Below, piece by piece: positions 1 through 64,000 of a stretch of 64,000 bases of DNA. The translations under genes were made by a program, and so were the position numbers. The notes beneath the pieces were generated by a model. That model did no database searches and was not told the DNA's origin. It worked only from the letters and a program-made list of their open reading frames with translations. Each line of letters starts with the position of its first letter. The first letter of the stretch is position 1. This DNA comes from Isosphaeraceae bacterium (GTDB taxonomy: Bacteria; Planctomycetota; Planctomycetia; Isosphaerales; Isosphaeraceae), in the NCBI GenBank assembly GCA_025356435.1, contig JANXSY010000073.1:1-64000 (forward strand), read 5' to 3'.

Positions 1-42
1 GGGTCTTCCCCGTCCACGCCTCTTTTTATTGGTCCTGATGGT

Positions 43-786
43 TCAGAGTTTTGCGGCTGAGGCCGTCCAGGGGCGGACTCGGATATTCCGGAAGGCGACC
101 GGGCCGTGATCAGCCTGGAGCAAGATCGGACCAGTCGCGACCTCTTGCTTGTGCCAGTTGTCGCCTGTCGGATATGGGACCTCGACGTCTTCCTGCACGA
201 CCTGGCCGTTGATCGTTGCCTTGACGATCCGGGCGCTGGCGGTCTTGTTCCCCTTCGCGTCGAAGCGGGGAGCCTGGAAGATCACGTCGAAGGTCTGCCA
301 CTCGCCCGGCGCTTTGGACGCATTGAGCTTGGGCGGAAAACCCTTGTCGATGTGATGATAGTTCGGCTTCATCTCGGATCGGGGATAGATCCCCCCGGTG
401 TGCGAGGCCGTGGGCACCTTGACGCCCCAACTGTCGGAGATCTGGATCTCATAGAACTCCTCGAATTTCACGCCCGAGTTCGATCCCTTGGGGACGTTAA
501 ATTCGAGGTGAAGCTCGACGTCGCCGAACTTCTGTTTCGTGGCGATGTTCCGCGTCCTGCTTGTCGGCCCGTTGTAGATGATGTCGCCCTCTCCGGGCTC
601 GGCCTCGAACCGCCTCGGATTCGCCGGGTCAAGCGCGACCGACTTGACGACCCGCCAGTCGGTGTTCGATGGTGTGAACGCATCAAGATTGGCTTTCAGC
701 CCAACCAGGTCGATCCAGCCGTCCTCGGCCTGCGCTAGGCCCGTCAGGCTGATTACGATCCCCAAACCTACCAGCCATCGCTTCAT
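43..786 (-). CDS. Secreted DUF1080 / 3-keto-disaccharide hydrolase-like protein
   Basis: ORF 43..876; Met at 786 (MKRWLVGLGIVISLTGLAQAEDGW) gives a signal peptide. DUF1080-like features: GDIIYNGP...FGDVELHLEFNVPKGSNSGVKFE, PGEWQTFDVIF, GPILLQADHGPVAFRNIRVRP. Confidence 0.88.
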   Translation of the reverse strand: MKRWLVGLGIVISLTGLAQAEDGWIDLVGLKANLDAFTPSNTDWRVVKSVALDPANPRRFEAEPGEGDIIYNGPTSRTRNIATKQKFGDVELHLEFNVPKGSNSGVKFEEFYEIQISDSWGVKVPTASHTGGIYPRSEMKPNYHHIDKGFPPKLNASKAPGEWQTFDVIFQAPRFDAKGNKTASARIVKATINGQVVQEDVEVPYPTGDNWHKQEVATGPILLQADHGPVAFRNIRVRPWTASAAKL

Positions 787-962
787 CGGTCGCCCTCCCG
801 AATGCCAAAGATCCCGAGCCTTGCTCGCTACTCTAAGACTCGGCGGGCCGAATGCAAGGACAAGGGGCGACTTCATTCACTTGCTTCACTCGATGGGTCG
901 TCATAGAATCCGGGCCGTGGGATTGATCCGCCCCCCCTTACGACTCAAGGAGTCTCCCCGTA

Positions 963-3404
963 ATGTCCGGTCCCGCCCTCCACCGCCGGCTCGTCTCAGC
1001 ACTGCTCGGGCTGCTGGCGTTCGCCTCGGTCTCCGAGGCCCAATCCAGGCCCGCGATGATGGCGAAATCGCCCTCGCTCGCGAAGTCGATCCCCGCGACT
1101 AATCTCATCTTCTACATCGAGTTTGACGGCCTCAAGGCCCACTCGGTGGCCTGGAAAAAGTCAGCGATCTATAAGCTGCTTAACGAGACGAAGCTCGGCG
1201 CGATGACCGAAGACCTCGCCGGGCAGGCCATTGAGCAGGCCCTCGCCACCACCCCCCCGGCCGGCCGGCCCAAGTCGTCGGAAGTGCTCGTGTGGCTCAA
1301 GTCTGTCGCCAACGACGGCTTTGCATTCGGACTCCTGGGATCACTCAAGAACGACCCGCCGATGTTCGTCCTGACGGTCCGCAACGCGAGCAAGAATGGC
1401 ATCAAGGCGTTGTTTGACTCGTTCGACGATCCGAAGAAGCCCGCGAGGATCGAACGTCGCGGGTCGAGGTCGCTCAAATTCAATCCGGATCCGAACAGCA
1501 ACGACGTCTTCTGGTTGGAAGGCGACGACCTCGTCTTGATGTCCTCCCCTGCGAAAGTGAATCCCGATGGCGTCATCGCCGCGATCGAGGGCAAGGCCCC
1601 GAATGTCGCCTCCAACCCGATCCGCGTCGAGCTTGCCAAGATCGAGGCGGGCTTCGAGCCGGTCTTGGTCGCGTTCGTCGATTTTTCGAAGATCCCCATA
1701 CCCCCTTCGGCCGCCCGATACGGCCTCAATGGCCTGAAGCGGATCGACTATCGTTGGGGCTTCCAGGATGACGCGACCTACAGCATCCTTCGCGTGCTGG
1801 CCCCGTCGCCGCGCCGTGGTGTGCTCTCGTGGCTTGAGGGCCCGACCTTCGACAAGAACAGCCTACCGTCGATCCCCGCCGGCTTAACGAGCTGGACGGC
1901 GTTCTCCTTCAGCCCCGGCATGGTCTGGGAGAAGTCGCTTGCGATGGTCCGCGAGGCCATGCCACCAGGGGGAGACCCGAACATGCGGTCTCAGATGGTC
2001 GTCTTCGATGACCAGATGCGGCAGGTGCTCGGCATCCGGATCAAGGAAGACCTCCTTGGCCAGCTCGGGCCGAAGTGGGTTTTTTATTTCGACACCGAGG
2101 CGATCCAGAAAGGCGACGCCAAGGCCCGCGCTGCGATAACGGTCGAACTCAAGGATCAGGCCGTGCTCGCGCAGACGCTCGACAGGTTCGTGACGATCGT
2201 GGATCAAGGCTTGAAGCAGCAGGCCCAGCGGAACCCCCGCGCGGCGGCCGCTGAATTTCGCAAGCTTACAGGCGCGACCCCCGGTTACAAGATGATCCTG
2301 CCTGCCGGCCAGATCCCAGCCAATCTCGCGGCGACTGTCAACCCGACGATCCTCGTGGGCAAGAAGCAACTGGTGATCGGGCTGAACGAGAGCCAGGCCC
2401 GCGCCGCGCTCGCCGCGAACCGATGGGTGCCCGGGCCTGACTACAAGACCCCCTTCGCCAAGCTCCCCGCTGACCTCATCATGCTCAGCGTGAGCGACCC
2501 CCGCACCTCGACCCCGCAGATGATCGCGAGCACACCGGTCTTGCTCGCCTCATTGAACATGGTGATCGCCTCGCAAGCGGGCGGTAAGCCGGCCTTCTCG
2601 CTCAAGATTGACCCATCCAAAGTTCCCACCGCCCCCGAGATCAGCCAGCGTCTCTTCCCCAGCACGATGGCCGTCTCGCTCGATCGCGAGGGCCTCAAGG
2701 TCGTCTCGCGTGAGTCGATCCCGAGCGTGTCGGTCGCTGGCGGCGGCGTTGCCCTCGGCCTGCTCCTGCCCGCCGTCCAGGCCGCGCGAGAGGCGGCCCG
2801 CCGCTCGCAGTGCGTGAACAACCTCAAGCAGATCGGCCTGGCGCTGCACAACTATCACTCGGCGTCCGACGGCTTCCCTGCCGCCGCGATCACGAGCAAA
2901 GACGGCAGGCCCCTGCTGAGCTGGCGAGTGGCGATCCTTCCCTATATCGAACAGAACGCCCTCTACAACGAGTTCAAGCTCGACGAGGCGTGGGACAGCC
3001 CCCACAACAAGGCACTCATCTCCAAGATGCCGAATACTTACCTCTGCCCGAGCCGGAACAAAGTCGAGCCGTTCACCACGACTTACCTCACCTTCGTCGG
3101 CGGCGGGGCACTCTTCAACCTCAACAAGCCGACGAGCATCCGCGACGTGACCGACGGCACCTCGAACACGATGGCCGTCGTCGAGTCGGGCAAGGCCATC
3201 CCCTGGACCAAGCCCGACGACATCACCTTCGACCCCAACGCTCCACCTTCGCTCCTCGGCGTGAGTGCCAATCACACGGGCGGCTTCAACGTCCTGATGA
3301 CTGACGGCTCGGTCCGCTTCATCAAGCTCACGATCAACCCCATCACCTTCCGCGCCCTCATCACTCGGGCCGGAGGAGAAATCATTCAGGGGAATAGCTT
3401 CTGA
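963..3404 (+). CDS. Large secreted protein with C-terminal DUF1559 (H-X9-DG prepilin-like) domain
   Basis: Signal peptide at N-terminus; about 550 aa of unassigned region, then [33 protein letters not shown] and C-terminal [18 protein letters not shown] (H-X9-DG). Confidence 0.9.
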
Positions 3405-3426
3405 ATTCGGTCGCCCGGCCCCTCAA

Positions 3427-4242
3427 TCACGAGGGGCTGGCGGCACTTTCAAAGCTCCTTGGCCGCCGCAATACGTAGAACGATCGCCCGCCCTCGCGAA
3501 CTACGTCCTCCGCGCGATATCCCGCCACGAACGCCGAGTTCAGGCCGCCCGCGATCGCCGCCCGCCACCGCTCGGCCCGCGCCGGATCGCCGTTGCGAAG
3601 CCCAACGATGTCTGCGGGGATCTCGACGAGCAGGGTGTGACTGCCATCGATCCTCCTCGACACCGGCTCGTCCGGCCCTTCGACCAATCTCAACGTCTCA
3701 TCGCCAATCGCGTCGCCTACTTTCGGAGGCCCAGGCACCGTCGGCCACTCGGCGATCAGGCGATCGGTCGGGACGCCCGCGTTGAGGGCATCTGTCCTCA
3801 ATCCGTACATATTTTCAAGATAGCGATTGCTCGAAGCCCCGAGCCGATGCAGGTTGAAATGGGCGTTGCCGGCCTGGAGCGGATCGAACGACCAGGCGAT
3901 GAAGTCGAGGCCGATCGACCGGGCATACTCTCGCTGAAACTCCTTGATTCTGGCACCAATGCCCTGCCCCTGATGGCCGGGCACGACCCCCGTCAACTGC
4001 GAGTAGAGACACCAGTGATCGTTGACCCGGCCGAGGAAGGCGAACGAGAGCCCGACCGCCTCGCCCTTCGGCGTGAACGCCCCGACCACGAGCCCGCCGT
4101 GGTGCTGCGCCCCGACCATCGTTGCGAGTGGGATGACGTAGCTCTCGTCGACCAGACCCCAGGCCCTCCGCTGGGCGTCCTGGCAGGCGACGTAATCCGC
4201 GATTGTTTCGGCGCGACGGATCGTGATCGGCGGTCGTTCCAT
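3427..4242 (-). CDS. GNAT-superfamily acyltransferase (COG3375-like)
   Basis: 271 aa; TIRRAETIADYVACQDAQRRAWG, LTGVVPGHQGQGIGARIKEFQREYARSIGLDFIAWSFDPLQAGNAHFNLHRLGA (GNAT acyl-CoA loop Q-x-x-G-x-G/A). Confidence 0.85.
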   Translation of the reverse strand: MERPPITIRRAETIADYVACQDAQRRAWGLVDESYVIPLATMVGAQHHGGLVVGAFTPKGEAVGLSFAFLGRVNDHWCLYSQLTGVVPGHQGQGIGARIKEFQREYARSIGLDFIAWSFDPLQAGNAHFNLHRLGASSNRYLENMYGLRTDALNAGVPTDRLIAEWPTVPGPPKVGDAIGDETLRLVEGPDEPVSRRIDGSHTLLVEIPADIVGLRNGDPARAERWRAAIAGGLNSAFVAGYRAEDVVREGGRSFYVLRRPRSFESAASPS

Positions 4243-4247
4243 CGTCG

Positions 4248-5390
4248 TCAGAGCCCGAGCAACAGCGCGGCCATCAGCGCTGCTCGTTCGAGGAGGCCGT
4301 CGACGAGGATGTGTTCGTTAACCCCATGAGCGTCGGCACCCGGGCAGCCGAGGCCGTCGATCGTGGGGATGCCGAGGGCGGCGGTGAAGTTGCCATCGCT
4401 CGCGCCTCCGGTCGATCCTTCGGTAAGGTCAAGGCCGAGCGTCGCTCCGATCGCCTTGACCCGCTCGTAGAGGCCGATGACGGCCGGAGTCCGTTCCATC
4501 GGCGGGCGATTGAACCCTCCGGTCAGGGTGAGTTGAATATCGGGAGTTATCGGCCTGAGCGCCCTCATTTCAGCATCGACCCGCGTGGCTTCGCTCGCCG
4601 AGATGATCCTCGCGTCGATCTCCGCCGAGGCGTGGGCCGGCACGACGTTCGACGCGCTGCCGCCCGCAATCACCCCGACGTTCAGCGTCGTGCCCACCTC
4701 GGGCCGCGCAATGGCCTGGATCGCCAGGATCTGATGCGCGAGTTCGACGATCGCGTTCCGCCCCTTCTCGGGCTCGACCCCCGCATGCGAGGCGCGGCCT
4801 TCGAGTGAGAGGTTAAACATGCCGTTCCCCTTTCGGGCCGTCTTGAGGCCGCCGTTGCTCAGCGGCGGTTCGACGACGAGCGTGAAGGCGCTCGCCAGGG
4901 CCTCAGACTCGATCAGCTTGCGAGACCGCAGGCTGCCGATCTCCTCGTCGGACGTGAACAGCACCACAAGCGGCCGGGGATGCGAAAGACCCAGCGATCG
5001 GATCGCTTCGAGCGCCGCCTCGATCAGCGTGAGGCTCGCCTTCATGTCGAAGATGCCGGGGCCGAACGCTACGTTCCCTTCGACTCGGAACGGCATCATG
5101 GCGAGAGTGCCCATTGGCCAGACGGTGTCGTAGTGGCCGATCACGAGTGCGGGCTTCTCGCCCGTCTCGGGGCCGAACCGGGCACGAACGTGCAGGCCGC
5201 CGATCTCGTTGGCGATCAGATCGACCCGACCGCCCAGCGCCTCGAATCGCTTGCCGATCGTGTGGGCCAGGCCGTCAAGTGCAGGCTTATCGAGGCTGGG
5301 CGACTCGTGCTCGACGAGCGAACGGAGTGAACTCAACAAGGCGTCGCGTCGGGGCTGGATCGCGTCGAAAAGGGCTTGTCCAAGGGGCAT
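4248..5390 (-). CDS. M20-family metallopeptidase / N-acyl amino acid deacylase (carboxypeptidase G2-like)
   Basis: Start at 5390 (MPLGQALFDAIQPRRDALLSSLRSLVEHESPS). M20 motifs GHYDTVWPMGTL, GPGIFDMKASL, FTSDEEIGS. ATG overlaps the upstream stop (TGATG). Confidence 0.87.
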   Translation of the reverse strand: MPLGQALFDAIQPRRDALLSSLRSLVEHESPSLDKPALDGLAHTIGKRFEALGGRVDLIANEIGGLHVRARFGPETGEKPALVIGHYDTVWPMGTLAMMPFRVEGNVAFGPGIFDMKASLTLIEAALEAIRSLGLSHPRPLVVLFTSDEEIGSLRSRKLIESEALASAFTLVVEPPLSNGGLKTARKGNGMFNLSLEGRASHAGVEPEKGRNAIVELAHQILAIQAIARPEVGTTLNVGVIAGGSASNVVPAHASAEIDARIISASEATRVDAEMRALRPITPDIQLTLTGGFNRPPMERTPAVIGLYERVKAIGATLGLDLTEGSTGGASDGNFTAALGIPTIDGLGCPGADAHGVNEHILVDGLLERAALMAALLLGL

Positions 5391-6511
5391 CAGCGGCAAA
5401 CTCCGTCTTCGGTCAGCGTCAGCGTCCGCAGGGCGTTGCGGACGATTCGGTCTTCGATCGGCGTCACGCCGAGCCCCGGCCCGCATGGGACGGGGATCGA
5501 CCCATTGGTGGCCAGCAGCGGCGGCTCGACGAGGTCGTCTCGATAATACTTGTCCGACCCCGAAATGTCGCCTGGCAAGGTGAAACCCGGCAGGCTCGAC
5601 ACCGCCAGGTTCGCCGCGCGACCGATCCCGAACTCGTGCATCCCCCCGCACCAGACCGGGATTCCTCGGGCAAGGCAGACGTCGTGGACCCGCTTCGCCT
5701 CAAGCAGTCCTCCCACACGGCTCACCTTGATATTGATGATCCGGCAGGCTGCGATGTCGATCGCCTTGCGGGCGTCGTCAGCCGAGTGGATGCTCTCATC
5801 GAGACAGACCGGCGTTGTCAGGATCGCTTGAAGCCGTGCATGGTCGATGATATCATCGTGCGCCAGCGGTTGCTCGATCAGGAGGAGCCCGAACTCGTCG
5901 AGCCGTCTCAGGTGGTCGCTATCGTCGAGCGTATAGGCTGAATTCGCGTCGACCTGGAGAGGTAGGTCTGGGTGTCGCTCGCGGACCGCGCGGACCACGT
6001 CAATATCCCATCCCGGCGCGATCTTGAGCTTGATTCGCTTGTAACCCTCGCCGATATATTGATCCACCAGGCGCAAGAGCGCGGGCAAACTCTCCTCGAT
6101 CCCCAGGCTCACGCCCGACGCGATCGAGACGGCCGATCCACCGAGCATGGCACCGATCGACCGCCCTTGCGCCTTGCCGAGCAGGTCCCAGCACGCCATC
6201 TCCAGGCCCGCCTTGGCGAAGTTGTTCCCCTTGACCTTCGCAGAAAATCCGACGAGTTCTTCGATCGTCCCCCACTTCCGACCGATCGCGTCCGGGAGCA
6301 GGAAATCTCTCAAGATGTGCCAACACGTCTCGATCGTTTCGGGGCAATAATACGGGTCGCTCGGACTTGCACATTCTCCCCATCCGACCAATCCATCCGC
6401 CTCGGCTCGGATCAGGATATGGTCGATGTGTGACTTCTGGCTCGAACTGGTCTTGAAGACGCGGACCAGGGGGAGTCGAACGAGGGTCAGGTCAATCCGA
6501 TCAATACGCAT
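5390..6511 (-). CDS. Enolase-superfamily o-succinylbenzoate synthase / N-acyl(succinyl)amino acid racemase
   Basis: MRIDRIDLTLVRLPLVRVFKTSS; K-x-K (IKLKI), VDANSAY, IEQPL, LDESI, NIKVSRVGG, GGMHEFGIGRAANLAV, typical of the MenC/NSAR subgroup. Confidence 0.88.
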   Translation of the reverse strand: MRIDRIDLTLVRLPLVRVFKTSSSQKSHIDHILIRAEADGLVGWGECASPSDPYYCPETIETCWHILRDFLLPDAIGRKWGTIEELVGFSAKVKGNNFAKAGLEMACWDLLGKAQGRSIGAMLGGSAVSIASGVSLGIEESLPALLRLVDQYIGEGYKRIKLKIAPGWDIDVVRAVRERHPDLPLQVDANSAYTLDDSDHLRRLDEFGLLLIEQPLAHDDIIDHARLQAILTTPVCLDESIHSADDARKAIDIAACRIINIKVSRVGGLLEAKRVHDVCLARGIPVWCGGMHEFGIGRAANLAVSSLPGFTLPGDISGSDKYYRDDLVEPPLLATNGSIPVPCGPGLGVTPIEDRIVRNALRTLTLTEDGVCR

Positions 6512-6521
6512 TTTCTCGTCC

Positions 6522-7472
6522 TCACGACACGAGAGCGAGCGCCACACTCTGCTTGAGCTTCGCCAGGCCGGTCTTGGCGACTTCGGCGGCGTCGAGCTTC
6601 CAGTAGTCGCGATTGAAGACTTCAAGCGAGAGAGCGACGCGGAAGCCTCGCGCGGCGAGGTCGCGGAGCAAGGGCGTCAGCGGGGCGATGCCGTCTCCGG
6701 GATAGACCCGCTGGGCGTCGGTGATCGACTCGCGGGCAGGATGATCGGGATAATCATTCATGTGAATGACATGGAACGAGGCCGGGCTGAGCAGCTTCAG
6801 CCCTTCGAGACTCGAACCGCCCTTGTAGAGGTGGAACACGTCGGGCAGGAGGCAGGCGTTGCGATGGCCGCTCTCGATGACGATGGCCGCGACCTCGCCG
6901 AGCCGGCTCATCGTCTTCGAGAAGCCCCAGAGTTCGGCCTGCGCGACGACTCCCGAGGCGTCACCCAGCTCGCAGATGGCCCGATAGCGCTCAGCGAGTT
7001 TCAGGACGTCGATCTCGCGGCGGTCAGTGAGGCCGACCGGGGGCGCGGCAATCCGCTTGCCGCCGATCGCGCGGACGAGGTCCATCTCGCGCTTCATCTG
7101 GTCGAGACCCTTCTTGCGGCGGGCCTCGTCGTCGACGGCCCATTCCGCGAAGCCGATTGCCGACTCGACAGAGAGGCCCGCGTCAGCGATCTGCTTCCCC
7201 AGGTCGGCGAGCGACTTCCCGGCCGCCTTGTGGGCCTCGATCTCGCGAATCCAAGGCTCGATCGCGTTATATCCCGCCTTGGCGGCGATCGCGACAACCT
7301 CGGAGATCGGCAGCTTCTGGCCTGAGATCGTGCTGGTATTCAGACAGTAGAGGAAAGGAAAGGCGGCCGCTTTCGCCTGGGGCGTTGCCTTGGCCGAGGC
7401 TGTGACGGCACCGACGCCAAGGGCCGCCGGGATCGCCGTTAGCCACTCTCTCCGCGAGAAGTCAACGCTCAC
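6522..7472 (-). CDS. Tat-signal sugar phosphate isomerase/epimerase-like TIM barrel
   Basis: MSVDFSRREWLTAIPAALGVGAV (Tat-like), then TIM-barrel xylose-isomerase-like pattern (GYNAIEPW, FHVIHMNDYP, YPGDGIAPLTPLLRDLAARGF). Confidence 0.83.
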   Translation of the reverse strand: MSVDFSRREWLTAIPAALGVGAVTASAKATPQAKAAAFPFLYCLNTSTISGQKLPISEVVAIAAKAGYNAIEPWIREIEAHKAAGKSLADLGKQIADAGLSVESAIGFAEWAVDDEARRKKGLDQMKREMDLVRAIGGKRIAAPPVGLTDRREIDVLKLAERYRAICELGDASGVVAQAELWGFSKTMSRLGEVAAIVIESGHRNACLLPDVFHLYKGGSSLEGLKLLSPASFHVIHMNDYPDHPARESITDAQRVYPGDGIAPLTPLLRDLAARGFRVALSLEVFNRDYWKLDAAEVAKTGLAKLKQSVALALVS

Positions 7473-7542
7473 AATTCGTCATCCCTTGAAGCTGGAGGAG
7501 GGCGGACGAGAACGACGCCGCCGAGGCCCCGATCGTAGTGGA

Positions 7543-9777
7543 TCAACGTCGCGGGGTCCACCACCCGCCCGTCAGGCCGTCAACCAAACTCGACCGCTCG
7601 TCGGTCCAGGCCCCCCGGCCCTCACGGGTTGGCACCCATCGAGGATCGTCAGCGATCGCGCCGAGGTCTCTCACTCGGTCGGCGACGACGACCCAGATTG
7701 TCGCTTTCTTGCCGGCCTTCCGCTCCTCTCGGGTGATCTCCACGTCGCGCCTCATCCACGAGATCAACCCCCGCTCGCGGGCCAGGCCGTCGATCACCGG
7801 TTCGAGGTCGAGATATTTGTTCGAGATGTGGAACGCGATCAGGCCGCCCCCCCGTCGTTTCGCCAGATAGAGCGACATGGCCTCGCGCGTGAGCAGGTGG
7901 ACGGGGATCGCGTCAGAGCTGAAGGCGTCGAGCACAAGGAGGTCATAGGTCGCTTCGGGAGCGTCAACGAGCCTGAGTCGGGCGTCGCCGACGACCACAT
8001 CGACCCTTGCCCGGCTATCGCGGAGATACGTGAACAGGCCCGGATCCCGCGCGATCCGCTCGACCGCCGGGTCAAGTTCGTAAAACGTCCACGCTTGCCC
8101 GTCCTTCGCATAAGCGGCCAGCGCACCGATCCCGAGGCCGACGATCGCGACGCGAGACCGAGCCGAGTCGGGGCGGTTATTCAGGGCGTCGAACACCTGT
8201 GCCCCCGGCCCACCCGGCAGATAGTAGGTGGTTGCCTCCCGCTCACGTCCGGGCTCGATCGACTGCTGCCCGTGCAGGGTCCAGCCGTGAAAGAGCCGAC
8301 GAACGTGTGCCGTGTCATCCTGCGTCACGCGCAAGAGCCCGTAAAAGTTGCGCTCGCGAAGGGAGACCCGCCCATCTTTCCCCGGTGAAAGGCCGAGACC
8401 CAGCACGATCGCCCCGACGGATAGGGCAAAGGCAATCGGGCGTCTCCAGAGCGTCTTCACGACGTAAACAAAGAGGCCAGACGCGACGCAGACGCTCAAG
8501 GCCCCCAGAGCCGTGCCCGACACCCCGCCCACGTCCGTCGCCAGCAACGAGGTCAGGCCAAGAATGAGTCCCGCGATGAGCAGGGATGTCCGCACCCGTT
8601 CCGCGCCTGGATTAGCACGCGGGACGATCGCCAGAATCAGGAGGGCCATCACGATCGCCATCGGATATTCGGCCGCCCGATCGAAGACGGCCGGGGCCAA
8701 GAAGGCGTTGAACAGGCTTCCGAGCACGCCGCCGATCGAGAGCGCGAGATAGAAGCCGGTCAGCTCCGAAGCCGCCGGTCGTCTTCTGGCCAACTCGCCA
8801 TGACAGACCATCGCCGCCGCGAAGAAGAAGGCGAGATGGATCGGCAGCCAGTACCAATCCACCAGCCCGATCGCGACCGAAGGTAGGAGCAATACCGCTA
8901 TGATCGGCAAGACGCGGGCCATGAGCGTCTGCGAGATGAACGGACGCCGGCTGAACGTCAGCACGAAGCTCAAGAGATACAGAGCGAGCGGGACGACCCA
9001 GAGGAGCGGGATCGGCGCGATGTCGGTCGAGACATACATCGTCACCCCCTGCATCAGGCTCGACGGCACGAATGCCAGGACGATCCAGATCGGCCACCGC
9101 CGTAGACCACCCGATGAGTTCCCCGGCGACCTCGGTTCGTTGTGGACGGCGCATCGCCAGGCGACGAAGGCACAGACACCGATCGAGATCGAACATATCA
9201 CGAACCCGATCCACCAACCTCGCGCCTGCGCACTCAGCGCGTGCCCCGGTTCGATCGCGAGCGGATAGGCGAGCAACGCCAACAGGCTGCCGAGATTGCT
9301 CGCCGCATAGAGCGGATAGGGATCGGCGAGTCCAGGCGGGCGAGTCGCCGAATACCAGCGCTGGAGCAGTGAGCTTGTCCCCGCGATCAGGACGAACGGC
9401 AGGCCGACCGTCGCGGCCAGACGGGCCAGCAGCCACCACGTCGGCCCGGCCCCGAAATCGTCGGGATGATCGGTCGCCCCGACGATGATCGCCGGCCTTG
9501 ACATCACGCAGAGGACCAGGAGCGAGACGTGCAACACCGCCTGGATGCGCGGTGAGAGTCGCGACGTGATGTGGGCATATCCATACCCGAGCAAGAGCGC
9601 CGACTGAAAGAAGGCGAGGCAAGTCGCCCAGACCGACGCCGACCCGCCCAGCGTCGGCAACAGCGCTTTCGCGACCATCGGCTCGACCGCGAACAGGAGC
9701 GCCGCCGCCACGAAGACTGTCAGACCGTAGAGGCGAAGGATCACGGCGGGACTTGCTCCTGAACTGTTCGGTCTCAT
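7543..9777 (-). CDS. Fused MFS/spermidine synthase-like integral membrane protein
   Basis: MRPNSSGASPAVILRLYGLTVFVAAALLFAVEPMVAKALLPTLGGSASVWATCLAFFQ..., multiple TM segments and C-terminal SpeE-like Rossmann domain (VAIVGLGIGALAAYA...YELDPAVERIA...VVVGDARL...YDLLVLDAFSSDAIPVHLLTREA). Confidence 0.88.
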   Translation of the reverse strand: MRPNSSGASPAVILRLYGLTVFVAAALLFAVEPMVAKALLPTLGGSASVWATCLAFFQSALLLGYGYAHITSRLSPRIQAVLHVSLLVLCVMSRPAIIVGATDHPDDFGAGPTWWLLARLAATVGLPFVLIAGTSSLLQRWYSATRPPGLADPYPLYAASNLGSLLALLAYPLAIEPGHALSAQARGWWIGFVICSISIGVCAFVAWRCAVHNEPRSPGNSSGGLRRWPIWIVLAFVPSSLMQGVTMYVSTDIAPIPLLWVVPLALYLLSFVLTFSRRPFISQTLMARVLPIIAVLLLPSVAIGLVDWYWLPIHLAFFFAAAMVCHGELARRRPAASELTGFYLALSIGGVLGSLFNAFLAPAVFDRAAEYPMAIVMALLILAIVPRANPGAERVRTSLLIAGLILGLTSLLATDVGGVSGTALGALSVCVASGLFVYVVKTLWRRPIAFALSVGAIVLGLGLSPGKDGRVSLRERNFYGLLRVTQDDTAHVRRLFHGWTLHGQQSIEPGREREATTYYLPGGPGAQVFDALNNRPDSARSRVAIVGLGIGALAAYAKDGQAWTFYELDPAVERIARDPGLFTYLRDSRARVDVVVGDARLRLVDAPEATYDLLVLDAFSSDAIPVHLLTREAMSLYLAKRRGGGLIAFHISNKYLDLEPVIDGLARERGLISWMRRDVEITREERKAGKKATIWVVVADRVRDLGAIADDPRWVPTREGRGAWTDERSSLVDGLTGGWWTPRR

Positions 9778-11132
9778 TAAACGAGCCGGTTGAGTCGCGC
9801 CACTTCGGCATACCACTTCGCGCTCAGTTTCGGCGTCCGCGTCTGGGTGGGGTAGTCGACATAGACCGCGCCGAAGCGTTTCTCGTAGCCCTCGGCCCAC
9901 TCGAAGTTGTCCATGAACGACCAGAGGAAATAGCCCTTCACGTCGAACCCCTCGGCCGACGCGCGATGCAGTTCGGCGAGATAAGCGCGGATGTATTGCT
10001 GGCGATCGAGGTCGAGGATCTCCCCCTCGGGAGTCACGTCGTCAGGGAACGCAGCGCCGTTCTCAGTGATGTAGGTACTCTTCACGCCGAACACCTCGGC
10101 CGCATGACGGACGGCCCAATACATCGTCTGCGGCGTGATGTTGATCCACCAGAGATCACCCTTGGGATATCCCCGGGGGAACGGCAAGACCTCGGGCCGG
10201 CCGTCGCGACCGGCCCGGACGAAGTCACCCGCGTAGAGGTTAAGGCCGAGGAAATCGGTCGGCTCCGAGATCAACTTCATGTCGCCGGGACGGACCTCAG
10301 GGGCGTCGGCACCGGCTTCAGCGAGGAAGGCGTCGGGATAGTGGCCGAGGAAGACCGGCCCCATGAGCTGACGATTCGTCTGCTCGTAGAGCGTCTGCGC
10401 GGCGACGATATCGGCCTCGGTCTCGGTGGCCGGGATCTGGGGTGCGGGGAGGTGATTGTGGACCCATCCCACGCGAGCGCCCGGCCCGCCGAACTCCCTC
10501 ACAGCCGCGACGCCGTGCCCGTGTGCCAGCAACGCATGATGATACGCCTGGTTAACGACTCGTTTCGGCTCCTTCCGCCCCGGCGCGAACGTGCCGTTTT
10601 CGTATCCGTTGCCGATGAAGCAAGGGATCTCATTGACGGTGAACCAATCCTTCACGCGATCTCCGAGCCGCTTCACGACCGTCTCAGCATAGGGCCGGAA
10701 GGCGTCGGCGGTCTCGCGCACGGTCCAGCCGCCCCGGTCTTCGAGGCACTGCGGGAGGTCCCAATGGAAGAGCGTCACCCAAGGCGTGATCCCTCGTGCG
10801 AGCAAGGCGTCGATGAGTCGGTCATAAAACCGTAGCCCCCCCTCGTTCACAGCCCCGACGCCGCCGGGGATCACCCGAGGCCAGGCCACCGAGAGCCGAT
10901 AGTGGCGGATGCCCAGCCCGGCGATCAGGTCGGCATCGGCCTCGTAACGGTGATAGTGGTCGCAGGCGACGCTTGGCGTGTCGCCCCGCTTGACCTTGCC
11001 GGGGATCGTCGCGAACCGGTCCCAGATCGACTCGGATTTCCCATCCTCGGCCGCCGCCCCCTCGATCTGCGCCGAGGCCGCCGCGACCCCCCAGACGAAG
11101 CCTTCGGGGAACTGGTAAGACGTTCGACTCAT
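9777..11132 (-). CDS. Family GH1 beta-glucosidase-like glycoside hydrolase
   Basis: MSRTSYQFPEGFVWGVAAASAQIEGAA; FTVNEIPC (acid/base), YITENGAAFPD (nucleophile), GYFLWSFMDNFEWAEGYEKRFG. Confidence 0.93.
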   Translation of the reverse strand: MSRTSYQFPEGFVWGVAAASAQIEGAAAEDGKSESIWDRFATIPGKVKRGDTPSVACDHYHRYEADADLIAGLGIRHYRLSVAWPRVIPGGVGAVNEGGLRFYDRLIDALLARGITPWVTLFHWDLPQCLEDRGGWTVRETADAFRPYAETVVKRLGDRVKDWFTVNEIPCFIGNGYENGTFAPGRKEPKRVVNQAYHHALLAHGHGVAAVREFGGPGARVGWVHNHLPAPQIPATETEADIVAAQTLYEQTNRQLMGPVFLGHYPDAFLAEAGADAPEVRPGDMKLISEPTDFLGLNLYAGDFVRAGRDGRPEVLPFPRGYPKGDLWWINITPQTMYWAVRHAAEVFGVKSTYITENGAAFPDDVTPEGEILDLDRQQYIRAYLAELHRASAEGFDVKGYFLWSFMDNFEWAEGYEKRFGAVYVDYPTQTRTPKLSAKWYAEVARLNRLV

Positions 11133-11333
11133 CTCGATGGACCTCGATTCAGTCACTCGCACCGCGTCCGAAGTGCCACATCTTGGCCATCAACGCCGCG
11201 CAGGGGAAGCCCCCGCCCCTCAAGGCGGTCGAGACAAACCGATCTCACCTCGGGGAATCCTCGCGACACTGCCGCCTTTATGGTCGTATCATGAAGGCGG
11301 TGGAAGCGACTCCCATCGAACAGAGAATCGGCG

Positions 11334-12470
11334 ATGAAAACTCGGAACGGTTCGCGGTCCTTCAGTCTCATCGGCGTCATCACATCCCTGGCCGCATCGA
11401 CGGCCTTCGCCACGGGGGGGCCGCCCAAACCGACCCCGACGGTGCAATGCCGCCTCATCATCGAGCCGAAGCCGGGGTGGGGCTATAATGCGTTTAACTC
11501 ACGATTTGAGCTGCAGAACACGTCGGTTGCCCCCATCAAACTTGAGGCGAAGGTCTATCCGGTTTTATCGCATGTCGACCTGGAGGTGAGGGACGACAAG
11601 GGCATGCTCCTGCCCAAGAACGCCGATCGTTATGGAGCGTACACCTATTCATTTGACGACGAGCCGAGGTCTGAGGTCATCCAGCCCGGCAGGTCGTCTC
11701 GTGAGTCGATCGATCTCTTCGAACAGCTCGAAGATGTCAACGGATCGGTCAAGCCGGGGCTTTACACCGTCGAAGCCGTCTTTCGTTGGAACGGTCAGGA
11801 AGTGCGATCGAACCGGTCGCGAATCTTCGTCTGGGCGCGAGACCCGGACGGGTGGATGCTCGGCTGGGAGGATGACATCGACCAACTCCGAGGAAAATCC
11901 TCCCTGAATCTGACCCTCTTTCGGCCTCCGGTTTACGTCCCGATTGAGTTCGAGGGCCTCGACCGCCCGGCCTTCGATGACCCCAAAAACCCAGTGGTGC
12001 TCAACGTTGATTGCCGCCTCGTCATCGGCCCCAAGCGAAGACGGAACCGCGATGGGTTCGACGCTCATATTGATCTCAAGAACCTTTCGGACGAACCGTT
12101 GAAGATCACGGCGGGGTCTTATCCCATCTCGGCTCACCTCGATCTCGACGTGAGGGACGACAAGGGGGTCCTCCTGCCCAAAAGCATCCAAAGAGCCGGT
12201 GATATCTTCGCGCCGTTTTCTTCTGAGGGACAATCGATCGTGGTCAAGGCTGGCGAGACGGTACAAGAATCCTTCTACCCTTTCGTGCAGGTCGACACGG
12301 ATCGCCGTCCGATCACCCTGGGGACATACACGATCGAAGCCGTCTTCCGATGGCGCGGTCAGGAAGTCCGGTCGAACCGAGTGACGATCCAGGTCTTGGA
12401 GGACGACAAGCGGTTGGCTGACGAGGAGAAACTGAAGCCCAACGACACAGCGTCGAAGGCTGCGAAGTAG
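11334..12470 (+). CDS. Secreted hypothetical protein with two tandem homologous domains
   Basis: Signal peptide; two repeats sharing CRL(I/V)I(E/G)PK, H(V/L)DL(E/D)VRDDKG(M/V)LLPK and YT(V/I)EAVFRW(N/R)GQEVRSNR. Confidence 0.75.
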   Translation: MKTRNGSRSFSLIGVITSLAASTAFATGGPPKPTPTVQCRLIIEPKPGWGYNAFNSRFELQNTSVAPIKLEAKVYPVLSHVDLEVRDDKGMLLPKNADRYGAYTYSFDDEPRSEVIQPGRSSRESIDLFEQLEDVNGSVKPGLYTVEAVFRWNGQEVRSNRSRIFVWARDPDGWMLGWEDDIDQLRGKSSLNLTLFRPPVYVPIEFEGLDRPAFDDPKNPVVLNVDCRLVIGPKRRRNRDGFDAHIDLKNLSDEPLKITAGSYPISAHLDLDVRDDKGVLLPKSIQRAGDIFAPFSSEGQSIVVKAGETVQESFYPFVQVDTDRRPITLGTYTIEAVFRWRGQEVRSNRVTIQVLEDDKRLADEEKLKPNDTASKAAK

Positions 12471-12575
12471 CGAGGATCGTTTTGAAACCTGGAGGCCGGT
12501 TCGGGTATGATGGGGTTCTCGCCGAGACGTCGTGCGAGAGCATGGCCCGCGACCGCGTAGGAGCCTTCCCCAACG

Positions 12576-15500
12576 ATGAGACCCCACCGCACTGCCCTGC
12601 TCGCCCTGATGCTGGTTGTCTCGGGATCGGCCGTCGGCTCTGCGGCCGACGCTCCCGCCGCCAGGCCGATCAACTTCGACCGCGACGTCCGGCCGATCCT
12701 CTCTGAAAACTGCTTCGCATGCCACGGACCCGACGCCAACAAGCGGAAGGCGAAGCTCCGGCTCGACACCAAGGCGGGGGCGTTCGCCGACCTCGGCGGT
12801 CATGCCGCGATCGTCGTCGGCAAGCCCGACGAGAGTTCGCTGATCGAGCGGATCACCTCCGACGACCCCGTTGAGAAGATGCCGCCCGCCAAGTCGGAGA
12901 AGTCGCTCACGAAGGACCAGGTCGATCTGCTCAGGCGCTGGGTCGCCTCGGGGGCCGAATACAAGGGGCACTGGGCGTTCGAACGTCCGATCAAGTCCGA
13001 ACTTCCCACGACTCCCGGACCGACCGAGATCGACCGATTCGTCCGCGCTAAGCTCGCCGAGAAGGGCCTGAGCCCCTCCCCCCGCGCTGACCGCGTGACC
13101 CTGATCCGTCGCCTCGGCTTTGACCTCATCGGCCTGCCGCCGACGCCGGGCGAGGTCGATGCGTTCGTCATTGACGCTTCGCCGCAGGCTTATGAGAAGG
13201 TTGTCGACCGTCTGCTCGCCTCGCCCCACTACGGCGAGCGGATGGCGATGGCCTGGCTCGACTGGGTCCGCTATGCCGACACCGCCGGCTATCACAGCGA
13301 CAATCAGCGAGAGGTCTCGCTCTATCGCGACTATGTTATCAACGCTTTCAATCAGAACAAGCCGTTCGACCGCTTCACGACCGAACAGATCGCGGGAGAC
13401 CTGCTGCCAAACCCGACCCGAGAACAAAAGATCGCGTCTGGATACAATCGAATCTTGATGACGACCGAAGAGGGTGGTGCCCAGGCCAAGGAATACATCG
13501 CCAAATATGCGGCCGACCGCGTGCGGAATGCGTCGAACGTCTGGCTGGGGGCAACGCTCGGATGCGCCGAGTGTCATGATCATAAGTTTGACCCTTACAC
13601 CGCGAAGGACTTCTATCGGTTCGCCGCGTTCTTCGCTGACATTCAGGAGGTGCCCGTCGGATCGCAGCCCCCCACCCGAATTCCGACCCCCGAGCAGCAG
13701 TCAAAGCTCGATGAGTTCGACGCGAAGATCGCCTCGCTCAAGTTGACGCTCGACACACAGACCCCCGCGCTGACAGTGTTGCAGGCTGAGTGGGAGAGAT
13801 CGGCGGAGAAGAAGCGGGATCGATGGGCGACTTTGATGCCGATCTCGGCGAAGTCGCAGGCCGGGACGCCCCTGAAAGTCGGGCCGGACGGCACGATCGT
13901 CGCCGAGGGGAAGGCGGCGGAGATCGACACCTATGTCCTCACGTTTGACGTCCAGTCGAAGGCGATCACCGCCTTGCGTCTCGAAGTTTTCCCCGACGCG
14001 AGTCTGCCGGGCCGAGGCCCTGGCCGCGCGGCGAATGGGAACTTCGTGCTGAATGAGTTCGCCGCCGAGGCCGCGAGCAAGCCGGTGGCGCTGGAGAATG
14101 CGACGGCGACCTTTTCACAGCCGGGATGGGACATTAAAGGGGCGATCGACCGCGACGGCGCATCGGGCTGGGCCGTGATGGAACAGGCCGGTCGGCCGAA
14201 TCACGCGGTCTTTGAGACCAAGGTCAACCTGGGCGACGGCAAGCCCGTCACGCTCACGATCAAGCTCGCGATGCGGTATGGGACAGAGCATCTGATCGGC
14301 AAGTTTCGGGTCGCGGCAACCGACGCCCCTCGACCGGTGAAGGCGGGAGGAGTCGACGGCCTGCCGACGGCCGTTCGCGAGGCACTTGCGATCGAGCCGG
14401 GCAAGCGCACCAAGCCGCAGGCCGAGGCACTCACCGCCCACTATCGGACGATCGCCCCTCTGCTCGACCCGACCCGGAAGGCCCTCGCCGCCATCAAGAC
14501 CGAGCGAGACGCCACCGTCGCGGCCTCCCCGACGACGTTGGTGACGACCTCGGGCGCACCCCGAACGATGCGCATCCTGCCGCGAGGGAACTGGCTCGAC
14601 GAGACGGGGCCGGAAGTGACCCCGGCTGTCCCAGCCTTCCTCTCACCCGAGATCAAGGGGCGACGCGCCACACGGCTCGACCTGGCAAACTGGATCGTCG
14701 GGGCCGAAAATCCGCTGGTCGCGCGGGTGTTCGTCAACCGGCTCTGGAAGGTCGGCTTCGGCCAAGGCCTCGTCTCTTCTCTTGAAGACTTTGGCGCACA
14801 GGGCCACTCTCCCACCCATCCCGAACTACTCGATTGGCTCGCGGTGACATTCCGCGAGGAGGGCTGGGATGTCAAGCGGCTCATAAAGCGAATCGTAATG
14901 AGCGATACCTATCAGCAGACGTCACATGCAAGCGATCCGCTCCGCGAGGCCGACCCGAATAATCAGTGGCTCGCCCGCCAGAGCCGGTTCCGGCTCGAAG
15001 CCGAGTCCGTCCGCGACGACATGCTCGTGATCTCGGGCCTGCTGGCCCCCAAAATCGGCGGGCCGAGCGTGAAGCCCTATCAGCCGGCAGGCTACTGGGA
15101 ACACCTGAATTTCCCGAAGCGGACCTATCAGAACGACCACGGCGAGGGCCTCTACCGGCGCGGGATGTATACCTTCTGGCAGCGGACGTTCCTCCATCCC
15201 AGTCTGCTCGCCTTCGACGCTCCGAGCCGGGAAGAATGCACCGCGCAGCGGTCGAGGTCGAACACCCCCTTACAGGCACTCGTCCTCTTGAATGACCCAA
15301 TCTATGTCGAGGGCGCACGGGCGCTCGCCGAGCGGATGCTCACAGATGGCGGCAAAGAGACTGGTGCCCGGCTCGACGTTGGGTTCCGGTCGGCCGTCTC
15401 GCGCAGGCCCCGGCCCGATGAGCTTGCGATCTTCGGGGACCTGATCGATAAGCACGATCGCTACTTCCACGCCCACCCCAAAGAGGCCGACCAGTTCCTC

Positions 15501-15611
15501 CACGTCGGCGAGCGGCCAATACCCAAGGGGGTCGACGCCGCCGAACTCGCGGCCTGGACCTCGGCGGCCCGCGTGATCCTCAACCTCCACGAGACGATCA
15601 CCCGCAACTGA
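12576..15611 (+). CDS. PSD1/DUF1549/DUF1553 planctomycete cytochrome-c-like protein
   Basis: INFDRDVRPILSENCFACHGPDANKRKAKLRLD (CxxCH), WLDWVRYADTAGYHSDNQR, ECHDHKFDP, RVFVNRLWKVGFGQGLV, LQALVLLNDP. Confidence 0.94.
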   Translation: MRPHRTALLALMLVVSGSAVGSAADAPAARPINFDRDVRPILSENCFACHGPDANKRKAKLRLDTKAGAFADLGGHAAIVVGKPDESSLIERITSDDPVEKMPPAKSEKSLTKDQVDLLRRWVASGAEYKGHWAFERPIKSELPTTPGPTEIDRFVRAKLAEKGLSPSPRADRVTLIRRLGFDLIGLPPTPGEVDAFVIDASPQAYEKVVDRLLASPHYGERMAMAWLDWVRYADTAGYHSDNQREVSLYRDYVINAFNQNKPFDRFTTEQIAGDLLPNPTREQKIASGYNRILMTTEEGGAQAKEYIAKYAADRVRNASNVWLGATLGCAECHDHKFDPYTAKDFYRFAAFFADIQEVPVGSQPPTRIPTPEQQSKLDEFDAKIASLKLTLDTQTPALTVLQAEWERSAEKKRDRWATLMPISAKSQAGTPLKVGPDGTIVAEGKAAEIDTYVLTFDVQSKAITALRLEVFPDASLPGRGPGRAANGNFVLNEFAAEAASKPVALENATATFSQPGWDIKGAIDRDGASGWAVMEQAGRPNHAVFETKVNLGDGKPVTLTIKLAMRYGTEHLIGKFRVAATDAPRPVKAGGVDGLPTAVREALAIEPGKRTKPQAEALTAHYRTIAPLLDPTRKALAAIKTERDATVAASPTTLVTTSGAPRTMRILPRGNWLDETGPEVTPAVPAFLSPEIKGRRATRLDLANWIVGAENPLVARVFVNRLWKVGFGQGLVSSLEDFGAQGHSPTHPELLDWLAVTFREEGWDVKRLIKRIVMSDTYQQTSHASDPLREADPNNQWLARQSRFRLEAESVRDDMLVISGLLAPKIGGPSVKPYQPAGYWEHLNFPKRTYQNDHGEGLYRRGMYTFWQRTFLHPSLLAFDAPSREECTAQRSRSNTPLQALVLLNDPIYVEGARALAERMLTDGGKETGARLDVGFRSAVSRRPRPDELAIFGDLIDKHDRYFHAHPKEADQFLHVGERPIPKGVDAAELAAWTSAARVILNLHETITRN

Positions 15612-15658
15612 TACCGCCGGGACGATCTTGGTCGAAGCCTCCTATCAGCGAAAGACAA

Positions 15659-17113
15659 ATGTCGATGAGCCCTCACGATCATTTCGCCCGGGAGATCCAC
15701 CGGCGGGCCTTCCTTGGCGGCACGGCGGGTATCGGCTCGCTAGCTCTTGCCTCGCTGCTTCAGCCCGACCTCGCCGGGGCCGCTGACATCTCTGGCGGGT
15801 CGTCGGCGAAGACCGACCGCTGGACAGGCGTCGTCAACCCGCTCCACTTCGCTCCCAAGGCGAAACGGCTGATTTACCTCTACATGGCGGGTGGGCCGTC
15901 GCATCTGGAGACGCTCGACTACAAGCCCAAGCTCGCCAAGTTGAGCGGTCAGCCGATGCCCGAATCGTACACCGCCGGCATGCCGATCGCGCAGCTTCAA
16001 GGGCAAAAGCTCACCTGCTTCGCCCCCCAGCATCCGTTCCAGAAGTATGGCAAATCTGGCCAGGAAATCTGCACGATCTTTCCCGAGATTGGCAGTGTCG
16101 CCGATGAGATTTGCATCGTCCGGTCGATGGTCACCGAGGCCATCAATCACGACCCAGCACACACCTATATGAATACCGGTACGACGATTTCGGGCCGACC
16201 GGCGATGGGATCTTGGCTCGACTACGGACTGGGGTCGGAGAGCCAAGACTTGCCCGGATTCGTCGTGATGTCCTCCTTCGGCAAGTTCGGCCAGGCTCAG
16301 CCGATCTCGGCGCGGCAGTGGCATTCGGGCTTCTTGCCGAGCCGATTTCAGGGGGTCGAGTTTCACTCAAAGGGTGACCCAGTGCTCTATGTCGGCGACC
16401 CCAAGGGGATCGACCGCGAGCGCCAGCGTGACGTTGTCGACGCCGTGCAGCGGCTCAATGCGCTGGAAAATCGCGAGCTTGCCGACCCCGAGATCGCCAC
16501 CCGGATCACCGCCTACGAGACCGCGTTCCGGATGCAGGCGAGCGTGCCCGAACTGATGGACGTCTCGAATGAGCCGAAGCATGTCCTGGATATGTACGGC
16601 ACCAAGGGGGGCGACGGCTCGTTCGCCGCGAATTGCCTACTCGCCCGTCGCCTCGCCGAGCGCGGGGTAAGATTCATCCAGCTCTATCACAAAGACTGGG
16701 ACCACCACGGCAATCTCAAGGGTGACGTCGCCGGCACGGCCCGCGAGGTTGATCGAGGCGCGGCGGCACTCATCAAAGACCTTAAACAGAGAGACATGCT
16801 CAAAGATACGCTCGTGATCTGGGGAGGCGAGTTCGGCCGGACCCCGATGGCGCAGGGTAATGGCCGAGACCACCACATCAAGGGCTTCTCGATCTGGATG
16901 GCCGGCGGCGGAATCAAGCCCGGCATCAGCTACGGCGCGACTGACGAGTTAGGCTATTCGTCGGTTGAGAATATCGTTCATGTGAACGACCTTCACGCGA
17001 CGATCCTCCGCCTCTTCGGTGTCGATCACAAGCGGATGACCTACAAATACCAGGGCCGAGACTTCCGGCTGACTGATGTCGCCGGCAACCCGATCAAGGC
17101 GATCATGGCCTGA
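15659..17113 (+). CDS. DUF1501 domain-containing Tat-signal protein
   Basis: HRRAFLGGTAGIGSLALASLL signal; LIYLYMAGGPSHLETLDYKPKL, RFIQLYHKDWDHHGNL, IWGGEFGRTPMAQGNGRDHH. Confidence 0.93.
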   Translation: MSMSPHDHFAREIHRRAFLGGTAGIGSLALASLLQPDLAGAADISGGSSAKTDRWTGVVNPLHFAPKAKRLIYLYMAGGPSHLETLDYKPKLAKLSGQPMPESYTAGMPIAQLQGQKLTCFAPQHPFQKYGKSGQEICTIFPEIGSVADEICIVRSMVTEAINHDPAHTYMNTGTTISGRPAMGSWLDYGLGSESQDLPGFVVMSSFGKFGQAQPISARQWHSGFLPSRFQGVEFHSKGDPVLYVGDPKGIDRERQRDVVDAVQRLNALENRELADPEIATRITAYETAFRMQASVPELMDVSNEPKHVLDMYGTKGGDGSFAANCLLARRLAERGVRFIQLYHKDWDHHGNLKGDVAGTAREVDRGAAALIKDLKQRDMLKDTLVIWGGEFGRTPMAQGNGRDHHIKGFSIWMAGGGIKPGISYGATDELGYSSVENIVHVNDLHATILRLFGVDHKRMTYKYQGRDFRLTDVAGNPIKAIMA

Positions 17114-17130
17114 GATCGGCCCGCCCTAGC

Positions 17131-18438
17131 TTGAATGGAAGCCACTTCTTGAATTCCGAAGAACAGCCCCACGACCCCTACGCCGCGCTCCGAATTCCCG
17201 ACTACCGCCGCCTGATGCTGGCCTGTCTCGCGACTTCGTTCGGGGGGGAGATCCAGGCCGTGGCAATCGCCTGGGAACTCTACGAACGGACGCATTCGGC
17301 CTATGTGCTCGGCATGATCGGCCTGGTCTTGATCGTCCCCGTTTATGCCCTGGCCCTGCCCGCTGGACATGCCGCCGATCGCTATAGCCGCACACGTATT
17401 TTCGTGATGACGCAAGTTGTGCTCGCCGTCGCGACGCTCGGTCTCGCGGCGTTCTCGTTCAGCGGAGGCCCGATCTGGGTCGCTTATGCGTGCCTGGGGC
17501 TGACAGGTGTCGCGCAGGCGTTTTTGCGGCCCGCTCGATGGGCATTGATGCCGCAGGTGGTCCCGAAAGATACGCTTCAAAATGCCGTCACCTGGAACAG
17601 CACGAGCTGGCAAGGCGCGGCCGTCGCGGGGCCTGCGGTCGGCGGGCTCATCATCGCGACGACCGGAGGTGCGGGCTGGGCCTACCTGGCAAACGCCGTG
17701 CTGGCAATGATCGCCGTCGCGCTCATCAGCGCGATCCGTGCGAAGCCCGCCCCGCCGCCCGCCGAGCCGGTGACGCTCCGATCGTTCCTGGCCGGGTTCA
17801 AATTCGTGTGGTCAAACGACCTGATCCTCGCGACGATCACGCTCGACCTGTTCGCGGTCTTGCTCGGCGGTGCCCAGGCCCTCTTGCCGATGTTCGCCAG
17901 AGACATCCTCCACGTCGGCCCCGAGGGGTTAGGTTGGCTCCGCTCCGCCGAGGCGATCGGCGCGGTCTTGATGGCGCTCACGCTCGCGCATCGCGCCCCC
18001 TTCCGCAAGGCCGGGCCGACTCTCCTGATCGCCGTCGTGATCTTCGGGCTGGCGATGATCGGCTTCGGCCTCTCGACTGATGTGAAGGTCTCGTTCCTCA
18101 TGCTCGCGCTCGCCGGGGCCGCTGACAACATCAGCATCGTCGTCCGGTCGACACTGGTTCAGATCATCACTCCCGACTCGATGCGAGGCCGGGTCGCTGC
18201 GGTGAACGGCCTGTTCATCGGCACGTCGAACGAACTGGGAGGTTTCGAGTCGGGCCTCACCGCCGCCTGGTTCGGCCCGGTCGTCTCGGTCGTCGGCGGC
18301 GGGATCGGCACGCTCTGCGTCGTCGCCATCGTCGCCCTCGCCTGGCCGAGCCTCCGCAAGCTCGGAGTCATGCGATCGCCGACTGCCGACGAGACCGCAG
18401 CGATGGAACCGGTGGCGGAAGCGCCCGGGCTTCATTAG
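17131..18438 (+). CDS. MFS transporter (enterobactin-exporter-like subgroup)
   Basis: ALRIPDYRRLMLACLATSFGGEIQAVAIAWELYERTHSAYVLGMIGL..., 12-TM pattern; TTG start with alternatives. Confidence 0.85.
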   Translation: MNGSHFLNSEEQPHDPYAALRIPDYRRLMLACLATSFGGEIQAVAIAWELYERTHSAYVLGMIGLVLIVPVYALALPAGHAADRYSRTRIFVMTQVVLAVATLGLAAFSFSGGPIWVAYACLGLTGVAQAFLRPARWALMPQVVPKDTLQNAVTWNSTSWQGAAVAGPAVGGLIIATTGGAGWAYLANAVLAMIAVALISAIRAKPAPPPAEPVTLRSFLAGFKFVWSNDLILATITLDLFAVLLGGAQALLPMFARDILHVGPEGLGWLRSAEAIGAVLMALTLAHRAPFRKAGPTLLIAVVIFGLAMIGFGLSTDVKVSFLMLALAGAADNISIVVRSTLVQIITPDSMRGRVAAVNGLFIGTSNELGGFESGLTAAWFGPVVSVVGGGIGTLCVVAIVALAWPSLRKLGVMRSPTADETAAMEPVAEAPGLH

Positions 18439-18443
18439 GCTGG

Positions 18444-19283
18444 ATGTCCTCGAACAGCCCTCTCCCGGAGCCAGCCCCCATGAGCCCCTTCCGCACCGAC
18501 CTCTTCGCCGGCCGCGTGGCCCTGCTCACCGGTGGCGGCACCGGGATCACGCGAGGGATCGCCGAGATGCTCGCGGCGCACGGGGCCGAGACCGTGCTCG
18601 TGAGCCGCAAAGCCGAGCATGTCATGAGTGCCGCGACCGAGATCGAACAGACGTTCAAGCGTCGATCTCTCGGGTTCGCCGCCGACGTCCGCCAGCCCGA
18701 GTCGCTTGAGGTGGCCGTGGCCTATGCGGTCAAGGAACTGGGTCGGCTCGATATCCTGGTCAACGGCGCGGCGGGGAACTTCCCCTGTCCGTCGGGCGAC
18801 CTGACCCCGAACGGCTTCGGGACAGTGATCGATATCGACGCGAAGGGCACCTTCAACGCCTGCCGAGCGGCCTACCACGCCTGGATGCGCGAGCACGGCG
18901 GTTCGATCCTCAACATCAGCGCGACGCTGCATTACGGCGGCACGCCCGGCCAGGTCCACGTCGCGGCGGCGAAGGCGGCCGTTGATGCGTTGACGAGGAC
19001 GCTGGCCGTCGAGTGGGGGCCGCTCGGCATCCGCTCGAACGCGATCGCCCCCGGCCCGATCGGCGACACCGAGGGGGCCAAGCGGCTCTTCCCCGGCGAA
19101 GTCGGCGAGCGAATCGCGGCAGCCGTCCCGATCCAACGGCTCGGCACGATCGCCGACATCGCGGCCCTTGCCCTCTTCGTCCTGAGCGACGCCGGGGCCA
19201 ACCTCAACGGCGCGATCATCCCCTCCGACGGCGGCCTCAGCCTCCGAGGGATCTTCGACCAGGCTTTCACGAGCCGTTTATGA
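18444..19283 (+). CDS. SDR-family oxidoreductase (2,4-dienoyl-CoA reductase-like)
   Basis: Rossmann motif VALLTGGGTGITRGIAEML, ILVNGAAGNFPCP, C-terminal GAIIPSDGGLSLRG. Confidence 0.88.
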   Translation: MSSNSPLPEPAPMSPFRTDLFAGRVALLTGGGTGITRGIAEMLAAHGAETVLVSRKAEHVMSAATEIEQTFKRRSLGFAADVRQPESLEVAVAYAVKELGRLDILVNGAAGNFPCPSGDLTPNGFGTVIDIDAKGTFNACRAAYHAWMREHGGSILNISATLHYGGTPGQVHVAAAKAAVDALTRTLAVEWGPLGIRSNAIAPGPIGDTEGAKRLFPGEVGERIAAAVPIQRLGTIADIAALALFVLSDAGANLNGAIIPSDGGLSLRGIFDQAFTSRL

Positions 19284-19371
19284 GGGACAATTCTTGCTTT
19301 TGGATCGAATCTGGAGAGAATAGGTATTCTGGAGCATCTGAACGCTAGACATAACGGAGCAGGAATCGCCG

Positions 19372-22300
19372 ATGACTGGACTCAACGCATCGATCCTGGC
19401 TCTGTCTCTTCTCGCCGGGTCAGCGACTTTGGCCCAGACACCGCCGAAGCCCGTAGCGACGGCCGATCGCGAGACGCAGGCCGCCGATTTGCAGGGGCAA
19501 ATCGACGAGTTGAATCGCAAGCTTGCCGAGTTGAAGCGGCCCACCGAGACGAAGCCGACCGCCCTCGTCGCGGGGCCGCTCACGGCCGAGTGGGCGAAGT
19601 CGCTCTCGTGGCGCGCGCTCGGGCCGGCGAACATGGGGGGGCGGGTCGTCGCAATCTCGGTGTTCGAGGCCGATCCGACCACGTTCTTCGTCGCGACCGG
19701 CGGCGGCGGCCTGCTCAAGACGTCCAATAACGGCGTCACGTTTGAACATCTGTTCGATAAAGAAGGTGTCGTTGCGATCGGGGATGTCTGCGTCGCGCAA
19801 TCGAATAAAGAGATCGTTTGGCTTGGCACCGGGGAGAACAACCCGCGCAACTCGGTCTCGTATGGAGATGGCGTCTACAAGTCGACCGACGGCGGCAAGT
19901 CGTGGACGAACATGGGGCTGAGGGAGACGTTTCAGGTCGGCAAGATCATCGTCCATCCCAAGAACCCCGACATCGTTTATGTCGGGGCACTCGGGCGGCT
20001 CTGGGGAGCGAACCCCGAGCGGGGGCTGTTCAAGACCATTGACGGCGGTAAGACTTGGAACAAAATCTTGTTCGTCGATGACAAGACGGGCGTCATCGAC
20101 ATGCGGATGCACCCGACCGACCCCGAGACGTTGCTCGTCGCCACCTGGGAGCGGAAGCGCAACCTCTATGACTTTAACGAGCCGGTCGTGAAACATGCCC
20201 TCGGCACCGCACTCTACAAGACGGTCGACGGCGGCAAGACGTTCAAGAAGGTCACGAAGGGCCTGCCCACAGTCAAGCTCGGCCGGATCGGGCTCGACTA
20301 TGATCGCAAAGACCCGAACGTCGTCTTCGCGATCGTCGACTCTGAGAAGGCGGGATCGGGGCCGGTGAAGCCCGTCGAGGCTGCGTCTGAGGTCTATCTC
20401 GGGGTGGCAGGGGCGGTCGAAGACGCGGGGGCGGCGAAGATCGGTGAGGTCGTTGCCGGCAGCCCTGCCGACAAGGCCGGTCTCAAGCTCGGCGACGTGA
20501 TCACCGCGATCGGCGAGGCCCCGGTTGCGCGTTATCGCGACCTGGCTGCGGCCGTGCGGACTCGCAAGCCGGGGGAGAAGGCGAGGCTCAAGATCACCCG
20601 GGCCGATCAGAAGGTCGAGGTCGAGGTGACGTTCGAGCCGCGTCCAGACCGGCCGATCGGCGGAGGCGCTGAGGGGCAGATCATGGTGAACCCCGCCCGC
20701 CCGTTCGCGAGCGTGCTCGATGGCCAGGTCGAGAACGCCCAGGATCGCCAAGGTCTAGAGGGAGGGCAGACCGGAGGCGTCTACAAGTCGGTCGACGGCG
20801 GCGAGAGCTGGAATCGCGTCAACAGCCTGAATCCCCGCCCGATGTATTTCAGCCAGGTCAGGATCGATCCAACTGACGCGAAGTATGTCTACGTGCTGGG
20901 GATCGCCACGCATCGCTCTGACGACGGCGGCAAGAGCTTCCGGGGCGACGGCGGTCGCAACGTCCACGCTGACGGCCACGCCCTCTGGATCGACCCTCGC
21001 GACGGTCGGCACATAATTTTGGGAGGAGATGGCGGTGTTTACGTCACCTATGATCGCATGAATCGGTGGGATCATCTCAATCACGTCGCGATCGGCCAGT
21101 TCTATCACGTCGCGCTCGACTCGCGCAAACCCTATCGAGCCTATGGCGGCCTCCAGGACAACGGCTCGTGGGGTGGCCCGTCTTACACCCGGACCGGCGG
21201 CGCAGTGAATGAAGACTGGGTCGCGATTGGATATGGAGACGGTTTTAAGTGTCAGGTCGACCGCGACGACCCTGACCAGGTCTATTGGTGCGCCCAGAAC
21301 GGCGGTATGGGCACCCGCAACCTTCGAACCGGCGAGGTGAGCGCGATCCGTCCGGTGCTTGAGAAGGGAAAGACCTGGCGATTTAACTGGAACACGCCGT
21401 TCCTGCTCTCTTCGCACAACCCGCGGATCTATTACGCGGCGGGCAACCATGTCTTCCGCTCGATCGATCGCGGCAAGGCCCTCAAGCCGATCTCCCCGCC
21501 GATCAACCGGACCGACCAGGGCACGGCCACCGCGCTCGGCGAGTCGCCCAAGAATGCCGACGTGCTCTATGTCGGCACCGACGACGGCCTGCTCTGGGGC
21601 ACCAGGGACGGCGGCAAGACCTGGGCCGACCTGACCGCGAACATCGGCCTCGGCGGCCCGCGCTATGTCGCCTCGATCGAGCCTTCGCGCTACGAAGAGG
21701 GGCGGGTTTACGTCAGCTTCGACGGCCATCGATCGGACATGGATGACCCCCTGCCCTACGTCTCGGAAGACTTCGGCAAGACCTGGAAGTCGCTCCGGGC
21801 GAACCTCCCGCGCGGGTCGACCAAGTGCCTCCGCGAAGACATCGCCCGGCCCGAAGTGCTTTGGCTCGGCACCGAGTTCGCCGTCTGGGCCTCGATCGAC
21901 CGGGGCCTGAGCTGGAGCCGGATCAACGGCAATCTGCCGACGGTCGCTGTGATGGAGCTGGCGCAGCACCCGACGGCGGGCGAGGTCGTGGTCGCGACCC
22001 ACGGCCGAAGCCTCTGGGCGCTCGATGCTGCGCCGATCCGGCAATCGTCGCCCGAAGTGCTCAAGGAGAAGGTTCATCTCTATCGGCCCACGCCCGCCGT
22101 CCGATGGCGTGCCGAGCCGGCTCGTGGCGGGACGAACCGTCGCTTCGTCGCGCAGAACCCCCCGAGCGGGGCGTCGATCTATCTCCATATTGCCGCGAAG
22201 CCCGACCGGATCAGTCTGAAGATTGTCGACGATCAGGGAGTGACCGCCCGCGACCTCGCTGTCCCCAAGGAGCCTGGCCTGCACCGGATCGGCTGGGACC

Positions 22301-22503
22301 TGATGAGGCCGATCACCATCCCGGACGCCTCGCCGACATCGGCCTCGACCGGTGTCATGGGCGGGTTCATGACGGGCCTGAAACGCGGCCTCGGGGCCAA
22401 CCAGCGGCTCGGACTGGCCCAGCCCGCCACCTATCGGGTCGTCCTCACGGTCGATGGCAAAGAGCAAACCGTCCCGCTCAAGATCGAAGCCGACCCCGCC
22501 TAA
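19372..22503 (+). CDS. Secreted BNR/Asp-box (VPS10/sortilin-like) beta-propeller protein with inserted PDZ domain
   Basis: Repeated S/KTxDGGKSW-type Asp boxes; PDZ-like segment VYLGVAGAVEDAGAAKIGEVVAGSPADKAGLKLGDVITAIGEAPVARYRDLAAAV at about residues 340-430. Confidence 0.87.
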   Translation: MTGLNASILALSLLAGSATLAQTPPKPVATADRETQAADLQGQIDELNRKLAELKRPTETKPTALVAGPLTAEWAKSLSWRALGPANMGGRVVAISVFEADPTTFFVATGGGGLLKTSNNGVTFEHLFDKEGVVAIGDVCVAQSNKEIVWLGTGENNPRNSVSYGDGVYKSTDGGKSWTNMGLRETFQVGKIIVHPKNPDIVYVGALGRLWGANPERGLFKTIDGGKTWNKILFVDDKTGVIDMRMHPTDPETLLVATWERKRNLYDFNEPVVKHALGTALYKTVDGGKTFKKVTKGLPTVKLGRIGLDYDRKDPNVVFAIVDSEKAGSGPVKPVEAASEVYLGVAGAVEDAGAAKIGEVVAGSPADKAGLKLGDVITAIGEAPVARYRDLAAAVRTRKPGEKARLKITRADQKVEVEVTFEPRPDRPIGGGAEGQIMVNPARPFASVLDGQVENAQDRQGLEGGQTGGVYKSVDGGESWNRVNSLNPRPMYFSQVRIDPTDAKYVYVLGIATHRSDDGGKSFRGDGGRNVHADGHALWIDPRDGRHIILGGDGGVYVTYDRMNRWDHLNHVAIGQFYHVALDSRKPYRAYGGLQDNGSWGGPSYTRTGGAVNEDWVAIGYGDGFKCQVDRDDPDQVYWCAQNGGMGTRNLRTGEVSAIRPVLEKGKTWRFNWNTPFLLSSHNPRIYYAAGNHVFRSIDRGKALKPISPPINRTDQGTATALGESPKNADVLYVGTDDGLLWGTRDGGKTWADLTANIGLGGPRYVASIEPSRYEEGRVYVSFDGHRSDMDDPLPYVSEDFGKTWKSLRANLPRGSTKCLREDIARPEVLWLGTEFAVWASIDRGLSWSRINGNLPTVAVMELAQHPTAGEVVVATHGRSLWALDAAPIRQSSPEVLKEKVHLYRPTPAVRWRAEPARGGTNRRFVAQNPPSGASIYLHIAAKPDRISLKIVDDQGVTARDLAVPKEPGLHRIGWDLMRPITIPDASPTSASTGVMGGFMTGLKRGLGANQRLGLAQPATYRVVLTVDGKEQTVPLKIEADPA

Positions 22504-22608
22504 CCGCCGATCGAAGGTGTGGCCGAAGAGGTCGAGATTGAAGACGAGGACGAAGCGATGGAACGCCGCGAGGCCGGTGGGGAGATTGATTGAGGCGCGA
22601 TCATCGTT

Positions 22609-24045
22609 TCACGCGAAGAGGGCCGAGACGGGGTCGGCCTCAGCGACGCGGAAGGGGCGGTTGAGTCCATCGACGACTTCGGCATTGGGACGGATGCCCA
22701 TCGAGTGATAGAGGGTCGCCGCGAACTGAGCGGCGCTGACGGGGTCGGTGGCGGGGAAGGCCCCGATCCGGTCGGTCGAGCCGTGAACATAGCCCCCTTT
22801 AATCCCGGCACCGGCAAGCATCAGCGAGAAGGCGTTTCCGTAGTGGTCTCGGCCGGCGTCTCCGTTGACACGGGGCGATCGGCCGAACTCGCCGGTCCAG
22901 ACGACCAGGGTCTTGTCGATCAGCCCGCGATCGGAGAGGTCGTCGATCAGCGCTGACGAGCCGATGTCGAGCGGGGGGAGGTTCTTGTCGCGGAGCATCG
23001 GGAAATTCGGCGTCGCGCCGACGTGGTGGCCGTGGGTATCCCAGGCAGCCACGGCGACGTTGTCCCGCACGCCGTTATTGATGAATGCGGCGGGCTCGGT
23101 GCGGTCGGGCCAGTAGATCGTGATGAGCGGCACACCCGCCTCGGCGAGTCGTCGGGCAAGCAAGAGGCTCTGGCCAAACGGGTTCATCCCGTAGCGCTCG
23201 CGGACCTTGGGGTCTTCGTTGTTGATCTGAAAGGCACGCACGACTTCGGGGGCGGAGAGGAGGTCGAAGGCGCGTCGGTAAAGCACGCCATTGTCGCGAT
23301 CGAGTCGGGGGTCAAACGACGGCTTGCTCTCTTCGAGGGTCGAGCGCAGCAGGCGTCGGGCGTCGAGTCGGCCGGGGGACAGTGCCTTGTCGACGGCGAG
23401 GTCGGGCGGGAAGAAGTCGAACGTTGCGGCGGGGGCCGAGATCCGGAACGGGTCATAGCCCTGGCCGAGGAACCCGCCGTCTTGCCCGGGGACGAGATTG
23501 GTGCTGGTCGAGATCACCCAAGGCAACGCCACATAAGGCGGCAGAGGCCCGGCGGGTGGCCTGAGTCGGCTGATGACTGAGCCGAAAGAGGGGAAATCTT
23601 CGGGCGTCGGCCCGACCTCACCCAGCGCCCGGGGCCGCCGACCGGTCATCATCGTATGCGAGGCCGACCCGTGCGACGAGTCGCCGTGCCCCATTGATCG
23701 CACGATCGCGAGCCGATCCATCCGCTTCGCCAACCGAGGCAGATGCTCGGTGATCCTGATCCCAGGGACGTTCGTGGCGATCGGCTTGAACTCGCCCCGG
23801 ATGCCGTCGGGGGCGTCGGGCTTCATGTCCCAGATATCAATATGGCTCGGACCGCCAAACAGATAGATAAGAATGCAAGACTTCGCCCGGCCAAACCCTG
23901 CGGCACCTGCGGTCGGTGTCGCCCCGCCTGCGTTCGAAGCGACAAACGCCCCCGCTAGCGCTCCCCCACCGAGCCCGAGTTCGAGCCATCGGCGGCGGGT
24001 CATCCCCTGCGCCAGTTCGGTCGGTCGCGGTCGGAGTACGAACAT
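22609..24045 (-). CDS. DUF1501 domain-containing protein
   Basis: MFVLRPRPTELAQGMTRRRWLELGLGGGALAGAFV; LIYLFGGPSHIDIWDMKPDAPDGIRGEFKPI, VVWTGEFGRSPRVNGDAGRDHYG. Confidence 0.93.
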   Translation of the reverse strand: MFVLRPRPTELAQGMTRRRWLELGLGGGALAGAFVASNAGGATPTAGAAGFGRAKSCILIYLFGGPSHIDIWDMKPDAPDGIRGEFKPIATNVPGIRITEHLPRLAKRMDRLAIVRSMGHGDSSHGSASHTMMTGRRPRALGEVGPTPEDFPSFGSVISRLRPPAGPLPPYVALPWVISTSTNLVPGQDGGFLGQGYDPFRISAPAATFDFFPPDLAVDKALSPGRLDARRLLRSTLEESKPSFDPRLDRDNGVLYRRAFDLLSAPEVVRAFQINNEDPKVRERYGMNPFGQSLLLARRLAEAGVPLITIYWPDRTEPAAFINNGVRDNVAVAAWDTHGHHVGATPNFPMLRDKNLPPLDIGSSALIDDLSDRGLIDKTLVVWTGEFGRSPRVNGDAGRDHYGNAFSLMLAGAGIKGGYVHGSTDRIGAFPATDPVSAAQFAATLYHSMGIRPNAEVVDGLNRPFRVAEADPVSALFA

Positions 24046-24279
24046 CGGCAGGCCCTCCGCAACCAACCTTTATCAAGCGAGATTGTTTGACAATTGCGGA
24101 TTATCGGCCTTTCCACCGACAAAGACAAGCCGCCTCTTGGAGAGGCCCACGTTCCGGGGAACACGAATCCTCGCCACGAGGTCGATCCAGAACACATGTC
24201 TGCATAACCGTCGCCTCCTGACCCTCCGTCACAAGGGGGGAGAGGATCAGGAAGCATTGTTGCCTATCATTGTTCTGTC

Positions 24280-26733
24280 TCAAACAGATCCTGATTGAGG
24301 TTGGCTGGAAGTGGAAACTCGGCGTTTGGCGATGATCCGAGAGTGTCGTCGCTCGATCCAGCGGCCGATCTGGTGCTGGCAGGTCACGAAGGCGACAGCG
24401 ATCACGCCGATTCCGAGAGAGCCGGAGAAGTCGGCGGTTTCGACTTGCTCCTCGCCGTTGGGGCCGGTCGGAGCCGCGCCGGGGTGGATCTCGCTGAGGG
24501 CGAGATCGTCGCTGACCGCTTCGGAAGCCGAGGGTGCGGGCACTCGGTCGGAGACGACCGCGACAACGGGGCCGACGGCTTCGGGCAGAGGGGGTAGATC
24601 ACCCGAGGTCAAGACGACGGCGGGGTCGATGGTTTCACCGTCTTTGAGGGCGACGGCTTCGATCTCGCCCGTGGTGTGCGGCTTCGGGGTCCGTGAGCGC
24701 TGGCCATACCCGAAGCTCAACCCTAGCGGGATGCCGGGGCTGTTTGAGGCGAGCGGAGACAGGCCATCGGGCGTGACCGGCCCGACGACGGCGATCGATT
24801 CGTTCTGCGACGACGGATGCCCAACCAGGCCGGCGGTCGTGATGTAGAGGCCGGTCGAGGAGTCGGAAGGAGTCAGGGCCGTCGGATTCGAGGCGGGGAC
24901 GGCGGTCGGTGAAGACGTTGAAAAGGCATCGGGAGGAGTGACAAGTCCGACGGCCGCGAGCGACGGGCCATCGCCACCGGGGAGTGATGGGGCGAGGCCG
25001 GCGGTGAGGGACGTCGGTGAGATGAGGCGGAGGTCGAGCGCGGCGGTCTGGCCGACGCCGTTATCAAGGAGCTGGTCGAGCAAGCTCTTCGGCAGCTTGA
25101 TGAGCAGTCCCAGTTCCGAACCCTGCGAGCCGCCGGTGGCTTTGAACGTGACGACACCAGGCAGGAGAGAGACGAAATGATGTGTCAAGACGCCCGGGGC
25201 GCCGTCGACGAGCGTGACCGCGTTGCCGCCGGCCGTGACGACCATCGAGGGGGAGTCGCCGGTCGAGGTCGTCTGGAAGTCGTACAGGCCAGGAATGGTG
25301 ATGACGAGTCGATATGTGACGGCTTGGCCCGGGGCGAGCTTGAGGTTCTGTGAGAGGCCCGAGATGTCGTCTTGGAGCAGGATCGGGCCGAGGTCGTGGG
25401 GATCAGACTTGGGCGTCGCGGGGCCGACGAGGAACATCGCGAGCGTCCCGTCCGGGTAACCCTGCGAGACGGGCTTCTGACCCGCGAGGTCGACCAGTCC
25501 CCCCTGCCCCGCGAGCTTGACGGAATAGGTGCCTTGGGGCAGGGTGCGGTCGAACACGAAGGTAATGCTGGCTTGGGCCTCGTCGTAGCCGATGGCGTGG
25601 GTCGTCCAGGACGTGCCGCTCGCGTCGACGATCGAGATGGCCGTCCCGGAGTTCGACCGTAGTACCGACTCGTCGATCGGGCCGCTGAACTGAAGTGTCA
25701 GGCCGGTGGGCGTGGGGTCGGTCGGGTCGGCGTAGTTAAGGAAGAAGGTCTTCACACCAGTCGGCGTCTCGGCGGGGTCGGCGGCGACTTTGAGCACGAA
25801 CGCGCCTGGCTGGATTCCGGGGTTAGACGAGCCAGGGGTCGAGTCGGTGAGGCTATAACCGTGAGCCCCTCCTGGCACGTTTCCCGCCCCCGAGACGCCA
25901 ATGTAATAGGTGCCGGGCTTGAGGCCCGCGAAGAGATAGGGGTCCTTCGGGAAGTCGGGCCGGCCATTCTGAGAGGTGGTGATCGGGTTGCCAAGGGAGT
26001 CGAGGAGCGAGAGTGCGGTGGTGAGTGGGCTGCCGACTCTCGTGGTGTCGACCTCGACGCCAAGCCGCCAGAGGGAACGGGTCGCGGGCAGCTCGACGCG
26101 ATAGAGGCGGACGTCGCCGGGGGTCGTCGCGAGGTCGAGCTGGTCCGAGACCGAGACCGGACTCCCCGACGCGACGCCAAGTTCGGTGGCGTCGCCGATG
26201 CCAATACCCGGCGTTACTACCTGAAACTGGCCGAGGTTCTGGTCGTTCGAGGAGACCAAGGAGGAATCGAGCCCATAAACGCCCGCGTTGCCGCTCAGGA
26301 CGAGCTGATAGGTGCCGGGCGAGAGGGGGTGGGCGGTCGCGACGACGATGCTCGAGCCGTCGGCCCCGGGCGTTTCGACCACGCCGTTGCCGAGCGAGTC
26401 GATGGGGGTGGCCGAGCCGTCGGCGGCGATGCGGTTGATTATGAAGTCGTTGGAGAGTGAAACGGGGTCGATCGGCCGGTCGAAGGTGATCGTCAGCGAC
26501 GAGTGCGGACCTGCGAGGGTCTTCCCCAGAACGGGGTTGAGCGTCGTGACGCTGAGGTTGGCAAGAGTCGGGGCCGCGTGATTGACGCTGGGGGCGTTGG
26601 TCGGAGCGATGGAGGCCGAGAAGTCGAGACCGGCGGCCGAGAGGGCGAGTCTCGTCTCGAGCAGGTCGAACTGCGGGCGGAGGCGGCCAGGTCGAATTCG
26701 CCTGGGAGTGTCGCGAAGGACGATGGTTTTCAT
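24280..26733 (-). CDS. LEPR-XLL-type secreted/surface protein with Ig-like and pre-peptidase-like regions
   Basis: MKTIVLRDTPRRIRPGRLRPQFDLLETRLALSAAG N-terminus; Ig-like repeats (SSLTITFDRPIDPVSLSNDFIINR); PPC-like GDVRLYRVELPATRSLWRLGVEVDTT; YYIGVSGAGNVPGG. Confidence 0.72.
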   Translation of the reverse strand: MKTIVLRDTPRRIRPGRLRPQFDLLETRLALSAAGLDFSASIAPTNAPSVNHAAPTLANLSVTTLNPVLGKTLAGPHSSLTITFDRPIDPVSLSNDFIINRIAADGSATPIDSLGNGVVETPGADGSSIVVATAHPLSPGTYQLVLSGNAGVYGLDSSLVSSNDQNLGQFQVVTPGIGIGDATELGVASGSPVSVSDQLDLATTPGDVRLYRVELPATRSLWRLGVEVDTTRVGSPLTTALSLLDSLGNPITTSQNGRPDFPKDPYLFAGLKPGTYYIGVSGAGNVPGGAHGYSLTDSTPGSSNPGIQPGAFVLKVAADPAETPTGVKTFFLNYADPTDPTPTGLTLQFSGPIDESVLRSNSGTAISIVDASGTSWTTHAIGYDEAQASITFVFDRTLPQGTYSVKLAGQGGLVDLAGQKPVSQGYPDGTLAMFLVGPATPKSDPHDLGPILLQDDISGLSQNLKLAPGQAVTYRLVITIPGLYDFQTTSTGDSPSMVVTAGGNAVTLVDGAPGVLTHHFVSLLPGVVTFKATGGSQGSELGLLIKLPKSLLDQLLDNGVGQTAALDLRLISPTSLTAGLAPSLPGGDGPSLAAVGLVTPPDAFSTSSPTAVPASNPTALTPSDSSTGLYITTAGLVGHPSSQNESIAVVGPVTPDGLSPLASNSPGIPLGLSFGYGQRSRTPKPHTTGEIEAVALKDGETIDPAVVLTSGDLPPLPEAVGPVVAVVSDRVPAPSASEAVSDDLALSEIHPGAAPTGPNGEEQVETADFSGSLGIGVIAVAFVTCQHQIGRWIERRHSRIIAKRRVSTSSQPQSGSV

Positions 26734-26855
26734 GTTGACGTCACCACGCAAATGATCGAGTCGGCCGAGACGGAGGGTCGTCTCGACTGGGGCAGTGAAG
26801 GCAGTCTTGTCGTCCCTCTAAGAGAACCTTAGGCCCGGATTCGGCCGTTGATGCG

Positions 26856-26902
26856 AAAAACCCCGATGTTGCCGAGAGGTCTGATCCTCGGCGGCATCGG
26901 GG
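26856..26902 (-). terminator. Rho-independent terminator downstream of the matrixin gene
   Basis: Minus strand reads ccccgatgccgccgag-gatcagacct-ctcggcaacatcgggg followed by TTTTT. Confidence 0.7.
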
Positions 26903-26984
26903 CTGTGAGGGGAGGTGCGAACGCGAGAGGATTCAGTCCAGACTTTCTGACAAGACAACGACCAATGAGGACCGCGTCGTCTTC

Positions 26985-27087
26985 CCCTCCCCGCAGGAGA
27001 AGGGAGGCCGGGTGAGGATTTCGGCGAATCAGTTTAGAAGGGGCAAACCCTCATCCTGTCGGGCATCTTCTCCTGCGGGGAGAAGCG
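26985..27087. repeat. Imperfect inverted repeat of a G+C-rich intergenic element
   Basis: ctccccgcaggagaagggaggccgggtgaggattt versus the reverse complement of the 27040-27087 segment, ctccccgcaggagaagatgcccgacaggatgagggttt. Confidence 0.6.
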
Positions 27088-27146
27088 AGGATCAGGCCAT
27101 CCTCCTCACCGCCTCTCTATCCCGTTGTCAAAACAAAGCCAGTAGG

Positions 27147-28442
27147 TCAGCTGTGGTGATGGCGATGGTGGTGGTGCTTGACCGGTCCGGCGGGATGGGC
27201 CTGATGGTGAACGATGCGCGGCGAGACCATCAGGTTGTCCCCGAGCCCCGTGACCGTCCCGATGGTGATCGGGCCGTTGTGGATCCATTGGGTTGGCCCC
27301 CAGCCGTGTTCGCCGGATGAGCCTCCGCCGGAATCGGGCTGATTGGCGACGGTTGTGTTCGGCGGCGCAATCGGTGCCTGGGCGGCCGAGCCGAAGTTCA
27401 GTTGCAGCCCGTAGCCCCCTGCCCCGGTCGCCCCGCTGCTGGCGGCCATCGTCCTGATGTAATAGACCTGGCCCGCGACGACACCCTTGATGGTCGCGGT
27501 GACGGTCGAGCCGTAAGTGCCCGGGGCCGTGGCGGAGGTGAGGGTGAGCCCCGCCGCGTTGTAGATCTGGATGCGGGGGCTCAGTTCGCTGAGATTGGTC
27601 GACTGCATCGTGACGACCATCGAGCCGGTCGTCGTTGAGGGGACCGTCACCTTGAACCAGTTCACGACGGTCGGCGCGGTGATGTTGAGGTTGGCAAGTG
27701 AGGCCTGGCCGTTTGTGCCGAGTTGCGAGCTGACGTCAGCGGCGTTGGCTTTGGTCGTGTTGCCGGTGGCGACGGTCCAGGCGTCGGGCCGTCGCGCCGA
27801 GTAGATCGACTGGATACCCGAGACGTCGTCGGTGGTCAGGTACGACTTTGTCGCGTTGTAGTAAGCATACATGTCGGCGGAGGTAATCGCCGAATGACCC
27901 ACCCCGAGGGCGTGTCCGAACTCGTGGATCGCCACGGTCGTGAGATCGTAGCCGGTGCTGGGAGTCCAGTTCTGGCTGGAGTTGAAGATAATATCTCCAG
28001 CGACGCCGCACCCGTTGAGCGGAGGGGGCAAGAAGGCGGAGGCGAGCGTGCCTGTGTCCAAGGGGACGGCACTGATGCGGATATCGCCGTTGTTCGGGTC
28101 GCCCTGCTGATAGGAGCCGACGCCGAGCGCCGCGCCGTTGTCGGAGACCTGGACGAGGTTGATGTTCGCGACCTGCTCCCAGACCGCGGCGGCCTGTTGG
28201 AACACAGCCTGCCAGCCGGGGACCTGAGCGTTGAGGGTCGCGTTCAGGGTGCTCGTGGGGCCGCCGATGCTCGTGCCGTCGGGCACGAAACTGTAGGTCA
28301 CGCGGACCGGCTGGGTCCAGGCCCCGCCGGTGGCCGAGTACAGGAGCATGCGGTCTTCGAGACCTTCGAGTCTCGGCTTGACCATCCGCGAGAGCCGGTC
28401 GTGGGTCTTGGGTGGAGCGTCGTCGCGTCTCATAGATGCCAT
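27147..28442 (-). CDS. LEPR-XLL matrixin-family metalloprotease with pre-peptidase-like domain and His-rich C-terminus
   Basis: MASMRRDDAPPKTHDRLSRMVKPRLEGLEDRMLLYSATGG; zinc motif TVAIHEFGHALGVGHS (HExxHxxGxxH); C-terminus VKHHHHRHHHS. Start 28442 or 28433. Confidence 0.85.
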   Translation of the reverse strand: MASMRRDDAPPKTHDRLSRMVKPRLEGLEDRMLLYSATGGAWTQPVRVTYSFVPDGTSIGGPTSTLNATLNAQVPGWQAVFQQAAAVWEQVANINLVQVSDNGAALGVGSYQQGDPNNGDIRISAVPLDTGTLASAFLPPPLNGCGVAGDIIFNSSQNWTPSTGYDLTTVAIHEFGHALGVGHSAITSADMYAYYNATKSYLTTDDVSGIQSIYSARRPDAWTVATGNTTKANAADVSSQLGTNGQASLANLNITAPTVVNWFKVTVPSTTTGSMVVTMQSTNLSELSPRIQIYNAAGLTLTSATAPGTYGSTVTATIKGVVAGQVYYIRTMAASSGATGAGGYGLQLNFGSAAQAPIAPPNTTVANQPDSGGGSSGEHGWGPTQWIHNGPITIGTVTGLGDNLMVSPRIVHHQAHPAGPVKHHHHRHHHS

Positions 28443-28677
28443 CCGTCCGTTGATCGAGCGCGGATCGGGCGGAAAAGTCGCGTCTTCGACGACTCGTTCG
28501 TAGGCGTCGAAGACCCCGGCACCCGACTCACGGGGGGCGGGCCAATTCGGGGCGTAATGCAATTCATCCCCGTGAGGGAAAGGTAGGTCAGATTCGGCGA
28601 AATGTCCGATTTCGGTGCGGATCGAACCCTTTCGGTTGTCTTCATAACGATTGCGTCGCCAGCGAGGGCGCGAGATG

Positions 28678-29673
28678 ATGTCCAAGATGACGATCGCGAC
28701 AACAGGACTTTTGGGAACAAACTCCGTAGCGAGTTCCCACAATTCGACCGAATACTCGATTGCGGCCGTCTCGAAATTGACGGGGATGAGCTGTCACGCC
28801 CTCCGCGTTTGGGAACGGCGATATGGCTATCCCGCCCCGCACCGGACCGGGTCGAATCAGCGGCGCTACACCTCAGAAGAAGTGCGAGTGCTCGAGCGGC
28901 TTGCCGACCTCGTTCGCTCCGGCCGTTCGATAGGCGAGCTGATCGCCGAACTCAAGGCCGGTCGGCTCGACCTGAAAATCTTGACAGAGTCGGAGCCCCG
29001 AGATGCAGCCCACCCCGACGCGACGGCGTTAGTGGACTACCTGCTTGCGGGCGACCTGGTCTCCGTCGACTCGATCTTTAACCGCCTCGACGTCGAGCTC
29101 TCCCGCCAGGATGTGCTCGCCCGTGTCTTCGAGCCGGCGATGATCGAGATCGGTGAGCGCTGGTTTCAGGGGAAAGCGGCCGTCTTCCAGGAGCACTTCG
29201 CGACCGGCGTGCTACTCCGACGGCTCGGCCGGATGCTCCAAGATAGCCGCGCAGAAAACACCCAGCCCGCCTATCGTGCGATCGTGGCGTCGGTCCAGGG
29301 CGACCGCCACGAGGGCGGAACCCTCATTCTGAGCACGATGCTCGAACTCTCGGGCTGGAGGGCGATCTCGCTCGGGGTCGACCTTCCCGTCTCCGAGCTT
29401 CGCAAGGCAGTCGAGGCCTGGCGTCCCGACGCCGTCGGGGTCTCGTTCGTCCTGTCGAGGAACGTCAACAAGCGATTCGAGGAACTGGCGACGATCCGCG
29501 GCACTCCGATCTTTATCGGCGGGCGGAGCCTGATGAACCACCAGGCGCTCGCCCGACGGCACGGCCTCTGCCCGCTCACGGGGCCGCTGATGACGGCGTT
29601 GCCCTTGTGGCTCGATGAGTTTCACCGCTGGCAGTCGGGCCGAGCGTCCGAGGATCGTCCCTCATCCGTCTAA
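28678..29673 (+). CDS. MerR-family transcriptional regulator with B12-binding domain (CarH/LitR-like)
   Basis: MerR HTH SIAAVSKLTGMSCHALRVWERRYGYPAPHRTGSNQRRY; W-FQGKAAVFQ-EH (W-x9-EH); cobalamin motif GDRHEGG; Rossmann-like B12 fold. Confidence 0.88.
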   Translation: MSKMTIATTGLLGTNSVASSHNSTEYSIAAVSKLTGMSCHALRVWERRYGYPAPHRTGSNQRRYTSEEVRVLERLADLVRSGRSIGELIAELKAGRLDLKILTESEPRDAAHPDATALVDYLLAGDLVSVDSIFNRLDVELSRQDVLARVFEPAMIEIGERWFQGKAAVFQEHFATGVLLRRLGRMLQDSRAENTQPAYRAIVASVQGDRHEGGTLILSTMLELSGWRAISLGVDLPVSELRKAVEAWRPDAVGVSFVLSRNVNKRFEELATIRGTPIFIGGRSLMNHQALARRHGLCPLTGPLMTALPLWLDEFHRWQSGRASEDRPSSV

Positions 29674-29693
29674 ATCGGCCCGCATTCGAAATG

Positions 29694-29737
29694 CCGAAAC
29701 GGCCTCTCCCATCGCTGGGCGAGGCCGTTCGGTTTTT
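29694..29737 (+). terminator. Rho-independent terminator after the MerR/B12 gene
   Basis: ccgaaacggcctc-tcccatcgctgggc-gaggccgttcgg-tttttc, about 20 nt after the stop codon. Confidence 0.8.
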
Positions 29738-29790
29738 CGGCCGAGCCGTCAGGACGTATCCCAAGGGCCCAGCCATGCGAGTTATTTCGA

Positions 29791-30297
29791 TCAGCTCTGG
29801 GGAGCGGCCTTCGCCGGAGCGGCGGGGGCAGCCTGGGGGGCCGGGGACACCTTGGCCGGAGCCTGGGGGGCGGGAGCGATCTTGGCCGGAGCCTGGGGAG
29901 CCGGGGACACCTTGCTCGGGGCCATGGCAACCGGGGTCACCTTGGCCGGAGCCTGGGGGGCCGGGGACACTTTGGCCGGAGCCTGGGGTGCGGGAGCGAT
30001 CTTGGCCGGAGCCTGGGGAGCCGGGGACACCTTGGCCGGAGCCTGGGGTGCGGGAGCGATCTTGGCCGGAGCCTGGGGTGCGGGAGCGATCTTGGCCGGA
30101 GCCTGGGGAGCCGGGGACACCTTGCTCGGGGCCATGGCAACCGGGGACACCTTGGAAGGTGCCTGGGCGGCCGGGGTCACTTTGCTCGGGGCCACGGCAA
30201 CCGGGGTCACCTTGCTGGGGGCCTGCGGGCTGGACATGGCCTTGTGGTGGCCCATGCCCATGCCGCTAAGGGCGAGAAGTAGAACCGCGCTGGTCAT
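29791..30297 (-). CDS. Secreted Pro/Ala/Lys decapeptide-repeat protein
   Basis: MTSAVLLLALSGMGMG signal-like start with AAGGA 8 nt upstream of ATG; about 13 tandem APxKxxPxxx units encoded by about 30-nt DNA repeats. Confidence 0.72.
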   Translation of the reverse strand: MTSAVLLLALSGMGMGHHKAMSSPQAPSKVTPVAVAPSKVTPAAQAPSKVSPVAMAPSKVSPAPQAPAKIAPAPQAPAKIAPAPQAPAKVSPAPQAPAKIAPAPQAPAKVSPAPQAPAKVTPVAMAPSKVSPAPQAPAKIAPAPQAPAKVSPAPQAAPAAPAKAAPQS

Positions 30298-30849
30298 CGC
30301 GATGATCCTTGGTTTGGTGGGTAGTCTAGACGGGCGACGTCTCGATCGAGTGAAATATCAATCCCTGTAGGCTTGGCACGGTTCATGCGGAACAACGCTC
30401 CGAGAATCACGCCAACACGACTGTCCCTGTCGAGGGCCATCGCACGCGGGCCAAGAACCCGCGACGACAACCACATCCCCAACCCGCTTCAGGGGAACTC
30501 GACAACGTCGGCCTCGGGACGGTAGCGGAAGCCCCTCCGGTCGGTCATCATGGCCAACCAAGGTGCTCCACCCCAGGGGTGGCCACGATAAACATCGGCA
30601 TCCGCCATCTCCGCGTTGACCCTGTTTGAGAAATTTGAGGGGATGACGCCTTGGCGGACTCTAGGGACTCTGACGTATCGCAGTAGACTAGGCAAGAAGT
30701 CGCCTCATTTTGACAACGACCGCCCCCCTTCCCATGCCGAACCATTGAGGGTGACACGGACGTTCGATACCCTGGCGAGTCTGGGCGGAGTGGCCATCAG
30801 GGATCGAGAAGCGGCGGCAAGCGTACACAACCGGTTCTCGGGAGGCAGT

Positions 30850-32403
30850 ATGCGTATTGGCAACAGGCTTGTCGGCGTAGTCGCCGGGGCGATCATCGCG
30901 GCCATCTCCGCGATCTCGACCCCCAGCGTAGGGGCCGCCGAGCAAGTGCAGCCGGTCCCGCTAGGGGGCTCGCTCACGGGACAGAAAGGCGATAAATATT
31001 TCGGCGTCTATGTCCCTACCCGTTTCGGGGGCATCCTCACGATCAAGGCGACCGAAGGCAAGGTCGCGGAGATCAAAGGTCCCAACGGCAAGGAACGCAA
31101 GAACGGCGAAGAGGTCGGTAACGACCAGCACGGCTGGTACACCTTCAAGGTCGTCGAGCCCGCGAAGGAAAAGTCCTATAATGTCGAGACCACCTTCGTC
31201 CAGAACGGCCTGAGCACGCGCCAGCCCTGGAATTTCTACTACTGGCCGACCAAGTCCGACGCAATCCACGAGCCCTGGGCCGGCGGCAATGCCCGCGTCG
31301 ATACCGTCCGGCCGATGGGCGACGACATCCAGGTCGTCCCCTATGGTAGTTACATCGCCCCTGGTCAGGATATTGTCCGCGCCGGGCCGAACGGCCTCCT
31401 CGAAACCTCGGTCGCACCCGGCGACGATTCGACCTGGTTCCCCAACCTCTATGACGACCTGACCTGGATCGGCAAAGACGGCACCGTCTACTCGACGCCG
31501 TCTCCTATGCTCAAATACGATCAGATCTTCCGGTCGTCGGCTCGGAACTGGGAGGCGGCGAACAGCCAGAACCAGGACATCCAGCGCTGGCCCGGCCACT
31601 GCCTCGGTGGTGCCGTCGCCTCAATCCTGATGAATGAGCCGAACCCCGCGCCGGGATCGGGCATGACCAAGGACGAGCTGAAGGCGTTGTGGGCCGAACT
31701 CGGCGAGAATCATTACAACCACCGGATCGGTGACTACGCCACCGACATTCCCGCCGGACCCCCACATCCCGGGAGTGATCCCTGCGACCGCTCGGTCTCA
31801 CGGTTTCACGCCGTTCTCGAACAGCACATCCGCGGACAGCGCCAGAACCTGCTTGGCAACCTCCGGGGCTTCCCCCCGCGTGGCACCATGAATGAGGTCT
31901 GGAACCACGGGATCGGCAAATTTAACGCAACCTACCACGCCGTCCCCGGCAAGGGTGAACGGTCGATCCTCCTCCAGGTCGAGTTGTACGCCAACTCCGG
32001 CTCGTCCCTCAACGGAGACGATGACAAGCCGCGGATCTGCAAGTACGAGTACATCCTCGTCTACGGCCTCGACGGCAAGGTGGATGAGACGAATCCCGCC
32101 CTCACCGACTGGATCTCAGTCGGCGGCGAGGCGATGTTCGCTCCCCTCAACCTACTTGAAGTCGTCGAGAGCAAGTGGCAGGGCCATAACCCCTATATGA
32201 CCGAGGCCAACGTCCGCTCAATCGACCTCGCCAACGGCGGTAGCGGCCGGATGCTCGCCTCCGCTGCCCCAGCCTTCCGCCCGGTTGGTAGCTACGAAGC
32301 GGGCCGGGGGCCGATGTTCGCTAACGGTGGACCCGCCCGCGAAGGCAACACTCCCTCTGGTCCCGGTCGTGGATTCTTCGGAATGTTCCGTCGAAGCCGC
32401 TGA
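30850..32403 (+). CDS. Secreted protein with putative thiol-protease/transglutaminase-like centre
   Basis: MRIGNRLVGVVAGAIIAAISAISTPSVGAAEQ signal; NSQNQDIQRWPGHCLGGAVASILMNEP; later conserved-looking WNHGIGKFNATYHAV and LLQVELYAN. Confidence 0.6.
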   Translation: MRIGNRLVGVVAGAIIAAISAISTPSVGAAEQVQPVPLGGSLTGQKGDKYFGVYVPTRFGGILTIKATEGKVAEIKGPNGKERKNGEEVGNDQHGWYTFKVVEPAKEKSYNVETTFVQNGLSTRQPWNFYYWPTKSDAIHEPWAGGNARVDTVRPMGDDIQVVPYGSYIAPGQDIVRAGPNGLLETSVAPGDDSTWFPNLYDDLTWIGKDGTVYSTPSPMLKYDQIFRSSARNWEAANSQNQDIQRWPGHCLGGAVASILMNEPNPAPGSGMTKDELKALWAELGENHYNHRIGDYATDIPAGPPHPGSDPCDRSVSRFHAVLEQHIRGQRQNLLGNLRGFPPRGTMNEVWNHGIGKFNATYHAVPGKGERSILLQVELYANSGSSLNGDDDKPRICKYEYILVYGLDGKVDETNPALTDWISVGGEAMFAPLNLLEVVESKWQGHNPYMTEANVRSIDLANGGSGRMLASAAPAFRPVGSYEAGRGPMFANGGPAREGNTPSGPGRGFFGMFRRSR

Positions 32404-32434
32404 CCTCCCCGCCGCTCGCCGCCTCTCCCGCCAT

Positions 32435-32485
32435 CAACCCCGCGTCGCGCCCCCTTCCGGGCACCGACGCGGGGTTGTTCATTTC
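32435..32485 (+). terminator. Hairpin terminator
   Basis: caaccccgcgtcg ... cgacgcggggttg (13-bp perfect arms) followed by ttcatttc. Confidence 0.68.
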
Positions 32486-32667
32486 GAAACCCCATATCAC
32501 CCTGCTTCGCCAAACGGCCCCAACCCCGATTTCCGGATTTTCGTCACGCACGTTCAAGTTTACCGGCGAGCCTTCCGATTCCTCTATCTAGGCGGAAGAC
32601 TCGACCCGGTTTATCCAGGTCGGTTATCCCTCCAGAACCTCCAATTATCAAACCCGGCTCGCTCTCG

Positions 32668-33114
32668 ATGCGACCCCAGGGGGCCAGAGCCATGACGACG
32701 ACACGAGAACTTCCCGCCCGATTACGGACGACGAGTGATGTCGTCCGCCCGATGATGCCGATTTTAATTCAGGTGCCGACTTTGACGCCCTCGACCCGGG
32801 GGGCGAGTCGACCCCGGACGCGGCGACGTCGCCTCCGCAAGGAGGTGCGGTTTGCTGGCCTGACGATGATGAGCGTGATGCCGGTCGGTTTCCTCCTCAT
32901 GATTCTTGGAGGGGCACGACCTGAGGCGCGTCCGACGAGGTCGGTCGCCCCCCTCGCGGCAAACCACGAGGCCCGGAATTCCGAGCCGAGGGTCTCGCTC
33001 ACGTTCGAGCCGGTCAATCCTCACCCTCTCCAGCGAGCGTCCGTCCCGGTGATGTTTCCCGGCTATTTGTTGCCGGTCGACGGCCCTGAGGAATCGGCCC
33101 ATGCAGGAAATTGA
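32668..33114 (+). CDS. Small basic single-TM hypothetical protein
   Basis: RPRTRRRRLRKEVRFAGLTMMSVMPVGFLLMILGG single TM; 3' end overlaps the start of the next gene by 14 nt. Start may be 32692. Confidence 0.55.
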   Translation: MRPQGARAMTTTRELPARLRTTSDVVRPMMPILIQVPTLTPSTRGASRPRTRRRRLRKEVRFAGLTMMSVMPVGFLLMILGGARPEARPTRSVAPLAANHEARNSEPRVSLTFEPVNPHPLQRASVPVMFPGYLLPVDGPEESAHAGN

Positions 33115-33853
33115 CCAAGCTCTGGCCCGAGCCTATCCCAGGCGAGCAGCCCCGAATGAGGCGACGGCGGTACCGCCGCCGCCTCATTTCGTCGTCGAGC
33201 CCCATCGAGAGCCGGCCGACCTGGCGACGACCCTTGATTGGCCCGCCACGGTGATGACCCTCGAACGCGAGCACGGCGAGCGATTCCGCAAGCTGGCCGA
33301 CTCGCTGATCCAGATCCGCGACACGAAGGGGATCAAGGTCCTCCTCTTCACCAGTTGCCACCGCGCCGAGGGACGGACCACCCTCGTCCTGACGCTCGCT
33401 CGCGCCCTGGCGCGTCGCCCTGGCCGGACCCTCGTGATCGATGCGGACCTCACCGGCCCGATGCTCGCCCGCCAGCTCGGCCTGCGTCCCCGCGTCGGGC
33501 TCGACGACGTGATCGAAAACGGCAAGGCGCTGGCCGACGCGATCATCGAGTCGCCTGACGACCATCTCTCGGTCCTTCCCCTCCGCGCCCCAGTCGCCGG
33601 CCCTCGCGATTTTCTCTCCGGTGCCGCCTGGTCGTGCGCGATGGCAAGGCTCCGCCGTGATTATGACCTCATCCTGGTCGACGGTAGTCCCCTCTTCGCC
33701 GGCCTGAGCGCTGCCGTCTTGCACAGCTCAGTCGACGCCGCGATCCTCGTTCACCACCGGACCCTGACCGGTGAACGCGCATTGCTCCGAGCGCAGGAAG
33801 TGCTTGAAGCAGGCGGCATCCCATTGCTTGGATTGGCCGAGACGTTCGTCTGA
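33101..33853 (+). CDS. BY-kinase/CpsD-like P-loop ATPase with atypical Walker A
   Basis: FTSCHRAEGRTTLVLTLARAL (Walker A position), TLVIDADLTGPMLARQLGL (Walker A'), YDLILVDGSPLF (Walker B). Confidence 0.8.
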   Translation: MQEIDQALARAYPRRAAPNEATAVPPPPHFVVEPHREPADLATTLDWPATVMTLEREHGERFRKLADSLIQIRDTKGIKVLLFTSCHRAEGRTTLVLTLARALARRPGRTLVIDADLTGPMLARQLGLRPRVGLDDVIENGKALADAIIESPDDHLSVLPLRAPVAGPRDFLSGAAWSCAMARLRRDYDLILVDGSPLFAGLSAAVLHSSVDAAILVHHRTLTGERALLRAQEVLEAGGIPLLGLAETFV

Positions 33854-33887
33854 CCCGGATCGAACCGCGACCGAGGGAGTGGCCGCG

Positions 33888-34688
33888 TTGTACGAAGCCC
33901 ATTTCGGACTGAGCCCTCGCCCCTTCGGCGAGTCGTCGAGCCCTGACTCGTATGTCCCCCTCGCGAGTCACGAGGCCGCGTTGCGCCGTCTGCAGTTCGG
34001 CCTGGAGCACGGCCGGGGGCCGGGCCTGCTCTTCGGCGCGTCCGGTGCGGGCAAAACCCTCATCGCCCGCACACTCGCCCGCGACCTCGGCCAACGGGTC
34101 GTCCATCTCACGTTCCCCGCGATGCCCGCAGCCGACCTCCTCTGTTTCCTCGCCGACGAACTGGATGCCCCGCCGGGCGACCCCAGCCTGGCAGGCTCAG
34201 TCCGCCGCGTCCAGAAGTCGCTCGCGAAGGCGGCGAGGGAGGGACTTCGCCCGCTCCTTGTGGTCGACGAGGCCCACCTGATCGACGACACCGCGACATT
34301 CGAGGCGCTGCGTCTCCTGCTCAACTTCACGACCGAGGGGCAGCCCGACCTCTCGCTCTTGATCGTCGGCGGCCCGGAAGTCTTGCTCCAGATGCCCCCC
34401 GCCCTCTCCGACCGCCTGACCGCGCGGGCCTTGCTCGGCCCGCTCACTCGCGAAGAGTCATCGGCCTATGTCACTGGCCGACTCGCTGCCGCCGGAGCGA
34501 ACGAGCCGCTCTTCGATGCCCCGACGCTTACCGAACTCCACTTCGCGGCCGACGGCCTCCCGCGCCGGATCAACCGCCTCGCCGATCTCGCCCTGCTGAT
34601 CGCCTTTGCCGAGAGCCGACCCCGGCCCGACGCGAGGTCGGTCGAGATCGCCGTCCGGGAAGCCGCCTTCGAGCCGATCGGCGTTTGA
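33888..34688 (+). CDS. ExeA/GspA-like AAA ATPase
   Basis: YEAHFGLSPRPFGES start typical of ExeA-like ATPases; LLFGASGAGKTLIARTLARDL; RPLLVVDEAHLID. TTG start (GTG at 33879 possible). Confidence 0.82.
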   Translation: MYEAHFGLSPRPFGESSSPDSYVPLASHEAALRRLQFGLEHGRGPGLLFGASGAGKTLIARTLARDLGQRVVHLTFPAMPAADLLCFLADELDAPPGDPSLAGSVRRVQKSLAKAAREGLRPLLVVDEAHLIDDTATFEALRLLLNFTTEGQPDLSLLIVGGPEVLLQMPPALSDRLTARALLGPLTREESSAYVTGRLAAAGANEPLFDAPTLTELHFAADGLPRRINRLADLALLIAFAESRPRPDARSVEIAVREAAFEPIGV

Positions 34689-34706
34689 TGTGATCTGCGG
34701 TCGGGA

Positions 34707-37700
34707 TCAGAGACCCACCAGGCGGCGATACTCGGCGCGGGGGCGAAGGATCGATAGGTCGGGATCGTCACGCGCCTCGACAGCGGGGAATCCGGTCTCG
34801 ACGGCACGGCGGAGGAGGTCGACCGCTCGGTCTTCGTGACGCCGGGCGGGACGGGTCCGCGCGAGGATCGCCATCGCGCATGAGGCGTTGAAGAGACGAT
34901 TCGCGGTCGGTGCGCGGATGAGGATGTCAACATCCTCCACGGCGTCGGCCCGGCCGAGATGGGCGCGGAGCAAGGCTCGAAGCTGCACGGCGTCAAGGAA
35001 TTTGGGATCGCCGGCAATGGCCTGGTCCGCATGATCGAGGGCCGAGGCGCGGTCGGTCCGATAGCGGACGCGTGCCGATCCGTAATGGGCGAGGGCGAGC
35101 GAAGGGTCGAGAGCCAGTGCGGCCGAGAAGTCGGCCTCGGCCTCGCGTGGTTGGGCCTGAAGTCGGGCCATCCCTCGCGCGGCGAGAAGGCGGGCGTCGG
35201 CGGGTCGATCGGCGATCAGGCTGGCGTAGAGGGCCAGCGCGTCGGCGAGTCGGCCGAGCTTCGCGAGTGCCTCGGCGCGGCCAAGTCGGACGTTCACGTC
35301 GCTCGTGCCGAGTTCGATCGCCCGCGCGAGATCGCGCTCGGCCAGGTCGGCCTGACCCCGTTCGAGCCGCGCCAGGCCCCGACCGGCGAGGGCGTCAGTG
35401 AAGTTGGGGCTAAGCGCGACCGCCCGGTCGAACGAGTCGCACGCCTCGACCAATCGTCCCGACCGGGCCAGCGCGAGCCCTCGGTTCGCGAACGGCCAGG
35501 CGAACTGGGGCATCAAAACGGTGCAGACGTTGAAATCACCAACGGCGTCGGCATACCGCCCTTGATCGTAGTGGCAGATCCCGAGCGCGAACCAGGCCCA
35601 GAACCGCTTGGGGTCGAGCCCCACGGCGCGATTGAGACGCGGCTCGGCCTCGTCGTAACGGCCGAGGGCCAGTGAGGAGGTCGCGATCAAGTATTCGTCG
35701 CGGCACGAGATGGCCGGGGTGGCATCGCGTCGGGCGAGGTCACGCCTCATCAGGTCGGGACGGCCGAGCGCTCGATGATAGCGGGCGCGGTCGGCGAAGA
35801 GGGCGGGCGAAGGGGTCGGGTCGAATTGTTCGGCGCGGTCGAGCCATGTTACGGACCATTCGAGGGCACGCCTGCGGTCATCTTCATTCCCCTCCTTCTC
35901 GGCCAGCATCACGCGGGCCCGGGCTTCGAGAAGGATCAACTCGGCAAGGTCTTGGCGGAGTGAGGCCCGCTCATCAGGGGCAAGCGAGGCGACCCAGTAG
36001 CTCTGCTCCCAGTCACCGCGCCGGGCGATCTCGTAGCGGTCGATCGCCGCTTGGGCCTTGTCGACGCCTCGCCGAAGGTGGCCGGTGAGATCGGCCCCGC
36101 TCGCGGTATTGAGGAGAAACTGGCACTCCTGGAATGTCTCGTGGAAGCGCCGCAGGTTCAGCCTCGCGGAGACCTGGCGGAGGTGCCCCGCCTTGGTCCA
36201 CGCGATCGCACCGATCCCCAGCAGCATGACCGCAGCGACCGGGAGGATCGTCGACGCCGACGACGCCCGGGGATGGCGGCGGGACCACTTCTTCAGACCC
36301 TCTCGAAGGCTTGGCTCGCGGGTGAACTTCAGCGGCTGGTCGTCGAGGAAGCGCCGGAGTTCTTCGGCAAACTCGCCGGCCGAACGGTACCGGCGGTCAG
36401 GCTCAGGGTCGAGACATTTCGAGGCGATCGCGTCGAGGCTCCACGGGACATCGGGATTTGCCGCGCGAAGAGATGGGGCGGCGAGCTGGCGTTGCTTCGT
36501 CATCAAGGCGATGAGGTCGAGCAGCTTCATCCCCTCCGGAGGTGCGGCGAAGGCGGGGCGGCCGGCGATCATCTCGAAGAGGATCAGGCCGAGGGCGTAG
36601 ATGTCGGACCGTTCGTCGACCGCGTCGGGCGAGGTCTTGCCGTTTGGGTTGAAGGCGTCGAGGTGTTCGGGAGACATATAAGGCAGAGTGCCGCCCATCA
36701 TCGCTTTGACGCCGTCTTCGGGCTCAGCTCTGATCGCGTCGATCGCGAGGTTGAAGTCGAGCAGCATCGGCGTGCCGTCAGCGGCGATGAGAATATTGGC
36801 GGGCTTGAGGTCGCGATGCAGCAGGCCCCGCGAGTGGGCGTGCTCAAGCCCCTCGGCGAGTCGTGCCGCGATCCATGTTGACGCCCGTACATAGCTTGAT
36901 ACGCAGAGAAATTGCCTGGCAGGCTGCGACGGATTCGACTCGATTTCGTAGCTCGGTCCTACGGTCGCGATCGTTCGTGAGCGGGACCACCAGGGGATGC
37001 GCCCCAGGAGCGAGCGGTGCAAGGTCAGGCCGATGGTCGCGACTGTGCCGGGCACAATCGACTCAGGGCCGGGCGAAGTCCGACTCGTCGCGTGGAGTAG
37101 ACGCACCGACTTACCGGAGTTCACCGGCTGGCCGACGAGATCGAGCGCGTCGACCAGGCTTTTTCCTTGGGTCTGGTTCAGGACGCGGGCACCGGCGGCC
37201 TCAAGCAACTGGGCGAGGTTTGCCCCGCCGAAGTAGGGCATGCAGATGAGACGGAGGCCCGTCGTGGGGTCGTCGTGGACAGAGTGGATCGGCACAATGT
37301 GGGTGTGCTGAAACCGCGCGAGGATCTTCGGCTCGTCCCCCTCGGCCTTTGAGACTTTCAAGGCGACTGGGCGGTTTCCGAGCACGACTTCATGGGCGAG
37401 ATAGACCCGAGCGAACGCCCCCCGTCCCAGCTCGTTGACGAGACGAAATCCGCCGATCCCCTCGCCGAGCTTGGGGAAGACGACCGGTCGATTGATCCTC
37501 TCGGTCGCAGCGGTGTCGAGGTCAGTGTGTGCGCCCCGTCGAGGCGCGGCGGTCGCGTCAACGTCCAGATCGAAATCCGCGCTGGCGGCCTCGGCCGGTG
37601 AGGTCACCCGGGCGACGGTCTCACATGCGCCGGCTGGCGGCGACATCGCGCCGACGATCCAGCCAACGCTCTCGCCGCACAACGGGCGGGCGACGGTTTC

Positions 37701-37784
37701 GGACGACGGGGACGGGTTCCACTCGTTGCAGAACGGATCGCTCGTCACCTCGTCGAATGGATCAATCATGCCGTCGACACCCAT
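34707..37784 (-). CDS. Serine/threonine protein kinase with C-terminal TPR repeats
   Basis: FRLVNELGRGAFARVYLAHE, VALKVS, LLHRDLKPANILIAADGTPMLLDFNLA, SDIYALGLILFEMIAGRPAF, TM segment, then TPRs (FWAWFALGICHYDQGRYADAVGDFN). Confidence 0.93.
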   Translation of the reverse strand: MGVDGMIDPFDEVTSDPFCNEWNPSPSSETVARPLCGESVGWIVGAMSPPAGACETVARVTSPAEAASADFDLDVDATAAPRRGAHTDLDTAATERINRPVVFPKLGEGIGGFRLVNELGRGAFARVYLAHEVVLGNRPVALKVSKAEGDEPKILARFQHTHIVPIHSVHDDPTTGLRLICMPYFGGANLAQLLEAAGARVLNQTQGKSLVDALDLVGQPVNSGKSVRLLHATSRTSPGPESIVPGTVATIGLTLHRSLLGRIPWWSRSRTIATVGPSYEIESNPSQPARQFLCVSSYVRASTWIAARLAEGLEHAHSRGLLHRDLKPANILIAADGTPMLLDFNLAIDAIRAEPEDGVKAMMGGTLPYMSPEHLDAFNPNGKTSPDAVDERSDIYALGLILFEMIAGRPAFAAPPEGMKLLDLIALMTKQRQLAAPSLRAANPDVPWSLDAIASKCLDPEPDRRYRSAGEFAEELRRFLDDQPLKFTREPSLREGLKKWSRRHPRASSASTILPVAAVMLLGIGAIAWTKAGHLRQVSARLNLRRFHETFQECQFLLNTASGADLTGHLRRGVDKAQAAIDRYEIARRGDWEQSYWVASLAPDERASLRQDLAELILLEARARVMLAEKEGNEDDRRRALEWSVTWLDRAEQFDPTPSPALFADRARYHRALGRPDLMRRDLARRDATPAISCRDEYLIATSSLALGRYDEAEPRLNRAVGLDPKRFWAWFALGICHYDQGRYADAVGDFNVCTVLMPQFAWPFANRGLALARSGRLVEACDSFDRAVALSPNFTDALAGRGLARLERGQADLAERDLARAIELGTSDVNVRLGRAEALAKLGRLADALALYASLIADRPADARLLAARGMARLQAQPREAEADFSAALALDPSLALAHYGSARVRYRTDRASALDHADQAIAGDPKFLDAVQLRALLRAHLGRADAVEDVDILIRAPTANRLFNASCAMAILARTRPARRHEDRAVDLLRRAVETGFPAVEARDDPDLSILRPRAEYRRLVGL

Positions 37785-37957
37785 CGTCGTCTCCTCCATC
37801 CGGCCCGTCGATCCTCGTTGCTCGCACCGAATGTCTATAGGCCACGCCGCGATGGATGTCCGCACAAGAATCGAGATTTGCCGGTCGGGTAATCGTGTCC
37901 TAGGATTCAAAGGCCTTATCGGCCCGCCGTCGTATCCGGTCTCAGGGGGAGACTTTC

Positions 37958-39505
37958 ATGCCGTCGTCCACGATGACAGCGCCGGGGACTGCCGCGCAGC
38001 CGGGCCAGGTCGACGACCACGGGATCGCGCGGAGACTGTGGCAGGAATTTTCAGCCCCTGTCGGGCTCCTCGATCCAAACACACTCATCTGGCGGGCACG
38101 CGAGGGGGCAGACATCACCCTCTTTCCCGATGCCGACGCCGCGCTCACGGCGGCGCTCACCTCGGGCGTGCTCTGGCATGGCCGAGTCACCGCCTGGCGG
38201 CCGGGCCGTGACTCGGGGCCGACCTGGCTCTGCCTGCCGGTCCCGAAGTCTGACGCGAGCACCCTGCTGGCGCTGGTTGGTTTTGGGGCCGATCCAGGTG
38301 CCGTCGCCGAGGGCTGGGGGCCGCTCTGTCCCGATCGTGCGCTCATCGCCTGGGGGCAGTCGGTCGCTGACGGTCTTCGCGGCGAGGCGTTCCCCCGCAC
38401 CGGCCCGGCGGCGGTTGGATTTCGCGGCGAGGGGGGCGAGCGGCTTCTCGCTGCCCGCCTGATCCGCCGGATGCGAATCTCCGACGCCCCCGAGACCTTC
38501 CAGGAACTCGCTCTCAAGGCACTCCAGGGGGTGCTCCGGGTCTCGGCCGTCGCCTGGGTGCCCGCCGCATCGGGCGAGCCGGTCGTCATCTCGGGCCGGG
38601 TCGAGGGGTTGCGATCGCGCGACTTCCGCGCCCTCGTCCCGGTCGACCTCGCTGAAACCGTCCACATCGGCAACGGCGGCCCCTCACCCGACCGGCCCCT
38701 GGTCCGGGGCGTGGTGGTCGTCGCCGCCGAGTCGCAATCGACCACCGGCTGGATCGTCGCCGTGAACCTCCTCGACGGCCGGCCGTTCGGGGCGGGCGAG
38801 GTCGAGGTCATTCAGCCAGTCGCCTCACTGATCGGTACCCAGCGCACCAACGGGCGGCTCTATCGCGATCTCAAGGAGATGCTCTTCGGGATCATCCGTG
38901 CCCTCACGGCGGCGATCGACGCCAAAGATCCCTACACCTCGGGCCACTCCGAGCGTGTCGCCCGGATCGCCGTCCGGCTTGCCGAAGAACTGGACATGCC
39001 TCCCGGCCAGCGCGGAGATCTCTACCTGATGGGTCTGCTCCATGACGTCGGCAAGATCGGCATCGACGACGGCGTCCTCAAGAAGACGGGACCGCTCACT
39101 CCCGACGAGTACCGGATGATCCAATCGCATGTCGCGATCGGCGTGCATATCCTCTCGGATCTGAAGAAGCTACATCACCTTCTGCCCGGCGTCGCCTCGC
39201 ACCACGAAGGTTTCAACGGCACCGGCTATCCCCAGGGGCTCGCTGGCCAGGAGATCCCACTCGTCGCGCGGATACTCGCGGTGGCCGACTCGTTCGACGC
39301 GATGTCGAGCACGCGGCCCTACCGCCGTCCGCTCACCCCGCTCAAGATCGACCAGATCTTCCGCGAAGGGTCTGGAAGCCAGTGGGACCCCAAGATCGTC
39401 GACGCCCTCTTCGCAGCTCGGGGCGACATCGAGCAGATCCGCCAGAAGGGTCTGGGCCAAAGCCTCGTGATCGCGGTAGACGCGGCCGTCGACAAGTTCA
39501 AATAG
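37958..39505 (+). CDS. HD-GYP domain phosphodiesterase-like protein (GAF-like N-terminal region)
   Basis: AIDAKDPYTSGHSERVARIAVRLAEEL, GLLHDVGKIGI, VASHHEGFNGTGYPQGL, ILAVADSFDAMSSTRPYRR. Confidence 0.92.
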   Translation: MPSSTMTAPGTAAQPGQVDDHGIARRLWQEFSAPVGLLDPNTLIWRAREGADITLFPDADAALTAALTSGVLWHGRVTAWRPGRDSGPTWLCLPVPKSDASTLLALVGFGADPGAVAEGWGPLCPDRALIAWGQSVADGLRGEAFPRTGPAAVGFRGEGGERLLAARLIRRMRISDAPETFQELALKALQGVLRVSAVAWVPAASGEPVVISGRVEGLRSRDFRALVPVDLAETVHIGNGGPSPDRPLVRGVVVVAAESQSTTGWIVAVNLLDGRPFGAGEVEVIQPVASLIGTQRTNGRLYRDLKEMLFGIIRALTAAIDAKDPYTSGHSERVARIAVRLAEELDMPPGQRGDLYLMGLLHDVGKIGIDDGVLKKTGPLTPDEYRMIQSHVAIGVHILSDLKKLHHLLPGVASHHEGFNGTGYPQGLAGQEIPLVARILAVADSFDAMSSTRPYRRPLTPLKIDQIFREGSGSQWDPKIVDALFAARGDIEQIRQKGLGQSLVIAVDAAVDKFK

Positions 39506-39542
39506 CCCCTGATTTCGAGCCTTTGACCGCCGATCGGCCGTC

Positions 39543-40781
39543 TCAGAGCGGAGGCATCCCCCGCACCGTCGCCCCCAACTGTTCCATGAGCGACGCCCGC
39601 GCGTTGTCGTAGAGCATCCGCTCGACATCGGGATTACGCCGTTCCGAGACAGCGATCCGGCTGCCGACGTAAGCGGAAAGATCGGGCAGAGGGACCTGCG
39701 TTCGCCCGGACATGACGACCTGCCAGAACGCCTCGCGACCCTTCAGCAGCGAGAGGTTGGCGGTGATCTCGCTGACGCGGTTCTTCGACTGGAGATAGAA
39801 CATCCCCTGAGCCTCGGCGACCCGGAATTCACAACGATAGGGCGCGTGTTGATCCCAGATCGTCCGCGCCGAGCCTTTGGGGGGCTTCGGGACATAGCCC
39901 TTCCGGCGGAGCACGTCGACCAGAATCGGGGCGAGCGTCTTGTCGTACGCCTCGACCGAGCCGACCGAATAGGTCCCCGGCAGCTGGACGACGATCACGC
40001 CCATCCGGGCGACGATCGGCCCGAGAATCGAGTCAGACTCGGCCATCGCAGACCGGGCAGTGTTGGCATCGAGCTTGTCAGCGACCCCCAAGGCGCGCTC
40101 GCCAAGCGTCAGAGCGTCGAACGGCCGACCTTCGTCGCGTGCCCTCCTCGCGGCAGCGAAGTCGGCCTCGACCTGGCGGCGGCGGGCAGCGTCGATCGCG
40201 GCGAGGATCGTTGTGGTCAGGCCGTCGAGGGTACGGTCGGTTCGGGCGCGGGCCTGAAGCGTGAGCAACTGGCCGACGGCCGCGTCCGGTTCCTGCTTCG
40301 CAGCCGAGACGATGCGTGACTCAGCCTCACGGATCGAGAGACTGTCGCGTCGCCGACGGAGGTCCGCCAGCCGGTCCGAGGCTCGTCGATCACCCTGGCG
40401 AAGGTAGGCGAGCGCCCCCTCGATTTCCGAGAGCGCGCGATCGACCCGGCCCAACTTCTCGGCCTGATCAGCCGTGCGAATGAATTCGGCAAGCGTCGCC
40501 TCACGCGACGACCGGCCCCGCGACTCGATGTATTTGCTCCCGGCCACGAAGGCGATCGCCAACGCCAGCAACGCGACCCCGGCCCACCCGAGCGGGATCA
40601 GCCACGGGCGTCGGGCCTTGCGGTATCGGGGACGGGTCCAGACGCCGTCACGCGGGAGGTAAGGGACTTCGACCCATGTGGCGCAACGCGAACATTGGAC
40701 CTCACGGCCCGGCGTCGCGCCCTTCAACGTCACCTCGTCCCCGCACTCGGGGCAGGCAAACGTCCCGGTCATGCGGCTCAC
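39543..40781 (-). CDS. Zinc-ribbon membrane-anchored hypothetical protein
   Basis: FACPECGDEVTLKGATPGREVQCSRCATWVEVP zinc ribbon, single TM WLIPLGWAGVALLALAIAFVAG, coiled/TPR-like region. Confidence 0.72.
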   Translation of the reverse strand: MSRMTGTFACPECGDEVTLKGATPGREVQCSRCATWVEVPYLPRDGVWTRPRYRKARRPWLIPLGWAGVALLALAIAFVAGSKYIESRGRSSREATLAEFIRTADQAEKLGRVDRALSEIEGALAYLRQGDRRASDRLADLRRRRDSLSIREAESRIVSAAKQEPDAAVGQLLTLQARARTDRTLDGLTTTILAAIDAARRRQVEADFAAARRARDEGRPFDALTLGERALGVADKLDANTARSAMAESDSILGPIVARMGVIVVQLPGTYSVGSVEAYDKTLAPILVDVLRRKGYVPKPPKGSARTIWDQHAPYRCEFRVAEAQGMFYLQSKNRVSEITANLSLLKGREAFWQVVMSGRTQVPLPDLSAYVGSRIAVSERRNPDVERMLYDNARASLMEQLGATVRGMPPL

Positions 40782-40953
40782 CGCGTTTGAGGGGCAGAGT
40801 CATCCTCGATCGCCGGGGCGACGCGCCCAGCGAACTCGATTGATGAGGGAAAGTCCGTCCCTCGATCCATCCTACCTCAACCGGCCCACGAGGGAACCAT
40901 CTCGCTCAGACTTCGCGGGAGGATGGCCAGCTCGGAAATCCTTGGGCAATCGC

Positions 40954-41050
40954 GGGTGGCACCGGTTCTTGAACCGGTGAGGGACGACACCTGCACGGGC
41001 GGTCTGTTTGCTCTGAGCGTAAATCCCCGGTTCGAGAACCGGAGCCACCC
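40954..41050. repeat. Nested palindromic (REP/BIME-like) inverted repeat pair
   Basis: Left gggtggcaccggttcttgaaccggtga and right arm (reverse complement) gggtggctccggttctcgaaccgggga; each arm contains ccggttctNgaaccgg. Confidence 0.72.
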
Positions 41051-41137
41051 CCCACAACGACTCATCCCGGCCCGAGGACTAAGTTCACCCGACACAACCG
41101 CTTGCTCTCGCACGAGAAGGGCGGTTGCAATCCCCTG

Positions 41138-41923
41138 TCAGACTTCGGCCGTGCATTGATTGATCAGCCAGGTGTCGACGTCAGAGAGCATCGGCGCGGT
41201 CAGCCGGTGGGCACAGGGATAGGACTGGAACGACACTTTCAGACCCCCAGCACGAAGCACTGCGACATCTTTGCGGGCTGTCTCGACTCGCGCTCGGGCG
41301 TTCCATTCGCCGTGGACGACCAAGACTTTCAGGTCTCGGCAGTCCTTCAGCCGACCGAGCGGACGGAAGTTGCCCGGTAGCCAGCCGTTGATCGCGACGA
41401 CCCCCGCGAACCGCTCGGGATAGGTCAGCCCCAGACGATAGGCCACCGCCGCACCCTCGCCTGAGCCGACGAGGAAGATGCGTTCCGAGTGGACGTGAAG
41501 GCTTGAACGGGTTCGCCTCACCGCTGAGAAGACCGCGTCTTCAAGCGTGTCGATCGCGTCGGGCTCGTCGGCCAGGCGACGGCGGAACCGCTCGGTGTCG
41601 GGGACCGAGGCCGCGAGCCGGTCGACCGAGGAGCGTATCTTATCCCTGCGGCCGAACTCAGGCCCCCAGCCGAATCCAACATGCTCGCCGCGTCGCGAGA
41701 CCGGCTCAGGGCCGCGTAGGCTCAGCCCGACGTAGTTCCGCCAGTTCATCGCCGAGGCCGAGCGAAGCATCATCTGCTCGTCGGAGGCCCGGGCGTGAAG
41801 CATCACCAGCAGCGGATACGGGTAGTTGGGCTCGTATCGTTGCGGGACGTAACACGCCTCGGCGAGCGATTCCGTTCCCGCTTCCTTGTCGAACGGACGG
41901 GCCTGACGGCGGTCGAAAGACAT
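41138..41923 (-). CDS. Phospholipase/carboxylesterase-like alpha/beta hydrolase
   Basis: YPLLVMLHARASDEQMM; IFLVGSGEGAAVAYRLGLTYPERFAGVVAINGWLP; YPCAHRLTAPML. Confidence 0.78.
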   Translation of the reverse strand: MSFDRRQARPFDKEAGTESLAEACYVPQRYEPNYPYPLLVMLHARASDEQMMLRSASAMNWRNYVGLSLRGPEPVSRRGEHVGFGWGPEFGRRDKIRSSVDRLAASVPDTERFRRRLADEPDAIDTLEDAVFSAVRRTRSSLHVHSERIFLVGSGEGAAVAYRLGLTYPERFAGVVAINGWLPGNFRPLGRLKDCRDLKVLVVHGEWNARARVETARKDVAVLRAGGLKVSFQSYPCAHRLTAPMLSDVDTWLINQCTAEV

Positions 41924-42275
41924 CAAGATGCTCCTGGGTATCCCGGCAATCAATGCGGATAATCGTGTTGCGTTCCGGGCCCGGGCCGACGTCGACCAGC
42001 CCCCAACGTCTCGAACGGAGGGGGCGGCCCACGTCGACTGTCAAAGCATAGCCACCAAAAGGCCACTCTTCAATAAATCGGAGCGTTATTTCTGCTTTTC
42101 TCTCAAGTTTTCGGCCGAAGAGGTCGGAGAGGGGTCGCGAGCCATAAGTTGTTGCGTCTGAGAAGATTGGGAGGGGCCATCTCTAATGCCCTAATCGTTA
42201 AAGTCGGCCGAGGCCGGTCTTTGGAAGGACGGGTTGACTTGATGGATCAGTTGGACCCTGCTGGATCTCGGGAGG

Positions 42276-43847
42276 TCATCGCCTCTTCTTCTTGGCGGGC
42301 GGTTGGAGCGTGTGTTTGAAGAAGTCGAAGATCGTCTTGGGGTAGTTGGTGATCTGATTGAAGAGGCTCGGGCCCTTCTTCTTGACGGGGAGTTTGTACG
42401 CGCCCGGCTTCCTGGGGACGACGGCGTGCGTCTGCGGGACGAGGTTGGCGGTCGGAGTGGGCTGGTTGGTGCGGATCGGCGGGAGTGTCGGCACGCTGAT
42501 CGTACCGTTGGCCCCGAGGAGTTGGAGCGTGATCGGGGCCGACGCCGCCGTGTTGTTCGTCTTGACCGTCTCGTCGATCATATTCTCGGGGTCGACGATC
42601 GCGACGATCCGGCCGGTCGTGAGGGACGCGATGTTGTAGCCGTAGGGCAGGCGACTGGGCAGCTTGAGCGACTGGATAACGTTCTGGGTAAATCCCGAGT
42701 TGAGGCTGCCGATCTGAGCCTCGCCGAGGAAGATCGACGGGCTGAGCGACCCGTTCACCCCGGTCAAGACAAAGTCTACCTTGAACGCGCCGGCGTTCCC
42801 CTTGCCGAGGTTCTGGATGGCGGTCGTCACCTGGAAGCTCTGTCCCCAATAGAGGGGAGAGCCCGGGGTGATGACACCCGTCGCGGCGAGGTCCGGCAGT
42901 GGCCCCTTGGCGACTGCCGCGTTTGTGCCGTCGCCGATCGTGATCACCGCCGTGTCGAGGCCGAGCCCCTGCAAGGCTGCGTTCTGTACGATCGGGCTGG
43001 CGTCGTGCCCAGCGTCCTGGATGATCGAGATCAGATAGGCCGCCTGCCCGGCGAGCAGCGTGGGCGGACCTGCGGGCAGGGTGATCGCCTGCGTGACGTT
43101 CGTCGTCTGGAACGCGGGGATTGCCGGGACGTTGATGCTACCGATCGTGACGTCATTCGTCCCGCCGGGGACCTGCCCGTTCGGCGTCAGGACGATCTTG
43201 GCGCGGGTCGTCGGTGCGTCCCCCTGCGCCTTGTTCGCGATCTGGGCGGTGACGGTGATCGACTGGCCCCAGGTCGTCGACGGCGTGCTGATGCCGAACG
43301 ACGTGCCGACGATCGACGACGGCCGATTCGGCGTGATCGTCACGATTGACTGGTCAAGGCCCTGGCCCAGACCTTCTTTGTTGTTGTTGCTCAGCTCAGG
43401 GATTATCCCCTGTGGGTCGATCCGGACGCCCAGGAACAGCGTGTTGTCGGTCGCGTTCATGCCTGGCAACGGCGAGGGCGGTAGGGTGATCTGCTGGTCA
43501 AAGGTCTGGGTCGCACCGGGCTGGAGGCCGGCGTTGATCGTGACGACGCCGACAAGCACCGACCCGGGGCCGATCACCTGCGTTGGCGAGGCATAGATCC
43601 CCGCGATCGCGCCCGGGGGAACCTGCGCGGTGCCCGCGTTCTTGATCGCGCCCTTGGCCTCGATCGTACTGTTGTAGTCGGAGACAGTTGGAGTCGTGAA
43701 CGCGGTCGAGACCAGGTCAGGCAGCGCCACGTTGGCCAGGTTGGCCGCCATCAACTGCCGAGCTTCCAGGGGCTCGAACCGGAGGATCATAGGGCCACGG
43801 CCCCAGGCGCGACGACGCGCGGCGGCCCGACGGTCGAGTGACGGCAT
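42276..43847 (-). CDS. LEPR-XLL-type CARDB-repeat secreted protein
   Basis: ILRFEPLEARQLMAANLANVALPDL; repeated CARDB-like units (PDLVSTAF...AKGAIKNAGTAQVPPG; LPDLAATGVITPGSPLYWGQSFQVTTAIQNLGKGNAG). Confidence 0.8.
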   Translation of the reverse strand: MPSLDRRAAARRRAWGRGPMILRFEPLEARQLMAANLANVALPDLVSTAFTTPTVSDYNSTIEAKGAIKNAGTAQVPPGAIAGIYASPTQVIGPGSVLVGVVTINAGLQPGATQTFDQQITLPPSPLPGMNATDNTLFLGVRIDPQGIIPELSNNNKEGLGQGLDQSIVTITPNRPSSIVGTSFGISTPSTTWGQSITVTAQIANKAQGDAPTTRAKIVLTPNGQVPGGTNDVTIGSINVPAIPAFQTTNVTQAITLPAGPPTLLAGQAAYLISIIQDAGHDASPIVQNAALQGLGLDTAVITIGDGTNAAVAKGPLPDLAATGVITPGSPLYWGQSFQVTTAIQNLGKGNAGAFKVDFVLTGVNGSLSPSIFLGEAQIGSLNSGFTQNVIQSLKLPSRLPYGYNIASLTTGRIVAIVDPENMIDETVKTNNTAASAPITLQLLGANGTISVPTLPPIRTNQPTPTANLVPQTHAVVPRKPGAYKLPVKKKGPSLFNQITNYPKTIFDFFKHTLQPPAKKKRR

Positions 43848-44112
43848 TGAGAGACTCCTCCTTGAGATCGCAACGCCGCCCATGCTCGCCGATCATCCGC
43901 CCACCGGCAGACCTTCGACGCGCAGGACCGCGTACCCATCCTGGGATTTCAAGGCGGACGTTACCCCGGCCTCCCGTTTCGGTCAAGGCGAACTCCGAGT
44001 CGAGTCATCGAGACCCACAGCGGCCGGATATCGCTTTCGATTCCGGTATTTCGCACAGACCGAAGGACGAGCGCCGCTCTTAGGAGGCTCGCCAAAATAA
44101 CCTATCCAATTT

Positions 44113-45007
44113 ACAGGAGTTACGCAGTTGGTGGCATTGGGTACAAGTTACGCCCCCCCAATCGGGCGGATTACGCTCATGGTATGAGCCACCCGAAGGT
44201 CCGCGACTCCGACTACATCGACTTCCTGATCGCCACGCCCCGGGCCGCCGTCGCGTGACCCGCCCGCTCACGACGCCTACATCCGGCTCCTGACCCGCAT
44301 CGAGCCCGATCCCGAGACTCTCTACCGTGAGGTCGAGCCACTGCTCGACAAGGCCGATGGCGTCCTGGTCCTCGACGACTCCACGCTGGACAAGCTCTAC
44401 GCCAAGGCGATCGAGCCGGTCCATTGTCACTAGTCGGGCAAGCACAAGTCGGTCGTCCGGGGCATCAACCTGATCAGTTCGGTCTGGTCCGACGGCGACC
44501 GCACCCTGCCGACGGACTACCGGATCTACGACAAGCCGGCGGACGGCCTGACCAAGAATGACCACTTCCTCGCCATGCTCGACGCGGCGAAACGCCGGGG
44601 ATTCCGGCCATGAGCCGTCCTGTTCGACAGCTGGTATTCCGGCCTGGAGAATCTGAAGCGGGTCCGCGACCACGACTGGATCTTCCTGACTCAACTGAAG
44701 GTCAACCGCTTGGTGGACCTCGAACGCAAAGGCTACCGCGCCGTTGTAGACCTGCCGATCACCGCCGCAGGGATGGTCGTCCACCTCAAGGGTGTCGGTC
44801 CGATCCGAGTCTTCAAGGCGGTCTCCCAAGACGGGGACGTTGAATACTGGGCGACAAACGACCTGGCGATGGACGAACTGCGGCGGCTGGAGCTGGCCGA
44901 GCGGTGCTGGTCGGTGGAGGAGTATCACCGGGCGTTAAGCAATGCTGCAACGTCGAGCGCAATCGTGTCCTCTATACAGAGGAACACCGACCGCGTAACT
45001 CTTCTGT
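44113..45007 (+). mobile_element. Decayed IS element with DDE transposase remnant (IS4/IS701-like)
   Basis: Transposase remnants MSHPKVRDSDYIDFLIATP, VLVLDDSTLDKLYAKAIEP, SGKHKSVVRGINLISSVWSDG, VLFDSWYSGLENLK, IFLTQLKVNRLVD, EYWATNDLAMDELRR. Imperfect TIRs acaggagttacgcagttggt (44113) and acagaagagttacgcggtcggt (reverse complement of 44986-45007). Confidence 0.82.
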
Positions 45008-45285
45008 CTTATAAGGTTGAAATAGCCAGTCTTAATAATTCGACGAGATTAAAAGGGCACTCGGAGGTCTAATGGGAAGACCGAACGGGACATTCTACTT
45101 TGTCTTTCCCTATTTTACCGTGGATCGACTATCTCTCTTTCTTGCCAGCTTGTAGGGCGATTTGGAGAGGAGAAAGCCAGGATTGATACTAATGTCTCAC
45201 TATCCAAAGCGTGCCCGTCTCCATTTCCACGCTCGAGTCGAGGAGGCGAGTTCGCCCCGCCTCCCGACCGGCGATGGAAACTATT

Positions 45286-46278
45286 TCAGACAGCCGGACC
45301 GAGCAGGTCTTTGACCGTCTCGCGCTCTGAGGCCAGTTCCTGCGCCGAGGCGTCGATCCGCTTGCGGGAGTCGTCGTCGATCGCGAGGTCTTTGACGACG
45401 GTCCAGGTCTTGCCGTCGGACCGGAGCGGGAAGCTGTAGATCAGGCCCGCCGGGACTCCGTAGCTGCCGTCGGAGACGACGCCGGCGCTGAACCAATCGC
45501 CGGCGGGGGTGACGGTCGAGGCCGAGCGGACGCTGTCGATCGCCGCGTTGGCCGCAGAGGCCGCTGACGAGGCGCCGCGAGCCTTGATGACCGCGCTGCC
45601 GCGTTTGGCGACGGTCGGGATGAACGTCTCGGTGAACCACGACGGGTCGGAGATCACGGAGGTCGCGGGCTTGCCGCCGATGAGGGCGTTCTTGGGGTCG
45701 GGATACTGGGTGTCGCTGTGATTGCCCCAGATCGCGACGTTGCTCACCCGGCCGACCGGCACGCCCGCCTTGATCGCGAGCTGAGACGCCGCGCGGTTCT
45801 GGTCGAGCCGGGTCATGGCGTACCAGCGGTCGTTCGGCACCTTCGGCGCGTGCGATCGGGCGATCAGGGCATTGGTGTTGCACGGGTTGGCGACGACCAG
45901 CACACGGACGTTCGGCCCGGCGGCGTCGTTGATCGCCTTACCCTGGCCTGTGAAGATCGGGCCGTTGGCGCGGATCAGGTCGGCGCGGGTCATGCCGTCT
46001 TTGCGCGGCATCCCACCGACGAGGACGACCCAGTCGGCCGCTTCGAATGCCTCTTCGGCCTTGTCGCTGGCCTTGACGTCGGCCAGGAGCGGGAACGCGC
46101 AGTCTTCGAGTTCCATGATCGTCCCCCCCAGCGCGGGGATCGCGGGGGTGATTTCGAGGAGCCGGAGCGACACCGGCTGATCGGGGCCGAACAGACCGCC
46201 TGAGGCGATCCGGAAGATCAAGGCATAGCCAATCTGGCCCCCGGCCCCGCTCACGGCGATTCGGATAGGTTGCGTCAT
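45286..46278 (-). CDS. mdh: Malate dehydrogenase
   Basis: MTQPIRIAVSGAGGQIGYALIFRIASGGLFGPDQPVSLRLLEI, LVVANPCNTNALI, MTRLDQNRAASQLA, SNVAIWGNHSDTQYPD. Confidence 0.95.
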   Translation of the reverse strand: MTQPIRIAVSGAGGQIGYALIFRIASGGLFGPDQPVSLRLLEITPAIPALGGTIMELEDCAFPLLADVKASDKAEEAFEAADWVVLVGGMPRKDGMTRADLIRANGPIFTGQGKAINDAAGPNVRVLVVANPCNTNALIARSHAPKVPNDRWYAMTRLDQNRAASQLAIKAGVPVGRVSNVAIWGNHSDTQYPDPKNALIGGKPATSVISDPSWFTETFIPTVAKRGSAVIKARGASSAASAANAAIDSVRSASTVTPAGDWFSAGVVSDGSYGVPAGLIYSFPLRSDGKTWTVVKDLAIDDDSRKRIDASAQELASERETVKDLLGPAV

Positions 46279-46346
46279 CGGAAGAAATCCTCGGGAAGAG
46301 AGGTCAATGCTCGCGGACCGGCGAGTCGGGTCTGGACGTTGCGGAC

Positions 46347-47783
46347 TCATTCAAGGTCAACCCCGGTCGTCTTCGGGGCCGCCTTCAGCTTGGCGAGCAT
46401 CAGAGCCATCTCGCGGGGGAGGTGCCTGGCCCCGGCGAGCAGGACGCAGGCCGAGAGGAACACGGCGGGGACGACAACCAGCAGGCCCGCGACCATGTTC
46501 TGCGGCCTGCCGCCATTCTCCCCAACGACCGGCACGGCACCGATCGAGAGGAGTAACTTGCCGATCGGGGTGGCCATCGTATCAGGGTCGCCGCAGAGGT
46601 CAGAGATGAAGCCCATCAACGGGGGCGACCAGATGTCTCCCAGGACATGCACCGCGAAGATCGCCACAGCAAACGACGCCGCCCGCATGTTGGGGGCGAC
46701 GACGTTGGCGATCACGGCGTTGCATGGGCCGGTATTGATGAACATGAGCATCTCGGCCATGAAGATGCCGACATAGATGGTCGTTGGGGCCGTCGAGAAG
46801 ATCGCAACCAGGATGAACGGGATCGACGCCAGCATCGCCACGCCGGGGACCAGGAAGAGCGCCTTCGGGTTCGTCTTCGCGAGTCGATCGGCTAGCCAGC
46901 CGCCGGCCGACATCCCGACGATCGCGGCACCGGCCGTGATCAGGCCGAGGATGAACTTCGACCGGACCGGGTCCATATGGCGGGTAAACGTGAGGAATTT
47001 CGGTAGCCAGAGGGCAAGCCCGCCGATCGCGAAGGTATACATCGCCATGCCGAAGACCGAGTAGGTGTAGGACGAGTTGACCATCAGGTCGACATAGTCT
47101 TCCTTCGACGCCCCGGCCTTCTCGTGCTCTTTGAGTCGTTTCGGATCGACCCCTTCGCTTGCCCCTCGGACCGGTTCGGGTAGGATCAGAGCTGCCAGGG
47201 CCGCGAGCAGGCCGGGGGCACCGACGACGAAGAACGACACCCGCCACCCATATTTGTGGGCAATCCAGCCGCCCAGGCCGATCCCGAGAGCCCCGCCGAT
47301 CGGCATGGCGAGATAGAACCCTGACATCACCCGCGCCCGCTTGTCTCTGGAGAAGAGGTCCATCAAGATCGCCGGGGCCAGCACGCCGTAAGTCGCCTCG
47401 CCGATCCCGAGGAAGCTCCTCGCCAGCGCGAGGTGGCCGTAGTCCCTCGCCAGCCCGGTGCCGACGGTCGCCAGGCTCCAGATCCCGACGCCGAGGCCGA
47501 GCAGCCAGGTCCGTCGGGTCCGGTCGCCGAGCCATCCCATGATCGGGCTGATGAGCGAGTAGCTGACCAGAAAGAACGTCGCGAGCAGCCCGCCCTTGTA
47601 GTCGCTGAGCTTGAAGTCGCGTTGGAGGTCTTCCATCACCGCCGAGAGGACCCAGCGGTCGGTATAGTCGAGCAGGTTCATCACGAACAAGACGACGAAC
47701 GTGACCCGCGCCCATCGCGCGGCCGACTCGACTACGGGAGTCGGCTCAGACGTGTCGAGATCGTCCTGATTGGCGTGGAACAT
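46347..47783 (-). CDS. MFS transporter (spinster-like)
   Basis: FVVLFVMNLLDYTDRWVLSAVMEDLQRDFKLSDYKGGLLATFFLVSYSLISPIMGWLGDRTRR; 12-TM pattern. Confidence 0.87.
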   Translation of the reverse strand: MFHANQDDLDTSEPTPVVESAARWARVTFVVLFVMNLLDYTDRWVLSAVMEDLQRDFKLSDYKGGLLATFFLVSYSLISPIMGWLGDRTRRTWLLGLGVGIWSLATVGTGLARDYGHLALARSFLGIGEATYGVLAPAILMDLFSRDKRARVMSGFYLAMPIGGALGIGLGGWIAHKYGWRVSFFVVGAPGLLAALAALILPEPVRGASEGVDPKRLKEHEKAGASKEDYVDLMVNSSYTYSVFGMAMYTFAIGGLALWLPKFLTFTRHMDPVRSKFILGLITAGAAIVGMSAGGWLADRLAKTNPKALFLVPGVAMLASIPFILVAIFSTAPTTIYVGIFMAEMLMFINTGPCNAVIANVVAPNMRAASFAVAIFAVHVLGDIWSPPLMGFISDLCGDPDTMATPIGKLLLSIGAVPVVGENGGRPQNMVAGLLVVVPAVFLSACVLLAGARHLPREMALMLAKLKAAPKTTGVDLE

Positions 47784-48042
47784 GAAGAGCCTCGCTCGCG
47801 TGCGGTTTCGATCGGCCGACCGATGCTAAACCATGTCGCCGAACCGATCCAGATGCGCACGCCCGCAATCGGGGCGGGGAGCTTTGAGCCTGCCCGCTCC
47901 GCTGCCGCGTTGAAAGGTCGACGAAGGCTCGGTTAGAATGCCGTGATGCTCGCATTCCATCGCGACGGCACTCCCTCCGCGACGCGGCCCGCCCTCCTGC
48001 ACCCACCGACCTCGGACTTCAGAACCCAACGGGACATCATCC

Positions 48043-51000
48043 ATGAGGATCGCACGCGCTCGACGCGTTTTCGCCGTCATCGCCTTGCTGGTCGCGACGG
48101 CCCCGGCGATGGGGGCCTTGCCGAAGGTGCCCGAGGGATTCAAGGTCCGGCTGGTCGCCGCCGTCCCCGCCGTGACTTATCCCTGCCAGATCGCCACGGG
48201 ACCTGACGGCGCGCTGTTCGTCGCCGAAGACCCGATGGACCAGGTTGGGCCTTATGAGGCCGACCACGGCAGGATTCTCCTCTTCCGCGAGGGCAAAGAC
48301 CCCATCGTCTTCGCCGAGGGTTTCCGCGCCATCTTCGGCATGGCCTGGCACGACGGGGCGCTCTATGTCATGCACATGCCCCGGATGACCGTCCTCCGCG
48401 ATACCAACGGCGATGGCAAGGCCGATAAGCAGACCGACCTTTTCCGAGACCTCGGCCCCGGCCCCCGGGCGCTGAACGACCATATCGTCTCGGGCCTCCA
48501 GTTCGGTATGGACGGATGGCTCTATATCTCGGTCGGCGACAAGGGCGTCCCGGGCGTCCACGGTCCCGACGGTCGGTTCGCGCAGCTCATCGGCGGCGGC
48601 ACGATGCGATGTCGGCCTGACGGCACCGGGATCGAGGTGGTTTCCAGCGGGACCCGCAACCACCTCGAACCCAACCTCGACGCACGCGATAACATCTTCA
48701 CCTATGACAACACCGATGACGGCCTCGGCTGGTGGACTCGCGTCACCCACCATATCGATGGCGGCTATTTTGGCTATCCCTACGACTATCACGACCGGAC
48801 CGATCGCCACCTTCCCCGGATGGCCGAGTTCGGTGGCGGCTCCCCCTGCGGCGGCATTCTCTACAAAGAAGATGCGTGGCCCGAGGAGTATCGTGGCCGG
48901 GCGTTCTGGGCCGAGTGGGGCAAGCGGCACGTCGCGGCGATCAAGTTCGCGCCCGATGGGTCGACGTTCAAGCTCGCCGACTACATGAAGTTCGTCGAGC
49001 CGGGCGAAGGCGAGAGCATGAACCCGCTTGACCTCGCCCTCTCTTATGACGGCAAGACTCTCTATATCGCCGACTGGGGCATGGGCAGTTGGGGGTCGAA
49101 GACCGAGAAGGTCGGCCGGATCTTCGCCGTGACCTACACCGGCCCGAGCGACGCCAAGCCGCGAGGCAAAGACGTCGACCCGATTCCCGCCCAGATCAAG
49201 GCCCTCTCGCATGCCTCGTTCAACGAGCGGATGCGGGCTCAGACGGTCCTCATCAAGACGGGCCGCGAGGCGATCGGCCCGGTCATCGTGGCGCTCTCTG
49301 ACCCGAAGACCGACCCGGTCGCAAAGCGGCACCTGGTCTGGACCCTCGACGGGCTGGCCGGCGGCACCCGTGTCGCAACCGCTCCACTGATCGAGGCGAT
49401 GAAGTCCCCCGTCGCCGACGTTCGTGCCCAGGCCGCTCGGGCGTTCGGGATGAGGGGCGTCCCGGCCGCTGTTGAGCCGCTGATCGCTCTCGTGCAGGAC
49501 TCCGACCCGACCGTTCGCATCCAGGCCATCATCGCGCTGGGACGGATCAAAGACGCCAGGGCGATCCCGGCTCTGATCCCGGTCGTGGCTGACACCGACC
49601 GCTATCTCGCCTTCTCTGCCCGGGCGGCGCTCCGACGTATCCACGACTGGAAGGCAACCGCATCGGGCGTCTCGCCATCGGCCGACCCGAAGGTGCGGCT
49701 CGGCGTGCTGGCCACGCTTGAAGAGCAGTATGACCTCGACGCCGTCGGCCTGCTCAGGCAGGTTGCCACCGACCGATCTCGGCCGCTGGAAGACCGCCTC
49801 AAGGCGTTTGCCTCGCTGGCGCAGGGACACCGCAAGACCACCCCCTGGGACGGCAGTTGGTGGGGCACCCGACCCGCCGCCGGTAAGGCCCCGGTAAAGA
49901 ACGTCGCGTGGGAGGGCACGTCGCTCGTGGTCGAGACGATCCACACCGCGCTGGCCGATGCCGAGGCCCCGATCCGGCTCGCGGCGGTCGTCGCTGTGGC
50001 GGAGATGGGTGACAAGGCGGCCCTACCCAGGCTCCGCGCCCGGTTCACCGCTGAGACCGACACGAACGTCCGCCGCGAAGTGGCTCTGGCCCTTGGCTCG
50101 CTCGACGACAAAGCGTCGTTGCCGCTCCTGATCGCCGCCCTCCGCGACCTCAAGGCCCCAGACCTCGTCCGCGAGGCGGCCCTCGCGAGCGTCGAGAAGA
50201 TCGGCTCCGACTCGGCCGTGAGAGCGCTTGTTGACCTGCTCGGCGAGTCCGACCTCAAGGCCGATCGCCGGGCACGCGTTGTCGCCGCGCTCGGTCGGTT
50301 CAAGGCGAAGTCGGCCATCCCGGCGATCACAAAGACGCTCTCGTCGCCCGACGCATCGGTCAAAGTTGCCGCCATCGAGGCCCTCGCGACGATCGGCGTC
50401 ACAAGCGTCTCGTCGAGCATCAGGCCGCTTGCGAAAGATGCCTCGCCCGAGGTGCGCAAGGCTGCGATCTCGGCGCTCGGAGTGCTCAAGGATCGCGAGT
50501 CGATCCCGCTCATGCTCACGGCGGCTGACGACGAGGCGACGCGGTTCGAAGCCACCCTCGCCCTTGCCGGGCTGCCTGAGATCCGGGCGCTTCAGGTCTA
50601 TCTCCGGGGGCTATCCGACAAGAACCAGGAGATCCGCAAGGCGTCGGCGACGGCGATGTTGGCGATCCACGACCAGGCCATGCCGGTCCTCGAAAAGCTC
50701 GCCCAGCGCAAAGAGCTTCCGCCCGCCTCCCTGCCCGAGTTGAGAAAGATCTTCGCGTCGGTTCAGCCGATCTCCCGGTGGCATATCGTGGGGACGTTCA
50801 AGGCCAAGGAACGCCCGCCCGTCCGCCCGAATGCGGCCATCGACGTGAAGACGCCGATCGTTCTCGGCGACGGCAAGCGACTCCCCTGGGTCGAGACGAC
50901 CGCTGTCGACCCGCAGGGGCAAATTGACCTCGCGAAGCTCTTCTCCGATACTGGCGACAAGTCGGTCTTCGGCTATGCCGAGGTCAAGTCGGCCGTCGCC

Positions 51001-51759
51001 CGCAAGGCGCGGATGACCGTCGGCTCGGACGATACCCTGCTCGTCTGGGTCAACGGCAAGCAGATCTATAAATTCGAGGACAATCGCGGGTTCAGCCCTG
51101 AGGTTGACTCGGTAGAAATTAACCTGGTCAAGGGTGTCAATCGCATCCTGATCCGCTGCGGTAACGGCGGTGGTCCCTGGGCGTTCTCGGTCGGGATCAC
51201 GGGCTCTGCGGGCGAGTATGCGTTCCTTCAAGGCCCCTCAAAGGGCGGATTCAACCCCGACACGTTCCGCGCCTCGGCGCTCGCCGGCAAGGGGAAGGCC
51301 GAGCACGGCAAGGCCCTGTTTGCTGATCTGAAGGGCGTGGCCTGTATCAAGTGCCACGCCGTCGCCGGCAAGGGCGGTCTGGTCGGCCCCGAGCTTTCGG
51401 CCGTCGGGATCAAATACCCGCGAGAAGAACTCATCACGTCGGTCCTCTATCCGTCGCAGAAGATCTCGTCGGGATACGAGCCCGTCGTGATCGCCACGGC
51501 AGATGGCAAGGTGCTGACCGGCATCATCAAGAGCGAGACGGCCGACGCGATCGAGATCGAGGATGTCGAGGCGAAGCGGATCAAGGTCGCCAAGTCGGAG
51601 ATCGATGGCCGCAAGGCGAGCGACGTTTCGCTCATGCCGAATGGCCTGGCCGAGGGCCTGAGCGCCTCGGATTTCGCCGACCTGATCGCCTATCTCGAAA
51701 CGCTCAAAGACACCGCCGCGCTCCATGCCCCGGCGGCCGGTCCGGTCAAACCGAAGTAA
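48043..51759 (+). CDS. PVC-type membrane-bound-dehydrogenase/CxxCH haem-binding protein with HEAT repeats
   Basis: FKVRLVAAVPAVTYPCQIATGPDGALFVAEDP, DTNGDGKADKQ, HEAT-like region, C-terminal GVACIKCHAVAGKGGLVGPELSAVG...SLMPNGLAEGLSASDFADLIAYL. Confidence 0.92.
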   Translation: MRIARARRVFAVIALLVATAPAMGALPKVPEGFKVRLVAAVPAVTYPCQIATGPDGALFVAEDPMDQVGPYEADHGRILLFREGKDPIVFAEGFRAIFGMAWHDGALYVMHMPRMTVLRDTNGDGKADKQTDLFRDLGPGPRALNDHIVSGLQFGMDGWLYISVGDKGVPGVHGPDGRFAQLIGGGTMRCRPDGTGIEVVSSGTRNHLEPNLDARDNIFTYDNTDDGLGWWTRVTHHIDGGYFGYPYDYHDRTDRHLPRMAEFGGGSPCGGILYKEDAWPEEYRGRAFWAEWGKRHVAAIKFAPDGSTFKLADYMKFVEPGEGESMNPLDLALSYDGKTLYIADWGMGSWGSKTEKVGRIFAVTYTGPSDAKPRGKDVDPIPAQIKALSHASFNERMRAQTVLIKTGREAIGPVIVALSDPKTDPVAKRHLVWTLDGLAGGTRVATAPLIEAMKSPVADVRAQAARAFGMRGVPAAVEPLIALVQDSDPTVRIQAIIALGRIKDARAIPALIPVVADTDRYLAFSARAALRRIHDWKATASGVSPSADPKVRLGVLATLEEQYDLDAVGLLRQVATDRSRPLEDRLKAFASLAQGHRKTTPWDGSWWGTRPAAGKAPVKNVAWEGTSLVVETIHTALADAEAPIRLAAVVAVAEMGDKAALPRLRARFTAETDTNVRREVALALGSLDDKASLPLLIAALRDLKAPDLVREAALASVEKIGSDSAVRALVDLLGESDLKADRRARVVAALGRFKAKSAIPAITKTLSSPDASVKVAAIEALATIGVTSVSSSIRPLAKDASPEVRKAAISALGVLKDRESIPLMLTAADDEATRFEATLALAGLPEIRALQVYLRGLSDKNQEIRKASATAMLAIHDQAMPVLEKLAQRKELPPASLPELRKIFASVQPISRWHIVGTFKAKERPPVRPNAAIDVKTPIVLGDGKRLPWVETTAVDPQGQIDLAKLFSDTGDKSVFGYAEVKSAVARKARMTVGSDDTLLVWVNGKQIYKFEDNRGFSPEVDSVEINLVKGVNRILIRCGNGGGPWAFSVGITGSAGEYAFLQGPSKGGFNPDTFRASALAGKGKAEHGKALFADLKGVACIKCHAVAGKGGLVGPELSAVGIKYPREELITSVLYPSQKISSGYEPVVIATADGKVLTGIIKSETADAIEIEDVEAKRIKVAKSEIDGRKASDVSLMPNGLAEGLSASDFADLIAYLETLKDTAALHAPAAGPVKPK

Positions 51760-51890
51760 GACACGCCCTGTGAGGTTCGGATTGTCTCTGCGGGAGCCTT
51801 GTGGCCCATCCCTCGTTTATGGGAAAACGGACGGGCCGCTCGCCCGACGTGAGCCGTGATCGTCATGTTCAAAGGGATGCAAGGCCGCCG

Positions 51891-52646
51891 ATGTCGAACG
51901 ATGAGACTGTCCAGAATCGCTCCAGACGCGAGCGAAGCACACGCTATCCGGGCGTCCCGCTCTCGGATTGCGTTGAGATGTGCAAGTTCATCGAGTCGCG
52001 CGGGCTCGATGGGCTGACCTCGGCCGACATCGCGACGGCCCTTGGTTACAAGAACATCAAGACGAACACCTTCTCCGCCCGACTGAGCGCGGCGAGGCAA
52101 TTCGGCCTGCTGACCTTGGCGAACGACGGCTACGGCCTGACCTCGCTGGCGAAGTCGATCCTCCACCCAGTCGACCCGGCCGAGCTACCGAAGTTCTATC
52201 GCCAGGCCCTCGTCGAGCCGCCGATCTATGCCGACCTCGTCGAGCGCCTCGCCGACAAGCGGGTGCCCGACGTGGCGATCCTGGGCAACGTCCTCTATCA
52301 CAACCATCAGATCATCGCTTCGGCCAAAGAGGCCGCCGCTGAGGCGTTTCTGGCCTCCGCCCGATTCGCCGGAGCGCTTGGCGATGACCTGATCCTCCGG
52401 CTCAACCCGGCCGCGACCGCGGCAATCGTGCCGGTCGCCCTGCCCGAGCCGCCCCCTGCCGCCCGACCGGCTGTGAAGGCCCCGGCCGACGTCCGTATCG
52501 ATCTCCGGCTCTGGGGCGAAGATGCAGGCAAGGTGATCCGCGTCCGCGCTCCCGAGTCGATCACCGCCGAGAGCTTCGACCGCCTGCTCCAGGCCCTCCG
52601 ATTGCACATCCGGATCGAGCCGACATCAGGCAATGCCGGTGCTTGA
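51891..52646 (+). CDS. Hypothetical protein with winged-helix-like N-terminal domain
   Basis: VEMCKFIESRGLDGLTSADIATALGYKNIKTNTFSARLSAARQFGLLTLANDGYGLTSLAKSILHP resembles wHTH; proline-rich linker then a second domain. Confidence 0.6.
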   Translation: MSNDETVQNRSRRERSTRYPGVPLSDCVEMCKFIESRGLDGLTSADIATALGYKNIKTNTFSARLSAARQFGLLTLANDGYGLTSLAKSILHPVDPAELPKFYRQALVEPPIYADLVERLADKRVPDVAILGNVLYHNHQIIASAKEAAAEAFLASARFAGALGDDLILRLNPAATAAIVPVALPEPPPAARPAVKAPADVRIDLRLWGEDAGKVIRVRAPESITAESFDRLLQALRLHIRIEPTSGNAGA

Positions 52647-52658
52647 ACCGGGATGCGA

Positions 52659-53667
52659 TCAGCCCTCGGGTCGAGGCCGTGTCCACTGCTTCGAGATCCG
52701 CATTGAGGGGATCTCGACCATCCGATAGAGGAGGATCGCCGTCGCGAACGAGGCGATCATTCCTGCCAGGATGATCGTCCAGATCCCCTTCTCGTCGCGG
52801 CCCAGGACGCCCCGGAGTCGGCCATAGATCAGCGTCCCCATCAGGCCGTGCATCAGGTAGAGGCTGTACGAGATCCGTCCGAGCGAGACCAGTGGCCGCC
52901 AGGCCAGCCAACGATCGAGCCGTCCCCATCGCAGCGCCAGGCCGAGGGCCACGGCGGTCGAGACCAGGACGAACTCCTCGGGCCGTCTCCGGTAGAGGCC
53001 GAGCGCGGCCACTGGGACGAGGAACGCCAGCCATCGCATGACCGATTCGCCCGACCGATTCGCCTCGTACGTCATCACGCCAAGGGCGAACCCGTGCCAG
53101 TGCCCGGCCCACCAGTCGTTGGTGTCATACCCCGCGAACCCGCACGCGATCGAGACGGCGAACGTCGCCGCGATCAAGAACGTCCGCTTGCGACCGCCGA
53201 GTGCGATCGCGACCGCGAATAACAGATAGAACTGGATCTCCAGGCAGAGAGTCCAGTAGATCTCCTGAAGGTGGGGGAGGTCAAACGCGCGCTGGACATA
53301 GCCGAGATTCGCCACGACTGCGAGCGGCTGGAGCGGCACCGACCCTCGGCCGAGCATACGACCGACAGGATCGATGCCCAATAAGGGGGAACGATCCGCG
53401 CACCCGTCGCGCCAGGAATCGCAAGGTGTCGTTGCGATCGGCAGGGGCGGTCATCGCGATGACGTAACCGCTCAGAACAAAGAAGACCTGGACCCCGAGC
53501 CAGCCATAGCGACTCACGGCGACGACCCACGAGTCAACGGTCGAGAGCGGGACGGCGGCCAGCGTCAAGAAGCCGACGAAGTGGAACACCATCACCGACG
53601 ACGCGGCGAGGCCTCGCAAGGCGTCGATGAAGGCCAGCCGGTTCTCGGGCCTGGTGCCCTGCGTCAT
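52659..53667 (-). pseudogene. Acyltransferase-3 (OafA-like), disrupted by two frameshifts
   Basis: MTQGTRPENRLAFIDALRGLAASSVMVFHFVGF...FFVLSGYVIAM (frame 1), ARIVPPYWASILSVV (frame 2), then GSVPLQPLAVVANLGYVQRAFDLPHLQEIYWTLCLEIQFYLLF (frame 3). Confidence 0.78.
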
Positions 53668-53680
53668 GATCGCTCCGACT

Positions 53681-54535
53681 TCAAGATCGACTGCGTGACT
53701 GCGCCCAGGCCGCCGGCGCGACCGCCGCCACCAGCACCGTCCCGGCAACGAGCAGCAGCGGCCGAGAACTGATCAGGAGGGCGATCGCTCCCAGCGTTCC
53801 GCCGACGATCCCGATCAGCCGCCAGGGTCGGAACCGAAGTCCCTGCGCGACGATCATCGTGAGGATGCGTCGGCCGTCTCGGAACGCCCTGAGCTTGCTC
53901 ACCGTCCCCGCGATCCGAGGATGATAGGGGACCGGTACCTCGACGACACGCATTCCCCGCGCCACAGCTTCGCTCGCCAGCTCGGTCTCGATCTCGAACC
54001 CGGCCGATCGGAGCCTGACCTCGCGGACGAACCGGGGCGAGAAGACGCGATAGCCCGAGAGCAGGTCGCTGTTTCCCGGCCCGATCAAGACGTAAAACGC
54101 AGCGGGGATGATGAGGTTTCCGACGCCTCGCACGAACGACATCGCCCCCAGTGCTGTGACAGGCCGACGCGCCCCCACCGCCATATCGGCCCGGCCCGCG
54201 AGGATCGGACCGAGTAGCCCGGCGATGCGGTCAGCGGGATAGGTGCCGTCGCCATCAGTGAGAACCACGGCAGGGCGATCAGCGAGCGAGGCGAAGATCG
54301 CTCGGACGACGTGCCCTTTCCCCTGATCGGGCACGTCGATGACCCGCACCCCCAGCCTGCGCGCGATCTCGCCGGTGCCGTCGGTCGAGTTGTTGTCGAA
54401 GAGGATGATCTCCGCCTCGGGCAACGCCGCGCGCCAGGCCATGACGACGGCCTCGACCGCCGCCGCCTCGTTATAGCACGGGATCGCAACGGCGACGGGC
54501 AAAGTTGAAGACGTTGGCACGGTTCGATGAGCCAA
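53681..54535 (-). CDS. Family 2 glycosyltransferase
   Basis: VAVAIPCYNEAAAVEAVVMAWRAALPEAEIILFDNNSTDGTGEIA, VVLTDGDGTYPADRI, LLSGYRVFSPRFVREV. Confidence 0.92.
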   Translation of the reverse strand: MAHRTVPTSSTLPVAVAIPCYNEAAAVEAVVMAWRAALPEAEIILFDNNSTDGTGEIARRLGVRVIDVPDQGKGHVVRAIFASLADRPAVVLTDGDGTYPADRIAGLLGPILAGRADMAVGARRPVTALGAMSFVRGVGNLIIPAAFYVLIGPGNSDLLSGYRVFSPRFVREVRLRSAGFEIETELASEAVARGMRVVEVPVPYHPRIAGTVSKLRAFRDGRRILTMIVAQGLRFRPWRLIGIVGGTLGAIALLISSRPLLLVAGTVLVAAVAPAAWAQSRSRS

Positions 54536-54564
54536 GTGAGAGGAAAAGGTTCAGAATTCTCTGG

Positions 54565-54591
54565 TCCCCTTCCCCCTTGTGGGGGAGGGGA
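54565..54591. repeat. G/C-rich intergenic hairpin
   Basis: tccccttcccccttgtgggggagggga; no clear U-tract on either strand. Confidence 0.5.
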
Positions 54592-54627
54592 TCAGATGTG
54601 GGTTGTCCTGCTCAGATCAATGCCATC

Positions 54628-57600
54628 TCAACGGAACTCAAGCGCCTTGCTCGCGACGAAGGTCGTCACCAGCCCGCCCTTGCTTCCGGGCGGGACTACG
54701 AGGAAGAGCGTGTTTTCGCCCCCGTTCAGCGTCACATCGGCCGTGCGAGGACCATCCTTATCGGTGGCGAGGTTGATTTCCTTGCCGTTGAGAAGGGCGG
54801 TGACATTCGCCTTGGTGTCAATGACAAGCTTGGCGGGCGTCGTCCCGGTCGCGACGACCGTCACGCGGAGTTGTGTCGGCTTACCGTCGAGGCTGCGTTC
54901 GGGCGGTGCAAACGTGACCTGACCTTCGGCGTCGGCTCTTTGCTTGCCAACCCCGAGGAGTCTCCCGTCATGTTGGGTCGCCTGATACTGCCCCACGATG
55001 CTCACCGGCTGTTTGAGCGACGAGAGGAAGGCGATCACGTCGATCAACTCCTGGTCGCTCATCGTCTGGACCAGGCCCTCGGGCATCAGCGAGACTTCGC
55101 TCTGCTTCCGCTCGTCGATCGTGCTGGGCGTGATGGTCATGCGCTGGCCTTCAGCCGTCTTGAGGACGAGCCGGTCGGGCGAGTCCTCGACGACCAGGCC
55201 CGTGACCGTCCGACCGTCGTTGAGCGAGACGACGTTTGACCGGAAGTTGTAGCCGATCGCGGCGCTCGGGTTGAGGATCGACTGGATCAGCTCAGCCTTG
55301 CCGTCCTTCGCGCCGATGGTCGAGAGGTCGGGACCGATCCAGTTGCCCTGTCCCTGCACGCGATGGCACGAGGCACAGGCGTTGGCCCCGGCCCGATTGA
55401 AGACCGCCCTGCCCCGCTCGGCGTTCCCCTCAGCGCGGATCAGCATGAAGATCGGCGGGACGGGCCGACCGCTTGACGTCTTGGGCAGGGGCAACAGCGT
55501 GGCGGCGTCGTCGCGGACCTTGCGGTCGGTGTCGCGATGGACGAGCGCGGTCGCCTCGGTCTTGAGGTCTTCGGGCAGCTTGCCGTCGCGGGCCATTGCC
55601 AGCACGCTCTGGCCGCCATTCTTGAGACGGGCGAACGTGCGAAGCGCCTCGCGACGCAGGCCGAGCGGATAGTCTTTGGCCCTGATGATCGCCGAGAGAG
55701 TGCTGGTCGCGTCTCGGACGGTCGGCATCGTTCGCAGCGCGGCGTCGGCGATCGCGTTCGACACGCCTTTGCCCTTCACCGAGAGGACGAGTCCGTCAAG
55801 GAACTCCTGCGTGTGCGCGGGCTTGATCTGACCGAGGGCCTCGATCGCCGCGACGCGCCCCTCTTCATCGCCCGTGGTGTCCCGAGCCAGCGCCATCAGG
55901 GCCGGTCCATAACGGCCGTCCTTGGTCGCCGCCGCGACGCCGATTCCCGCGACCCGTTGCGCCGGATCATGGAGTGCAGCCTCGATGACGGAGACCACGT
56001 CCTTACTGCCCCGGGCGTCTCGCCAGTCGCCGCCGATCTTGCGGGAGAGGGTGGTCAGAAGCTGGCCCTTGCGGGACGGGTCGGTCGCCTTGGCGATCAA
56101 CTCGGCGAGAACGATCGCGGCGTTCTTGTCGTTGAACTGCTTGAGCACGTCGTCAGCAGCCTGCTTCAACTCGGGGGCGTCAAGGCTCGGCAAGATCTTG
56201 CCGATCAGCGCGAGCGCCTCGGGCCGATGAGTCCGCCAGGCGAGGCCGAGCGTCTTGCCGAGCGCGTTCGAGGGCTGGTCGAGCGTGCCGACCTTGATAT
56301 ATGCCTCGTTGCGGTCGGCGGGGAAGTACGGCGGCACAGCGATCTGACCGTCTTTGCCCGCGTTGGCGAGGTTGAGGTCGCCATACAGACTGCCGTCGAA
56401 GAGTTCGGCGATGAACTCTGACTCGCGGCCGTCAAGCGCGAGGCCGAGGGCTTCGAGATACCAGCGGTCTTCGCCATCCCACTTGCTGGCCAGCGTCTTG
56501 AGCGCCCCGGCAACCTGGGCCGTGGGCAGACTTCGGAACGCAAGGATCAGTTCGCGACGGACGCCCGCGTCGGGGTCGTTTGCCATCGGGAGCAGATGCT
56601 TGAGGTTTGTCTCGCCGCGAAGCTCGGTCTTGGCCTTGGGATCATTGAAGACGACGCTGCCATTGCGGCTCACGTCGCGCCCGAGCATTCGAACGGCCAG
56701 CTCGCGGATCGGGGCAGATTCAGCCTTGAGGAACGGCACAATGGCATCATCGCCCTGCATCGCCTGCAAGACCCACAAGGCCCGGACGTAGACCGTGTCC
56801 TTGAGCCGATAGGCATCGAGGATTCTTTGAGTCACCTTGCTGGTTGCGTCCGAGGCAAGGAAATTCGCCTCGGGCGTGATCAGTCCCTTCGCACAGAAAG
56901 ACAGAAGCCCGACCGCATGAGTCCGCTCGACCCCTTCGAGACCGACGAGTCGCTCGCGGGCCGCGAACCGGGTCGCGACGACGGGCGAGAACAGGCCATC
57001 GACAACGAGCGAGTCGACCGAAGCGAAGTCGACCGGCACAGCCTTGACCTTGTTGCCCTTGGGGGCCACGCGATAGATCCGCCCCGTGGTCTGGTCGCGG
57101 AAGGCATGGCCGCCGACGCCGCCGTCATACCAGTCGGCAACGAACACCGCGCCGTCGGGGGCGGTCGTCACGTCGACCGGTCGGAACCACTGGTCGTCGC
57201 TCGCGAGCATGACCTTGTGCTCGGTGCGGAACGCCGCGCCGTGACGCTGGATCGGGAAGTAGTTGATGACGCGAGGACCGGCCTCGGCCTCAAGCACGGC
57301 CCCTCGATATTCGGCGGGGAGCAGGTTGCCTTCGTAAACCGTCAGGCCGCAGGGGCTGCCGTTGCCGGTACCGACGAGCTTGGGGACGGGGCCGGGTGTG
57401 TCTTCGCCCCAGTGCCGGGCGCTGCCGGGGGTCCGATAGCCGTAGTGGCCGCCTTCCATGATCCAGAGCACGCGACTGCCGCGATTGCCGTCGTCGTCGT
57501 TATCCGACGTGAAGATGTTGCCGAGAGAGTTGAGCGAGGTCTCATAGTTGTTCCGCTGGCGGTCGGCGAGGATCTCGAACTGGGTGCCGTCGCGGTTGAC

Positions 57601-58317
57601 CCTGAGCGTGTTGGCGAGCTGGTCTGACGAGACGTGCCGGCCCGACTTATCAACGACGTTGAAGTTCTGCTCGCGGTGCGAGTGGTCGGTCTGATACGAG
57701 CAGCAGCCGTCTCCGTGGGTGAAGTAGAGCTTGCCGTCAAGCCCGAGCACCATCCCGTGGACACCGTGGTCCGAATCGACGCCGCCGAAGCCAGTCAACA
57801 GCGCGTAGCGCTTGTCGGCCTTATCGTCGCCGTCAGTGTCTTCAAGGACGAGTATGTCAGGGCTGTTGCCGACATAAACCTTGCAGCCGAGATACTTTCC
57901 CTGCTTGCTCCATTTTTCCTCAATTGCCAGACCCATCGGGATCGGGAAGATCTTGTCGGCGAAGACGATCATCTTGTCGGCCTTGCCGTCGCCGTCGGTG
58001 TCCTGAAGGATCTTGATCTTGTCGGAGTCGGCCACCCTGGGGAAACCCTTGCCGCCGCCGTGAGTGGCGCGGTAATTGATGCCCTCGGTGATCCAGACCC
58101 GCCCGCGCGAGTCGATATCCATTGTGGTCGGGTTGATGACGAGCGGTTCGGACGCCCAGAGCGTGGCCTCAAGCCCATCGGCCGGCTTGAGAAGCTTGGC
58201 CGACTGCTCGGGGCTAACCTGTGCCGAGGCAAGGCTCGACCAGGCGACGCAAAAGACACCGATCCCCACGACCGCCCGGACGGCGACCGCAAGGCGCGGA
58301 GGAATGAGAGCGAACAT
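54628..58317 (-). CDS. PVC-type membrane-bound-dehydrogenase/CxxCH haem-binding protein
   Basis: Signal peptide; DGLEATLWASEPLVINPTTMDIDSRGRVWITEGINYR, DTDGDGKADK, C-terminal NACASCHRVQGQGNWIGPDLSTIGAKDGKAELIQSILNPSAAI. Confidence 0.93.
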   Translation of the reverse strand: MFALIPPRLAVAVRAVVGIGVFCVAWSSLASAQVSPEQSAKLLKPADGLEATLWASEPLVINPTTMDIDSRGRVWITEGINYRATHGGGKGFPRVADSDKIKILQDTDGDGKADKMIVFADKIFPIPMGLAIEEKWSKQGKYLGCKVYVGNSPDILVLEDTDGDDKADKRYALLTGFGGVDSDHGVHGMVLGLDGKLYFTHGDGCCSYQTDHSHREQNFNVVDKSGRHVSSDQLANTLRVNRDGTQFEILADRQRNNYETSLNSLGNIFTSDNDDDGNRGSRVLWIMEGGHYGYRTPGSARHWGEDTPGPVPKLVGTGNGSPCGLTVYEGNLLPAEYRGAVLEAEAGPRVINYFPIQRHGAAFRTEHKVMLASDDQWFRPVDVTTAPDGAVFVADWYDGGVGGHAFRDQTTGRIYRVAPKGNKVKAVPVDFASVDSLVVDGLFSPVVATRFAARERLVGLEGVERTHAVGLLSFCAKGLITPEANFLASDATSKVTQRILDAYRLKDTVYVRALWVLQAMQGDDAIVPFLKAESAPIRELAVRMLGRDVSRNGSVVFNDPKAKTELRGETNLKHLLPMANDPDAGVRRELILAFRSLPTAQVAGALKTLASKWDGEDRWYLEALGLALDGRESEFIAELFDGSLYGDLNLANAGKDGQIAVPPYFPADRNEAYIKVGTLDQPSNALGKTLGLAWRTHRPEALALIGKILPSLDAPELKQAADDVLKQFNDKNAAIVLAELIAKATDPSRKGQLLTTLSRKIGGDWRDARGSKDVVSVIEAALHDPAQRVAGIGVAAATKDGRYGPALMALARDTTGDEEGRVAAIEALGQIKPAHTQEFLDGLVLSVKGKGVSNAIADAALRTMPTVRDATSTLSAIIRAKDYPLGLRREALRTFARLKNGGQSVLAMARDGKLPEDLKTEATALVHRDTDRKVRDDAATLLPLPKTSSGRPVPPIFMLIRAEGNAERGRAVFNRAGANACASCHRVQGQGNWIGPDLSTIGAKDGKAELIQSILNPSAAIGYNFRSNVVSLNDGRTVTGLVVEDSPDRLVLKTAEGQRMTITPSTIDERKQSEVSLMPEGLVQTMSDQELIDVIAFLSSLKQPVSIVGQYQATQHDGRLLGVGKQRADAEGQVTFAPPERSLDGKPTQLRVTVVATGTTPAKLVIDTKANVTALLNGKEINLATDKDGPRTADVTLNGGENTLFLVVPPGSKGGLVTTFVASKALEFR

Positions 58318-58894
58318 CGGCGGCTCCTCTGGCTGGGAGTGTCGGCAAATCTTGGAGTGTGCGAATCAAGGGCGAGCGGACGGAGGGCAGGCCCGACGCG
58401 GCCTTATTGTGTCGCGCCGAGCCTGAAGAGTCTAGCCGCCCCCTCGCTGGATCAGCGTGAGCTGGCGTCCGCGTGCCTCGAAAGCCAGCCGAGGGCGAGC
58501 ATTGAAGACCGTTCATTGGCTGATACCAACCCTTAAAATCGCCGTCGGCGTGACTGATCAAGCAGATCCCGACGAGCATTGAGGACGGTCGTGAACGTCC
58601 CGAGCGTACCGGCGACCCGCCTGGCTGTTGCGTCGAATCGTGCATGACCCTGGAGAGGTAAGCCCGGCCGTCGCGAGACAACTTTCCTACCCGCTTGCAA
58701 CGCACGCCACCGTCGGTCTCAAGATAAGTAAGAATGAGATCTTGTCTCTATATTGTGTGGTGGTCACGCACGTCGCCAGCAGGCGTCGATGGCCAGTATA
58801 GATAGATTTGAGCCTTGGTTGATGGGGTAATATTTGCCTTGATGAGACCGCACTTACGACAGGAGTTCGCTCACTTGGAAATGAGGATAGGTCC

Positions 58895-59388
58895 ATGATG
58901 TTTCGCGCTGACAAACTTCTCACGAATCTGCCCAAGCCGAAGCATCTCGACGCCAACGCAGGCGAGATGTCCACGCTCATGAATGATTTCTTCCAGACGA
59001 TTAACTTCGGCGATCGCGACAACTACCAACCGTTCTACAAGTCGGTGTCGAACATCGCGGCAGAAGAGTGGGGGCACGTCGAGCAAGTCGCCAGCGCCAT
59101 GAATCTCCTCCTGACCGGGACCACCGAGCGAGGTCACGACCCCGCCGCCGAGCCGCTCAACGACGTCCCGGGCTTCCGCAACACGTATCACTGCTTCGCC
59201 GCCGGTCAGAACGCCCTGCCGATGGATTCGATGGGCAACTTCTGGAATGGGAGCTACGTCCACTCCAGCGGCAGCCTCAAGCTGACCTGGTGCACAACGT
59301 CTTCCTGGAGTTGAACGCCCGGGCGACCAAGCTCAAGGTCTACGAAACGACGCCGCCCCGGCACGATCATCGGGCCGGGGCGACGTGA
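58895..59388 (+). pseudogene. Manganese catalase remnant
   Basis: GEMSTLMNDFFQTINFGDRDNYQPFYKSVSNIAAEEWGHVEQVASAMNLLLTG matches the Mn-catalase core; frame breaks at about 59284 and DLVHNVFLELNARATKLKVYETT continues in another frame before a premature end. Confidence 0.78.
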
Positions 59389-59411
59389 GGGGATCGAGGC
59401 CGGGGGCGGCG

Positions 59412-61925
59412 TCAGCGAGGCCGGGGCGCGGGTCGATAGGCGATCGCCCGGCGCACGGCGGGGGGGATCGGCACGTCTTTACCCTTGATCGAGGTCCAGA
59501 GGATCTCGTTCAGCTCGAAGTCGTCGATCTTGTCATATTCCGAGAAGTCCATCGCCTTCGACCGATCGGCCCCGTAGGCGGTGGCGGTGTTCACTGCGTT
59601 GAGGTCGATCCGGGCGGGCACGCACGCATAGGGCGTGAGGTCGGCCGCGTTGCTGAACGAGCCAAACATCGGCTGCGCGCCGGCGTCGAACTGGCTGAGG
59701 GGGGGCAGTCCCAGGATCAGCTCGATCGTGCGGAGCATGCTCGCCGTGCTGTATTGGGTGCTATCGAGGTGATGTCGCCTGGTATAAGGGCTGATGACGA
59801 GGCCAACGGTTCGGTGGGCGTCGACATGGTCGGGGCCGTTCTGCGCGTCGTCCTCGATCACGAAGATCGCGGTCTTCGGCCAGGCCTTGCTCTTCGAGAC
59901 GGCCTCCACTAATCGGCCGAGCGCCAGGTCGTTGCTCGCGACGCAGGCGGTCGGCGTGTTTGCGCCGGGGGTCGTGCCCGAGGTGTGGTCTTCGCCGAGG
60001 CTCATGACGATGAAGCGAGGCAGGGTGCCCTTGGCTTCGAACTCGGCGAATTCTTTGAGGAAGACATCAACATTATCGGTGTCGCGGGGCCGCTTCCCCT
60101 TCACCTGAGCGACGCCGAAATCGGGGCAGATGTGGCCGATAAGGCCCGGCACCATTCCCTCCATGATGAACTTGCCGTCAGGCTGGCTCACCCTGCGGCC
60201 AAGCTCACCGTAGCTCCGATAGCTCAGGTTGGCGCGGGCACAGGCGTCCCACAAGAAACCCGAGGGGGCCTTCATCAGATCTCCCTCGTCGTCGAGTTCG
60301 ATCCCCTCGCGGCGGGAGTACGTCAGTGCCCAGTTCTTCGACGTGTAGTCGGTGCCGTACGCCATCGTCGACCAGGGGTGGCCATCGGCTGAGACGTGGC
60401 CGTTGCAATAGAGGTTGTCAAGAAGAACATAGTCATCGGCGAGCTTGTGATGGTTCGGAGTGACCTCGGCACCGAACATCACGCACGAGGGATCACCATT
60501 GCCGCGCGGGATGTCGCCGAACACCTGGTCATAAGTGCGATTCTCTTTAATGATGTAGATGACATGCTCGATCGGCGACGGGTCGCCCACCTTCGTCGGG
60601 ATCGCTGTCTTTTCCTTCGAAGGCACTTCGGCGAGCAGTTTGTCGGAGTAGGGACAGTTCGCATAGACCATCGACGTATAGCCCGCGAGCGTCTTCTCGT
60701 CAGGCACGTCGACGATCGAAATCGCCCCGGAGAGCGTGGTGCCGATATAGGCGAACGGCATGATCCGACGCCGGGTGATCGGGTCGTAATCGACCTTCTT
60801 GCTCGGGTCAGTGATCGGGTTGGCACGGGTCTGATTCCCCTTGCCGACACCCACGAGCAGACGCTTGCCGTCAGGGGTGACGGCGACCGAGGTCGGATAC
60901 CAGCCGGTTGGGATGAACCCACGCACTTCGCTCTTCATCGGCTTGGCGATATCGATGACAACCACGCAATTGTTGTCGGCGTTGGCCACGTAGAGGGTCT
61001 TGCCGTCGGGCGAGACCGCAACCGCGTCGGGCGTGCTGCCCTCGGGGGCGAGCGGGAAGAGGGCGGTCGAGATCGTCTCGATCGCGTGCCCTCGCTTCGT
61101 GTCGATCACCGAGACGCTGTTGCTCGAAGCACACGCCACGAAGATTCGCGTGTCTGTCGGATGCACCGCGATCTGATTCGGATGCTCGCCCACGGCGATC
61201 TTCGAGACCACCCGAAGGTCAACAGGGTCGATCGCCAGCACACAACGGCCAACCCAGTCCGAGACGTAGAGCATCGAGCCGTTTCGCGCGATGGCGACAT
61301 CATAGGGCCTGATGCCGGCCTTGCCCGTGCGAATCGGCTTCGTGCCCGCGACGTCGGTCGCGCTGATCGTGCCAGCATCAATGTCGAGCGTGTAGAGGGT
61401 CGCGCCGTCGCCGCTCAGAGCGATCCCGCTCTTGAAGTCAGGCCCAACCTGGATTTCGTCCAGCGTGGCCGACTTCCGCGACGACTTCTTGGATGCCACA
61501 TCGGGCTCCGGCGGGCTCTTCAGCGCGAAGCCCTTCTCGTCGAGCTCGAACATGTGAACGGCCCCGCCGCCGCCGCCCGACCACCAGACCCGCCGCGATT
61601 TCGGATCGTGGGCCAGGCCAAACCAGCTCTGGCGGACCGTCACCTTGGCGTCGACTGAACCTCGGTCAAGGTCAACGAGGCTCAGTTCGTGGGCGTTGAA
61701 GCCGCTGGTTGCGACAATCGCGTGCTTGCCGTCGGCGAGCGGCACGATATTGAGCGGGAGGTCGGCGAGTGGCACCTGCCGACCGACGGGCGAGAGGGTC
61801 CAGCCGTTCGGCAAGAGAAAGCCCCGATCGGTCGGGCCGGCATAGCGCGGCTTGTCTTCGCCGATCAGGGGTAGCGTGATGGTCGTCGCAAAGGCGACGG
61901 TAAGCGCGATGACGCGGCGAATCAT
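59412..61925 (-). CDS. YVTN beta-propeller fused to phosphoesterase (PF04185-like) secreted protein
   Basis: Signal peptide at MIRRVIALTVAFATTITLPLIG; YVTN repeats (VAVSPDGKTLYVANADNNCVVVIDIA); HVIYIIKENRTYDQVFGDI...FVIEDDAQNGPDHVDAHRT. Confidence 0.92.
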   Translation of the reverse strand: MIRRVIALTVAFATTITLPLIGEDKPRYAGPTDRGFLLPNGWTLSPVGRQVPLADLPLNIVPLADGKHAIVATSGFNAHELSLVDLDRGSVDAKVTVRQSWFGLAHDPKSRRVWWSGGGGGAVHMFELDEKGFALKSPPEPDVASKKSSRKSATLDEIQVGPDFKSGIALSGDGATLYTLDIDAGTISATDVAGTKPIRTGKAGIRPYDVAIARNGSMLYVSDWVGRCVLAIDPVDLRVVSKIAVGEHPNQIAVHPTDTRIFVACASSNSVSVIDTKRGHAIETISTALFPLAPEGSTPDAVAVSPDGKTLYVANADNNCVVVIDIAKPMKSEVRGFIPTGWYPTSVAVTPDGKRLLVGVGKGNQTRANPITDPSKKVDYDPITRRRIMPFAYIGTTLSGAISIVDVPDEKTLAGYTSMVYANCPYSDKLLAEVPSKEKTAIPTKVGDPSPIEHVIYIIKENRTYDQVFGDIPRGNGDPSCVMFGAEVTPNHHKLADDYVLLDNLYCNGHVSADGHPWSTMAYGTDYTSKNWALTYSRREGIELDDEGDLMKAPSGFLWDACARANLSYRSYGELGRRVSQPDGKFIMEGMVPGLIGHICPDFGVAQVKGKRPRDTDNVDVFLKEFAEFEAKGTLPRFIVMSLGEDHTSGTTPGANTPTACVASNDLALGRLVEAVSKSKAWPKTAIFVIEDDAQNGPDHVDAHRTVGLVISPYTRRHHLDSTQYSTASMLRTIELILGLPPLSQFDAGAQPMFGSFSNAADLTPYACVPARIDLNAVNTATAYGADRSKAMDFSEYDKIDDFELNEILWTSIKGKDVPIPPAVRRAIAYRPAPRPR

Positions 61926-62030
61926 AGGGTAGGCTCGTGCAGGGTAAATCGGCGAGGACGGGTCACGGAGGAGGCTGTTATCATGGGCGACCTGGCCCGG
62001 CTTGTCCAATGAGGAGTTTGTGAACGAATC

Positions 62031-63656
62031 ATGTCGAAACGCGTCTTCTGTGCGGTCGTCCTCGGATTCATCTGCGTCCACCCCGTCGGGGCCGCGATCA
62101 CTTTCCGAGACATCACCCCCGGATCGGGCGTCAGCTTCCGATTCCACACCGGCTCGCGCGGGCGGCACGACCTCCCCGAGATCATGGGCGGAGGCGTCGC
62201 CCTGATCGACGTTGACGATGATGGCCGGCTCGACCTCTATTTCTGCAACGGAGGCCCGATCGGTGATGGCCCCGGCCCTGACCCGCCCGGTGCCCTCTAC
62301 CGCAACAACGGTAACGGCACCTTCACCCCCCTGCCCAACCCTCCCTCCGGCCCTCCCTACGCGATGGGTGCCGCTGTCGGTGACTATGACGGCGACGGAC
62401 GTGACGACCTGTTCATCACAGGATGGCGCGGGCAGAGGCTCTATCGAAACATGGGGGGCGGCACCTTCGCCGACGTGACCGAGAGGGCGGGACTCGCAAC
62501 CATCCGCTGGACCACCTCCGCCGCGTTCGCTGACCTCGATGGCGACGGCGACCTCGACCTCCACGTCGCCGCCTATCTCGACTATGACCCCGACGCCGCC
62601 CCCTTCGCCGCCGCTCCCGACGGCAAACGCGACTACCCCGGCCCTGAAGACTTCCCTGCCCAGCCCGACCTTCTCTATCGCAACAACGGTGACGGCACAT
62701 TCACCGACATCTCGAAATCTTCCGGGATCGACCTCCCGCAAGGCCGAGGGCTGGGCGTGCTTATCGCTGACCTTGTCGGCGACGCCAGGCCGGACATCTT
62801 CGTCGCCAACGACGGCTCCCCCGCCTTCCTCTTCGAGAACCGGGGCGACCTGAAATTCATCGAGGTCGCGCTTGCCTCGGGCGTCGCCCTTGACGGCCGG
62901 GGGAATGCGCTCGCGGGGATGGGCGTCGCGCTCGGTGAGATCGACGGGCGAGATACGCTATTCGTCACGAATTTCCTCGATAGATCGACGGTCGCCTATG
63001 CCGCGATCCGTCGCGACGTGTTTGAAGATGTCGGCCCCCGACTCGGTCTCGACGCCGCCACCCGCCGCGTCAACGGCTTCGGGATCGCCCTCGAAGACTT
63101 CGACGGAGACGGCCGTCTCGACCTGATCCAGGCCAACGGCCATGTCCTTGACCGCGAGCGGCTCGGCGTCCCATTCGCGATCCGACCGCTTGTCCTCAAG
63201 AACGACGGTTCTCGATTCGTTGACGTGTCTGCGGGCGCGGGGCCAGCCTTTGATCGCGCGATCCTCGGCCGGGGTCTCGCCGTTGGCGACCTCAATGACG
63301 ACGGCCGTCCCGATGTGGTCATTGCCTCGCTTGACTCCTCGCCGCTCCTGCTCATCAACACCTCCCCCACCCCGCCCGGCCTGACCCTCGAACTCGTCGG
63401 CCGACCGCCTTCAAACCGCGCCGCGATCGGGGCGAAGATCCTCGCCAGAGTCGGCGACCGGGCGCTCGTCCGGCGGTTGGTCGGCGGCGGCAGCTACCTC
63501 TCAGCCTCGGATCGCCGCGTCCACCTCGGCCTGAGCGGGGCGATCAAGGTCGATCGTCTGGAGATCGTCTGGCCGTCCGGTCGACGAGAGTTCTGGGGCG
63601 ACGTGGCGCGCGGCCATCGGCTCAAGGTGGTCGAAGGGACGGGGTTGCAGGACTGA
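62031..63656 (+). CDS. CRTAC1-like FG-GAP/VCBS repeat protein with ASPIC/UnbV C-terminus
   Basis: GGGVALIDVDDDGRLDLYFCNG, VGDYDGDGRDDLFITGW, ADLDGDGDLDLHVAAY; C-terminal LVRRLVGGGSYLSASDRRVHLGLSGAIKVDRLEIVWPSGRRE. Confidence 0.92.
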   Translation: MSKRVFCAVVLGFICVHPVGAAITFRDITPGSGVSFRFHTGSRGRHDLPEIMGGGVALIDVDDDGRLDLYFCNGGPIGDGPGPDPPGALYRNNGNGTFTPLPNPPSGPPYAMGAAVGDYDGDGRDDLFITGWRGQRLYRNMGGGTFADVTERAGLATIRWTTSAAFADLDGDGDLDLHVAAYLDYDPDAAPFAAAPDGKRDYPGPEDFPAQPDLLYRNNGDGTFTDISKSSGIDLPQGRGLGVLIADLVGDARPDIFVANDGSPAFLFENRGDLKFIEVALASGVALDGRGNALAGMGVALGEIDGRDTLFVTNFLDRSTVAYAAIRRDVFEDVGPRLGLDAATRRVNGFGIALEDFDGDGRLDLIQANGHVLDRERLGVPFAIRPLVLKNDGSRFVDVSAGAGPAFDRAILGRGLAVGDLNDDGRPDVVIASLDSSPLLLINTSPTPPGLTLELVGRPPSNRAAIGAKILARVGDRALVRRLVGGGSYLSASDRRVHLGLSGAIKVDRLEIVWPSGRREFWGDVARGHRLKVVEGTGLQD

Positions 63657-63678
63657 TCCGGTTCGCGATAAGGGGGGG

Positions 63679-64000
63679 ATGTTGGCCAAACCATAGGACT
63701 CGACCGCGAAGGACCTTCTCGAAGCCGACCCGTCGGCCTGGATGGCCTTGCTCCAGCTTCCCGCCGACGGGCGTCTCGCTCGTCGACTCGAACCTGGCGA
63801 CGATCACCGCCGAGGCTGACAAGGTCATCCGCGTCGACGGTGCGGCCCCTTGGATGGTCCATCTCGAAGTGCAGGCTGGGCGTGACCCGTCGCTACCGAG
63901 GCGACTGCTGCGGTACAATGTCTTGCTGGAGCATCGGCATCTCCTGCCAGTCCTCTCCGTCGCGGTCCTGCTGAGGCGCGAGGCCGATCACCCGGGCCTG
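63679..64000 (+). pseudogene. Rpn-family (PD-(D/E)XK, transposase-like) nuclease remnant, truncated by window end
   Basis: MLAKP*DSTAKDLLEADPSAWMALLQ then (frame change) GVSLVDSNLATITAEADKVIRVDGAAPWMVHLEVQAGRDPSLPRRLLRYNVLLEHRHLLPVLSVAVLLR. Confidence 0.65.

Follow-up and report, generated by a model that had tools for sequence, protein, structure and literature searches.

Three neighbouring genes on the minus strand of the window, the 64,000-nucleotide stretch of Isosphaeraceae DNA analysed here, probably form an irreversible converter of D- to L-amino acids that follows the known GNAT/NSAR/M20 route. The initial annotation had read the GNAT acyltransferase, the M20 deacylase and the NSAR-type racemase as one N-acyl D-to-L unit, with peptidoglycan as a suggested origin of the D-amino acids. 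The co-occurrence and order of the genes, the complete catalytic residues, the protein families and folds, the conserved linkage, neighbours like those of near-identical relatives of the Amycolatopsis enzyme and the absence of the men pathway all point the same way at the level of sequence. The GNAT protein would acylate the amino group of a D-amino acid using an acyl-CoA, most likely succinyl-CoA; we infer both the acyl group and the amino acid. The racemase would interconvert the N-acyl-D- and N-acyl-L-amino acids by a metal-dependent transfer of a proton that involves two lysines. The M20 enzyme, with its presumed stereospecificity and direction, would hydrolyse the L form and pull the equilibrium to the free L-amino acid. 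The pathway is thus of a known kind, with an uncharacterised branch of racemase, and it would extend to planctomycetes a described but rarely noted route of D-amino acid metabolism.

The locus and its encoded proteins

The ORF check places four tightly packed genes on the minus strand, in the order TIM barrel, racemase, M20, GNAT. The spacing is 10 nt from the TIM barrel to the racemase and 5 nt from M20 to GNAT. All four ORFs, both gaps and the TGATG overlap are as they had been annotated. The features are collected in Table 1.

Table 1. Features of the locus, in window coordinates
Feature	Position	Strand	Basis
Strong hairpin spanning the GNAT stop codon, close to the end of the convergent gene	3412..3442	-	sequence and fold, -24.1 kcal/mol
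GNAT N-acyltransferase (predicted), 271 aa, GNAT domain and C-terminal extension of ~100 aa	3427..4242	-	ORF, AlphaFold, Foldseek
M20 metallo-deacylase, carboxypeptidase-G2-like, 380 aa	4248..5390	-	Pfam M20 and dimerisation domain
TGATG overlap of racemase stop and M20 start	5388..5392	-	sequence
N-acylamino acid racemase, NSAR/OSBS subfamily, H-type clade, 373 aa	5390..6511	-	closest solved relative, catalytic residues, clade support
His codon CAC at the Ile293 position of Amycolatopsis NSAR (residue 292 in the window racemase)	5636..5638	-	alignment; H-type hallmark
Xylose-isomerase/IolI-like TIM barrel with twin-arginine signal	6522..7472	-	Pfam PF01261; SRREWL motif

A convergent DUF1559 gene occupies nt 963-3404 of the plus strand, and the end of the GNAT gene lies 22 nt away. 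The hairpin over the GNAT stop codon was not flagged in the terminator scan; it has no T run and may mark where transcription ends. Matches to sigma-70-type promoters in the region all fall within genes and are uninformative. Upstream of the TIM barrel, by about 70 nt and on the same strand, nt 7543-9777 encode a large protein with a fused MFS/spermidine-synthase match, and this gene might be co-transcribed with the TIM barrel. The source assembly comprises 5.6 Mb in 303 contigs and is 94% complete. The racemase tree places its genome among the Isosphaeraceae of the Planctomycetota.

The GNAT protein has no match in Pfam or NCBIfam. Its AlphaFold model, built with 46 aligned sequences, has a pLDDT of 92.7. 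A Foldseek search with the model matched solved GNATs including PA4866 and phosphinothricin acetyltransferases, which act on amino acid-like substrates. The product is predicted to be an amino acid N-acyltransferase.

Carboxypeptidase G2 is the closest solved relative of the M20 protein. The roles of the zinc ligands, the catalytic glutamate and the carboxylate-binding arginine are general knowledge of the family; these residues are kept across 84 M20 sequences, save for the arginine in one of them. The protein is predicted to be an N-acyl-L-amino acid hydrolase.

The closest solved relative of the racemase is the N-acylamino acid racemase of Amycolatopsis, and the alignment is near full-length. 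The two catalytic lysines and three metal-binding acids are complete (K163, D189, E214, D239 and K263). Arg266, which reportedly favours the racemase reaction in the NSAR/OSBS subfamily, is likewise present. It was dropped as a decisive marker because more distant paralogues carry it too; the PDB entry 7s8w has Q at this position. Second copies in Isosphaeraceae (L127, L128, L133, L134 and L135) represent a distant racemase-like paralogue in which a PELG motif replaces the NSAR motif, and three of them (L128, L133, L135) align Glu or Arg at the first catalytic lysine. Another family of Planctomycetia has Leu-type NSAR/OSBS-like genes with a GMLES motif (L126, L129-L132), in genomes that lack the GNAT and have no menD over the cut-off.

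Conservation of the module and the menaquinone question

The GNAT, M20 and racemase genes form a conserved module in Isosphaeraceae, which recurs in Chloroflexota and Actinomycetota. Over 59 genomes, the racemase and the GNAT are both present in 31 and both absent from 26; the remaining two, one with each gene alone, are incomplete assemblies. Their co-occurrence within the family alone has p = 0.0004 when relatedness is ignored. The gene cluster is more than a product of chance, as the order NSAR-M20-GNAT is kept across the Isosphaeraceae; it is also found in a bin labelled Kuenenia. The order is GNAT-NSAR-M20 in Chloroflexota and some Actinomycetota, and many Actinomycetota have a divergent M20 and a SIS-domain gene between GNAT and NSAR. 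The SIS-domain gene (nt 6355-6999 of locus L065, with equivalents in about 34 actinomycete loci) mostly abuts or overlaps the start of the racemase gene. One genome (G020) has the racemase split from M20-GNAT and retains all three genes. In Pseudonocardiaceae, two loci (L174, L175) have genes with about 90% identity to the Amycolatopsis NSAR that has been characterised, next to members of the same GNAT and M20 families. On the GNAT tree the racemase type is explained by two changes, against 20.9 with shuffled labels; thus GNAT and racemase have mostly travelled together.

That the module instead salvages N-acylated amino acids or peptide fragments from outside, with a protective or unrelated GNAT, is an unlikely reading. 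Oligopeptide transporter genes do lie near some relatives (L063), but no transporter was recognised by Pfam or NCBIfam beside the window's genes, and the almost perfect co-occurrence of GNAT and racemase, which mostly track each other by type, speaks against an incidental GNAT.

By its profile score the racemase would be named a menaquinone enzyme. It scores 333.8 bits against TIGR01928 (menC), over the cut-off of 200.65, so that the NCBIfam name would be o-succinylbenzoate synthase; it also matches MR_MLE domains. However, menD was not found by profile search in the window's genome, at the 94% completeness of its assembly, and menB has matches only far below the cut-off. The same genome carries two MqnA/D-type genes and one MqnC over the curated cut-off, which belong to the futalosine route. 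A second MqnC-like gene (L125, G000:C157:14203-15222) lies below the MqnC cut-off. In the 59 related genomes, no menD match exceeds the cut-off. A complete men pathway, which the initial annotation had named as the main objection to its own reading, was therefore sought and not found, and futalosine genes are present in its place. Some of the genomes that carry the clade of this racemase, described below, have menD (those of the Oscillochloris, Pseudonocardia and Kribbella loci), and others lack it (Singulisphaera, Streptomyces JH14 and Actinoplanes). This distribution and the survey of menaquinone genes make an OSBS role unlikely. With conserved linkage to GNAT and M20 added, it is scarcely credible that the protein is the MenC of menaquinone synthesis standing beside GNAT and M20 by chance, a role we regard as largely refuted. 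Since MqnA/D and MqnC are present and menD is absent, the label 'o-succinylbenzoate synthase' is probably wrong for the window racemase, as it probably is for such genes in other genomes that make menaquinone by futalosine.

The TIM-barrel protein has a different distribution. Its N-terminus, VSVDFSRREWL, is a signal of the twin-arginine type, and the initial annotation had proposed it as an exported partner of the three enzymes. Among the genomes examined it is adjacent to the module in three only, those of the window (G000), G001 and G009, and in G009 it stands next to the GNAT; in two others (G015, G024) it lies about 10-13 kb from the module. Most genomes with the module have it elsewhere, unlinked or on a different contig. 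Of 40 genomes, 36 carry a homologue, and 17 of these 36 lack the module; among the 32 good planctomycete genomes, 30 carry one. The proposed partnership gains little from these data, and we rejected the protein as a core partner on its distribution. It is very unlikely to be an indispensable fourth component that provides or detects substrate. From these sequence comparisons it is best seen as an exported protein separate from the module, with a role of its own, whose gene lies near the module in a few lineages.

The H-type racemase clade and its possible substrate

Ser23, His31, Phe98 and His293 are invariant in 97 aligned racemase rows, some of them near-copies, and differ in the other 12. 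The 88 distinct H-type sequences make up one side of a branch with support of 100/99 in the racemase tree. Position 293 is His in the window racemase and the whole clade, and Ile or Leu in the NSAR sequences inspected outside it, a hydrophobic residue that is a usual feature of NSARs and not a strict definition. No NSAR sequence inspected from outside the clade carries the full signature (S23, H31, F98, H293). When the region around 293 was used as a probe of solved structures, the best match was the Ile-type Amycolatopsis enzyme, and no His-type was seen among the five alignments shown.

The clade is spread over Planctomycetota, Chloroflexota and Actinomycetota, in a sample selected partly on the clade's own motif: the scan of named genomes favours H-type sequences because its peptide patterns include WCGGMHEF. 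Offset samples from the order of Oscillochloris and from Pseudonocardiaceae gave no H-type beyond the two seed genomes. We know of no enzyme of this clade that has been assayed.

Deposited Amycolatopsis variants are altered at positions 266, 291, 293 and 323, and an engineered variant, G291D/F323Y, has been applied to an N-acetyl substrate (PMC7431475). Therefore, the positions altered in the H-type plausibly touch the substrate. Published NSAR kinetics concern N-succinyl-phenylglycine or N-succinyl-phenylalanine, and N-acetylmethionine (PMC8142540). Because the signature is absent from the NSARs inspected outside the clade, the substrate of the H-type racemase may differ from theirs; with several positions so unlike, N-succinyl amino acids may not be its true substrate.

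A variant of the converter, in which the module acts on a polar or acidic amino acid (such as D-glutamate or D-aspartate) or uses another acyl group, is a serious possibility but somewhat less likely than not; at likely pocket positions the H-type racemase departs from the NSARs that have been characterised. The M20 partner is nearest to carboxypeptidase G2, a glutamate carboxypeptidase, which fits such a substrate. A nearby amidohydrolase gene in fifteen actinomycete H-type loci fits it as well; the one searched was most like N-acyl-D-glutamate deacylase and D-aminoacylase, with the former as its nearest solved relative. These D-aminoacylase-like neighbours belong to some actinomycete relatives only, and none is present in the window. 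On the other side, the invariant GNAT residues are common to both racemase types, positions 23 and 50 are variable in other NSARs as well, and the pocket role of the signature positions is taken from general knowledge and engineered variants. That the H-type clade is a functionally distinct family, with a more basic and polar pocket that takes N-acylated polar or acidic D-amino acids handled poorly by known NSARs, we put forward with slightly more doubt. If this is true, the clade, together with a GNAT and a carboxypeptidase-G2-like deacylase of its own, would give these bacteria a pathway dedicated to salvage, of D-glutamate for instance. The fixed signature at likely pocket positions makes the substrate specificity directly testable.

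Comparison with known systems

The D-to-L converter proposed here has its nearest precedent in the irreversible GNAT/NSAR/M20 pathway of Geobacillus kaustophilus, reportedly described by Sakai et al. in 2006. The same three gene families stand in one operon with the same logic, and the GNATs and racemases of Bacillota loci are homologous to those of the window. The window racemase differs from that route, however, in belonging to the H-type clade, and the M20 found nearby in the Bacillota loci examined is of the TIGR01891 amidohydrolase type, whereas that of the window is carboxypeptidase-G2-like.

The Amycolatopsis NSAR/OSBS (1sja and relatives) aligns with the window racemase over the full length and shares all catalytic residues and R266. 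Its near-identical relatives have the same GNAT and M20 neighbours as the window. The two enzymes differ at positions 23, 31, 98, 293 and 295, and the racemase tree sets the window enzyme clearly apart from the Amycolatopsis side.

The DgcN-DgcA pathway for D-glutamate N-acylates, racemises and deacylates its substrate, and the window's module would work alike. The window racemase scores 98.6 bits against DgcA, below the cut-off of 400, and the acyltransferase of the window is instead a GNAT. For acidic D-amino acids and their amides, an irreversible pathway of racemization has been reported in which dgcN is the key gene (PMC12363236).

The match between carboxypeptidase G2 (1cg2) and the window M20 covers almost the whole length, and the metal-binding and catalytic residues are the same. 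Unlike carboxypeptidase G2, the window M20 is encoded in the operon of a racemase.
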